Source of the DNA: Deltaproteobacteria bacterium
GTDB taxonomy: Bacteria; Myxococcota_A; Polyangia; Polyangiales; Houyiibacteriaceae
NCBI GenBank assembly: GCA_013151775.1
Contig: JAADHO010000111.1
Coordinates: 1-40,625, forward strand
DNA length: 40,625 nucleotides
Reading direction: 5' to 3'
Shown piece after piece: positions 1-40,625 of this stretch. Under the pieces are notes generated by a model. It had not been told where the DNA came from and searched no databases. It was given only the letters and a program-made list of their open reading frames with translations. How positions within the stretch are numbered: position 1 is the stretch's first letter; each line of letters starts with the position of its first letter. The translations under genes and the position numbers were made by a program.

Positions 1-61
1 AGAGCTGGCCACGGGCTGCGCACGCTGAGACGAAGCGAACCCGCTCCGCCGCGGCAAACCC
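1..61. other. Left-edge fragment, no gene seen
   Basis: Short G+C-rich stretch downstream of the tsaD stop codon. No convincing reading frame or hairpin was recognised; it may be intergenic or the end of a gene outside the window. Confidence 0.4.
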
Positions 62-1147
62 TCAGCGGTGAGGGATCAGCGTTCCGTCGGGACGGAAGCG
101 GCCGCGACGTCGCGCCGGATCTCGAGAGTAGACCTGCAAGCCTTGGTCGTCGGCGCGCTCGCCACGGGCGAACGCCAACGCGCCCGTGTAGGCGATCATC
201 GCGGCGTTGTCGGTGCAGGACGCGATGGGCGGGATGTGCAGACGCAGGCAGGCCGCTGCGCACAACTCCTGCGCGCGCGCTCGCAGGCCCGTGTTGGCGG
301 CCACGCCACCGGCGAGCACCAGATCTTCGACGCCCACCTGTTCACAGGCCGCCACGGCGCGCCCGGCCAAGGCGTCGACCATCACGCGCTGGAAGGAGGC
401 GCAGAGATCGGCCAAGGCCTGTTCGTCCGCAGGCGCACCTCGGCGCTCCACGTGGCGCGCGACGGCGGTCTTCAGACCCGAGAAGCTGAACTCCAGGCCC
501 TTCTTCCCGAGCATGGGCCGAGGCAACTCGACGGCACGTGGATCTCCCCGCGCAGCCAAGGCGTCGATGGCCGGACCTCCCGGGTAGCCGAGCCCGAGCA
601 GCTTGGCCACCTTGTCGTAGGCCTCGCCGGCGGCATCATCACGCGTCTGCCCGAGCAGGACGATCCGGTCCGGGGCGTCCACGCGGTAGAGCGCCGTGTG
701 GCCACCGCTCGCGAGCAGGCCGACGTAGGGATAGCCGAGGTCTGAAGTATCGGCGTCACGCCTGAGGTGCACGGCCAGGAGGTGCGCCTCGAGGTGATTC
801 ACGGCGACCACGGGCAGGTCCCGAGCGAAAGCAAAGGCCTTGGCGAATTCCACGCCGGTCACCAGCGCTCCGACCAGGCCCGGTCCCGTGGTGACAGCGA
901 CGGCGTCGAGCTCGGCCCCGGCTCGAGGCAAGGCCTTCAGAGCGGCGGCGACGACCTGCGAGATGGACTCGAGGTGGGCGCGCGCCGCGAGCTCGGGCAC
1001 CACGCCTCCGTAAGGCGCGTGCAGCGCGATCTGGGACGCGACGACATCGGCCAAGACGTGTCCCTCAGCGTTCACCACGGCCGCAGCCGTCTCGTCACAG
1101 GACGACTCGATCCCGAGCAGCAGCGGTGACGCGGCGCGAGGGGTCAC
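62..1147 (-). CDS. tsaD: tRNA threonylcarbamoyladenosine transferase TsaD
   Basis: TsaD is the catalytic ASKHA-fold subunit that, with TsaB and TsaE, moves the threonylcarbamoyl group from TC-AMP to A37 of ANN-decoding tRNAs in the cytoplasm. Seen in the sequence: the N-terminal LGIESSCDET motif (residues about 11-20), the metal-binding HLEAH motif (His118 and His122), ASGGHTALY, and DNAAMIA near the C terminus. I chose a GTG start at 1147-1145, giving 361 residues, close to the usual 330-350. That GTG overlaps the upstream lipoprotein stop as GTGA, so the two are probably translationally coupled. The open frame continues upstream to 1219, but that would add 24 arginine-rich residues lying inside the neighbour. 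It is an essential housekeeping gene and forms the last member of a minus-strand run starting at 5483. The identification is secure; only the exact start is inferred. Confidence 0.96.
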   Translation of the reverse strand: MTPRAASPLLLGIESSCDETAAAVVNAEGHVLADVVASQIALHAPYGGVVPELAARAHLESISQVVAAALKALPRAGAELDAVAVTTGPGLVGALVTGVEFAKAFAFARDLPVVAVNHLEAHLLAVHLRRDADTSDLGYPYVGLLASGGHTALYRVDAPDRIVLLGQTRDDAAGEAYDKVAKLLGLGYPGGPAIDALAARGDPRAVELPRPMLGKKGLEFSFSGLKTAVARHVERRGAPADEQALADLCASFQRVMVDALAGRAVAACEQVGVEDLVLAGGVAANTGLRARAQELCAAACLRLHIPPIASCTDNAAMIAYTGALAFARGERADDQGLQVYSRDPARRRGRFRPDGTLIPHR

Positions 1148-1707
1148 GGAGTGGCGGTCTCGCGGCGCAGCTTGAAGACGCCGAAATAATCGCACTCGTG
1201 GCGGGCGTAGCGATCGCAATCGCTGGGCGTGCAGGCATCACGCCCGGAGCCAGCGATCAAGCGCACCTCCACGCGCCCGCCCTCGATCAGCGAGACGAAG
1301 GCCATCATGTCGCGGCCCGCGAGCGGTCCCGTCTCCGGGCGGAGGGCGTAGATCCTGTTCTCGAGGTGGCCTTCTCCGGGGAAGTCGTAGAGCGCGAGGC
1401 TGTCGTGGGCCAAGGCGGGGATCGCCACCATCGGGGTTCCGTCGAGGCTGGCGCCGCACGCCTCACCCGTGGTCGAGAGCTCCCCGGGGCTGGTGTCCAG
1501 AGTCGCTGGGTCGAAACTCATGGAGAGACGCGTGCCCGAGCTGAAGCCTCGGCGAATGAACGAGCAGGAGGCCTCGTCAGCGCAGGTCACGTCGTCCGAA
1601 CCCACGACTACGCCGCTGTAGCGCTGGTCTGGATCGGTGCTGAAGTTGCTCAGATCCGTGCAGCCCGCCGAGAGCGAGATCGCGAACAGCATGATGACGA
1701 CGCGCAT
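1144..1707 (-). CDS. Putative lipoprotein, unknown function
   Basis: 187 residues. A short hydrophobic N terminus ends in LSAGC, a good lipobox with Cys at about residue 16, so an envelope lipoprotein is predicted. The mature part is polar, has several cysteines (DVTCADEASC and a C-terminal DACTPSDCDRYARHECDYF) and no motif I recognise. The paired cysteines suggest disulfides. The stop overlaps the tsaD GTG by four bases and the start lies 45 bases after the end of the protease gene, so it probably belongs to the same transcript. No clear Shine-Dalgarno sequence precedes the ATG at 1707. Its link to the proteases is positional only, and I do not assign a function. Confidence 0.75.
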   Translation of the reverse strand: MRVVIMLFAISLSAGCTDLSNFSTDPDQRYSGVVVGSDDVTCADEASCSFIRRGFSSGTRLSMSFDPATLDTSPGELSTTGEACGASLDGTPMVAIPALAHDSLALYDFPGEGHLENRIYALRPETGPLAGRDMMAFVSLIEGGRVEVRLIAGSGRDACTPSDCDRYARHECDYFGVFKLRRETATP

Positions 1708-1752
1708 GACGTCGAGACGATAGCAGCCGAGGAGCCGAAACGCCTCCGAAGC

Positions 1753-3578
1753 TCAGCGACGGCGGCGGCGCAACCAGAACAACCCGAGGCCGAGGAGCAG
1801 CAGCCCGCCGAGACCACGGTGCGCCACCGATCTGCTCGACGCCCCGCGCACGGCGCAGCCGCCACCGCCCGAGGAGACGCTGGCCGGTACGCACACGGCG
1901 CTGGTGCCGTCGCCGATGCGCGTGCACTCGAAGCCCGGTGAGCAGGCGGCGTCCGCGCCACAGAAGCGCGAGCAGATGTCCCCGGAGGGTGTGCCCAGGG
2001 CGCAGAGGCCGCTGGTGCACTCCTCGTTGGTCGCGCACTCCTGACCGACCAAGCCCAGATCGGGAGCGCAGATGTTCGCCTCGCCCACGGTGGTGCAGCT
2101 GAGCCCGCTCGGGCAGTCGTCTGTGGTGGTGCAGAAGCGGGTACACCAGCGCAGTCCGTCACCGCGGCTCGCGCAGATGCCGTCGACGCAGTCCTCGTTG
2201 GTGACGCAGCCGCCGCCCGTGCCCTCGAGGGGACCACGAATGCAGCTGCCAGCGCGACAGTGGAAGCCGGAGACGCAGGCGCTGCTGTCTTCGCAGCTGC
2301 GCGTGCAGTAGCGCGCGCCCTCGTCGTCGAGGCAGAGGACCGAGAGGCACTCGTCGTCCGCCTCGCAGGGCTCGCCGATGCCGCGGCGGCCGACCACGAT
2401 GTCACGCGCGACGCAGCCACCGCAGACCCCGGCGGAGGCCGCGCACACCTCGCCGGCCAAGCAGAGTCCGCGATCGCCCTCGCAGGGAGGCAGGCAGCGT
2501 TGACGTCCGTCCCCAGGATCCACGCAGTAGGTCGTCGCGCAGTCGGTGTCCGCCGTGCAGTCCTCTCCCACGGCGAGCGTGCCGGCGGCGCCGGGCGTGC
2601 AGTAGCCACCGCAGCCCTCGGCCTTGGCGCAGTACATGCCCATGGGGCAGCCGAGAGTCGGGCGCAGGGGATCGCAGTCGAGGGTGCAGATACGCGCGCC
2701 CCCGGTGGTCGCGCAGGTCTGGCCCACGCATTGGTCGTCCGCCGTGCAGCCCTCGCCGAGGGGGGTGCAGACTTCGTCGACTCGGCCGTCGCAGTCGTCG
2801 TCGAGGCTGTTGCAGATCTCCTCGGAGGGCACGCAGGTGCCCGAATCTTCGAGCGCCTGCTCGATGAAGGCCTGGAAGCGCTGAAGGGAGTTGTAGGCGC
2901 CGGGCGCTGTGCCACAGCTGGGTTGGGAGCGTCCGTCGGGGCTGAAGATGAAGGAGGCGACGCCGTAGATCTTCCCGTTGGGGCCGATCAGCGGGCCTCC
3001 CGAGTCACCCGAGCAGACCGCGGGCTCCACGAAGACGAAGCCGTTCTGCACGTTCTGCACCACCTTGTTCGTGGTGTACTTGGTGCCCGAGCCTCCGCGG
3101 GGCGTCTGACCGTAGCCCACGGCGGTGTAGGTCTGGCCAATGATCGTGCGCGGATCCTCGTAGGAGATCTCCATGGGCGGTTCGCTCGCCGGGCTCGCGA
3201 GGATCAACAACGCGACGTCGGTGGAGTCACGCAGATCCCAACGCCCGGGCGCAACCCGCACCTCGGAGACGAAGTACTGCTTGGTGAAGCTGCTGCCGTC
3301 GGTGCCCACGAAGATGCGGAACTGGGAAGCTGGAGCCGCGGAGCTCGACTGACCCTGCCGCACACAATGCTTCGCGGTCAGCACGAGTCGCGGCGCGATC
3401 ACCGTGGCGGTGCAGGCGGAGCCCGCCGTGTTCCAGAGGAAGACGACCTCGGGGCGCCCCGTCTCACGCACGCCATCGACGATCGGAGCCTGGGTGGCGC
3501 CAACCGCGGGAGACGTGGGCACGGCGCAGCCCGCCGCAGCGAGCATCAGGGCGCACGAGCAGACCAAGCGGCACGGGC

Positions 3579-3582
<4 letters not shown>
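1753..3582 (-). CDS. Secreted trypsin-like serine protease, Cys-rich tail, MYXO-CTERM
   Basis: 609 residues. The N-terminal signal sequence ends near AAAGC (Cys19), a weak lipobox. An S1-family (chymotrypsin/trypsin) domain follows, with His72 in TAKHCV, Asp122 in STDVALL and Ser194 in SGDSGGPL, so the triad is intact. Residues 258-270 read NSLDDDCDGRVDE, the Asp-rich putative metal-binding motif common in myxobacterial secreted proteins. About 300 residues of repeated Cys-rich units (CxxxxxC...CTxxC) come next. The C terminus has Gly-Gly-Cys, one TM helix and a run of arginines: the MYXO-CTERM signal thought to direct anchoring at the surface. The ATG at 3582 overlaps the stop of the upstream paralogue as ATGA; the 59 upstream residues of open frame are an arginine-rich shadow. 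It is probably a surface or secreted endopeptidase; the substrate is unknown. Confidence 0.88.
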
Positions 3583-5483
<1,901 letters not shown>

Positions 5484-5663
5484 GGGGGACTCCGCGGGCA
5501 GACGCCCGACGTCGGCGGGAGAGAAGGGAGCGGACGGGAGCCGGGGGGGGCCGGAGCGCGGCAGCCTAGCAACACCACAGCAGAGCGTGCAAGCCACGTA
5601 CAGCAGAAGACTCACACCTGAGGGTGATCTGCGAGCGGATCGAGGCGCTCCAAAGGAGCCGGT

Positions 5664-8600
5664 TCAGGGAGAAACCGCGGCGGCTGCCGCTCCCCAACGT
5701 TCGTGGTTGATGGCGTCGCCTGCACGAGCCGAAAGATCGGTGGCCGAGCGATAGCGCGCCTTGGCGGCGACGTGATCCCCCGCCAGCTCGGCCAGAGCGC
5801 CGAGGGCTCCTTGGGCCGCCGCCTCGAGGGCCGGAGAGTCTGCGGCCCGGGCGTAGCCCTCGGCGATGGAGAGGTATTGCTCAGCGCCCTTGGCGTCGCC
5901 CGCGTCGATCAGCACCTCACCCAGCTCGATGCGACAGCGCGCGCGCGCGGCCACGGGAGCGGTGATCTCCTCGAGCAGCTCCGAGGCGCGCCGATAGGCG
6001 CTGACGGCGTGGCGAAGATCGCCGCCTTCCCGGCGGAGGCGGCCGAGGTAGAGCTGAATCATCGCTTCGACGGATCGGTGCTCGCCGCCACCCACGCTCT
6101 CTAGAGCGCGGCCAAAGAAGCGCATGGCGTCACGGGGACGCTGGCGAGAATGGGCGACGCTGCCCAAACTCACCCAGAGGCGGAGGCGCTCCTTGCTGCG
6201 CGGCAGGGTGAGGTCGATGGCTTCCCGTAGCACGCCGTCAGCCGTAGAGAGCTCTCCCGCGTGGGCCATGGCGTCGCCCAGCTTGCGGCTGAAGGTGACC
6301 AGCGCCGTGTCCATGACGGCGTCTCCGCTCTCGAGCATCTCCCGGCGCGCGAGGAAGAGGGCGCGCCGATAGGCCAACACCGCCGCGGAGGCGTCAGCGC
6401 GCTGACAGGCGGCGTCGCCCATGCGCTCCAGGCTCATCAAGGCGGTCAAGGGCTCGCCACAGCGGAAAGCGTGCTCGGCTCGCTCCTCCACTGACGCGTT
6501 GAGATCGGCGAGGGCGTCGAGGGCCCGCCGGTGCAGCTTGCGCCGGGCTTGGGCGGGGATCGACGCCTCGACCAGCTCGCGCACGAAGCGATGGTTGACC
6601 CGGATCGTCGAGCCGTCACGCTGTATGAGCCCGCGCCGCATGACCTCGTCGATGCCCTCCAAGTCTTCAGGCGAGGAGACGCTCCCCAACACCTCGATGT
6701 TGGTCTCTTCGCCCAAGATCGCCACCGCCTGAAGCACACGGCGCGCCGGCAGACTGAGGGCGTCCACGCTCTGGGAGACGGCGTCCGCGAGGCGCCTGGG
6801 CAGGGAGGGCTCATCGAGGGAGCTCGCGCCGGCCAAGACGAGCTGCTCGAGGTAGAGAGGCAGGAAGCGACGCGACGCGCTGGGGGTCGCGTCTTGCTCG
6901 AGGACGGCCGGCGTGGGGTGACCCATGAAGCGCGCGGCCTGTGCGGAATCGAGGCCGTGCAGGGGCAGCTCGCGCACACCCTCCTCCGCGGGGTAGCGGC
7001 CGTCGCCGGCTGTCACGAGCAGCGCCGATCGACCTTCGAAGACCTTCGCGAAATGGGACAGGGCCTCGCGGCTGGGTCCGTCCACGAGCTGGAGATCATC
7101 GACGAAGAGGGTGCAGCGCGAGCAGCGCTGACGGCGCATGGCGTCATCGGCGGCCGCCCGCATGGCGCGCGCCACGGCGCCGGAGCGCTCACCCCACTCG
7201 ACGCCCACCAGCCCCCGTGGATTCGCCAGCTCCTCGAAGCCCGCGCGCACGAGAGGGTCGGGCCAGCGCGTCTGGTCTCCGGCCTGGGCCAGCAGCTCGT
7301 CTGGAGGCAGCTCGAGCAGATCCGCGGTCAGGCGACGCGCGGCATAGTAGGGAACAGGTGCATCGCTGGGATGTGGACCGGTGACCACCACCACGTCGCC
7401 CTGATCGGCGCAGCGGGTGGCGAACTCTCGCAGCAGGCGTGTCTTACCGACGCCGATCTCTCCCAGGATTCGCACGCCTAAGGGCCGGCCCTCAGCCTCG
7501 GCGCGGATGCCGTCGAGGGCGGCCATCTCGACCGTGCGTCCGACCAGCTCGCGAGTGGACGGCGCCTCCGGCACGAAGGAGGGTCGTGGGTGGGTGGGCG
7601 CCACGGACGACGGCACCTTCATCTTCCCAGTGAGCCGCGTGCCACAGCTGCCGCAGAAACGCATGGCCTCGGGGTTCGGTTCACCACAGCTGCCGCAGAC
7701 GTTGGTCGCCCGACGGCGCTCCGCCTCGATGGCGCGACGCGCGTCTGCGAGGGCGTCGCGCATGTCTTCGGCGGTCTGATAGCGATCCTCGCGCAGCTTG
7801 GCCATGGCCTTCTGCTGCACCTGAACCAAACACTCGGGGATCTCCCGTTGGGGAGCGAACTCGCGCGGATCCGGGATGGGATCGTTGATGTGGCGCAGGA
7901 CCACGCGCGTGGGAGTCTCGTCCTCGAAGGGCAGGCGCTCGGTCAACATCTCGAAGAGCACGATGCCCAGCGCGTAGAGATCCGAGCGGCCGTCGACGAC
8001 CTCCCCACGCCCCTGCTCCGGAGCCATGTAGTCGGGAGTCCCGCACACGAGCCCGGGCCGGGTGATGGAGGTCGAGTGGGGATCCGTGATGGTCGCCAGG
8101 CCGAAGTCCACGACCTTCACCAGATCGCGCCCAGAGCGCTGCCGCTTCAACAGGATGTTCTCGGGCTTCAGATCGCGGTGCACCACTCCGAGGGCGTGGG
8201 CCTCGCCGAGGGCGTCGAGGGTGGCGTCGAGGATGCGGATGATGCGCCCAAAGGGCAGCGGGCCCTCCTCGTGCATCACCAGAGCGAGATCCTTACCGAC
8301 CAGGTACTCCATGGCCAAGAAGAGGATGCCGTCGTCCGTACGGCCGAAGTCGAAGATGGAGACGCTGTTCGGATGGTTCAGGCTGCTGGCCGCCCGCGCC
8401 TCAGTGTAGAAGCGCGCGACCGTGGCCTCGTCGCCCAAGAGATGCGGGTGGATGACCTTTACGGCCACGGTCCGACCGAGCACGCCCTGCTCCGCCCGAT
8501 ACACCCGCCCCATACCGCCCACGCCGACGATCTCCTGGATCGTGTACGCGCCACCGACCGTGCGCCCGACGAGTGGATCGCTGGCCCCAGACGAATGTTC

Positions 8601-8702
8601 ATCCTTCTGGGTTGCGCCACACGACGCACAAAAGCGGTCTTCCGCTTTGCCGCTCGCCCCACACTGATGACACACTCGCACCTGAAGCGCAGCATATCCC
8701 AT
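5664..8702 (-). CDS. Ser/Thr protein kinase with zinc ribbons, AAA ATPase and TPR region
   Basis: About 1012 residues. Order: a first zinc ribbon (CHQC...CASC, residues 11-29); a Hanks-type kinase domain (about 50-325) with glycine loop GVGGMGRVY, Lys82, Glu101, HRDLKPEN (175-182), DFG (199-201) and APE, so active by motif; a second zinc ribbon (CGSC...CGSC, 336-354); an AAA_16-type NTPase with Walker A GEIGVGKT (414-421) and Walker B TLFVDDLQ; then a helical region rich in TPR-like repeats to the end. This kinase-STAND layout resembles PknK-type regulators, but no C-terminal HTH is visible. No TM helix, so cytosolic. The start is uncertain: ATG at 8702 has no Shine-Dalgarno, and an in-frame GTG seven codons later, just before the first ribbon, is possible. 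Upstream open frame to 9047 overlaps the divergent gene and is rejected. Confidence 0.9.
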   Translation of the reverse strand: MGYAALQVRVCHQCGASGKAEDRFCASCGATQKDEHSSGASDPLVGRTVGGAYTIQEIVGVGGMGRVYRAEQGVLGRTVAVKVIHPHLLGDEATVARFYTEARAASSLNHPNSVSIFDFGRTDDGILFLAMEYLVGKDLALVMHEEGPLPFGRIIRILDATLDALGEAHALGVVHRDLKPENILLKRQRSGRDLVKVVDFGLATITDPHSTSITRPGLVCGTPDYMAPEQGRGEVVDGRSDLYALGIVLFEMLTERLPFEDETPTRVVLRHINDPIPDPREFAPQREIPECLVQVQQKAMAKLREDRYQTAEDMRDALADARRAIEAERRRATNVCGSCGEPNPEAMRFCGSCGTRLTGKMKVPSSVAPTHPRPSFVPEAPSTRELVGRTVEMAALDGIRAEAEGRPLGVRILGEIGVGKTRLLREFATRCADQGDVVVVTGPHPSDAPVPYYAARRLTADLLELPPDELLAQAGDQTRWPDPLVRAGFEELANPRGLVGVEWGERSGAVARAMRAAADDAMRRQRCSRCTLFVDDLQLVDGPSREALSHFAKVFEGRSALLVTAGDGRYPAEEGVRELPLHGLDSAQAARFMGHPTPAVLEQDATPSASRRFLPLYLEQLVLAGASSLDEPSLPRRLADAVSQSVDALSLPARRVLQAVAILGEETNIEVLGSVSSPEDLEGIDEVMRRGLIQRDGSTIRVNHRFVRELVEASIPAQARRKLHRRALDALADLNASVEERAEHAFRCGEPLTALMSLERMGDAACQRADASAAVLAYRRALFLARREMLESGDAVMDTALVTFSRKLGDAMAHAGELSTADGVLREAIDLTLPRSKERLRLWVSLGSVAHSRQRPRDAMRFFGRALESVGGGEHRSVEAMIQLYLGRLRREGGDLRHAVSAYRRASELLEEITAPVAARARCRIELGEVLIDAGDAKGAEQYLSIAEGYARAADSPALEAAAQGALGALAELAGDHVAAKARYRSATDLSARAGDAINHERWGAAAAAVSP

Positions 8703-8706
8703 GGAG
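8703..8706 (+). promoter_or_regulatory. Shine-Dalgarno GGAG fixing the GTG start at 8713
   Basis: GGAG lies six bases before an in-frame GTG at 8713. The ATG at 8701 has no ribosome site and would overlap the start codon of the divergent kinase, so GTG 8713 is preferred. The site lies immediately upstream of the divergent kinase ATG. Confidence 0.5.
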
Positions 8707-8712
8707 TGGTTC

Positions 8713-9462
8713 GTGGAAAACGGACAGATCGTGAAAGTTGGTGAGGTGCCTCCGAGGCTCCGCTCGCGCGCCGTCGTGGCGCTCGCGGGGCTGCTGGCGT
8801 GGCTGCTGCTCGGCCCCCTACCTCTGGCCCTGTCGTCCACGCCCATGAACCGCCCATGGCTGGCCTGGCCCGCTCCCCTGGCGTGCCTGGCGCTTGGCGT
8901 CTCCCAGATGGGGCGCAGACCGCGCGTCTCCCGGGCGCTGCTCCTCGGGGTCTTCCCGCCCCTGGCGATCTTGGGCGCCTTCTTGCTCCAGCCGGCGGCG
9001 GGAGTCGGGCTCGGCGCGCTCGCCACCGGCGTGGCGGCCCTGGGCATGCTGCTCTATGTCGCGGGCAGCGTGCGCATCCTCGGCGGCGCCATGGAGTTGG
9101 CCCCCAGCGTGAGCGCTCGCTCGAAGGATGAGGGGCACGTCCCCGGAGAGCGGCGTCGACGCCTCGCAAGCTCCCTGTGGGTGGTCTTGACAACCGCCGG
9201 CGCCTTCTCGGTCTTGGCCATCGCGCCCTACGTCGAAGACGACACGCTGCTGACCGCACGTTTCGGTTCGAGCGCCATGGAGGCGCGCCTGCTGATGGCG
9301 TCGGTCGGAGCGTCCCTCGGGCTCGGCGCCCTGGCCTTCGTGGTAGCGCCCTCTCTGCGCACGCGCCGCCCCTCCGCCCACGAGAGGCGCCGGCGCTGGC
9401 TACGCTTCGGCCTGTATCTGCTAGCGCTGACGACGGGCGCGCTGCTGGTCTGGCGGCTCTGA
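8713..9462 (+). CDS. Seven-TM integral membrane protein, unknown function
   Basis: 249 residues from GTG 8713. About seven hydrophobic segments are visible, separated by short charged loops; a central loop (SARSKDEGH...GERRRRLA) is the main polar stretch. No catalytic or binding motif is recognised. It is transcribed away from the kinase gene with virtually no spacer, so the two promoters must overlap coding sequence or each other. It ends 22 bases before the stop of the convergent HD-GYP-like gene. Placement between two signalling proteins hints at a sensor or partner role, but that is only inference. Confidence 0.75.
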   Translation: MENGQIVKVGEVPPRLRSRAVVALAGLLAWLLLGPLPLALSSTPMNRPWLAWPAPLACLALGVSQMGRRPRVSRALLLGVFPPLAILGAFLLQPAAGVGLGALATGVAALGMLLYVAGSVRILGGAMELAPSVSARSKDEGHVPGERRRRLASSLWVVLTTAGAFSVLAIAPYVEDDTLLTARFGSSAMEARLLMASVGASLGLGALAFVVAPSLRTRRPSAHERRRRWLRFGLYLLALTTGALLVWRL

Positions 9463-9484
9463 GGTAGCTCGGACCGGCGACAAC

Positions 9485-11548
9485 TCAGCGGCGCGCCTCG
9501 TCCATGCGGCGCATGCCCTCGAGCAGCAGGCCCTCCGTGCTCATCTGGATGCTGCGCTGCGGGATATCGGAGGAGGGGTCGAGGCGAAAATCGCCGCTCT
9601 CGAGCAAGAGCATGGCGTAGACCGCCTCCGCGCCCTGCAGGTCGCCAAAGGTCGCGTGGTGGATCGACCCCTCGACGAAGTGAAGCGCCCCGCGCAGACC
9701 GCTGGACTCGAGCTCGAGCCTGCCGCTCTTGCGCCCGCTGCCGAGGATCTGGATGACGTCCGGCAGCGCCATCTGGGTGAGAGAGCCCGATACTCCGGCG
9801 GAGCGCCCGCGCGAGCCCTCGAGGGCCTGCCTCAGCTTGGCCGCCACCACCTCGGGCGAGGCGGGCTTGACCAGGTAGTCCACGGCGCCCAACTCGAAGC
9901 CTTGGCGCACGCTGAGGTCGTCCGATTTCCCAGTGAGAAACAAGATCGGGGCCGCGGGTCCGAGGGCCTCGCGCAGGGGCCCGAAGAGTGAGAAGCCGTC
10001 GCGACCGGAGAGCTCGACCTCCAAGATCGCGGCGTCGAAGACCGTAGCCGCAGCCTTGGCCAGAGCGGAGTCGGCCTCACGCGCGATCACCACCTCGAAG
10101 CCTCGCTCCGAGAGGCGCATCTCGAGCACCGTGGTCTCCTCGAGATCGGGGTCGACCACCAGCACCTTCTTGCGATCGGCGAGCAGCTCGCTCTGGAGCT
10201 CGTCGCCCGCCACCAGGCGACGCAGGAGGGCCAGCATGGTGGGATCGAAGAAGCGCTCCGAGTAGCGCTCCATGGCGTCGCAAGCCTCGGCTGGGGAGAG
10301 CTTCTTGCGGTAGGGGTTCTTGTCGTGGGAGGTGAGATCCGCGTAGGTCTCCGTGACCGCGAGGAGACGTGCTCCGAGGGGGATCTCCTTGCCCTTCTTG
10401 CGATCGGGGAAGCCTCGCCCGTCGTAGCGTTCGTAGAGGTGAGTCAAGGTCTCCTGCGTGACTGCGGGCAGGTGTGCCGAGTCCAGCAGACGCAGAGGGG
10501 CGAGGTGGGTCTTCTGAGCGCGTGCCCGATGGCCCTCGTATTGGAAGACGTTCAAGGGCGTGAGGTGGTAGGTGCCGGCCTTCCCCAGATCGTGGATCTG
10601 AGCGGCCAGCAGGAGGGGTTCCCGTTGCGCCTCGGCCAACCCGAGGCGCTCGGCGAGCTGGCGGCATAGCCGGCAGACCTGCGCCGAGTGACCGCGCAGC
10701 TCGCCCCGGCCTTGCTCCAGCAGCGCCACGAGTACGCCCACGGTCTCGACGTAGGTCGTCCAGCTCGGCTCACCCGATGGCGACGCGACGGCAGCGCTCG
10801 CCGAGGACTCGACGCCAGCGCTCGCCAAGGACGCAGCGAGGACGGGATCGTCGATGGTGAAGCTCGGCGGGGCAGGAGCGCTCGGCTGTCCCAAGGGGAT
10901 CGCCTTGCGCGCCGGGGCACGAACGCTGTCTCCCGCACGCGGCGGCGCGGCGGAGGTCTCGAAGGTCCCTAGACGCGAGTCGAGATCGCCCAGATCTGTG
11001 TCCGGACGCGCCGGGGGCTCCCCCTCGTCCCACAGCGGGATGCCCGTCGTGCCCGTCGACACGCTGGCGAAGGCTTGAGCCTCGCCGTAGTAGTGCTTGC
11101 GGATCAGCGCCTCGATGGAGGCCGGGCGGGCCACATAGACGTTCACGTCGTGAACGTCCGACACCATCTGGACCTGCTTGGCCACGTCGTGGGTCTCTAG
11201 ATCCGCGGCCACCACCGTCAACGACTGGCGGCGGGCGTCGAAGAGCAGCGGGAAGACCTTCAGGCGATCCGCGGCCCGTCGAGGCAGGTAGCCCAAGGCC
11301 TGCCGACTGACCTTGGCTCTGCGCAGCTTCTCGGTGCTGACGAACCGTGTTCGATACATGCCCGCTAGAAAGCGCAGGAGCTCCGCCTCGCTCATCACAC
11401 CGCTGGAGATGATGGCATCCTCGATGCGCTCACCGCCGCGACGAGCGTGCACCCGGATGCGCTCGTGCTCCGCGGCGCCGATCTTCCCTTCCGTCTGCAG
11501 ACGATCGAGGACTCGCATCCCCGGCGGTGGGCGATCGAATTCGCTCAA
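9485..11548 (-). CDS. MshEN - degenerate HD-GYP - pseudo-receiver - PATAN protein
   Basis: 687 residues. Order: a GspE/MshEN-like N-terminal domain (about 10-150), which in other proteins binds c-di-GMP; a Pro/Ala-rich linker; an HD-GYP-like domain (about 265-450) with GHS at 286-288 and His319-Asp320; a receiver domain (about 461-580); and a C-terminal DUF4388/PATAN-like domain (about 588-687). The usual HHERxDGxGYP motif reads HLYERYDGRGFP (370-381), so the His pair is absent, and the DxFDALTS motif reads ETYADLTS. The receiver has Glu510 (AILEVELSGRDG) where the phosphorylated Asp is expected, although Thr539 and Lys561 are kept. It may be a c-di-GMP-responsive scaffold rather than an active phosphodiesterase. 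The start is TTG, supported by a Shine-Dalgarno. Confidence 0.88.
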   Translation of the reverse strand: MSEFDRPPPGMRVLDRLQTEGKIGAAEHERIRVHARRGGERIEDAIISSGVMSEAELLRFLAGMYRTRFVSTEKLRRAKVSRQALGYLPRRAADRLKVFPLLFDARRQSLTVVAADLETHDVAKQVQMVSDVHDVNVYVARPASIEALIRKHYYGEAQAFASVSTGTTGIPLWDEGEPPARPDTDLGDLDSRLGTFETSAAPPRAGDSVRAPARKAIPLGQPSAPAPPSFTIDDPVLAASLASAGVESSASAAVASPSGEPSWTTYVETVGVLVALLEQGRGELRGHSAQVCRLCRQLAERLGLAEAQREPLLLAAQIHDLGKAGTYHLTPLNVFQYEGHRARAQKTHLAPLRLLDSAHLPAVTQETLTHLYERYDGRGFPDRKKGKEIPLGARLLAVTETYADLTSHDKNPYRKKLSPAEACDAMERYSERFFDPTMLALLRRLVAGDELQSELLADRKKVLVVDPDLEETTVLEMRLSERGFEVVIAREADSALAKAAATVFDAAILEVELSGRDGFSLFGPLREALGPAAPILFLTGKSDDLSVRQGFELGAVDYLVKPASPEVVAAKLRQALEGSRGRSAGVSGSLTQMALPDVIQILGSGRKSGRLELESSGLRGALHFVEGSIHHATFGDLQGAEAVYAMLLLESGDFRLDPSSDIPQRSIQMSTEGLLLEGMRRMDEARR

Positions 11549-11555
11549 GAGCCGA

Positions 11556-11559
11556 CTCC
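11556..11559 (-). promoter_or_regulatory. Shine-Dalgarno GGAG supporting a TTG start
   Basis: On the minus strand GGAG ends seven bases before TTG at 11548-11546. A nearby ATG overlapping this site is in a different frame, so the TTG start of the HD-GYP-like protein is favoured over Met11. Confidence 0.5.
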
Positions 11560-11730
11560 ATGCTGCGGTCGTTTCACGCGGCCATGATAGCCGAAGCGCC
11601 AGCAGACGGAAGGCGAAGCGTCAGCATCCTGGCCGAGCTCGCTTCGTGCGCACTGGGGCCAAATCCCAAGCGACTCCGAGCGCTACCCACAGCCAACAGC
11701 GATCAGCAGCGGCGCGACTCGCGCTCGAAC

Positions 11731-13464
11731 TCACTCGGCTAGCGGCAGATGGCCAATGCTCACTGTGTCCAGATCCGTGTACACGGACGGATCCCCGGCT
11801 CGGAGGGCAGGAGATCCATCTAGGGGTTGGTAGTTGGGGCCCGGACCGAGCTGAGCGTCTTGCTCCAAAGACGCCCCTTCGCCAGAGTAGGATGCCCGGT
11901 AGTCTGCAAGGTTGAGGTCCTCATCGAGAGCCTGGTTGCGCAGCACGAGCGGGCCATCGAACAGATTATAGTCGGAGTCCAAGCCATGCGACAGCCACCA
12001 GCCCGTGGTATACTCGCTTTGATTTCCAGTGTAGAGTTCGAGCGCAACCGTACCGCCCTGGAATATATTGTTGCGTACCAATGGCCGAGGGTGGTCGAAT
12101 GACGGCTTTATTCCAGTTTCACAGCCGACAAATGTATTGTTGTAAATTCTGCTCGCAGAGAGCCACTCTTGCATATCGAGACCGCGCAAGAACTTCACTC
12201 CAACGTCGCAATTCTCGAAAACGTTTTCGCGTATGGTGTAGTTGCCCGACATCATGACCGTCGCCCGCATCGGTCCGGTCCGTCGTGACTCGGGAACGAG
12301 AACTCCAATCATGGAATCCCTTACGTAGTTTCCAACGACGTTAAGATTGGACGACCCGCCTTTTGAGGAGATGGCGTTTCCGTCGATGTCGAACACTTCA
12401 TTGTCGCAGACCCAGTTTGTCTCGGTGTTCCCGGACAACATGAATGTGATTCCGTGTGAGTTCACGGCTCCGCCCCAATATCGCGAATCGTGCACACGGT
12501 TGCGACGCACGATGGTGCCGTTCGTATTCCACAGACGCATGCTGTAGCTGTTGTCGTTACCGTTCGCGGTGTAGCCCACGCTGTTGTCCTCGATCAGCAG
12601 ATGGTCGGCGCCCTCGAAGAAGAACGCCTGGGGTTGCGTATAGTTGATTGTCAGACCACGAAGAACAAAGTAGTCAGACGCCCCAAAGTACCCCAGACCC
12701 CGCTGCGTGAGTTCGAATATTATGGTGTCCATGTTGGTTCCAAGCGCAGGCCTGATGTACACGAAACAACCGGCATTATCCCCACCGCACCCAATGCCTG
12801 ATGCGTCGGCTTTGGTCCACGTGCCAGGTTCGGTCAAGTCGGCTCGGTCAGCATGGCTGCGAGGGCCTGGGCCGCTCCCCAATTGGTGATCGACCCGCGT
12901 CCCTTCGGCCGTCCACATGCCCTTTGGATCGTTCTTCAGAACGCGCGCGTCAGCACGATAAAGGCCGTCACCCAGATCCTCGAAGTCCGCCCCGGCTATC
13001 GGGATCGACCCGAGGATCACCGGCGTCGCCCCCTCATCGGCGCGAAGGACAAAATAGGTGTCCGCGCTGCCCGCCCGGACCAGAGAGAGCCCGCCACGAA
13101 ATTCCGATGGCTGAGACATCAAGCGGTAGGTCCCATCCAAGACGGTCACGATGTAACCCGCCGACGGTGCAGCAATCATCGCGCGCCCGAACGAACAGAA
13201 GGGCTCGAGACGCGACCCCGGACCTTCGTCGTCGCAGTTTTCCACGCCAAGAAATACCTCGGGCCAGTCGTCCCCCACCGTACCATGCGTCGGCTCGGCG
13301 CAGCCGGGCCGTGCTGATCCGCCGTCGCGGAGCGAGCCGCCGTCTTCCATCGCCGCGTCCACAGAGGAAGCATCCGTATCGACGGAAGAAGCCGAGCCGC
13401 AGCCGCTTGCGACAAGCATGCTCATCAGAATCAGGCAAACAGATAGAAGTCGCGATTGTTCCAT
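11731..13464 (-). CDS. Right-handed beta-helix lipoprotein
   Basis: 577 residues. An N-terminal hydrophobic segment ends in VASGC (Cys22), a probable lipobox, followed by a Ser/Asp-rich linker. From about residue 180 there are repeated short turns of the form xxIxxNxVxxC/N (IEDNSVGYT, VRRNRVHDS, VCDNEVFDI, VVGNYVRDS, IRENVFENC, IYNNTFVGC, VRNNIFQGG), typical of parallel beta-helix (pectate lyase/NosD-like) folds, ending with a DYNLF...LDGSPALRAGDP tail often seen in such secreted proteins. It probably binds or cleaves a polysaccharide, substrate unknown. A hand count of 12061-12180 gives 55 G+C in 120 bases (46%), far below the neighbours, which suggests horizontal acquisition. The ATG at 13464 is the first Met before the signal; no clear Shine-Dalgarno is seen. 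Confidence 0.85.
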   Translation of the reverse strand: MEQSRLLSVCLILMSMLVASGCGSASSVDTDASSVDAAMEDGGSLRDGGSARPGCAEPTHGTVGDDWPEVFLGVENCDDEGPGSRLEPFCSFGRAMIAAPSAGYIVTVLDGTYRLMSQPSEFRGGLSLVRAGSADTYFVLRADEGATPVILGSIPIAGADFEDLGDGLYRADARVLKNDPKGMWTAEGTRVDHQLGSGPGPRSHADRADLTEPGTWTKADASGIGCGGDNAGCFVYIRPALGTNMDTIIFELTQRGLGYFGASDYFVLRGLTINYTQPQAFFFEGADHLLIEDNSVGYTANGNDNSYSMRLWNTNGTIVRRNRVHDSRYWGGAVNSHGITFMLSGNTETNWVCDNEVFDIDGNAISSKGGSSNLNVVGNYVRDSMIGVLVPESRRTGPMRATVMMSGNYTIRENVFENCDVGVKFLRGLDMQEWLSASRIYNNTFVGCETGIKPSFDHPRPLVRNNIFQGGTVALELYTGNQSEYTTGWWLSHGLDSDYNLFDGPLVLRNQALDEDLNLADYRASYSGEGASLEQDAQLGPGPNYQPLDGSPALRAGDPSVYTDLDTVSIGHLPLAE

Positions 13465-13728
13465 TGGTAGAGTGTAAGAGCGAGATGCAATACATAGCAA
13501 CGCATATTCAGACTTGCTCGGCGGAGCAGCAGGCGGGATGCGCAGCAGCAAGATACTGGCCCCACAGGAGTCGCCGACTGGTTGCCGTGGGCGCCGGGCG
13601 AGGCCTGCAGGCGCAGCGTGAGAGGCCTCGCGGGATCGCGTGTTGGCGCGGCATTTCACGAGTCGCGCCGTGATGCGGGCACGCGGGCGACTTGTGTTCG
13701 CGACAATTGCGACTAGCCTCGCCGGGTC

Positions 13729-14238
13729 TTGACCCGGAAACGCATACGTCTGATCTCCGCGCTCGCCTTGACCATCTGGGCCCTGGGCTGCGCGCACGCG
13801 AGCTTCCAAGGCGGCGTCTACCGAGACGAGGAGGCCAGCTACCACGTGGGCGAGTTCGGCTCCGATTGGCGCCGCCTCGAGCTCGACGAGCCGACGGACC
13901 TCGCCTTCGAGGCGCCCGCGCTGGACGTGGTGGCGCAGGTGAACGCGAGCTGCGATCCCGCGCTCGACATCCCCCTCTCGTCGCTCACGAACCACCTCCT
14001 GATCGGCTTCACGGAGCGCGAGGGGCGTGAGCAGCAGACGCTGCCCTTCGCCCAACGCGAGGCGCTCTTCACACAGCTCGACGCCAAGCTCGACGGTGTG
14101 CCTCGCCGGCTGCGCCTGGTGGTGCTGAAGAAAAACGGCTGCGTCTACGACTTCGCCCTGATCGGGCCTCCCGATGCACGCTTCGATCGAGCGCGCAGGG
14201 ACTTCGACGCCTGGCTCTCGGGGTTCTCGGCGCCATGA
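13729..14238 (+). CDS. Lipoprotein heading the MlaE/ABC/NosL gene run
   Basis: 169 residues from a TTG codon at 13729; the first Met-type alternatives would cut into the signal sequence. A hydrophobic segment ends in WALGC, so Cys21 is the likely lipidated residue. The mature part has the pattern FQGGVYRDEEASYHVG, a central NASCDPALDIPL stretch and a C-terminal amphipathic region (FDRARRDFDAWLSGF). I cannot name the family with certainty; it looks like the auxiliary lipoproteins sometimes found beside MlaE-type permeases. The stop overlaps the next start as ATGA (14235-14238), strong evidence for cotranslation with mlaE. No clear Shine-Dalgarno precedes the TTG, so the start is tentative. Confidence 0.75.
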   Translation: MTRKRIRLISALALTIWALGCAHASFQGGVYRDEEASYHVGEFGSDWRRLELDEPTDLAFEAPALDVVAQVNASCDPALDIPLSSLTNHLLIGFTEREGREQQTLPFAQREALFTQLDAKLDGVPRRLRLVVLKKNGCVYDFALIGPPDARFDRARRDFDAWLSGFSAP

Positions 14239-15050
14239 CGCAGGTGTCGCGCACCTCGCTCCCGCCGGAGGAGCGAGGCGGCTGGTTCGAGCGCCGCGTC
14301 ACCAACATCGCGGCCGGCTTCGGTCACGCCGGGGGCGTCACGCTCTTGGCTCTGCGATCTCTGCGCACGCTCTTCCGCACGCGCCTCGAGGTCGGCGCCG
14401 TCATCTACCAGATGGAGCAGCTCGGCGTGCAGAGCATGGGCATCGCCGCCGCCACGGCCATCTTCGTGGGCATGGTGATGACAATTCAATTCGCCTTCGC
14501 CATGGAGCAGTTCGGAGCCATCGGCAACATCGGCCGGGTGATCGTGCTCTCCGAGGCGCGCGAGCTCGCGCCCTCGCTCACGTCCCTGGTGGTCGGCAGC
14601 CGGATCGCCGCGGGCATGGCCGCGGAGATCGGCTCCATGGTGGTGACGGAGCAGGTGGACGCGATCCGCGCGCTGGGCGCGGACCCGATCAAGAAGCTGG
14701 TGATCCCGCGCATCCTCGCCGCCGTGATCACCATGCCGATGATCTGCGCCCTGGCGTTCTTGCTCGGCACCATCAGCGCCATGTTCGTGGCCGCCGTCTC
14801 CTACAACATCCAACCCGAGTTCTTCATCTCCACGGCCCTCGGATCCGTCACCCTGCGGGACTTCGGCAGCGGCCTGGCGAAGACCCCCTTCTTCGGCTTC
14901 TTGGTCGCGCTGCTCGGTTGCTACTTCGGTCTGGAGACGCGCGGCGGCACGGAGGGCGTGGGCCGCTCCACCACGCGCTCGGTGGTCGTGGTCTCGATAG
15001 GCGTGCTGATCGCCGACGCCCTGCTGACGCAGATCTTCCTCAGCCTCTAG
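14235..15050 (+). CDS. mlaE: MlaE/YrbE-family ABC permease
   Basis: 271 residues. The family forms the inner-membrane permease of Mla-type phospholipid transporters, working with an MlaF ATPase and an MlaD (MCE) protein. Visible hallmarks: the amphipathic N terminus, IYQMEQLGVQSMGIAAATAIFVGMVMTIQ, the ELAPSLTSLVVGSRIAAGMAAEIGSM region, EQVDAIRALGADPIKKLVIPRILA, and KTPFFGFLVALLGCYFGLETRGGTEGVG near the end. About five to six TM helices. The start overlaps the upstream lipoprotein stop. Unusually, no MCE-domain gene follows; the only ATPase in the run is of the LolD/MacB class and sits next to an FtsX-like permease. Either MlaD and MlaF are encoded elsewhere, or this permease has been recruited by a different transporter. 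Confidence 0.88.
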   Translation: MTQVSRTSLPPEERGGWFERRVTNIAAGFGHAGGVTLLALRSLRTLFRTRLEVGAVIYQMEQLGVQSMGIAAATAIFVGMVMTIQFAFAMEQFGAIGNIGRVIVLSEARELAPSLTSLVVGSRIAAGMAAEIGSMVVTEQVDAIRALGADPIKKLVIPRILAAVITMPMICALAFLLGTISAMFVAAVSYNIQPEFFISTALGSVTLRDFGSGLAKTPFFGFLVALLGCYFGLETRGGTEGVGRSTTRSVVVVSIGVLIADALLTQIFLSL

Positions 15051-15055
15051 CGAAC

Positions 15056-15403
15056 ATGGCCTACGTCCCCGGCAAACGCCTGACTCGCCTGCTCTTCGTG
15101 GTCGCCCTGTATGGCCTGGCGATCCTGGCCCTCAGCTGGAACGTGAGCGCGCGGCGGGCTCGAGAGGCCGCTCGACGGGAGTCGACGCGAGCGGTGGTGG
15201 CGCTCCTGGGCTTCGCAGATTTGGCCCTCTCGTCGGACGCACGCTGGCTGCGTCATCCCTCCCAGACCGAACCGGGGGCTGCCTTCGCCGACCTGCCCGG
15301 CGCGCTGGACATCGACCCCGCGGGCGCCGCCATCGGCCCACCGCTCCCGCTGCTCGAGCGCGGCGGATGCGAACTCCGCGTCGTGCACAGGGGCGCGCCA
15401 TGA
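15056..15403 (+). CDS. Small one-TM membrane protein, unknown
   Basis: 115 residues. One N-terminal TM helix (about residues 9-28) is followed by a basic stretch (ARRAREAARRESTR) and a polar, probably periplasmic domain of about 75 residues ending in GGCELRVVHRGAP. No domain is recognised. The ATG at 15056 is five bases after the mlaE stop, and the stop overlaps the next gene as ATGA (15400-15403), so it sits firmly inside the operon. Reading frame continues upstream through mlaE, but that part is a shadow. Confidence 0.7.
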   Translation: MAYVPGKRLTRLLFVVALYGLAILALSWNVSARRAREAARRESTRAVVALLGFADLALSSDARWLRHPSQTEPGAAFADLPGALDIDPAGAAIGPPLPLLERGGCELRVVHRGAP

Positions 15404-16587
15404 GGCGTACGCTGGCCATCCTCGACTACGCCCTGGGTGCCACGCGTCGCCGCGGCGGACGCAACCTCGCCATCGCCGCGGGTCTCGCCTTCGTGGTGGG
15501 CCTGGTCTCCGCCGTACTGCTGCTCACGGGCGCTCTGGAGCGAGAGTTCGCGCTCAGTGTCGACGCCACTCCTGACCTGGTCGTGCAGCGAGTCGTGGGC
15601 GGGCGCCCCGGGCTGATCGAGGTCGACTCTAGTAGCGCCCTGAGTGAGCTGCCCGCCGTGAGCAGCGTACGCCCGCGCGTCTGGGGATATCTCTTCGTGC
15701 CCTCCCTGGAAGCCAACGTGACCATCGTGGGCGCGACTCCTGGCGAGCTGGGCGAGGCCCTGAGCCATCAGATCGTGGAGGGCCGCGGGCCACGGCCCGG
15801 CGCGAATCAGGAGTGCCTGGCGGGAGCCGCCCTGGCGAAGCGGCTGGGGCTACGTCCGGGAGATGGCATCGCGCTGCCCGTCCACGGGGACATCCGCGTG
15901 CTCGACGCCGTCGGCCTCTTCCACGCAGACAGCGCCCTGCACAGCGCCGACGTGCTCGTGGTCTCCGAGAGCATGGCGCGGGATCTCCTGGGGATCCCGC
16001 AGGGCATGGCGACGGATCTCGCCATCCGGCTGACGACGCCCGACGAGGCGGGGGTAGTCGCCAACCATCTGGAGCGGGCCTTGGGCCAAGTCGGCCAAGT
16101 GCGTGTGCTGGACAAGCGCCTGCTGGCGCGGACCTACGAGCTGACCTTCGGCGGCCGCTCCGGGCTCTCGGCCATCATGCTGCTGCCGGCGCTGGCGGCT
16201 TTCCTGTTGCTCGCCTGGGAGCGGCTCACGGGCCTCGGCGGGGTAGAGCGCCGCGAGATCGGCGTGCTCAAGGCCATCGGCTGGAGCACCTCCGACGTGC
16301 TGCTCGCCCGTCTACTCGAGAGCGGCCTAGTGTCCCTCGGTGGAACCCTCTTCGGGCTCCTCGCGGGCTACGTCTACGTCTTTCAATTTGGCGCCCCGGG
16401 CCTACGCGCGGCCTTGCTGGGCTGGAGCACGCTCTACCCGGAGCTGGTCTTGGTTCCCAACGCCGACCTAGGGCAAGCCGCGGCGCTGCTGGGCGCCGTG
16501 GTCGTGCCCTTCATCGCCACCAGCCTGGTGCCCGCCTGGCGCGCGGCCGTGGTGGATCCCGACGAGACCATGCGAGGGGCCGCGTGA
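15400..16587 (+). CDS. FtsX/MacB-type ABC transporter permease
   Basis: 395 residues. An N-terminal TM helix (about 22-45) is followed by a periplasmic region of about 200 residues (containing VVGGRPGLIEVD and VTIVGATPGELGEAL), then three C-terminal TM helices in the FtsX fold, with the coupling-helix signature ERREIGVLKAIGWSTSDVLLARLLESG and a terminal PAWRAAVVDPDETMRG. This class (LolC/E, MacB, NosY-like exporters) uses mechanotransmission and usually pairs with a LolD-type ATPase, which is exactly the next gene. Start ATG overlaps the preceding stop (ATGA) and the stop overlaps the ATPase start (GTGA). The substrate cannot be read from the sequence; the neighbouring NosL-like gene suggests metal or thiol-linked envelope maturation, as inference. 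Confidence 0.88.
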   Translation: MRRTLAILDYALGATRRRGGRNLAIAAGLAFVVGLVSAVLLLTGALEREFALSVDATPDLVVQRVVGGRPGLIEVDSSSALSELPAVSSVRPRVWGYLFVPSLEANVTIVGATPGELGEALSHQIVEGRGPRPGANQECLAGAALAKRLGLRPGDGIALPVHGDIRVLDAVGLFHADSALHSADVLVVSESMARDLLGIPQGMATDLAIRLTTPDEAGVVANHLERALGQVGQVRVLDKRLLARTYELTFGGRSGLSAIMLLPALAAFLLLAWERLTGLGGVERREIGVLKAIGWSTSDVLLARLLESGLVSLGGTLFGLLAGYVYVFQFGAPGLRAALLGWSTLYPELVLVPNADLGQAAALLGAVVVPFIATSLVPAWRAAVVDPDETMRGAA

Positions 16588-17291
16588 CACGGGAGCCGGC
16601 CAGCACGGAGGCGTCGACGGAGGAGGCGCTCGGCGTGTCCCACGTCTTCAAGCGCTACCGCGACGGTGACACCATGGTCGAGGCGGTGAGCGACGTGAGC
16701 CTCAGCGTTCCGCGAGCGAGCCTCAGCGTGCTCGTGGGGCCGAGCGGCGCCGGCAAGACCACCCTCTTGGGTATCCTCGGGGGGCTCGTCCTGCCGACCC
16801 GCGGCGACGCCCGGATCGACGGACGCAGCGTGGTGCATCTCCGGGACCATCACCGCACAGCTCTGCGACGCCAGAAGGTCGGCTTCGCCTTTCAGGATCT
16901 CGCGCTGATCCACGGCATGTCCCTGCTCGAGAACGTACTGCTTCCACTCACCCCGCAGGGTGGAGCTCGCAAACAGGATGTGGCGCGTGCGGAGGGCCTA
17001 CTCGAGCGCTTCGGCTTGCTCGACAAACGAGATCGCCGCGTGGAGCGCCTCTCGGGTGGCGAGAAGCAGCGCGGCGCCATCGCTCGTACACTGATCTTGG
17101 AGCCACCCATTCTGCTGCTCGACGAGCCCACGGCCCACCTCGACGGCGAGAACGCGGCGGCCATCGTGGACGCACTCGCCGAGCTGCGCGACGAGGGGAC
17201 TACGCTGGTCGCGGCCACCCACGACGCCCGGCTCTCGGAGGACCCGCGGATCGACCGTGCGCTGCACATGGCCGACGGAAAGCTATGCTGA
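16584..17291 (+). CDS. ABC transporter ATP-binding protein, LolD/MacB class
   Basis: 235 residues from GTG 16584. Walker A GPSGAGKTT (about 52-60), Q-loop FAFQDLALIHGMSLLENVLLP, signature LSGGEKQRGAIART, Walker B ILLLDEPTAHLD and H-loop AATHD are all present, so it should hydrolyse ATP. The spacing and the IHGMSLLENV segment fit the LolD/MacB/FtsE subfamily that partners FtsX-type permeases. It overlaps the permease stop by four bases (GTGA) and the next start by seven bases. About 16 extra N-terminal residues precede the first conserved strand. It is the only ATPase in the operon and so is the probable energiser of the adjacent permease; whether it also drives the MlaE protein is unknown. 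Confidence 0.93.
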   Translation: MTREPASTEASTEEALGVSHVFKRYRDGDTMVEAVSDVSLSVPRASLSVLVGPSGAGKTTLLGILGGLVLPTRGDARIDGRSVVHLRDHHRTALRRQKVGFAFQDLALIHGMSLLENVLLPLTPQGGARKQDVARAEGLLERFGLLDKRDRRVERLSGGEKQRGAIARTLILEPPILLLDEPTAHLDGENAAAIVDALAELRDEGTTLVAATHDARLSEDPRIDRALHMADGKLC

Positions 17292-18316
17292 CGAACCTGC
17301 TCCGGCCGTGGATCCTGGCGCGCCTGCTCTCGGGGATCTCGGTCGGGGCTCTGACGCTGATGGCCCTCTTCGTCGCCTGGCGCGTGTTGCGTGAATTCCG
17401 GCCGCAAGAGACCAGCGAGGGGCAGCTGCTGCTCGAACGACGTGCGGAGCTGGTGGCCACCGTGGTCCAGGCGGCCCTGGGATTGAGCGTCTTCAACCTC
17501 GCCCTGACGGTCCTCGCCGCGGACCACCTCAGCGGGGCCATTCGGGGCGCCATGTGCGCCTACGGTGTGTTCTCGGCCAACGACCTGGGCTTCCTTCCCC
17601 TCGGCACCAGCGCCCTCGCGTCCCTCGGCTGTGTGCTCTGGCTGGTGCTGCACCGTCTCGATCTGGCGTTGCCCGATCCAAGGCTCACGCGGCGAAAGTT
17701 CATGGCGCTCTTCATCGTGGGACCGCTGATCCTGCTCGACCTCTGGGCGACCCTCTCCTGGGCCTTCGACCTCGATCTAGGCGTGGTCGCGACCTGCTGC
17801 TCAACCAGCATCGACCGAGCTGGCGTGCAGACGCTCGGCGCTGCGCCCATGGGCGGTCGCGTGACGCTCTACTACCTCGCCCTCGCGACCCTGGCGCTCA
17901 GCGTGCTCGCCCTGGTCGCGCTCGCCCGCCGAGCAGGCCGCCCTCGCGCCCTGCTCGCGGCCGCGCTCTCCGCCCTCAGCGTCGCGCTCAGCCTGCCCGC
18001 CATCGTGGCCTACGTCGCGCCCCACGTGTACGAGAACCCGCGCCACCTCTGCCCCTTCTGCCTGCTTCACGCTGACGCCTGGGGTATCGGCTGGCCCCTG
18101 TTCGCATCGCTCTTCCTAGGCGGCTCCCTGGGACTCGGCCTGGTCGTGCTCGAGTCCCAACGACGCCTGGTCTCGGACGACGAGCTGTTGGCCACTCACG
18201 AGGCCCGGATCGCCCGGCTGGCCGCCCTGGCCTTTGTGATTACATTTCTACTCTGCGTCTTTCCCGTGGCTCACTATGCGTGGATCTCGGGCGGCGCCTC
18301 GCTCTTCGGAGGTTGA
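17285..18316 (+). CDS. Eight-TM membrane protein with Cys pairs, NosL-linked
   Basis: 343 residues with about eight hydrophobic segments. Two cysteine clusters stand out: VVATCCSTS in a loop after the fourth TM helix, and a CPFC motif (HLCPFCLLHAD) just before the seventh. The CPFC next to a helix recalls thiol-redox membrane proteins such as VKOR/DsbB-like enzymes, and the His and Cys residues would also suit metal handling. I do not recognise the family. The start overlaps the ABC ATPase stop by seven bases and the NosL-like gene begins five bases after the stop, so it is part of the same operon. A role in delivering electrons or metal to the exported substrate is inference. Confidence 0.8.
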   Translation: MLTNLLRPWILARLLSGISVGALTLMALFVAWRVLREFRPQETSEGQLLLERRAELVATVVQAALGLSVFNLALTVLAADHLSGAIRGAMCAYGVFSANDLGFLPLGTSALASLGCVLWLVLHRLDLALPDPRLTRRKFMALFIVGPLILLDLWATLSWAFDLDLGVVATCCSTSIDRAGVQTLGAAPMGGRVTLYYLALATLALSVLALVALARRAGRPRALLAAALSALSVALSLPAIVAYVAPHVYENPRHLCPFCLLHADAWGIGWPLFASLFLGGSLGLGLVVLESQRRLVSDDELLATHEARIARLAALAFVITFLLCVFPVAHYAWISGGASLFGG

Positions 18317-18321
18317 TCCCC

Positions 18322-18768
18322 ATGAGGTCTCTACACATCCACTTCGTCACCCTGCTGAGCCTGACGCTCTGGTGTGCGGCATGCTCGCAGACGCCCACGC
18401 GAGCGCGCTGCGTGCAGTGCGGGATGCCGATCGACCCGACCTCACGCTGGACCGCAGGCGTGACGGGCGCCTCCGGGGAGGAGCAGCTCTTCGACTCACC
18501 CAAATGTCTGTTCCGCTACATGCGCGGGGACGACGGCCGCGGCGCGAGCCTGCCGTGGTTCACGGAGTACTATTCCCAAGAGCGACGCCCTGGCACCTCC
18601 CTGCGCTTCGTCCTGGGCTCGAACCTCTCTGGACCCATGGGCGCGGATCTAGTGCCCGTGGAGGGCGAGCAGGCCGCACGCCGCTTCGCGGCCGATCACG
18701 TCGGCGAGCAGGTGTTGACCTACGAAGAGGTGGACGAGGCGCGGCTGCGCACGATCGACGCTCCCTGA
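18322..18768 (+). CDS. NosL-like copper-binding lipoprotein
   Basis: 148 residues. The hydrophobic N terminus ends in WCAAC (Cys21), a weak lipobox. The mature protein opens with CVQCGMPI (Cys30, Cys33, Met35), matching the CxxCGM motif of the NosL family, whose characterised member is a Cu(I)-binding lipoprotein for nitrous oxide reductase assembly. FDSPKCLFRYM and GSNLSGPMGADLVPV further down also fit that family. No nosZ, nosD or nosF gene is in the window, so nitrous oxide metabolism is not implied; many NosL homologues have other copper-related roles. The start ATG is supported by GGAGG at 18308-18312. It is the last tightly packed gene of the operon beginning at 13729. Confidence 0.85.
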   Translation: MRSLHIHFVTLLSLTLWCAACSQTPTRARCVQCGMPIDPTSRWTAGVTGASGEEQLFDSPKCLFRYMRGDDGRGASLPWFTEYYSQERRPGTSLRFVLGSNLSGPMGADLVPVEGEQAARRFAADHVGEQVLTYEEVDEARLRTIDAP

Positions 18769-18802
18769 GCAATCCCGCGACGGCCTGCGCTATGCTCGAC
18801 AC

Positions 18803-19801
18803 ATGTCGCGCCACCGACCTCCCCGGCTCCCGATGCATGGGGTGATCCTCGGGGCGCTGATCTGTGCAGCCGCCGTCGCGCCCACAGCGGCCCGCGCGCA
18901 GCATGCGGTGCACTCGGGCTTCTGGCGCGAGCTGCGCACCCCGGGCTTTCGACGCTCTCGGGAGCTCCTGCGCCAAGGTCGAGCGCTCTTGGCGCTGGCG
19001 GGCAGAGAGCGACGTGCGTCTCACAACGCGAGGCTGCTGAGCGCCATCCGCCGCTTTCGCCTGGCGCGTGAGCTGGCGCCGAACGATCCCGAGGCGCTCT
19101 TCGAATTGGGCCGGAGCAAGGCGTCCCTGAGGTGGCCCACGGCGGGCGGCGGAGAGGAGCTGACCCAAGCCGACGAGGCGCGGGCGCTGCTGCTCGAATT
19201 GCGAGCGCGCTTCCCAGACTACGAGGCGCGACGCGTCGCCTTCGAGCTGGGCGTGCTCGCGGCCCACGCGCAGGATTTTCCGCGGGCGGCGCGCGAGTAC
19301 GAGCGCTCCCTCGAGGCCCGACGCGTCGGGGAGGGGGCGCCGAGCATGCACGCCAACCTAGCCGAGGTGTACATGCTCTCGGGCGATCTCGAGCGAGCCG
19401 AGGAGCAGTACCGCGTGGCCATCCGGCTGGCGCGTCCGGGGCGAGGCTTGGCCCTCTCCCGCTTCGGCTTGGCGGTCTGCTTGGACCGACGGGACGAGCC
19501 GCGGAAGGCCCTCGCCATGGTGCGTCGAGCGATGGCCGCCGGAGGGGGAAGCACGGACGTGCTGCGCTCGAGCGGCGTGTTCTTCGAGCCGGCCGCGGAG
19601 CTGCACTACTACGAGGCCTTGGCGCTGCGCGCCCGGGCAGAGGACGCGAGGGCCCGTACCCAACGCGCCCGTCTCTTGCGCCAAGCCGCCTCGGCTCTGC
19701 GCCGCTACCTGGGAGGCGTGGCTCCGGAGACGCCCTTCTATGAGCTGGCCGCGCGCCGGCTCGAGTCCCTGCGCCGAGCGCTCCGAAGCGCTAGCCCTTA
19801 A
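18803..19801 (+). CDS. Secreted TPR-repeat protein
   Basis: 332 residues. An N-terminal signal peptide (about 1-32, AARAQ cleavage region) is followed by helical repeats. RRFRLARELAPNDPEALFELGRSK, AAREYERSLEARR, HANLAEVYMLSGDLERAEEQYRVAIRLA and LGGVAPETPFYELAARRLES fit tetratricopeptide repeats, which usually mediate protein contacts. It starts 34 bases after the NosL-like gene in the same direction, so it may be the eighth member of that operon or have its own promoter. No catalytic motif is seen. It ends 49 bases before the stop of the convergent repeat lipoprotein. Confidence 0.82.
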   Translation: MSRHRPPRLPMHGVILGALICAAAVAPTAARAQHAVHSGFWRELRTPGFRRSRELLRQGRALLALAGRERRASHNARLLSAIRRFRLARELAPNDPEALFELGRSKASLRWPTAGGGEELTQADEARALLLELRARFPDYEARRVAFELGVLAAHAQDFPRAAREYERSLEARRVGEGAPSMHANLAEVYMLSGDLERAEEQYRVAIRLARPGRGLALSRFGLAVCLDRRDEPRKALAMVRRAMAAGGGSTDVLRSSGVFFEPAAELHYYEALALRARAEDARARTQRARLLRQAASALRRYLGGVAPETPFYELAARRLESLRRALRSASP

Positions 19802-19830
19802 CGGCCGACGGCCGCCCCGAAGGACGACCG

Positions 19831-19846
19831 TCGACGCGTACGTCGA
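19831..19846. terminator. Short hairpin between convergent genes
   Basis: TCGACG-CGTA-CGTCGA forms a perfect six-base stem with a four-base loop between the TPR gene and the repeat lipoprotein gene. There is no T-run, so it is at best a weak or bidirectional terminator candidate. Confidence 0.3.
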
Positions 19847-19850
19847 TCGA

Positions 19851-22800
19851 TCAGTTGATGTCGATATTGATGACGCGGACCGAGAACGGCGTGATCGCTG
19901 CGTACAACGCATCGGCACTGCCGGAGGGATCACCGACCACGTCGTAGGCCTGCGATCCGTCGACGATCGAGTCGGGGACGCCGGTCACGGTCACCGTTTG
20001 GCTGTTGGACCAGTTGGAGGACGTGAAGGTCAGCGACGATGCGCTGAGGCTGCCCTCGCTGGTGTCCCATGTGAACGTGATGACGACGTTCGAGGTGGGC
20101 TGAGAGTTCAGCACCACGTCGAAGGCGTCCATCGTGCCACTCTCGGAGGTCACCAAGTCCCGGCGCGGAGTCACCGTGATGCCGGGCGTCTCGTCGTCCA
20201 GATTGACGCCGGTAGCCGAGCTACCCATCAAGCCCACGTAGTTGGAGTCGCTGCTGGTCGAAGGTCCGACGTCGATCGTGAAGGGCTGGTTTCCGTCAGC
20301 GATGAAGTCGTCGATGCCGGTGACGGTCACGCTCTGATAGATGTTCCAGTTCGTGGCGTTGAAGACGATCGACGCGACGATCGTATCCGCCTCATCTGGG
20401 TCTGCGCTGGAGAAGGGCACGGTGACGGGTGCGGTGGGTTGCGAAAGCAAGCGCACGCGGAACGCTCCGGTGACGCTCCCCGACTCGTTGGTCAGAAGCC
20501 CGGTGTTCGAGATGACCTCGATACCGGGGACCTCGTTGTCGGTGTTCAGAGCCGGCACATCCGCGACGGCCAACCCGCTGTAGCCCGCGTCCGCACTCAC
20601 AGCTGCGCTCGTGACGATGGAATAGGGCTGGTTGCCGTCGGCGACAAAGTCGTCGACGCCGGTCACGGTGATGGTTTGGTTCACGTTCCAGTCGGCCGCC
20701 GTGAACGTCACGCTGGCTGGCGAGACCGTTCCCTCGCTCACATCGTCGCTCGAGAGGTTGATGGTGACGGAACTGAACGGCTCACTGTTGAGCTTGATGG
20801 TGAAGGTGTCGGTGGAGCCAGTCTCCGTCGTGTTCAGGGGATTGCCCGGATTCGGCACCGTCACCGTCACGCCAGCCGTCTCATCGTCGACACAAGTGGC
20901 CACCACATCGTCGACAGCGAAGCCGCTGTAGTTGGCGTCGGAGCTCGAGGCGGCTGCGGTGGTCACGGTGAAGGTCTGATCTCCGTCCGCGAGGGCGTCG
21001 TCCACTCCGGTGACGGTGACCGTCTGAGGTCCATTCCAGTTGGCAGAGGTGAAGGTCACGGACGCGGGAGAGACGCTGCCCTCGGTCGAGTCGGCGCTCG
21101 ACAGCCCGATCGTCACGTCTGCCGTGGGTTGCGAGGTCAGCACGATGGTGAAGGTGTCCGTGCCGCCCGCTTCAGTGACGCTCAGCCCGGTGAGGGGAGT
21201 CACGGTCACACCCGCCGTCTCGTCATCGGTGTTCGTCGCCGAGACATCGGGCGCGTTCCGCCCATTGTAGCCGGAGTCCGCGCTCACGGCGGGGGCCGTG
21301 ACCAGCGTGTAGCCAACGTTTCCGTCCGCGACGAAGTCGTCGACACCGGTTACCGTCACCCGCTGAGGTGCGTTCCAGTTGGCGGCCGTGAACGTCAGGG
21401 ACGCAAGGTCTACCGTGCCCTCCGTGGTGTCGTTGCTCGAGACGGCGATGGTCACGTTCGCCGTCGGCTGGGAGTCGAGGAAGACGTCGAAGTGCGCGCT
21501 TCCGCCCACCTCGCTCGTCGTCAGGCCCGACGTGGGCACCACGGTGATGCCCGGGCTGTCGTCGTCGACGTTGGTGGCCGTGACATCCGCCGGATCGATC
21601 CCGGCATAGGTCGAATCGCTGCTCGTCGCGGCTCCCAAGACGATGTGATAGGTCTGGTCTCCATCGGCGATCACGTCGTCGACACCGGTCACCGTGACGG
21701 TCTGGAAGGAGTTCCAGTTCAGCGTGCTGAACGTCAAGCTCGCCACGTCCGCGACGCCCTCACCCGCGTCGTCCGTCGCGACCGAAATGGTCACGCTGGC
21801 GGTGGGCTCAGAACGCAGACGAACCTGGAACGAATCTGTCGTCCCATCTTCACGCGTGGTGATGGAGAGCGGTAGCACCTCGAAGCCCGCCGTCTCGTTG
21901 TCGATGTTGGTCATCCCAACGTCTCCACGGTCCAACCCATTGTAGGAGCCGTCCCCACTCGTCGCAGCCAAGATCTGCACTGTGTAGGGCTGGTTCCCGT
22001 CGGCGATGAGGTCATCGACACCGGTCACCGTCACCGATTGGTAGGCGCCCCAGTTCCCCGAGGCACCGGACGTGAACGTCAGGCTCGAGGGGCTGATCGT
22101 GCCTTCGCCGGTATCGCTGCTCGCGAGGGGCACGGTGACGTTCGCCGTGGGCTCCGAGCGGAGCCGAAGCTTGAACACGTAGCTGCCGCCCGCCTCCGTG
22201 GTCTCCCGAGGTCGAGGCGCGCTGAGCTGGATGCCCGCGGTCTCGTCATCCTGGTTGATGACGGAGACGCTGTCGGCGGGCAGCGAGTCGTAGGCCGGCT
22301 GCATGCTGCTCGTGCCCGTGTTGGTGATGCTGTAGGACTGGTCGCCATCCGCGAAGAAGTCATCGACGCCAGTGACCGTGATGGTCTGAGCGGCGTTCCA
22401 GTTGGCCGTCGTGAAGGTCAGAGCGGCGGGACTGATGCTGCCCTCTGCGGTGTTGGAGCTCGCGAAGGCGATGTCCACGTTCGCGGTCGGAGCGACGTTC
22501 AGCACGACGTCGAAGCTGGCCGTGCCACCCGCCTCCGTGGTGATGAGGCCCGCGGTGGGCGTGACGCTCACGCCAGGGTCTTGGTCCATGTTCGTGGCGC
22601 CGACGTCGGTCGGATCCATCGTGTCATAACCCGCGTCCGTCGAGGTCGCGGGAGCGAGCGCGATCGTGTAGGGCTGGTCGCCGTCGAAGATCCCGTCGGA
22701 GACGCCCGTGACCGTGACGGCCTGGGGCGCGTTCCAGTTAGCGACCGTGAAGGTGAGTGTGGCCGTGGAGACCGTGCCCTCGCCCGTGTCCGAGCTCGCC

Positions 22801-24947
22801 ACGGGGATCGTCACAGGCGCCGTGGGCTGGGAGTTCAGCACCACCGTGAAGCTGTCCGTGCCGCCTGCCTCCGTGGTGACGAGACCACTGGTCGGCGTCA
22901 CCGTGATGCCGGCGCTGTCGTTGTCCGTGTTGCTCACGGCGACGTCGGGCGGGTCCATGCCCGTGTAGTTGCCGTCCGTGCTGGTCGCCGCACCCACCAG
23001 CGCCTGGTAGAGCTGGTTGCCATCCTGCACGGCGTCATCGACGCCGGTCACCGTCACGGTCTGGGCCGCGTTCCAGTTGGCAGACGTGAACGTGAGCGAG
23101 GCCGGGCCAACCGTGCCTTCGCTGGTGTCGTCCGAGCTGATGGCGAAGACCACGTCCATCGTTGGGCGGCTGTTGAGCACCACTGTGAACGTGTCCGTAC
23201 CGCCCGCCTCGGTCGTAACCAGACCCGACGTCGGCGTCACCGTCACGCCCGCGCTGTCGTTGTCCGTGTTGCTCACGGCGACGTCGGGCGGGTTCATGCC
23301 CGTGTAGTTGGCGTCCGTGCTGGCCGCCGCACCCACGAGGGCGTTGTAGACCTGATTGCCGTCCTGCACCGAGTCATCGACGCCGGTGACAGTCACGGTC
23401 TGGGGCGCGTTCCAGTTGTCGACCGTGAAGCTCAGAGACGCGGGAGCGACGGTGCCCTCGGAGGTGTCGTCCGAGCTGATGGCAAACGTCACGTCCATCG
23501 TTGGGCGGGTGTTGAGCACCACCGTAAACGTGTCCGTTCCGCCCGCCTCCGTCGTGACCAGACCCGACGTCGGCGTCACCGTCACGCCCGCGCTGTCGTT
23601 GTCCGTGTTGGTCACCTCGACGTCCGCGGCGTCCACGGTGTCGTAGCCGGTGTCGGTCGACGTGGCCGCTGCGGTCTGGATGCGGAAGACTTGGTTCCCG
23701 TCCTGCACCGCGTCATCCACGCCCGTCACCGTGACGGTCTGGGGAGCGTTCCAGTTGTCGAACGTGAAGGTCAAAGACGCGGGCAGCGCCGTGCCCTCCG
23801 TGTCGTCACTGCTGCTGATGCCAATGCTGACGTCCGCCGTGGGTCGACTGTTGAGCACCACCGTGAACGTGTCCGTAGTGCCCGCTTCGCTCACGGAGAG
23901 TCCGTCCACGGGAGCCACGGTGATGCCGGCGCTGTCGTCGTCCGTGTTGGTGACCTCGGCGTCGTCGGGGTCGACGGCGTCGTAGCCGGTGTCGGTCGAC
24001 GTCGCCGCACCGAACACGACCTGATAGACCTGCGAGCCATCCGCGACCGCGTCGTCCACACCGGTCACGGTGACGGTCTGCGGCGCGTTCCAGTTGTCCA
24101 TCGTGAACGTGAGGGAATCGGGGCTGACTGTGCCTTCACTCTCGTCGCTCGACGAGACGGGGATCGTCACGTCGGCCGAGGGCGCGCTGTTGAGCACGAC
24201 CGTGATGTCGGCGCTGCCGCCAGCTTCGGTGGTCGTCGAGCCCGTGAGAGGATCCACGGTGATGCCCGCGGTCTCGTCATCGGTGTTCGTGAGCTCCACG
24301 TCGTCGGCGTCCAGCCCGTCATACGCGGCGTCCGCGCTCGTGGCCGCGCCGGTCAGCGCGTTGTAGACCTGATCGCCATCGACCGTGTCATCGTCCACGC
24401 CGGTGACCGTGACGGTCTGGGGTGCGCTCCAGTTGTCCATGGTAAAGGTGAGGGAGTCGGGGCTGACGGTGCCTTCACTCTCGTCGCTCGAGCTGAGCGG
24501 GATGGTCACGTCGGCCGTGGGTGCGGTGTTCAAAACGACGGTGAAATCAGCGCTGCCACCCATCTCCGTGGTCGTCAGGCCGCTCGTCGGATCCACGGTG
24601 ATGCCCGCGGTCTCGTCATCGGTATTGGTGACCTCCACATCGTCGACGACCATGCCGCTGTAATCTGTGTCGTCGCTCATCACGTCGGAGGTGACGACGC
24701 TGTAGCTCTGATCGCCATCCGCGATGTCATCGTCGACCCCGGTGATGGTGACGATCTGCGGAGCGCTCCAGTTGTCCGTCGTGAACGTCACGCTGAGAGG
24801 CGAGACCGTGCCTTCGCCTTCATCGCTCGAGCTGAGGGTGATCGCGACGTCCGCGGTCGGCTGCGCGTCGAGCACGATGGTGAACGTGGCTTGCTCTCCA
24901 CTCTCCGACGTGCGCAAGCCGGTGGTCGGGGTGACGCTGACGCCCGC
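19851..24947 (-). repeat. Tandem array, 15 units of about 339 bp
   Basis: Coding repeats with a period of about 339 bases (113 codons). Repeat openings can be read at residues 49, about 162, 275 and so on, to the last unit ending at the stop codon. Units 5 to 7 (roughly 22575-23591) are nearly identical to each other, while units 9, 10, 13 and 14 are more diverged, indicating recent duplication in the middle of the array. Confidence 0.9.
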
Positions 24948-25091
24948 CATGGCGACCATCGCGTCTGCTCCCCCGTCCACGTCCCCATCCATCCCTCCGT
25001 CGCTCCGGCCGCCTCCCCCACAAGCCTGAAGTCCCAGAATTCCGCCAAGCGCCAGAATGATGGCGCAACTATGCAAGCCCCGATAATTCAT
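19851..25091 (-). CDS. Giant lipoprotein of 15 tandem Calx-beta-like repeats
   Basis: 1746 residues. The N-terminal signal ends in LGLQAC (lipidated Cys24), followed by a Gly/Asp-rich linker to residue 48. The rest is 15 tandem units of about 113 residues with the pattern GVTVTPTSGLxTTEAGG...FTVVLNSxPTADVTI...SSDxSEGTVSPxSLTFT...NWNAPQTVTVTGVDDxxxDGxQxY...DVxxTNxDDE. The beta-strand-rich pattern and conserved Asp residues resemble Calx-beta/adhesin domains and suggest a calcium-stiffened rod standing out from the cell surface. No catalytic domain is present. The ATG at 25091 has an excellent AGGAGG five bases upstream (25097-25102 on the other strand). G+C is visibly lower than in flanking genes. 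A long open frame antisense to it is a by-product of codon bias. The likely role is adhesion or matrix, as inference. Confidence 0.9.
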   Translation of the reverse strand: MNYRGLHSCAIILALGGILGLQACGGGGRSDGGMDGDVDGGADAMVAMAGVSVTPTTGLRTSESGEQATFTIVLDAQPTADVAITLSSSDEGEGTVSPLSVTFTTDNWSAPQIVTITGVDDDIADGDQSYSVVTSDVMSDDTDYSGMVVDDVEVTNTDDETAGITVDPTSGLTTTEMGGSADFTVVLNTAPTADVTIPLSSSDESEGTVSPDSLTFTMDNWSAPQTVTVTGVDDDTVDGDQVYNALTGAATSADAAYDGLDADDVELTNTDDETAGITVDPLTGSTTTEAGGSADITVVLNSAPSADVTIPVSSSDESEGTVSPDSLTFTMDNWNAPQTVTVTGVDDAVADGSQVYQVVFGAATSTDTGYDAVDPDDAEVTNTDDDSAGITVAPVDGLSVSEAGTTDTFTVVLNSRPTADVSIGISSSDDTEGTALPASLTFTFDNWNAPQTVTVTGVDDAVQDGNQVFRIQTAAATSTDTGYDTVDAADVEVTNTDNDSAGVTVTPTSGLVTTEAGGTDTFTVVLNTRPTMDVTFAISSDDTSEGTVAPASLSFTVDNWNAPQTVTVTGVDDSVQDGNQVYNALVGAAASTDANYTGMNPPDVAVSNTDNDSAGVTVTPTSGLVTTEAGGTDTFTVVLNSRPTMDVVFAISSDDTSEGTVGPASLTFTSANWNAAQTVTVTGVDDAVQDGNQLYQALVGAATSTDGNYTGMDPPDVAVSNTDNDSAGITVTPTSGLVTTEAGGTDSFTVVLNSQPTAPVTIPVASSDTGEGTVSTATLTFTVANWNAPQAVTVTGVSDGIFDGDQPYTIALAPATSTDAGYDTMDPTDVGATNMDQDPGVSVTPTAGLITTEAGGTASFDVVLNVAPTANVDIAFASSNTAEGSISPAALTFTTANWNAAQTITVTGVDDFFADGDQSYSITNTGTSSMQPAYDSLPADSVSVINQDDETAGIQLSAPRPRETTEAGGSYVFKLRLRSEPTANVTVPLASSDTGEGTISPSSLTFTSGASGNWGAYQSVTVTGVDDLIADGNQPYTVQILAATSGDGSYNGLDRGDVGMTNIDNETAGFEVLPLSITTREDGTTDSFQVRLRSEPTASVTISVATDDAGEGVADVASLTFSTLNWNSFQTVTVTGVDDVIADGDQTYHIVLGAATSSDSTYAGIDPADVTATNVDDDSPGITVVPTSGLTTSEVGGSAHFDVFLDSQPTANVTIAVSSNDTTEGTVDLASLTFTAANWNAPQRVTVTGVDDFVADGNVGYTLVTAPAVSADSGYNGRNAPDVSATNTDDETAGVTVTPLTGLSVTEAGGTDTFTIVLTSQPTADVTIGLSSADSTEGSVSPASVTFTSANWNGPQTVTVTGVDDALADGDQTFTVTTAAASSSDANYSGFAVDDVVATCVDDETAGVTVTVPNPGNPLNTTETGSTDTFTIKLNSEPFSSVTINLSSDDVSEGTVSPASVTFTAADWNVNQTITVTGVDDFVADGNQPYSIVTSAAVSADAGYSGLAVADVPALNTDNEVPGIEVISNTGLLTNESGSVTGAFRVRLLSQPTAPVTVPFSSADPDEADTIVASIVFNATNWNIYQSVTVTGIDDFIADGNQPFTIDVGPSTSSDSNYVGLMGSSATGVNLDDETPGITVTPRRDLVTSESGTMDAFDVVLNSQPTSNVVITFTWDTSEGSLSASSLTFTSSNWSNSQTVTVTGVPDSIVDGSQAYDVVGDPSGSADALYAAITPFSVRVINIDIN

Positions 25092-25096
25092 TCGTT

Positions 25097-25102
25097 CCTC
25101 CT
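25097..25102 (-). promoter_or_regulatory. Strong Shine-Dalgarno of the repeat lipoprotein
   Basis: AGGAGG on the minus strand, five bases before ATG 25091; one of the strongest ribosome sites in the window, suggesting high expression. Confidence 0.7.
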
Positions 25103-25184
25103 CACCCGGTCACCGCGAAGGCGCATCCGGTCGCCAGCATGGCGCGATTCAGTAGGCGCGCAATTTTCTACGGCCGCAACGTAT

Positions 25185-25204
25185 CACGTGAGTTGTCTCA
25201 CGTG
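25185..25204. promoter_or_regulatory. Perfect inverted repeat, operator candidate
   Basis: CACGTGAG-TTGT-CTCACGTG: two perfect eight-base arms around a four-base centre, in the 277-base spacer between the divergent repeat-lipoprotein and Trm112-like genes. The spacer is otherwise unremarkable. With divergent genes on both sides a terminator is unlikely, so a regulator binding site is the better reading. Confidence 0.45.
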
Positions 25205-25368
25205 GCTTCCAGCGTCCTGAACCGTAGGACCACCCACATTGTCGAAGCACGAAAGTGGACGCATGACCGCGACACTGGGCTGCAGGCTATCGAACGCTCA
25301 CTCGGCTGGACTTTCACTGGGCTTCGCAGTGGGTGGACGGAAGCGCAGACGGCGCTAGTCTCCGGCGC

Positions 25369-25623
25369 ATGAGCGACTCACCTGCCTTCGTAGACCCCGA
25401 GACCCACGCTGCGTTGAGCCTCGCGAGCGAGAGCCAGCTGCTCGAGCTGCGGCGGCGACACGAGGCGGGCGAGCTGCGGCGACGCGACGGTGGCGAGTTG
25501 CCCGAGCGCCTCGACGGAGCCTACCTCCCCGTCACAGGTCTCTACGCCTACGCCATCGTCGATGGTGTCCCCAACTTCCTGGCGAACGAGCGCCTCGAAT
25601 ACACATCCAAGCTCGACGCGTGA
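25369..25623 (+). CDS. Trm112-like small protein
   Basis: 84 residues. The C-terminal half, LPVTGLYAYAIVDGVPNFL, matches the Trm112/UPF0434 pattern in which a short beta-rich domain ends with YPVxDGIPxLL. Eukaryotic and archaeal members activate methyltransferases; the role of bacterial ones is not settled. The zinc-binding CPxC motif typical of the N terminus is absent: this protein opens with VDPETHAALSL and has no cysteine. The ATG at 25369 lies 10 bases upstream of an unrelated frame end and no strong ribosome site is seen. It is followed after 10 bases by the quinone oxidoreductase gene, so the two are probably cotranscribed. Confidence 0.72.
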   Translation: MSDSPAFVDPETHAALSLASESQLLELRRRHEAGELRRRDGGELPERLDGAYLPVTGLYAYAIVDGVPNFLANERLEYTSKLDA

Positions 25624-25633
25624 GGATCGGGGC

Positions 25634-26644
25634 ATGAGAGCCTGGGAGCTGAGAGACGCCTTCGGCCTCGAGCACCTCACGCTCGTGGATCGCCAGAGCG
25701 AACGTCTCGGTCCCGGACAGGTGCGCGTCAAGCTGCGCGCCGCCGCGCTGAACTACCGCGATCTCTTGGTAGCCCGTGGCCACTACGACCCGCGCCAGCG
25801 CCTGCCCTACGTCCCGCTCTCGGATGGCGTCGGCGAGGTGGTGGAGGTCGGCGGCGACGTGACCCGCGTCGCGGTCGGCGAACGCGTCGCCGGCTGCTTC
25901 GCCCAGGGATGGATCGCGGGCGAGCCGAGCCTCGAGCGCCTGCGTCGGACGCTGGGCTCCAACCTCGATGGCTGCCTGCGCGAGGAGATGGTGATCGACG
26001 CCGAGGGCGTCGTGCGGGTCCCGGCGCAGCTCACGGACGTGGAGGCAGCGACCTTGCCCTGCGCTGGGCTCACGGCCTTCAGCGCGCTCTTCACCCTGGG
26101 CGGCTTGCGTGCCGGCCAGAGCGTGTTGGTGCTCGGCTCGGGCGGCGTGTCGGTCTTCGCCTTGGCCTTCGCGCGGGTCGCCGGAGCGAGGGTGATCGCC
26201 ACGACGAGCTCCAAGGACAAAGCCGAGCGGCTGCGAGCGTTGGGCGCCGAGCAGGTGCTGAACTACCGCGAGGAGCCCGCCTGGGGACGCCGCGTCCGGG
26301 AGCTCACGGGAGGCCGAGGCGTGGATCTCGTGGTGGAGGTCGGCGGCGCCGGCACCCTCGCCCAGAGCCTGAAGGCGGTGCGCCCGGGCGGAATGATCGC
26401 GCTGATCGGCGTGCTGGCGGGAACTCAGGAGAAGCTGAACATCCTGCCCGCGGTAATGAAGCAGGTGTGTATGCAGGGCGTGCTCGTGGGCCACCGAGAT
26501 GGCTTCGAGGCGATGAACCGTGCGATCGAGTCCAGCGGGTTGCGGCCCGTCGTGGACCGAGTCTTTCCCTTCGACGATGCCCCCGCGGCCTTCTCCCACT
26601 TGGCCAGCGGTGAACATTTCGGCAAAGTCGTGATCGAGGTCTAA
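25634..26644 (+). CDS. NAD(P)-dependent quinone oxidoreductase-like MDR protein
   Basis: 336 residues, typical length for the zinc-independent medium-chain dehydrogenase/reductase family. Visible marks: the GroES-like N-terminal half with LNYRDLLVARGHYD and VPLSDGVGEVVEVGGDVTRVAVGERV, the catalytic-domain step TLPCAGLTAFSAL, and a Rossmann motif VLVLGSGGVSVFALAFA followed by IATTSSKDKAERLRALGA. The zinc-binding Cys/His set of alcohol dehydrogenases is not seen. It probably reduces a quinone or enone with NADPH in the cytoplasm; the substrate cannot be named. It is in a run with the Trm112-like gene upstream (10-base gap) and a small membrane protein starting directly after the stop. Confidence 0.9.
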   Translation: MRAWELRDAFGLEHLTLVDRQSERLGPGQVRVKLRAAALNYRDLLVARGHYDPRQRLPYVPLSDGVGEVVEVGGDVTRVAVGERVAGCFAQGWIAGEPSLERLRRTLGSNLDGCLREEMVIDAEGVVRVPAQLTDVEAATLPCAGLTAFSALFTLGGLRAGQSVLVLGSGGVSVFALAFARVAGARVIATTSSKDKAERLRALGAEQVLNYREEPAWGRRVRELTGGRGVDLVVEVGGAGTLAQSLKAVRPGGMIALIGVLAGTQEKLNILPAVMKQVCMQGVLVGHRDGFEAMNRAIESSGLRPVVDRVFPFDDAPAAFSHLASGEHFGKVVIEV

Positions 26645-26890
26645 ATGACAAGCAAGCGGCAGAAGCGACAGAAGAAGAGCGGCGCCCAGAAGAAGCGACC
26701 GAAGAAGCACCACGGCTCCGCATCGCAGGCGGAGCAGTACGAGTCGAGCGGCGCCCTGTCCTCCATGGTCGGAGGCTTCAAGCGCGCGGTGGGCGTCTCG
26801 GCGCCCAGGAAGCGCGGCGCCCTCGACCACGTCTGGACCTTCCTGCTCCTGGCCGCCGTGGTCGGGGTGATCGCCTGGCGCTTCTTCTAG
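26645..26890 (+). CDS. Small basic single-TM protein
   Basis: 81 residues. The first 25 residues are extremely basic (Lys/Arg/Gln), then a polar middle (SSGALSSMVGGFKRAVGVS), then one C-terminal TM helix (VWTFLLLAAVVGVIAWRFF). This layout gives a tail-anchored membrane protein with a cytosolic basic arm. The ATG directly abuts the oxidoreductase stop (TAAATG), implying coupled translation. Function unknown; the basic arm could bind nucleic acid or acidic lipids, as inference. Confidence 0.7.
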   Translation: MTSKRQKRQKKSGAQKKRPKKHHGSASQAEQYESSGALSSMVGGFKRAVGVSAPRKRGALDHVWTFLLLAAVVGVIAWRFF

Positions 26891-27273
26891 CTCTGATCTG
26901 AAAACGCCTGCGTGGCAGGCTTGGAATCAACCGGAGGACGCGCATGTTGTCCGGTTGTGAAAGCCCGAGTCGTCACGCATGTCTCGCGCGCCCTCGACCA
27001 GAAGCGCGTACAGCTCACGAGCCGCGCGCTCGAGAGCCAGAGCGGGCTTCACACTGGGCTCTTCGGCCCGACGCCCGCGGCTGCGAGTGCAGCCTGCCGC
27101 GGCGCGTCATCTTTGCCGCCAGAGCGAAAAAATGACCCATTGTGGCCATTCTCGCCTCTGGCTGGCGCCCGTACACTGATGCCCCGGAGGCGCCCGGATG
27201 GGTGGCTGCGCAGTGAGTTGGGTATCGGAGAGTGACGGGGTCTCGTCAGTTTGGGGGCGGGCAGGATGCACGG
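26891..27273. other. 383-base intergenic region
   Basis: No convincing gene. It contains a perfect hairpin at 26906-26920 just after the upstream operon, a locally A-rich patch near 27126-27135, and a weak -10-like TACACT at 27172-27177 without a good -35. It probably carries the terminator of the upstream genes and the promoter of the PAS-LuxR gene. Confidence 0.4.
26906..26920 (+). terminator. Hairpin after the small membrane protein gene
   Basis: GCCTGC-GTG-GCAGGC is a perfect six-base stem with a three-base loop, 15 bases after the stop codon. It is followed by TTGG rather than a T-run, so termination would be partial or not intrinsic. Confidence 0.4.
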
Positions 27274-27810
27274 ATGCAGGATGCGGAGTTCGGAGTGTTG
27301 GGAGAACGGGTGGACGCGGGCCTGGTCGTCACCGACGAGGGTGGCGTCGTGGTCTACGCCAATTCCCAATTCGTGGCCCTCTGCGGGCTCAGGGGCGAGA
27401 GCTTGACGGGTCATCGCCTCGACGCGCTGATCGACCTGCCCGCGTCGAGCGCCGAGGGCGGACCCGTGGGCGTCTCCATCGGCAACGCCAACCTCGACAT
27501 GCATGTGTACGGCATCGTCGCGGGTCACCACGAACCCCACCGACTGCTGCTCTTCGCCTGCAGCCACGAGAGCATGAAGTGCCGCAACCTCGCCGAGCGC
27601 TACGGGCTCTCCCCCCGGGAGGGGGACATCCTCTCCCACGCCCTCGAGGGCATGAGGGTGGAGAGCATCGCGGAGGGCTGCGGCATCAGCGCCCACACGG
27701 TGCGCAACCACCTCAAGAGCATCTATCGCAAGCTCGGCGTGCACTCACGGGTCGAGCTGATGCGCCGCTGTCAGGACAGCGCCGGGGCGGAGGACAAAGG
27801 AGGGCGATGA
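27274..27810 (+). CDS. PAS-LuxR transcriptional regulator
   Basis: 178 residues. A PAS-like sensor domain (about 8-95; AGLVVTDEGGVVVYANSQFVALCGLRGESLTG) is followed by a LuxR/GerE-type helix-turn-helix (about 108-165; LSPREGDILSHALEGMRVESIAEGCGISAHTVRNHLKSIYRKLGVHSRVELMRR). There is no receiver domain. The ATG at 27274 is preceded by AGGA seven bases upstream; a GTG at 27232 would add 14 residues. The stop overlaps the start of the next gene, a PAS-histidine kinase, so they are made together. It would act on DNA in the cytoplasm, with the signal probably sensed by the PAS domain. Targets are unknown. Confidence 0.88.
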   Translation: MQDAEFGVLGERVDAGLVVTDEGGVVVYANSQFVALCGLRGESLTGHRLDALIDLPASSAEGGPVGVSIGNANLDMHVYGIVAGHHEPHRLLLFACSHESMKCRNLAERYGLSPREGDILSHALEGMRVESIAEGCGISAHTVRNHLKSIYRKLGVHSRVELMRRCQDSAGAEDKGGR

Positions 27811-28862
27811 TGAAGTCAGGGGAAGGACTCGGCGGCGGCGACCTCGGCGATCTCTTGCCCTACGGCTTGGTGGTCGTGGACGCGCAGGGCACGATGGTTC
27901 AGCTGAACGAGCAGCTCGCGAGCATGTTCGGGTTCGAACGCAACGAGCTCTTGGGAGAGCCCGTCGAGAGGCTGATGCCCGAGGGCCGCCGGAACGCGCA
28001 CGTGCTCCACCGGTGCGACTTCGCTCACACACCGAGCGCGCGGAACATGGGAGACATCTCGCTCACGGGCTACGGGCACGACGGTCACGAGTTCCCCATC
28101 CATGTGGATCTACAGCCCTTGGCCAATGGCGGGACCCTGGCGATCGTGGCGGACCTGCGCGAGGCCTCGCATCAAGCGCTGACGCGCGTAGCCCGAGCCA
28201 ACCGTGACGCCATGACGACCACCTTCGGCGCCATCGCCCACGAGCTGAACAACCCCCTGAGCTGCATGCTCCCGAGCCTCCAAGTCGCCATCGACATGTC
28301 CCGCGGCAAGCAGCCGCAACTTCAAGCGGCGCTGGAGGATTGCCTGGAGGCGACGCGACGCATCGGAGCCATCGTGTCCGACATGGCGACCCTCGGCGGC
28401 TCGCGCTGCCTCGAGGGCGGAACCCCTTTACTGGAGATCGCTCAAGCGACGGCGCGTCTGATCGAGGCTCGGGCACCGGAGCACTTGAACGTTCGCGCGG
28501 AGGCCAAGGGCGACCCGCGGGTGGCATGCCCGAGCGTGAACGTGGGGCAGATCCTGCTCAACCTCTGCCTCAACGCGCTCCACGCCATGGTCGAGGCGGA
28601 GTGCACGGGCGAGATCGTGCTCGAGGTCTCAGAAGAGGGAGGCTTCGGCGTCCTCGATGTCCACGACCACGGCCCGGGTGTACCGGCTGATCTCCGCGAG
28701 CGCATTTTTGCGCCCTTCTTCACCACGCGCGCCGCGGGCAGCGGGGTGGGGCTAGCGCTCTCACGTGAGAAGGCGACGCTGCTCGGGGGCGACCTGCAGC
28801 TCGCGCACAGCGACGAGCGCGGCAGCGTGTTTCGGCTCACCCTGCCGCTGGCGAGCGGCTGA
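27807..28862 (+). CDS. PAS-domain sensor histidine kinase
   Basis: 351 residues. A PAS domain (about 14-120; YGLVVVDAQGTMVQLNEQLASMFGFERNELLGEPVERLMP) is followed by a HisKA-type dimerisation helix with phosphoacceptor His145 in IAHELNNPL and an HATPase domain with N-box LNLCLNALHAM, G1 HDHGPGVP and G2 GSGVGLALS. There is no TM helix, so the kinase is cytosolic. Two ATGs are in tandem (27807 and 27810); AGGAGG at 27798-27803 gives three- and six-base spacing, so 27810 may be used. Both overlap the stop of the PAS-LuxR gene. No receiver-domain protein adjoins, so its phosphorylation partner must be encoded elsewhere or be atypical. It ends four bases before the convergent lipoprotein stop. Confidence 0.93.
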   Translation: MMKSGEGLGGGDLGDLLPYGLVVVDAQGTMVQLNEQLASMFGFERNELLGEPVERLMPEGRRNAHVLHRCDFAHTPSARNMGDISLTGYGHDGHEFPIHVDLQPLANGGTLAIVADLREASHQALTRVARANRDAMTTTFGAIAHELNNPLSCMLPSLQVAIDMSRGKQPQLQAALEDCLEATRRIGAIVSDMATLGGSRCLEGGTPLLEIAQATARLIEARAPEHLNVRAEAKGDPRVACPSVNVGQILLNLCLNALHAMVEAECTGEIVLEVSEEGGFGVLDVHDHGPGVPADLRERIFAPFFTTRAAGSGVGLALSREKATLLGGDLQLAHSDERGSVFRLTLPLASG

Positions 28863-28866
28863 GCGC

Positions 28867-30081
28867 TCAGCCGGCGCTGACGGAGGCGCTGATGTTGACC
28901 TCGATCTCGACGCTGACACTGACCTTGGCCAAGGCGTCGGGCACGATGGAGACCGCCTCCGTGATGCAGGCGATGGCGTTCAGCCCGAGCGCCTGCCCCG
29001 TGCCACGGAGCTGTCCCGCGGCGTTCACCATGGCGCGTCCGCTGCGGCGCAGGCGACGCAGCCTCTCGCCCGTGACGAGCAGCTGCCCATAGCCAGCGCT
29101 CAGGGCGGCGCGCACCCGCTCGAGGCGTGGCGTGAGATCCTCGGAGACGTCACCGGTAACGACCACCTCGACGTGACCCGGCTCGCAGCTCGCCTCGGCG
29201 TTCAGGCTCGCCTCGCAGGAGGCCTGACACTCAGCCGAGACGTGGGCGGGACGCAGCGTGCCCGTGCAGCGGGGCTCCGTGTAGTCGACGCTGCAGCCGC
29301 CGCGGCACTCGCCCTGACAGCTCGCCTGGGCGTCGACCCAACAGCTGCCCTCACAGCTTCCTTCACAACCGGCCGAGCAGCTGCCATGGCAGGTGCCGTC
29401 ACAGCTGCCATTGCACTGACCGTCCGGACCGGTCGACGAGCAGGTGCCCTCACAGCTGCCCTGGCAGACGCCGGTGCAGCCCGCGGAGCAGGTGCCCTCA
29501 CAGCTACCGGCGCAGCCCGCGGAGGCCTCCACCTGACACGAGCCCGTGCACTCGCCGCTGCAGCTGCCGACGAGCTCGCCACCTTCGCACTCGATGTTGA
29601 TCTCTCCCGGATCCACGTCCACGTCGCAGCGCGCTGCGCAGCCGGCGTAGGCGTCCACGGAGATCTCGCAGCGTGGCGGCTGGGCGACGATGTCCACGCG
29701 CAACGAGGCCTCGGCGCGGATCGCGCGCAGCTCGTCACGGAGCTTGGTCGACACTGCGTCACAGACCGCCCGGGTCGTGCCCGAGAGCTGGCCGCCAGAC
29801 AGGCCGAGAGCCCGCCCCATGGAGACACAGTTGTCCTTCAAGGAGCCGTCGAGGTCGCTCGCGGCGCGCGTGAACTTCGCCGTCGCACCGAGGAAGGCCT
29901 CTATCTTGGCCGCGGCCTGGGTCGCGCCGAAGTCGGTCTGGCACTCGCTGCTCAGCTGGCCGTTGGCTCCGCCGGAGGTCGTGCCTGCGCCGGGAACTCC
30001 TGGACCGCCGGGCAGCGCGGTGCCGGGTGGGCAGCCCACCAGGGCGAGAGCAAAGAGAGCGAGGGGCAGGCTGTGCTTCAT
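28867..30081 (-). CDS. Lipoprotein with Cys at every fourth residue
   Basis: 404 residues. The signal ends in LVGC (Cys17), followed by a Gly/Pro-rich linker. Residues about 45-140 are helical; residues 148-263 hold many cysteines, and from 174 to 263 twenty cysteines fall on a four-residue register (CEGTCSAGCTGVC type units). The last 120 residues are again helical with no cysteine-rich motif, ending in a Val/Ser-rich stretch. The protein should be at the outer membrane or surface. I do not recognise the family. The cysteines could form a disulfide ladder or bind metal. The ATG at 30081 has GGAGG four bases upstream, so the longer upstream frame is rejected. It is divergent from the EVLDPW protein gene with a 125-base spacer. 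Confidence 0.85.
   Translation of the reverse strand: MKHSLPLALFALALVGCPPGTALPGGPGVPGAGTTSGGANGQLSSECQTDFGATQAAAKIEAFLGATAKFTRAASDLDGSLKDNCVSMGRALGLSGGQLSGTTRAVCDAVSTKLRDELRAIRAEASLRVDIVAQPPRCEISVDAYAGCAARCDVDVDPGEINIECEGGELVGSCSGECTGSCQVEASAGCAGSCEGTCSAGCTGVCQGSCEGTCSSTGPDGQCNGSCDGTCHGSCSAGCEGSCEGSCWVDAQASCQGECRGGCSVDYTEPRCTGTLRPAHVSAECQASCEASLNAEASCEPGHVEVVVTGDVSEDLTPRLERVRAALSAGYGQLLVTGERLRRLRRSGRAMVNAAGQLRGTGQALGLNAIACITEAVSIVPDALAKVSVSVEIEVNISASVSAG
29293..29562 (-). repeat. 12-bp-period Cys-x3 coding repeat
   Basis: Twenty TGC-type codons recur every fourth codon over 90 residues (174, 178, 182, 190, 194, 198, 202, 206, 210, 214, 223, 227 and so on to 263), with one insertion of one codon near residue 218 and three missed positions. 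The common unit is Cys-Gly/Ser-Gly/Ser-x. Confidence 0.88.
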
Positions 30082-30206
30082 GATTCCTCCGAGTCCACGT
30101 GACCGTCGAGGGGACTGTACTCCCCGGCCGCTCAGAGGGAAGGGGCATGTCCGGACACAGAGAGCCGGCTTTGACCTCGGGGGTTCACAGGGCCCAAGCT
30201 GTACAC
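30082..30206. promoter_or_regulatory. Divergent promoter region
   Basis: 125 bases between the divergent Cys-repeat lipoprotein and EVLDPW protein genes; it must hold both promoters. No clear -35/-10 pair or palindrome was recognised. Confidence 0.35.
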
Positions 30207-30875
30207 ATGGACAGGCTCCCGTTTCTCCTCTGCGTGCTCGCCGCGGCCGTGCCCTCCGTCGCCGCGGCCAGCCCCGCAGCGCCGACACCGGCTTCCAACG
30301 CTCTGGTGGTGGTCGTCGAGGCCCCGCGCGGTCTGCTCGACCCCAGAGGCGTGCGACGCGTACTCGGCGTTCGCCTCGGGCGGCCGTGTCTGTCGCTGCT
30401 CGACGAGGGCGCTCCAGAGGCCGCGGCCGTGCTCTCGGTGGTGCTCGACGCCCGGGGACGAGGACGCATCGAGCTTCGTCCCAGAGGCGGAGTGGCGAGC
30501 TACGTCAGCGTCCGACGACCACGCCGCGCAGGCAGGTCTGGTGGCTGGCTCGCACAGACGGCGCGGCAGCTGGTAGACGCCGCCATGTCCACGCCGGGGC
30601 GCCGCTACGCCCTGTGCCGAGAGGTGCTCGACCCGTGGCCGCCGACCTCCGTGGAGGCCGCACGGGCCGCACGCCTGGAGCTGCCGAGCGAGGTGCTCGA
30701 CCCCTTCGCGGACTCTCCACTCCAGACGGCGCCGAGGGCACACGAGCCGGGACCGCGTGTCATGTCCGAGGTGCTCGACCCCTGGTCGGGCTACCACCCC
30801 AACGCTCGAGCCAGCGAACGCGCCGAGCGCCTCAGCCGCCCCCGGCCCGAGGCGAGCAGGCCTCGGAGGCGCTGA
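30207..30875 (+). CDS. Secreted protein with three EVLDPW/F motifs
   Basis: 222 residues. A signal peptide (about 1-21, SVAAASPA region) is followed by a domain (31-130) whose LVVVVEAPRGLLDPRGVRRVLG and ALCREV parts look like an alpha/beta secreted domain I cannot name. The C-terminal 90 residues are Pro/Arg-rich and apparently disordered. They carry three copies of a short motif: EVLDPW at 139-144, EVLDPF at 162-167 and EVLDPW at 188-193. The motif is conserved at the DNA level as well (GAGGTGCTCGACCC). Such evenly spaced hydrophobic-acidic motifs in a disordered tail look like docking sites for a partner. The ATG at 30207 is chosen because it begins the signal peptide. Confidence 0.78.
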   Translation: MDRLPFLLCVLAAAVPSVAAASPAAPTPASNALVVVVEAPRGLLDPRGVRRVLGVRLGRPCLSLLDEGAPEAAAVLSVVLDARGRGRIELRPRGGVASYVSVRRPRRAGRSGGWLAQTARQLVDAAMSTPGRRYALCREVLDPWPPTSVEAARAARLELPSEVLDPFADSPLQTAPRAHEPGPRVMSEVLDPWSGYHPNARASERAERLSRPRPEASRPRRR

Positions 30876-30982
30876 CACGCAGGTCGCCACACCCCCGCCT
30901 CATGGCGCTGGCCTCTCGGCGCCTTTCTCGTTATCTGTGCCCATCGCCCTGAGCCATGTGGCAGGGTGAAACGGAGGCGCGG

Positions 30983-31771
30983 ATGAGCGAAGAGAAGCAC
31001 GGGCATGGAGCGGGCAGGCCGGCAGCGGGTGGACACGCGGGGCCCAAGCTGCCGGAGATCGACGTGTGCGAGCACGGCGCGGTGATCGGCGGAGAACCCC
31101 AGTCGATGGACCGTCGACTCTTCATGCAGCTGCTCGCCTACCATGTGCCGCCCGAGGGCAGCGTCGCCGCCAGCGTGGAGGCGCTCTCCCTGGCCCTGGC
31201 GGCGAGCGGGCTCGACTCGGTGATCTACGCCGACGTCAACGCGCCACGGGGGCTCGCGCTCGTGAGCATGAGCGAGGACCCGGGCGACTTCGTGCGCAAG
31301 CTGAGGCCACACTTCGACCAGGGCCTCCCGGCGCAGCTCATCCCGCGACCGGAGCTGACGATGTTCGGGCGCAGCTACAGCGGCGGCTACGAGCGCGACC
31401 TCGCCCAGTGGATCATCGAGCGCCCGGCGGACACGGCCACGAAGGCCGAGTGGCCCTGGGCCGTGTGGTACCCGCTCAGGCGCACGGGCGCCTTCGAGAA
31501 GCTGACCAAGAAAGAGCAGGCGGGCATCCTGCGCGAGCACGCCACCATCGGCCGCGCCTATGGTGAGAAGGATCTGGCGCACGACATCCGGCTGGCCTGC
31601 CATGGGCTCGACGAGAACGACAACGAGTTCGTGATCGGCTTGGTGGGCGCTGAGCTGCACCCACTCAGCCACGTGGTGCAGACCATGCGCGGAACACGTC
31701 AGACCTCCGAGTATATTCAGCACATGGGACCCTTCTTCGTCGGCCACCGCATCTGGTCGAGTCGCGACTGA
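30983..31771 (+). CDS. chdC: Chlorite dismutase-family protein, probable coproheme decarboxylase
   Basis: 262 residues. The Cld/HemQ family enzyme ChdC turns coproheme III into heme b with hydrogen peroxide. Visible: a candidate catalytic Tyr163 in WYPLRRT, the proximal-His motif [17 protein letters not shown] with His186, then [15 protein letters not shown] and a C-terminal MGPFFVGHR. Thirteen residues after the proximal His is Ala199, where Firmicute ChdC has Gln; Ala is found in the actinobacterial-type clade. The first 25 residues are a His/Gly-rich disordered tail. GGAGG lies five bases before the ATG at 30983, which fixes the start against an ATG at 30956. The stop is two bases before the aroC start, so the two are cotranscribed. 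A chlorite-decomposing function is less likely because its distal Arg context is not evident. Confidence 0.85.
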
Positions 31772-31773
31772 GC

Positions 31774-32871
31774 ATGGCGGGTAATTCCTTCGGTCAGCTC
31801 TTTCGCGTCACCACGGCCGGTGAGAGCCACGGCGCCGCAAACGTGGTGATCGTCGACGGCTGCCCGCCCGGGCTGCCGCTGAGCGCGGCGGATCTCGAGC
31901 GCGACTTGGCGCGCCGACGTCCGGGTCAGAGTCGGCTGACGACCCAACGCAAAGAGCCAGACACGCCCGAGATCCTCAGCGGCGTCTTCGAGGGCGAGAC
32001 CACGGGCACGCCCATCGCGATCTTGATCAAGAACCAGGACGCCAAGAGCCGAGACTACGAGGCGCTGCGCGAGCGCTACCGCCCGGGGCACGCCGACTTC
32101 GGCTACGACGCGCGCTACGGTCGACGGGACCATCGCGGCGGCGGGCGCGCCAGCGCGCGAGAGACGGTCGCGCGTGTGGCCGCGGGCGCCATCGCCAAGA
32201 AGCTGATCGCCACGGCCTTCGGCGGCGAGGTGCTCGGCTACGTGGTGCAGGTGGGCGACGTGAAGGCCGAAATCAGCGAGCCGCCGACCCTCGCCAGCGT
32301 CGAGACCCTACCCTCCGGCGAGCCCAACCTCGTGCGCTGCCCCGACGCCGCGGCGGCGGCCCGCATGATCGCGTGCATCGACGAGGTGCGCAAAGCCAAG
32401 GACTCCATCGGTGGCGTGGCCGAGGTGGTCGCCCGAAACGTGCCTGCGGGGCTCGGCGAGCCCGTGTTTCACAAGCTCGAGGCCGACCTAGCGTGCGCGC
32501 TGATGGGATTGCCCGCCGTGCGTGGCGTGGAGTATGGCGCGGGCTTCGGCGTGGCCGAGCTGCGAGGCAGCGAAAACAACGACGCCTTCGTCTCGGACGG
32601 CGGCGTCGTACGCACCGAGGGCAACCACCACGGCGGGATCCTCGGCGGCATCTCCACGGGCATGCCCATCGTGCTGCGCGCGGCCGTGAAGCCCACGAGC
32701 AGCATCCCGCAGGAGCAGCGCACGATCACCCGAGAGGGTGAAGCCACGACCCTCACGGTGAAGGGTCGCCACGACCCCTGCCTGCTGCCCCGCTTCGTGC
32801 CCATCGCCGAGGCCATGGTCGCCCTGGTGCTCGCAGACCACTGGCTCCGCTGGCGCGCGATCCGCGGCTGA
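31774..32871 (+). CDS. aroC: Chorismate synthase
   Basis: 365 residues, standard length. The enzyme converts 5-enolpyruvylshikimate-3-phosphate to chorismate with reduced FMN, the last common step of aromatic amino acid synthesis. Motifs: GESHG (residues 16-20), [72 protein letters not shown] and [18 protein letters not shown]; catalytic His and Arg positions are all kept. It starts two bases after the stop of the Cld-family gene, with likely coupled translation. It ends three bases before the convergent HEPN gene stop. Confidence 0.98.
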
Positions 32872-32874
32872 GCC

Positions 32875-33294
32875 TCAGTCGCCCAGCGCTCCGAGCTCCG
32901 CGACGAGCTCGGCCACGCGACGCGTCACCCTGACGACCGCCGACACCAACGCTTCGTCGATGTCTACAACCCCCTCGTATTCCGCTAGGTTTCGCTTGCG
33001 GTGCGCCGCATCCAGCACCCGCCACTCCGGAGACGAGAGCCCGACGGTATGCGTGAGGCACTGAAACACGAGGTAGCGATTCCCGGAACGGTAGCCGTGC
33101 CATCGCAACGCCGCGAGCGCCAGCGCGTGAGCTGCGTTGTAGGCGAGATCGAAGCGGCTCTCCAGATTGAGCGAGGCATTCTCGGCATCATGGAGTCGCA
33201 CACGGCCCGAACGCACGAGCCCGTCGAATTCAGCAGCCGAGGGCGGCTCGTTCTTCAGTTTGCCGATACGAACGAGATTCTCCAACGCGGTCAT
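32875..33294 (-). CDS. HEPN-domain protein, toxin-like partner
   Basis: 139 residues, mostly helical. Pattern AENASLNLESRFDLAYNAAHALALAALRWHGYRSGNRYLVFQCL followed by DAAHRKRNLAEYEGVV fits a HEPN fold. In HEPN ribonucleases the active motif is RxxxxxH; here it reads RKRNLAEYEG with Tyr at the usual His place, as in a HEPN subgroup whose RNase activity is doubtful. The ATG overlaps the nucleotidyltransferase stop as ATGA, the usual arrangement of an MNT-HEPN pair, in which the nucleotidyltransferase neutralises the HEPN toxin. It sits head-on against aroC with a three-base gap. Toxin activity is inferred from the pairing and not shown by the motif. Confidence 0.75.
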   Translation of the reverse strand: MTALENLVRIGKLKNEPPSAAEFDGLVRSGRVRLHDAENASLNLESRFDLAYNAAHALALAALRWHGYRSGNRYLVFQCLTHTVGLSSPEWRVLDAAHRKRNLAEYEGVVDIDEALVSAVVRVTRRVAELVAELGALGD

Positions 33295-33860
33295 GGAGCG
33301 AGCGTTCCGAGGAGGGGAATGGTGTCACCGGCGAGCACGCGCTCCAAGAACGGGTTGGCCGTCCGCAGACGATGTTCATACTCAGCGGAAGTGTAGAGAG
33401 TGGGGTGAACGGCGCGACCGAGGACCTTCTCCGCCGGCGCCAACGCCGCATAGAGCGTCTCCAAGGTCAGCGCGTCGGAGACGAGCAGGAGATCGATGTC
33501 ACTTTGAGCAGTCTGGCTCCCCTTGGCGACGGAGCCATACACGAAGGCCAAGAGGATGCGCTCCTGCAAAGGCTCGAGGGCGGTTCGAAGGGGATCGGCC
33601 AAGCCCACGGTCTTGCGTACCAGGGCGCGAAGCTCAGGGTAGATCGGAGAGTCAGCATTCGCCTGATAGTGTTTCTGGTTACCCTTGCGGGATACGGTCA
33701 CCAGACCGCTCTCGGCCAGCTTGCGTAGCTCCCGCTGCACCGCTCCAGACCCGGCACGCACGCGGCCAATGACCTCCGTTGCGTAGAAGCTCCGCTCGGG
33801 TTGACCGAAGAGTAGCCCGAGGACCCGCCGCTGCGTCGAGGTGAACAGCGCGTCAGCCAT
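33291..33860 (-). CDS. wHTH-nucleotidyltransferase, MNT antitoxin-like
   Basis: 189 residues from ATG 33860. The N-terminal 75 residues form a winged HTH (LFTSTQRRVLGLLFGQPERSFYATEVIGRV...VQRELRKLAESGLVTVSRKGNQKHYQAN). The rest is a minimal nucleotidyltransferase with GSVAKGSQTAQSDIDLLLVSD, the GSx10DxD signature. The third acidic residue expected further on is not obvious (VHPTLYTSAEYE), as in other members of this family. It is probably the antitoxin and autorepressor of the downstream HEPN gene, which it overlaps by four bases. ATGs at 33917-33920 are also in frame, but the predicted promoter would put the transcript start about there, so either a leaderless start or ATG 33860 is used. Confidence 0.8.
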   Translation of the reverse strand: MADALFTSTQRRVLGLLFGQPERSFYATEVIGRVRAGSGAVQRELRKLAESGLVTVSRKGNQKHYQANADSPIYPELRALVRKTVGLADPLRTALEPLQERILLAFVYGSVAKGSQTAQSDIDLLLVSDALTLETLYAALAPAEKVLGRAVHPTLYTSAEYEHRLRTANPFLERVLAGDTIPLLGTLAP

Positions 33861-33923
33861 GGAGCACGGAGGCTTCACGCTCGGATCGAATGCTGGGGGT
33901 GCTGACTCCAAGGACATCATCAC

Positions 33924-33951
33924 ACAATAATACCCATATTGGGCATGTCAA
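33924..33951 (-). promoter_or_regulatory. Promoter of the MNT-HEPN pair
   Basis: On the minus strand a perfect -35 TTGACA (33946-33951) is followed by a 16-base spacer and a -10-like TATTGT (33924-33929). Transcription would begin near 33917, close to the in-frame ATGs. Confidence 0.6.
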
Positions 33952-33967
33952 TACCCATTATGGGTAT
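33930..33967. promoter_or_regulatory. Two phased palindromic operators
   Basis: Site 2 is ATACCCAT-T-ATGGGTAT (33951-33967), a perfect eight-base inverted repeat. Site 1 (33930-33946) begins with the same ATACCCAT, is a 6/8 inverted repeat, and exactly fills the -35/-10 spacer. The two begin 21 bases apart, two helical turns, so a protein could bind both on one face and block RNA polymerase. The winged HTH of the adjacent nucleotidyltransferase is the likely binder. Confidence 0.65.
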
Positions 33968-34064
33968 GTGTGCTCCGAGCAGCCGGCTCGAGTGGGCTGT
34001 CGCGTAGCCGCAGGTCCGTACGCCTGCCTGCGCCCTCATGCTCTCTCAGTACGCTCGCGCCCGC

Positions 34065-34721
34065 TCAGTTGATGTCGATGGGCATGTCGCGGCTCGAGCC
34101 CTCCATGAAGATCATGTCGTTGACGGTGATCTCCTGGTTCGCCGCGTGGACGATGGCGCTGTAGCGCCCGGCGCTGATCGGCAGGTAGTCGTTGCTGGTG
34201 CGGTAGTCGACGACGGTCTCGTCGGAGCCGGCGTGGCGCAGCTCCACACGGGCGCGGCGCAGCTCGCGGTGGTTGCGTCGCACGCGCAGACGCACGCGTG
34301 CTCGTGGAAACTGGACCAGGAGGTGCCGCTCTTCGGCCGGCGCGAGCGAGACCGACTCTCGCTTCTCCGGAGTGTCCGCGAGCATCTGTGGATCCGTCAC
34401 GGCAACCACCACGGTGTACTCACCGGCCGGCAAGGTGAAGGCTGCCTCGGCGGAGCCTGACGCCGCCACCTCGTCGCCGTCCGCGTTCAGCACGCGCACA
34501 GGCAGAGGCGTCTCGTCGAAGCCCACCTTCACCGTGACGCTGAGCTGCGCCGGGCCCTCGGGCTCCGGCTCAGGTTCGGCCTGATCGATCGGCGGCGCCA
34601 TCTCGGGCGTGGCCACCACGTCTTCTCCGCCGCTCGTGCTCTGCGGCTGCGCTTCCTCGGTTGGCTCTCCGCCGCAGCCCACTGCGAGCGCGAGTACGAG
34701 TGCGAGTTGGATCTTCCGCAT
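34065..34721 (-). CDS. Putative lipoprotein with beta-sandwich domains
   Basis: 218 residues. The signal ends in LAVGC (Cys16), followed by a Glu/Pro/Gln-rich linker (to about 60). Two beta-rich stretches follow: LSVTVKVGFDETPLPVRVLNADGDEVAASG...LPAGEYTVVVAV and RARVRLRVRRNHRELRRARVELR...YLPISAGRYSAIVHAANQEI, reminiscent of PEGA/carboxypeptidase-regulatory folds seen in many secreted proteins. No catalytic motif. It lies 88 bases after the CBS gene in the same direction; that spacer has an inverted repeat (34736-34753), so it may have its own promoter. Function unknown. Confidence 0.72.
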   Translation of the reverse strand: MRKIQLALVLALAVGCGGEPTEEAQPQSTSGGEDVVATPEMAPPIDQAEPEPEPEGPAQLSVTVKVGFDETPLPVRVLNADGDEVAASGSAEAAFTLPAGEYTVVVAVTDPQMLADTPEKRESVSLAPAEERHLLVQFPRARVRLRVRRNHRELRRARVELRHAGSDETVVDYRTSNDYLPISAGRYSAIVHAANQEITVNDMIFMEGSSRDMPIDIN

Positions 34722-34809
34722 GATAGCCCCCGATTCCTCGATGTGATTCGAGGGACGCTACCACTCGCGGGTCGACATGGCCTCCCCCACCTGTGCGATC
34801 TCACGCGTC

Positions 34810-35229
34810 CTACGCGACGTCGGGATCGTCGTCGTCGCGCAGGCCGAGCAGCTCGGCGAAGCCTTGGCAGATGTCGGTAGAGGTGACGATGCCCACGAGC
34901 TTCCCGTGACGCACGACCAGCGCCGCGTCACCTGCGTCCTCCGCCAGACGCGCCAGCACGTCCTCGAGGCGCGCGCCCTGATCCACCACCAAGGGGTTCT
35001 GTCGCGAGACAGCCAAGGCCGGATGACCCGCTCCCGCGTGCTCGAGAGCCACCTCGAGCACGTCTCGCCTCAAGAGCCCCACGATGCGCTCTCCGCGCAC
35101 CAAGGGTAGATGCCGAATGGCGTGCTCCTCGAAGCGTGTGGACGCCTCGGACATGCTGACGTCCGCGGGCGCCGTGTAGGGGAAGGGCGTCATCACGGAG
35201 AGCAGCGTCGGCAGGGCGTCCACGCTCAT
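34810..35229 (-). CDS. CBS-domain protein
   Basis: 139 residues holding a pair of CBS motifs: VMTPFPYTAPADVSMSEAS...HLPLVRGERIVGLLRRDVL and QNPLVVDQGARLEDVLARLAEDAGDAALVVRHGKLVGIVTSTDI. Such pairs (Bateman modules) bind adenine nucleotides such as AMP, ATP or SAM and regulate partners. The ATG overlaps the alpha-oxoamine synthase stop as ATGA (35226-35229), so it is made with that enzyme and could regulate it, as inference. The C terminus is an Asp-rich tail (RDDDDPDVA). Confidence 0.88.
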   Translation of the reverse strand: MSVDALPTLLSVMTPFPYTAPADVSMSEASTRFEEHAIRHLPLVRGERIVGLLRRDVLEVALEHAGAGHPALAVSRQNPLVVDQGARLEDVLARLAEDAGDAALVVRHGKLVGIVTSTDICQGFAELLGLRDDDDPDVA

Positions 35230-36455
35230 TCTTCCAGAGGCTCGAGCTCGACGTCGCCCAAGACGAAGAAGGCCTCACCGTAGCTCGACAAGAGGTCGAG
35301 GGCCTTGTCCATGTCCTCGCGCGTGTGACCGCGCGTGACGTTCAGACGCAGGCGCTCCTCGCCCTTCTTCACGCCGGGGTAGGTGATGGGTACCATCATC
35401 ACGCCGCCCTCGAGCAGGGCGATGTGCATGAACAGCGCCTTGCGCTCGTCGCGGCACATCACGGGCATGATGTGGCTGTTGCTCTTGCCCAGGTCGAAGC
35501 CAATCTCGAGCAGGCGACCGCGCATGTAGTCGGACTTCTCATGCAGCTCCTGCACCAGCGCCTCGCCCTCCTCTTCGAGCATGGTCAGGATGGTCGCCGC
35601 GGCTGCCACCACGGGCACGGGCAACGACGCGCTGAAGAGGAAGCTGCGCGCGTAGTGCTTCACGTGCTCCACCACGTCGCTGCTACCGAGCAGGATGCCG
35701 CCGATGCCGCCGAAGGTCTTGGAGAAGGTGCTGACGACGACGGGCACGCGGCCGCCGAGATCGTACTTCTCGAGGATGCCGCGTCCGCCCTTGCCAAGAG
35801 TGCCCGTGCCGTGGGCGTCGTCGCAGATCATCGGCGCGCCAAACTCCTCGGCCGCCTCCACCAGCTCCGTGATCGGCGCCTCGTCCCCGTCGAGGGAGTA
35901 GATGCCCTCGAAGAGCACCAGGGCGTTTTTGCGCTGCTTGGTGCGCAGGCAGCGGCGCAGGGAGCGGGCGGAGTTGTGGTTGAAGAAGCGCACCTCGGGC
36001 TGCCGCATGGGCGTGCCCGCAGCCAGGAAGGTGCCGTCGAGGATGCAGGCGTGGCTGAGGTTGTCGAGGATCAGGGTGGTGTCCTTGTCGGCCAAGCTCA
36101 TGATGGTGCCGACCATGGCTTGGTAGCCGGTCGTGAAGAGCACGCAGGCCTCGAAGCCGAACCACTCCGCGAGACGCTCTTCGAGCTCGACGTGGGCCGT
36201 GGTCGTCGCCTGCACGCGGCTGCTGCTCAGACCGCAGCTGAAGAGATCCACGGCCGCCTTGCTCGCCTCCTTCACCTTCGGATGCGTGGTCAGACCGAGG
36301 TAGTCGTTGGAGCTGAAGTTGACCACCGGCCGACCGCCGATGGAGCTGTGCAGACCGCCACTCTCAAAGGGCTTGAAGTAGGGGTAGACCTGCTTCTCCC
36401 GGGCCTCACGAACGCGCGCAAGCTCGGCGTAGGCCTTTTCGTCGATCCAACTCAT
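35226..36455 (-). CDS. Alpha-oxoamine synthase (PLP-dependent acyltransferase)
   Basis: 409 residues of the AONS/KBL/SPT family, which condenses an amino acid with an acyl-thioester, with loss of CO2, to an alpha-amino ketone. Visible: NFSSNDYLGL, His135 (NLSHACILDG, PLP stacking), FFNHNS, Asp212-His215 (DDAHGTGTLG) and the PLP-binding Lys246 in STFSKTFGG. The acyl donor and amino acid cannot be told apart by eye; because an ACP, ketosynthases and thioesterase are in the same cluster, an acyl-ACP donor is likely, making serine palmitoyltransferase-like or secondary-lipid chemistry more probable than biotin synthesis, since no other bio gene is present. A GAGG four bases before the ATG supports the start. 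Stop overlaps the CBS gene start; 27 bases separate it from the upstream ketosynthase-like gene. Confidence 0.9.
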   Translation of the reverse strand: MSWIDEKAYAELARVREAREKQVYPYFKPFESGGLHSSIGGRPVVNFSSNDYLGLTTHPKVKEASKAAVDLFSCGLSSSRVQATTTAHVELEERLAEWFGFEACVLFTTGYQAMVGTIMSLADKDTTLILDNLSHACILDGTFLAAGTPMRQPEVRFFNHNSARSLRRCLRTKQRKNALVLFEGIYSLDGDEAPITELVEAAEEFGAPMICDDAHGTGTLGKGGRGILEKYDLGGRVPVVVSTFSKTFGGIGGILLGSSDVVEHVKHYARSFLFSASLPVPVVAAAATILTMLEEEGEALVQELHEKSDYMRGRLLEIGFDLGKSNSHIMPVMCRDERKALFMHIALLEGGVMMVPITYPGVKKGEERLRLNVTRGHTREDMDKALDLLSSYGEAFFVLGDVELEPLEE

Positions 36456-36482
36456 GAGTCCTCGTCGCCCGGTCAGCCGGGA

Positions 36483-37655
36483 TCAATCTCGCCGCCGCAG
36501 CACGACGGCGCTGACGTTGCCATAGAAGCCCGCGGTCAACACGAGCGCGTGTCTGATCCGCTTCGGAGCCTCGCCTCGGAAGAGAGGCGCGACGGGGGCT
36601 CCGTCGAAGAATGCCATCAGGGCCACGAGGTTCATGGCGCCGCTCGCGCCGAAGGTCTCGCCCACGACACGCTTGGGAGCGACGCAGGCCGTGGACGCTC
36701 CGAACACGGACGCGAGGGCTGTCTCCTCCGCGTCGTCGAAGACGCCGAAGCCGGAGCGGGAAGCGCACACGAGATCGACCTCGTCGGCGTCGACATCTGC
36801 GTCCTCGAGGGCCAGACGGATCGCGTCCTCCACGGCTCTCGCGGAGGCGTGCACGAGCAGCGCCTCGGACGCGGGGGCGTCGAAGGAGGTGCCGAAACCG
36901 ACCAGCTCCGCGTGCACGCGAGCGCCACGGGCGAGGGCTCCCTCGAGGGTCTCCACCACCACATAGGCGGCGCCCTCACCGAGGTGTAGGCCCGGAGCCT
37001 CGGCGTCTTCGGCGACCACACCGAGCTTGCGCATGGCGAGGTAGAGGGGCTCCGTCAGCACCTCGCCTCCGCCCACCAAGAAGGCGTCGGCGCGCCCACG
37101 GCAGAGGTGCAGGTCCGCAGTCAACACAGCGTCGAGGGCGCCGCAATTGCCGTCTACGATCGTCGTGTTCGGCGCTCGCAGGTCTTCCCAGATGCTGACG
37201 TAGCCTGCGGCGGCGTTGATCACCGTGTTGGGAAAACGCGTGGGGTTGATGTAGCGGGGATCTTCCAGCTCGGCGACCCGGTTCAGCTCCGTGATGGCGT
37301 CGAGGGAGCCGTAGGCCGTGGCCGAGCAGATGCCCACGCGATCGGGAGCGAGGGCGACGAACTCTCGATCCCGCTTGATCCCCGCGTGGGCCAGCGCCTG
37401 CCCGGCGGCGACGATCAAAAACTTCGTCAGGCGATCGAAGGTGCGATGTCCCTTGGGGCCGAGCCATTTCTTGGGATCCCAATCCCAGACCTCGGCCAAA
37501 CGCGCCCCGGGCGCCACCTCGGCCAAGACCTCCGTCGGACCTCGGAAGGCCGCCTCTCGAGCGGAGTCTGGATGGGAGAGCGCCTCGGTGAAGGCCGTGT
37601 GTCCCACGCCGAGAGGGGAGACGACGCCCCAGCCGGTGATGGCGCGTGCTCTCAT
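36483..37655 (-). CDS. Ketosynthase-like protein lacking catalytic His (CLF-like)
   Basis: 390 residues with the thiolase fold of beta-ketoacyl-ACP synthases. Cys171 (DGNCGALD) lies near the active-site position, but the first His motif (VNAHGTxT in active enzymes) reads VCASRSGFG, and the second reads KRVVGETFGASG, with Lys328 kept and Glu333 in place of His. It therefore should not catalyse decarboxylative condensation alone and resembles the chain-length factor or initiation subunit that pairs with an active ketosynthase. The ATG overlaps the stop of the upstream ketosynthase as ATGA, the arrangement expected of a heterodimer. Upstream open frame to 38546 is a shadow of the neighbour. Specificity is unknown. 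Confidence 0.86.
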   Translation of the reverse strand: MRARAITGWGVVSPLGVGHTAFTEALSHPDSAREAAFRGPTEVLAEVAPGARLAEVWDWDPKKWLGPKGHRTFDRLTKFLIVAAGQALAHAGIKRDREFVALAPDRVGICSATAYGSLDAITELNRVAELEDPRYINPTRFPNTVINAAAGYVSIWEDLRAPNTTIVDGNCGALDAVLTADLHLCRGRADAFLVGGGEVLTEPLYLAMRKLGVVAEDAEAPGLHLGEGAAYVVVETLEGALARGARVHAELVGFGTSFDAPASEALLVHASARAVEDAIRLALEDADVDADEVDLVCASRSGFGVFDDAEETALASVFGASTACVAPKRVVGETFGASGAMNLVALMAFFDGAPVAPLFRGEAPKRIRHALVLTAGFYGNVSAVVLRRRD

Positions 37656-38902
37656 GCCTCGACCGCCGAAGCGCATACCGGACCGGAGACGTCCTCGAGG
37701 ATGCCCGGCTTGGCGAACACCACGGCCGCGTCGTAGCCGCCAAAGGCGAGGGCGTTGTTGAGCACCACGTCGCAGCGCATGGCACGGGGTCCACCGACGA
37801 CCAGGTCCACGTCGCAGCCGGGGTCGGGGTTCTCGTGATGGGTCGTGGGAGGCGCGGAGTCGTTCAGAATCGAGAGCACGCAGCTGACGGCCTCGATGGC
37901 GCTCGCCGCGCCCATGCAGTGACCGAGCATGCTCTTGATGCTGGTCACGGCGGGCCTTTTCGCCTGAAAGAGCTGACCGAGGACCATGGCCTCGACGGCG
38001 TCGTTGGCTTGGGTCGCCGTGCCGTGGGCGTTCACGAGGTCGACCTGCTCGGGCCGCAGCCGACTCGTCTCGATGGCCCGGCGCATGGCCTGCAAGCTGC
38101 CCACGCCCTCGGGGTGAGGCCGTGTGATGTGATGGGCGTCGCAGGCCAAGCCGCCCACCTCCGCGAGCAGGTTCGCGTCGCGCGCCAGCGCGTGGGCCTC
38201 GCTCTCGAGCACGAAGATGCCCGCGCCTTCGCCAACCAAGAGCCCCCTGCGAGCCACGTCGAAGGGGCGCACGAAGTCGGGGCTCATGGCGCCGAGGCGC
38301 GCGAAGCCCGCGAACTGCAACTTCTCGAGCACCTCGCTCGCGCCCGTGATCACCACGTCGGCGCGTCCCGCGCGGATCAACTCGGCCGCGAAGCCGATGG
38401 CGTAGTTGCCCGCGGCGCAGGCGGAGGGCAGCGTCTGCACCAGGCCGCGAGCGCCGATGGCTCGGGCCAGGTGAATGGGCAAGAGCGTGGTGCCATAGCG
38501 AGGCAGACGCGCGGGGTGGATCACGTGATCGCCCTCGTGTATCCACGCGGCCTCCAGCTCGCCGAGCACGTTGGCCTCACCCATGGTGGTGCCGATCACG
38601 ACGCTGGTCCGCGGACCGGCGATCTCGCCAGGCCCGATCCGCGCGTGGCTCAAGGCTTGACGCATCCCGGAGAGCGCCATCTGAGCGCAGCGACCCGTGC
38701 GCCTGACCTCTGCCGCCGTGAGGTGATCACGCGGCACGAAGTCCTTCACCTCGCAGGCGATGTGTCGATCGAAGACCTCGTGATCAAAGCGCGTGATCTC
38801 CGCCGCGCCATCCTCCCCCGCGGCGAGCGCGGCGTCGAAGGCGTCGACCCCAACGGCGACCGGACTCACCACCCCCATTCCTGTGACAAAGACGCGCGTC
38901 AT
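37652..38902 (-). CDS. Beta-ketoacyl-ACP synthase, active triad (KS-alpha-like)
   Basis: 416 residues, FabF-type. The catalytic Cys162 (LPSACAAGNYAIG), His293 (VNAHGTATQANDAVE), Lys323 and His328 (SIKSMLGHCMGAASAIE) are all present, so it should elongate acyl-ACP with malonyl-ACP. It starts at ATG 38902 (MTRVFVTGMGVVSPV, the usual N terminus). It is coupled by ATGA to the His-less ketosynthase-like gene, so the pair probably works as a KS/CLF heterodimer. It is transcribed divergently from the acyl carrier protein gene over a 246-base spacer. Confidence 0.93.
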   Translation of the reverse strand: MTRVFVTGMGVVSPVAVGVDAFDAALAAGEDGAAEITRFDHEVFDRHIACEVKDFVPRDHLTAAEVRRTGRCAQMALSGMRQALSHARIGPGEIAGPRTSVVIGTTMGEANVLGELEAAWIHEGDHVIHPARLPRYGTTLLPIHLARAIGARGLVQTLPSACAAGNYAIGFAAELIRAGRADVVITGASEVLEKLQFAGFARLGAMSPDFVRPFDVARRGLLVGEGAGIFVLESEAHALARDANLLAEVGGLACDAHHITRPHPEGVGSLQAMRRAIETSRLRPEQVDLVNAHGTATQANDAVEAMVLGQLFQAKRPAVTSIKSMLGHCMGAASAIEAVSCVLSILNDSAPPTTHHENPDPGCDVDLVVGGPRAMRCDVVLNNALAFGGYDAAVVFAKPGILEDVSGPVCASAVEA

Positions 38903-39148
38903 AGCCGCGGGTCTATAGCGCGCTGAGGTCGACGCACGCAAGCCATGGCCCTGGCCGAACGGCCTGTTTTCTCGGGCAGTTGGCGACTTGACACGGGGTC
39001 ATGGGCCCACCTAATTGCCTCGTCGACCTCGCCTGGAATCGCGCCCAAGGAAGACCCCTTTTCACAACCCGCGCTCGTGGAAGCGCTCTAGGCGAGACGC
39101 ATGTATCAAGCGGGGGAGTTTCCCCGCAGGCTCCAGGAAGGTGATGTG
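38903..39148. promoter_or_regulatory. Divergent promoter region of KS and ACP genes
   Basis: 246-base spacer. On the plus strand TTGACA (38988-38993) is followed after 18 bases by a weak TAATTG (39012-39017), a candidate ACP promoter. GGAAGG-type bases (39135-39141) precede the ACP start. No clear operator was seen. Confidence 0.4.
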
Positions 39149-39388
39149 ATGGCCGACGATCTGAAGAAGAAGCTCCGGGAGATCATCTGCGAGGTGGCCG
39201 AGCTGGACGAGGTGCCCGACGAGCAGCCCTTCGAGGAGCTGGGCATCGACTCGATGATGGCGATCGAGATCGTCGCGGACGTGGAGCGCACCTACAAGCT
39301 CAACATCCCCGAGGACGAGCTGTCCGAGCTCACCAACCTTCAGCGCGTCTACGACAAGGTGCGCGAGAAGCTCGGTCAGGCCGCCTAG
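39149..39388 (+). CDS. Acyl carrier protein
   Basis: 79 residues, acidic and helical. Ser35 in LGIDSMMAIEI is the phosphopantetheine attachment site; EELGIDS and the following helix are typical ACP. It is not in a fab cluster but faces the ketosynthase pair divergently, so it is probably dedicated to this pathway. An AGGAAGG precedes ATG 39149; a GTG directly before it is possible. The thioesterase gene follows with zero spacing (stop TAG immediately before TTG). Confidence 0.93.
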   Translation: MADDLKKKLREIICEVAELDEVPDEQPFEELGIDSMMAIEIVADVERTYKLNIPEDELSELTNLQRVYDKVREKLGQAA

Positions 39389-39820
39389 TTGCCCGACTCT
39401 GGCGAGTCCTCCGCCGAAGCACTGGAGGCTTCGCGCAGCCACGTCTATCAGGTCCGCGCGGGCTATGGAGACACGGACCAGGGCGGCGTCGTGCATCACG
39501 CCGTCTACCTGCGCTGGCTCGAGCAGGCGCGGGTGGAGTGGTTGCGTGCGCGAGGTCTCGACTTCGGAGAGCTCGAGCGCAGGCATCGCGTGACGCTGGT
39601 GGTCGCCAACGCCGAGCTCAGCTATCGGCGACCCGCGCGCTTCGACGACGTGCTGCAGATTCGCGCCACGCTGATGCGCAAGCTCGGCGCCACCCTCGTG
39701 TTCGAGTACGCCATCCACTGCCGAGGCGAGCTCTTGGCGACGGCCAAGACGCGCCTCGCGTGCGTGCAGCTCGACAGCCTGCGTCCCGTGCGCATGCCCT
39801 TCGCCGACGCCTTGGGCTAG
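39389..39820 (+). CDS. 4HBT/YbgC-type acyl thioesterase
   Basis: 143 residues with a hotdog-fold thioesterase pattern: GYGDTDQGGVVHHAVYLRWLEQARVEWLRARG contains the catalytic Asp (Asp30, before QGGVVHH), followed by VANAELSYRRPARFDDVLQIRATL. It should hydrolyse acyl-CoA or acyl-ACP thioesters. The start is TTG immediately after the ACP stop, so the two are coupled. It probably releases the chain built on the adjacent ACP, or edits it; the chain identity is unknown. Confidence 0.87.
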   Translation: MPDSGESSAEALEASRSHVYQVRAGYGDTDQGGVVHHAVYLRWLEQARVEWLRARGLDFGELERRHRVTLVVANAELSYRRPARFDDVLQIRATLMRKLGATLVFEYAIHCRGELLATAKTRLACVQLDSLRPVRMPFADALG

Positions 39821-39843
39821 GGGCCTATCCGTAGATCCGAAGC

Positions 39844-39856
39844 GTCCGGGCCGGAC
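39844..39856. terminator. GC-rich hairpin between convergent genes
   Basis: GTCCG-GGC-CGGAC, five-base stem within a larger imperfect pairing (GGCCTATCCG with CGGACAGGCC), between the thioesterase and cyclophilin genes. No T-run. Confidence 0.35.
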
Positions 39857-39905
39857 AGGCCTCGGGCCCTACAACTGCGCTGACGCGTTGGGGCTGACGA
39901 GCCGC

Positions 39906-40625
39906 TCAGAGCGGATCGGGCAGCACGCGGGCGTCGCGCAGGTAGTCGAGCTCGGGGAAGTCACGCAGCAGGTAGGGGTTGCCCTCGCTGGTGATGCGGC
40001 CCTGGCTCGGCCCACGGCCTGAGGGAGCGCCTTCGCCATAGCCCGCGTAGAGGGCGTCCACCGGCCGCATGTCGCGCACGCGACCGAAGGGCGCGAAGCC
40101 CATGCCGTCGAGGCGTGAGTTGTCGGTGAAGTTGATGAAAAACTGGTTCACCCGGCTGTCCGGCCCCGAGGTGGCGAAGCTGACCATGCCCCGCGTGTTG
40201 TGCTGCGTCACGCGATCGTCGGGGATGCGCCGGTTCTGCCAGACGCGATTGACCGCGGGGTCTCCGTGGATCCCGAGCTGAGCCATGAAGCCTTGAACGA
40301 CGCGGAAGAACGCCACCTGCCGGAAGTAGCCCAAGCGCACCAGGGTGTAGAAGCGATCCGCGCCGCGTGGCGCCCAGGCGCGGGTGACGTCGATCACGAT
40401 CGGGCCCTTGGTGGTGTCGAGCTCCACCGCGAAGCGATCGGGTGCGCGCAGATCCTGCTGTGGCGGGTGCATGAAGTCGACGCCCGCGGGTAGAGCGGCC
40501 ACGACGGGCGCGGGCGCGTTGGCGGCGGGCGCGTTGGCGACGGGCGCGTTGGCGGCAGCTGGCAGGGTGGGTCCAGAGCCACGACCGCCCTGATCGGCGG
40601 CCGGCGCGCTCCCTCGGCCCGCCCC
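39906..40625 (-). CDS. Cyclophilin-type peptidyl-prolyl isomerase (partial)
   Basis: About 240 residues visible, open to the right edge, so the N terminus lies outside the window. The cyclophilin domain has VELDTTKGPIVIDVTRAWAPRGADRFYTLVRLGYFRQVAFFRVVQGFMAQLG, NRRIPDDRVTQHNTRGMVSFAT, VNQFFINFTDNSRLDGMGFAPFGRV. These are the standard proline-isomerase signatures (FFRVVQGFMAQ, NQFFINF, FAPFGRV). Upstream of it is a Pro/Ala/Asn-rich repeated linker (NAPVANAPAANAP) reached by continuing the frame past a GTG at 40502, so an anchored or secreted form is likely. It probably aids folding of envelope proteins. Confidence 0.92.
   Translation of the reverse strand, partial: GAGRGSAPAADQGGRGSGPTLPAAANAPVANAPAANAPAPVVAALPAGVDFMHPPQQDLRAPDRFAVELDTTKGPIVIDVTRAWAPRGADRFYTLVRLGYFRQVAFFRVVQGFMAQLGIHGDPAVNRVWQNRRIPDDRVTQHNTRGMVSFATSGPDSRVNQFFINFTDNSRLDGMGFAPFGRVRDMRPVDALYAGYGEGAPSGRGPSQGRITSEGNPYLLRDFPELDYLRDARVLPDPL
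40505..40560 (-). repeat. Short 15-bp repeats coding the NAPxA linker
   Basis: Three near-identical copies of a GGGCGCGTTGGCG-type unit code for the Asn-Ala-Pro linker ahead of the cyclophilin domain. Low-complexity coding sequence. Confidence 0.6.

Follow-up and report, generated by a model that had tools for sequence, protein, structure and literature searches.

Layout of the gene run

The window, the whole stretch of DNA analysed here, is 40,625 nucleotides long. Gene calls placed seven consecutive genes on its + strand at positions 13729-18768:

13729..14238, + strand: LIP, a lipoprotein of 169 aa (ORF with a lipobox; PsbP/Mog1 fold in the structure model)
14235..15050, + strand: MlaE, a lipid ABC permease (Pfam MlaE, 5.7e-65)
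15056..15403, + strand: P115, 115 aa with a single TM helix, the first cassette gene here (alignment)
15400..16587, + strand: FtsX, a Type VII ABC permease with a MacB-like periplasmic domain (Pfam MacB_PCD, 3.8e-10; FtsX, 2.5e-9)
16584..17291, + strand: LolD-class ATPase (Pfam ABC_tran, 2e-32)
17285..18316, + strand: 8-TM thiol-rich membrane protein (AlphaFold model; invariant GAMC, CC and HxCPxC)
18322..18768, + strand: NosL2, a NosL-family lipoprotein (Pfam NosL, 5.1e-15; lipobox Cys)

From LIP to NosL2 the junctions are -4, +5, -4, -4, -7 and +5 bases, reproducing from the gene calls the overlaps of 4, 4, 4 and 7 bases and the two 5-base gaps described in an earlier, sequence-only reading of this DNA. 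The -4 junctions were seen again in relatives, and the overlaps are therefore not due to chance. A sigma-70 scan gave no promoter-like site. Pfam matches over the cut-off were obtained for MlaE, MacB_PCD together with FtsX, ABC_tran and NosL; LIP, P115 and the 8-TM protein matched no Pfam or NCBIfam family.

LIP and MlaE form a core module

MlaE scored over the cut-offs of both relevant models, clearly for PF02405 (219 bits) and narrowly for TIGR00056 (213.2 against 212.2). The model of LIP (pLDDT 93) matched PsbP in a Foldseek search (1.3e-6) and LpqN with a Z score of 13.9; as modelled, LIP is a PsbP/Mog1-fold lipoprotein. Its distribution was followed in 145 Polyangiales genomes, 44 with the 8-TM gene and 101 without. 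LIP was found in 132, and 90 of these, out of the 101 cassette-free genomes, lack the NosL cassette. In most inspected loci LIP-MlaE stood alone.

The sequence-only reading had remarked on the lack of MCE, MlaF and nos genes. This holds for the window, but the genome encodes MCE genes on contigs C54, C123 and C231, as well as a complete nos operon. It had also named MlaF and MlaD genes at the MlaE locus of relatives as an observation that would count against a composite system, and such a locus was found: one relative, G041, carries MlaE-MlaF-MCE-LIP at a single site. The pair that adjoins MlaE and LIP in G041 is matched best by the MlaF-MCE genes of C123, and best-match pairing of MlaE was seen in L197. 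Judging by these matches, the MlaE of the window has probably been split from an MlaF-MCE pair located on C123 of the same genome.

LIP is thus the partner of MlaE and lies outside the NosL cassette, and LIP-MlaE is core in Polyangiales. The two genes make up one half, of housekeeping character, of a lipid transporter of the Mla type; the complementary MlaF-MCE half is probably encoded on a different contig. The likeness to the Mla transporter (MlaFEDB) lies in MlaE itself and in the joined MlaE-MlaF-MCE-LIP locus of G041; unlike that transporter, the genes here are split over two contigs, accompanied by a PsbP/Mog1-fold lipoprotein, and separate from the NosL cassette. An orphan MlaE thereby gains a probable MlaF-MCE partner, and the PsbP/Mog1-fold lipoprotein is pointed to as a core Mla companion.

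Five genes form an accessory cassette

The 8-TM gene is patchy and accessory, being present in 44 of the 145 genomes. NosL was found in 43 of these 44. Seven NosL genes occurred without the 8-TM gene; six of them adjoin NosZ and the remaining one is a weak match. In 12 genomes the FtsX orthologue is not linked to the 8-TM gene and yet was present every time (E <= 1e-72), whereas it was missing from 26 of 26 genomes lacking the 8-TM gene (best match 5e-11). All 12 split genomes have LolD at one locus and never at both: with FtsX in five and with the 8-TM gene in seven. P115 lies upstream of FtsX in each of the 12 unlinked loci, and a P115-like ORF occupies this position in other families also. 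The order NosL-P115-FtsX-LolD-8TM forms a single operon in four other Myxococcota families and in L076, with overlaps mostly of 4 bases.

That P115, FtsX, LolD, the 8-TM protein and NosL are one accessory system is shown by the order of their genes, by their joint occurrence and by the LolD that they share. The earlier proposal that these five proteins belong together is borne out by their co-occurrence even when unlinked, and the neighbourhood check across Myxococcota that it called for returned a fixed gene order recurring in other families.

The sequence-only reading went further, treating MlaE, FtsX/LolD, the 8-TM protein and NosL as one composite envelope system in which copper- or thiol-dependent maturation is tied to lipid or lipoprotein export. 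The genes do overlap in the window, and LIP-MlaE adjoins P115-FtsX in 10 of the 12 split genomes, a placement that leaves some functional or regulatory tie to lipid transport possible. Nevertheless, most Polyangiales have LIP-MlaE without the cassette, the Mla genes are joined to one another in G041, and the cassette occurs with no adjoining MlaE in f5, f7 and four other families. Membership of MlaE in the NosL system was rejected on its distribution and on the G041 synteny, and we regard the composite as highly improbable. What survives of it is that the five cassette parts belong together and that copper or thiol handling is still plausible. The run consists of two modules placed end to end, LIP-MlaE followed by the five-gene cassette.

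The 8-TM protein

Eight TM helices are supported by the AlphaFold model of the 8-TM protein (pLDDT 91, pTM 0.89). The motifs GAMC, CC and HxCPxC are invariant, with five invariant cysteines in total, all of which fall in loops predicted from their charges to be periplasmic. The protein has no sequence match in the PDB either, and a structure search with the model gave no significant fold match, the similarities to CcmF, COX3 and designed bundles being at the level of helical bundles and taken as uninformative. An internal duplication was considered and dropped, as the two halves align around the Cys loops only and not significantly. Relatives were found neither in plasmids nor in viral contigs, and a genome-contig scan with a close relative as query returned only matches labelled Myxococcales, Polyangiaceae, Sandaracinus or Labilithrix. 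The 8-TM protein represents a family of membrane proteins that has no entry in Pfam.

A metal-binding periplasmic protein, a Cys-rich membrane protein, and ABC permease(s) with an ATPase also share one operon in the P19 iron-uptake cluster of Campylobacter (C. jejuni 1649-1656; PMC6083913), and the cassette might accordingly be an iron or redox variant of it, importing or reducing iron. However, FTR1, P19 and thioredoxin were not found in the cassette, which instead has NosL and a single permease gene. The 8-TM motif is unlike the CxxC-x13-CxxC of DUF2318, and Pfam detects no DUF2318. This origin therefore seems improbable.

FtsX, the ATPase and P115

FtsX has Type VII architecture, with PF12704 and PF02687 both over cut-off (a MacB-like periplasmic core and a C-terminal FtsX domain). 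Type VII ABC systems use mechanotransmission to act on the periplasmic side (PMC12646458). The closest models to the ATPase are LolD, FtsE and YbbA, all far under the equivalog cut-off; its overlapping gene and its complementary placement in split genomes mark it as a dedicated ATPase of the LolD/MacB/FtsE class. P115 has a conserved tail, RHPS...P..D.DPAG, in the alignment. The cassette shares FtsX and MacB_PCD domains and a LolD-class ATPase with LolCDE, MacB, FtsEX and YbbAP-TesA, but its partners are the 8-TM thiol protein and NosL, as against LolA, MacA/TolC, EnvC or TesA, and it adds a partner set to this class.

Two known activities of the class were weighed as explanations. A LolCDE-like machine could have NosL2 as its dedicated lipoprotein substrate, extracting or sorting it from the inner membrane, and copper would then be incidental. 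The LolC periplasmic domain is the nearest solved relative of FtsX (E 0.0012), the ATPase is nearest to LolD, NosL2 is a lipoprotein, and in L122 the cassette is followed by an Lgt gene. Against this, the cassette lacks LolA and LolB, scores fall far under the equivalog cut-offs (22.6 against 362 bits for LolC/E and 179.8 against 307.8 bits for LolD), and the conserved 8-TM cysteines would be left unexplained; we consider such a role quite unlikely. Efflux or detoxification of copper or another soft metal, in which a MacB-like Type VII ABC expels metal bound by NosL2 and the 8-TM protein from the envelope, would suit the abundance of thiols in these two proteins and the patchy distribution of the cassette, and MacB efflux pumps are members of the Type VII family (PMC12646458). 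Nevertheless, neither this operon nor the compact ones in other families showed a MacA-like adaptor, TolC, a P-type ATPase or a metal regulator, making efflux unlikely.

NosL2 and independence from nitrous oxide reductase

NosL2 matched PF05573 with 56.4 bits against a cut-off of 24. Across 26 sequences of its family C21 (the lipobox Cys), C33-G-M35 and M106, the second conserved Met, are invariant, as are the motifs CxxCGM and GxMG. The family profile matched Pseudomonas stutzeri NosL (7osf) at 3.6e-19, with C21, C33-G-M35 and M106 aligned. Cys and Met ligands, including a CxM Cu(I) motif, have been proposed for NosL (PMC6530538), and by alignment NosL2 retains the corresponding residues. A NosL search of plasmids returned haloarchaeal matches only.

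The genome has a complete nos operon, NosZ-R-D-F-Y-L, on C277; NosD, NosF and NosY are encoded there rather than in the window, with NosZ and another NosL, of which NosL2 is a paralogue. NosL is commonly taken as a marker of nitrous oxide reduction. A role of the cassette in maturing nitrous oxide reductase, as an accessory system, would fit the NosL family membership and those cassette genomes, such as G078, that have NosZ but no other NosL. The distribution of NosZ is, however, independent of the cassette (16 of 44 genomes with the 8-TM gene against 35 of 101 without; p = 0.85, Fisher p-values here being inflated by the shared ancestry of the genomes). Moreover, 28 cassette genomes have no NosZ match, gapless or nearly gapless ones included (G044, G059, G120), and NosZ of this genome has its own full NosRDFYL set. 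NosZ was accordingly ruled out as the target, and a maturation role of this kind is very improbable. Multicopper-oxidase-type domains were likewise rejected, showing no association (32 of 44 against 68 of 101, p = 0.56) and being absent from this genome; among the neighbours of the cassette, no conserved cuproenzyme gene was seen. As a NosL paralogue belongs to a tightly co-inherited, NosZ-independent system, NosL annotations in Myxococcota genomes without NosZ call for another explanation.

A candidate copper hand-over machine

We favour reading the run as a housekeeping LIP-MlaE module followed by an accessory five-part envelope machine that would hand over copper to a target other than NosZ, and give this a probability of about one half. 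In this five-part machine ATP probably powers the handling of copper, on behalf of something besides the nitrous-oxide enzyme. NosL2 would carry Cu(I) on the outer surface of the inner membrane, and the 8-TM protein may take or give Cu(I) through its GAMC, CC and HxCPxC thiols. ATP hydrolysis by LolD, acting through FtsX and its periplasmic domain, could drive a cycle of docking and release that makes the hand-over directional, with P115 as a putative small membrane partner of FtsX. The whole machine would resemble NosDFY-NosL on another ABC chassis. Both have a NosL-family Cu(I) lipoprotein (assigned here by sequence), a dedicated ABC permease and ATPase, and the same conserved Cys and Met; the cassette differs in having a Type VII FtsX/LolD chassis instead of NosFY, in lacking the NosD beta-helix, in adding the 8-TM thiol protein and P115, and in its independence from NosZ.

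A more specific version, which we put forward tentatively, is that a Type VII (FtsX/LolD) transporter, a NosL paralogue and a new 8-TM thiol family make up an undescribed ATP-driven copper-insertion machine that loads an envelope cuproenzyme in Myxococcota. If so, copper delivery of the NosL type has been recruited to an ABC that works by mechanotransmission. The cassette is a concrete candidate for ATP-driven hand-over of metal in the periplasm. The NosL ligand residues are of soft-metal type, so that the cassette may act on Zn or Fe instead of copper, or in redox chemistry. In favour of copper, one NosL2 relative carries a Cys/His-rich extension, counting 12 Cys and 6 His over 140 residues.

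Gene organisation of the run

The assembly containing the window comprises 6.05 Mb in 460 contigs, and the window is contig C31. The sequence-only reading had described seven closely packed genes at 13729-18768. The coordinates were re-read and agreed exactly, with all genes on the + strand and junctions of -4, +5, -4, -4, -7 and +5:

13729-14238, +, LIP
14235-15050, +, MlaE permease
15056-15403, +, P115
15400-16587, +, FtsX
16584-17291, +, LolD
17285-18316, +, 8-TM protein
18322-18768, +, NosL2
18803-19801, TPR protein, directly after the run

Pfam matches within the run were to MlaE, MacB_PCD/FtsX permease, ABC ATPase and NosL; LIP, P115 and the 8-TM protein had zero family matches in Pfam and in a further family-model search. 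On the - strand, 9485-11548 encodes a long protein resembling the HD-domain/response-regulator type, a LIP neighbour recurring in several related genomes (cluster c6), and 19851-25091 a 1746-residue protein with many repeats of about 95 residues each. Genes in relatives, mostly draft MAGs, were called with a home-made caller that was compared with the window.

P115, FtsX, LolD, 8-TM and NosL form one system

The 8-TM gene was found in 44 of 145 Polyangiales genomes and, beyond the order, in five genomes representing four families of the phylum. Those five genomes and one further locus (L076) have the order NosL-P115(like)-FtsX-LolD-8TM on a single strand, mostly with 4-base overlaps, a recurring order of the kind that the sequence-only reading had named as support for a system. 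The window's 8-TM protein is 83% identical to its counterpart in Myxococcales MAG CG_2015-01_69_45. Within Polyangiales the cassette often lies in two pieces, (LIP-MlaE-)P115-FtsX and 8-TM-NosL.

Twelve genomes had no FtsX gene near 8-TM. All 12 carry an FtsX orthologue elsewhere (39-55% identity, E <= 1e-72), with P115 upstream of it in every case, and the same orthologue was absent from 26 of 26 genomes without an 8-TM gene (best E 5e-11). In all 12, LolD was present at one locus and missing from the other, accompanying FtsX in five (G003, G010, G012, G044, G059) and 8-TM in seven (G049, G056, G061, G078, G104, G120, G130). NosL was detected in 43 of the 44 8-TM genomes, within about 2.5 kb on the same contig in 34; in the exception, G140, the 8-TM gene sits at a contig edge. 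Seven genomes have NosL without 8-TM: in six it lies about 4-6 kb from NosZ, and in G070 the hit is weak and partial. Five genomes, including the window's, carry NosL twice: one copy lies by NosZ, and the other is of the cassette kind. The association of 8-TM with non-nos NosL gave a Fisher p of 1e-34, although related genomes are non-independent and co-occurrence is better counted per family (six of the order and four others). The presence and absence of FtsX, the single location of LolD and the co-occurrence of 8-TM with NosL therefore show that the two halves are one system.

Among individual loci, L124 8747-9367 (G308) encodes an extra half-length 8-TM copy, with the CC and HxCPWC half only and no other cassette genes. 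In L122 (G198) a prolipoprotein diacylglyceryl transferase gene (7638-8420) directly follows the cassette 8-TM gene and is itself followed by a DsbA-like thioredoxin gene (6870-7412). A DsbD_2-family membrane protein gene (L125 3809-4489, G354) is divergent from the cassette NosL.

LIP-MlaE probably belongs with an Mla transporter

LIP occurs in 132 of the order's 145 genomes, and in 90 of the 101 that lack 8-TM. MlaE followed LIP in 17 of 20 further loci, mostly from cassette-less genomes. The cassette is independent of LIP-MlaE. One relative, G041 (L197), has the order MlaE-MlaF-MCE-LIP in a single operon. Its MlaE best matches that of the window (207 bits; next 140). For its MlaF and MCE, the highest-scoring genes in the window's own assembly are an MlaF-MCE pair on C123 (241 and 175 bits; next 198 and 57). 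That pair (L090 3117-5119) has no adjoining MlaE; the genes after it read as thyA and dihydrofolate reductase. Given the G041 synteny and this pairing of best matches, the economical reading is that LIP-MlaE would be one half of an ordinary Mla transporter, separated from its MlaF-MCE partner on C123. MlaE had earlier been placed in a composite with FtsX, LolD and NosL, a placement that MlaD/MlaF genes at the same locus in relatives were to refute; for MlaE, the finding of MlaF and MCE beside it in G041 largely does so.

The lipobox cysteine of LIP is invariant, which makes LIP a lipoprotein. Its model (pLDDT 93) has a PsbP/Mog1 fold, with a Foldseek match of 1.3e-6 to cyanobacterial PsbP and a Z of 13.9 against the mycobacterial envelope lipoprotein LpqN. 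In Polyangiales, LIP probably serves as a core partner of the Mla system.

The cassette is independent of NosZ

Contig C277 of the window's genome encodes NosZ (898 bits, cut-off 625), NosR, NosD (392 versus 300), NosF, NosY and its own NosL; on this contig, L087 8969-16986 is a complete TAT-type nos operon, NosZ-R-D-F-Y-L, with a c-type cytochrome. NosZ was found in 16 of 44 8-TM genomes versus 35 of 101 others (p = 0.85), and gave no hit in cassette genomes G044, G059 and G120, which are gapless or nearly so. The cassette is thus independent of NosZ, and this independence across the order, with the separate full nos set on C277, largely rules out NosZ as its target. Multicopper-oxidase-type domains were likewise unassociated with 8-TM (32 of 44 versus 68 of 101), and none was found in the window's genome. 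Several small relatives of genus g2 (e.g. G002, G013, G017) have NosZ without any detectable NosL.

Conserved residues and a possible mechanism

In 26 aligned NosL2 sequences the lipobox Cys21, C30, C33, G34, M35 and M106 are invariant, and line up with two motifs, CxxCGM and GxMG, of the P. stutzeri NosL resolved in NosDFY structures. The known NosL motif is CXM plus another absolutely conserved Met, with a clade II form CXXCXM (Bennett et al., PMC6530538). A NosL relative at L121 5594-6442 (G152) has a Cys/His-rich N-terminal extension, with 12 Cys and 6 His in 140 residues.

The 8-TM motifs GAMC..GV, CC and HxCPxCL are invariant across families. Loops 1, 3 and 5 are net positive and loop 7 weakly so, whereas the three Cys loops are not; under the positive-inside rule this predicts a periplasmic position for each of the five cysteines. 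The model is confident (pLDDT 91, pTM 0.89) but gave no significant match in a PDB structure search. FtsX has a MacB-like periplasmic domain, nearest to that of LolC, and transporters of the Type VII ABC class do their work at the periplasmic face instead of carrying substrates through the membrane (PMC12646458).

From the NosL2 ligand residues, the predicted periplasmic 8-TM cysteines, the FtsX domain and the Type VII mode, we propose an ATP-driven cycle of docking and hand-over through which NosL2 and the 8-TM thiols would exchange Cu(I). Copper is the putative metal by NosL family membership; P115 may take part, and transfer could run in either direction. The cassette would resemble NosDFY-NosL in hand-over, but is built on another chassis.

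By kinds of parts the nearest analogue is the Campylobacter P19 cluster, which shares a metal protein, a Cys-rich membrane protein, and ABC permeases with an ATPase (PMC6083913); its FTR1, P19, DUF2318 and thioredoxin are absent from the cassette. Parageobacillus has a reported NosL-NosDFY locus that lacks NosZ (PMC13068155), so a NosL apart from N2O reduction has precedent. For the FtsX/LolD/8-TM partnership, the literature searched held no description.

Follow-up and report, generated by a model that had tools for sequence, protein, structure and literature searches.

An alpha-oxoamine synthase with a ketosynthase pair and a dedicated acyl carrier protein, apparently in place of SPT in one order of Myxococcota

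The locus described here probably encodes a long-chain-base synthase similar to serine palmitoyltransferase (SPT), with an acyl-ACP of its own as acyl donor, which would be made with a heterodimer of a ketosynthase (KS) and a ketosynthase-like protein (KSL). Judging from gene content and gene trees, its alpha-oxoamine synthase (AOS) seems to have replaced ordinary SPT in one Myxococcota order, in which the later ceramide genes were kept.

Gene Inventory and Conservation of the Locus

The window, that is, the whole stretch of 40,625 nucleotides that was analysed, is contig C31 of a genome of 6.05 Mb in 460 contigs. The relatives of this genome are Myxococcota MAGs, many of them labelled Sandaracinaceae, and a plasmid search gave no close relative. 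The six genes named in the original prediction (CBS, AOS, KSL, and KS on the minus strand, ACP and thioesterase on the plus strand) are all present and were correctly located. The features are the following:

34810..35229, minus strand: two-CBS-domain protein, overlapping the AOS stop
35226..36455, minus strand: AOS, alpha-oxoamine synthase with the PLP Lys in STFSKTFGG, a putative SPT-like long-chain-base synthase
36483..37655, minus strand: KSL, ketosynthase-like protein without the catalytic His; its start, ATG 37655, overlaps the KS stop
37652..38902, minus strand: KS, active elongating ketosynthase of FabF type (C-H-H)
39092..39124, plus strand: relic of the C-terminus of a fatty acyl-AMP ligase (FAAL) (ARRMYQAGEFP), directly after an in-frame TAG
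39149..39388, plus strand: dedicated acyl carrier protein (ACP), with the Ser in GIDSMM
39389..39820, plus strand: thioesterase of the YbgC/FadM family, directly 3' of ACP, accessory

The conserved core, present in most of about 69 related loci, is formed by KS-KSL-AOS and a divergent ACP, to which many relatives add a second ACP, a FAAL, or both. This gene set is far above chance, since it is kept in dozens of Myxococcota genomes, and it looks like a conserved lipid pathway of the whole order; the idea of an isolated secondary-metabolite cluster is not supported. The thioesterase and the CBS protein had also been counted as parts of the system. The comparison of the loci ruled them out as core parts, considering that the thioesterase gene adjoins ACP in 4 other loci only and the CBS gene adjoins AOS only in the nearest relative (L009). 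Both are regarded as local additions, the CBS protein being probably outside the system.

Elsewhere in the window (32875-33923, minus strand), a nucleotidyltransferase-domain protein (33291-33923) overlaps a small HEPN-like ORF (32875-33294) that gave no Pfam match, and the pair is perhaps an MNT-HEPN toxin-antitoxin.

The Acyl Carrier Protein and the Lost FAAL

The Ser of the GIDSMM motif of ACP is conserved in 52/52 sequences. The start of the gene is most likely ATG 39149 and not the annotated 39101; the 16 codons ahead of this ATG, MYQAGEFPRRLQEGDV, lengthen the annotated ACP and include the C-terminal relic of a FAAL. In L009, whose AOS is 94% identical to that of the window, the FAAL gene lies between ACP and KS. 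This region of about 1.7 kb is missing from the window, where 11 codons are left, and directly before them there is an in-frame TAG at the position at which L009 has GAG. The mutated stop argues for decay of the FAAL gene over misassembly. A FAAL is present in 22 of the related loci, and the genome of the window has another one (47% identity) on contig C121.

The Ketosynthase Pair

The KS and KSL genes overlap by ATGA and therefore look translationally coupled. In KS, Cys162, His293, and His328 are each invariant among 43/43 orthologues. In KSL both catalytic His are lost: among 51 sequences the second His position is Glu in 50 and Asp in one, the first holds many different residues, and the active-site Cys varies (C in 31, T in 12, P in 5, and A in 3). 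Taking into account the missing His and the variable Cys, KSL is a dead protein of ketosynthase fold; its AlphaFold model (pLDDT 90) has the FabF fold. An active KS coupled to a His-less partner is what had been predicted, and both observations were confirmed. The pair is not the housekeeping FabF/FabB, the genome's own FabF, which scores above the FabF cutoff, being on another contig (C189). Among the 144 genomes of the order, KSL was found only in those with AOS (72 of 84).

The genome also holds a further KS cluster (L166 and L167; G000:C72:13696-20796), with at least two FabF-like genes below the FabF cutoff.

Relationship between AOS and SPT

A maximum-likelihood tree was built with AOS, SPT (Bacteroidota, rhodobacterial, and Myxococcota), BioF, and KBL; ALAS and CqsA were left out, and some reference branches are long. 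In this tree the AOS clade has a support of 100/99 and groups with SPT at 100/97, to the exclusion of BioF and KBL, AOS being sister to the known SPT clade and not inside it.

AOS fell below every NCBIfam cutoff. Against the curated SPT models it scored 307, 274, and 220 bits (cutoffs of 640, 500, and 670), none of which is passed, and against the CqsA model 174 bits (cutoff of 428). A Myxococcota SPT that adjoins bcerS-cerR (L118) also fails the SPT cutoff, with 452 bits against 640. Given its position outside the clade and below the cutoffs, AOS was not filed as an SPT. The PLP Lys motif is STFSK in AOS, GTFSK in SPT, and TLGK in KBL, so that the TFSK motif of SPT is present in AOS. The best fold match of the AOS AlphaFold model was the Sphingobacterium SPT (3a2b; Z 51.0, rmsd 1.6, 387 aligned), followed by a Thermus enzyme (Z 48.7), KBL (48.4), AONS (46.2), and CqsA (42.2). 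We propose that AOS nevertheless works like an SPT.

A second type of AOS, 42-47% identical to that of the window, was seen in L126 (G225, AOS at 7630-8823), in G258 (G258:C139:27214), and in G295, G312, G319, and G326; in G258 the distance to bCerS is about 11 kb.

Replacement of SPT beside the Ceramide Genes

The bacterial ceramide pathway with bCerS, the bacterial ceramide synthase, and CerR has been described (PMC11087976, PMC9386255). In an SPT-bearing relative, spt stands in a row with an acyltransferase-like gene and the gene of an NAD-dependent epimerase. The acyltransferase-like gene matched nothing in Pfam or NCBIfam. In E. coli it is related to YghO, which in BL21(DE3) adjoins the FAAL, epimerase, ACP, and spt genes, and for this reason we read the acyltransferase as bCerS and the epimerase as CerR.

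Genes were assigned from score and identity lists to an AOS class (at least 64% identity) or to an SPT-like class (35-39% identity to AOS, 237-278 bits). Among the 144 genomes of the order, AOS was found in 84, an SPT-like gene in 52, and both in 1. A tree that included 19 phylum members of the 35-39% class put 18 of them with SPT and one (L132, not from this order) beside AOS. Outside the order, AOS is absent from all of 200 genomes, where the best match was 44%. A bCerS homologue is present in 80/84 AOS genomes and in 52/52 SPT genomes of the order, and outside it in 61/200, at least 12 of them with an AOS-family gene within 2.3 kb. On the bCerS tree, which is a gene tree and includes two copies from some genomes, the AOS/SPT label changes at least 3 times, and one AOS group is nested in SPT genomes. 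The mutual exclusion of AOS and SPT rests on few independent switches, and the class hits were treed in part; with so few switches, Fisher values for co-occurrence overstate independence.

In the genome of the window, the bCerS homologue (C357:2495-3643, 40% identity to E. coli YghO) and the best CerR match (C261, 36% identity) are on other contigs, away from AOS. In 18 of the 44 AOS genomes examined, bcerS and cerR are close together without spt beside them (CerR 48-58%), and in G239 AOS is 250 bp from bcerS. Replacement of SPT by AOS, together with the co-occurrence with bCerS and CerR, supports well the earlier suggestion of a sphingolipid-type pathway.

In one genus (g2), ACP and AOS are adjacent and divergent without KS and KSL, and bCerS is present. 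As AOS and ACP are kept there without it, the KS pair is not strictly needed. In several loci of the KS/KSL-less lineage (L020-L046), ACP-AOS has two conserved neighbours, an HpnA-like SDR and a gene for a CysE-like serine acetyltransferase; the SDR near AOS was considered as CerR and rejected (25% identity).

An AMP ligase and an SDR on C407 were likewise considered, as a FAAL-CerR pair, and discarded, since both seem to be part of an oleABCD olefin cluster. There (L149; G000:C407:5900-10750) a KSIII-like gene, an alpha/beta hydrolase, the AMP ligase, and the SDR stand in a row, a probable oleABCD cluster for long-chain olefins.

Proposed Pathway and Alternative Readings

In the proposed pathway, a fatty acid would be carried as a thioester on the dedicated ACP, which in relatives would be loaded by FAAL and here perhaps by a FAAL elsewhere in the genome or from fatty-acid synthesis. 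KS and the dead KSL would act as a heterodimer that extends the acyl chain or sets its length, and housekeeping reductases would finish each elongation cycle. AOS would then condense the acyl-ACP with an amino acid, probably serine, to give CO2 and a 3-keto long-chain base, which the bCerS homologue would N-acylate and a CerR-type reductase would reduce. The predicted chemistry, from acyl-ACP and amino acid to an alpha-amino ketone, is well supported by the position of AOS as sister to SPT. A KS/KSL heterodimer extending or measuring the acyl chain ahead of AOS appears to be the simplest reading. More tentatively, and with the balance leaning against it, KS/KSL and AOS could make an undescribed sphingoid base, for example, with a chain built or lengthened on ACP under chain-length control by the ketosynthase; a whole Myxococcota order would then have a second, separately evolved sphingolipid entry.

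The current genome-based prediction of sphingolipid producers among bacteria relies on homology to SPT together with bCerS and CerR. If the proposed pathway is true, a large Myxococcota group owes its sphingolipids to an enzyme that would be missed by a strict test of SPT clade membership. The SPT/AOS exchanges, which recur next to one and the same ceramide synthase, would then amount to a natural experiment in how a first step can be replaced. The role of a ketosynthase and its dead partner ahead of an alpha-oxoamine synthase becomes a testable question.

AOS might instead use another amino acid (cysteate, alanine, or glycine) and form a sulfonolipid-like or 1-deoxy base to be acylated by bCerS, which we consider unlikely. 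The cysteate acyl-ACP transferase of Alistipes has the same logic and is structurally related (Z 45.7; PDB 28eh), the surroundings of the PLP loop are distinct in the AOS clade (VQATTTAHVE), and 1-deoxy- and sulfono-ceramides have been reported from environmental bacteria (PMC11334938). However, SPT is nearer to AOS than the cysteate enzyme by fold and by PDB score, and the swapping of AOS with SPT suggests an equivalent product.

Still less probable is a specialised secondary lipid that has nothing to do with ceramide, for which KS/KSL would build a polyketide-like chain and AOS would release it as an aminoketone, bCerS being part of something else. The resemblance of the pair to the heterodimeric KS-CLF of type II polyketide synthases is in line with this, but the system is near-universal in the order and exclusive with SPT, bcerS-cerR pairs are retained and bcerS even adjoins AOS in G239, and the genus without the KS pair keeps AOS, ACP, and bCerS.

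The genome has three genes of the AOS family: AOS of the window, a BioF on C309 followed by a dethiobiotin-synthetase-like gene (BioF-BioD), and a KBL on C330 (66% identity to E. coli kbl), whose next gene is a zinc dehydrogenase, interpreted as Tdh. The biotin AONS being thus elsewhere, beside BioD, AOS does not fall firmly in AONS. That AOS is a paralogue of biotin AONS or of threonine-pathway KBL, accompanied by a housekeeping KS, is very improbable: the best NCBIfam score of AOS is indeed for bioF (312 bits), but it misses the cutoff of 426, BioF-BioD and KBL-Tdh are encoded apart, the tree excludes both, and the FabF above cutoff is on C189.

Comparison with Known Systems

For the pathway preferred here, with AOS as the SPT-like enzyme, a KS/KSL-coupled alpha-oxoamine synthase was not found described in the literature searched, myxobacteria included, nor were sphingolipid, Myxococcus xanthus, SPT, and ceramide synthase found together. 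Among solved structures, KS and KSL are both closest to a KS/KS-like/ACP complex (PDB 9s5h/9s5i), which was absent from the fold-search results; for the ACP of the window, that of 9s5i ranks within the top three. The KS-like chain 9s5h_C also has Glu for the second His, whereas it has no Cys at the active-site position, where KSL often has one. In type II PKS, KS-CLF likewise combines an active KS with a His-less subunit, and among the PDB matches of KS the ishigamide KS/CLF ranks second. The CLF of type II PKS has Gln in place of Cys, whereas KSL has C, T, P, or A there.

The Alistipes cysteate acyl-ACP transferase of sulfonolipid synthesis is likewise an alpha-oxoamine synthase, and it begins the synthesis of a ceramide analogue with an acyl thioester. 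Its substrate is acyl-ACP according to the PDB title, and it is farther from AOS in sequence and fold score. The SPT of Bacteroidota and Myxococcota (3a2b; spt-bcerS-cerR of G045) has the closest fold, 36-39% identity to AOS, and exchanges with it beside a conserved bCerS; ACP and KS/KSL were not found in the SPT loci examined, save for weak KS and KSL matches in L128. The SPTs of Myxococcus, Stigmatella, and Sorangium group with those of Bacteroidetes (PMC9386255).

The rhodobacterial SPT receives its acyl group from a dedicated ACP, which an acyl-ACP synthetase loads (PMC9386255), and the set of FAAL, ACP, and AOS follows this logic. Padilla-Gomez et al. described acpR-aasR homologues that form an operon in a genomic context unlike that of Rhodobacteria (PMC9386255). 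The rhodobacterial operon (AasR, a FAAL; CerR; AcpR; SPT), found in E. coli BL21(DE3) as ECD_RS14830-14845 and in Caulobacter, differs from the window in that AOS forms a separate clade (33% identity to EcSPT), KS/KSL are added, CerR is outside the cluster, and FAAL is lost. Common to both are the FAAL, in the relatives of the window, the dedicated ACP, an alpha-oxoamine synthase of the SPT branch, and a member of the bCerS/YghO family in the same genome.
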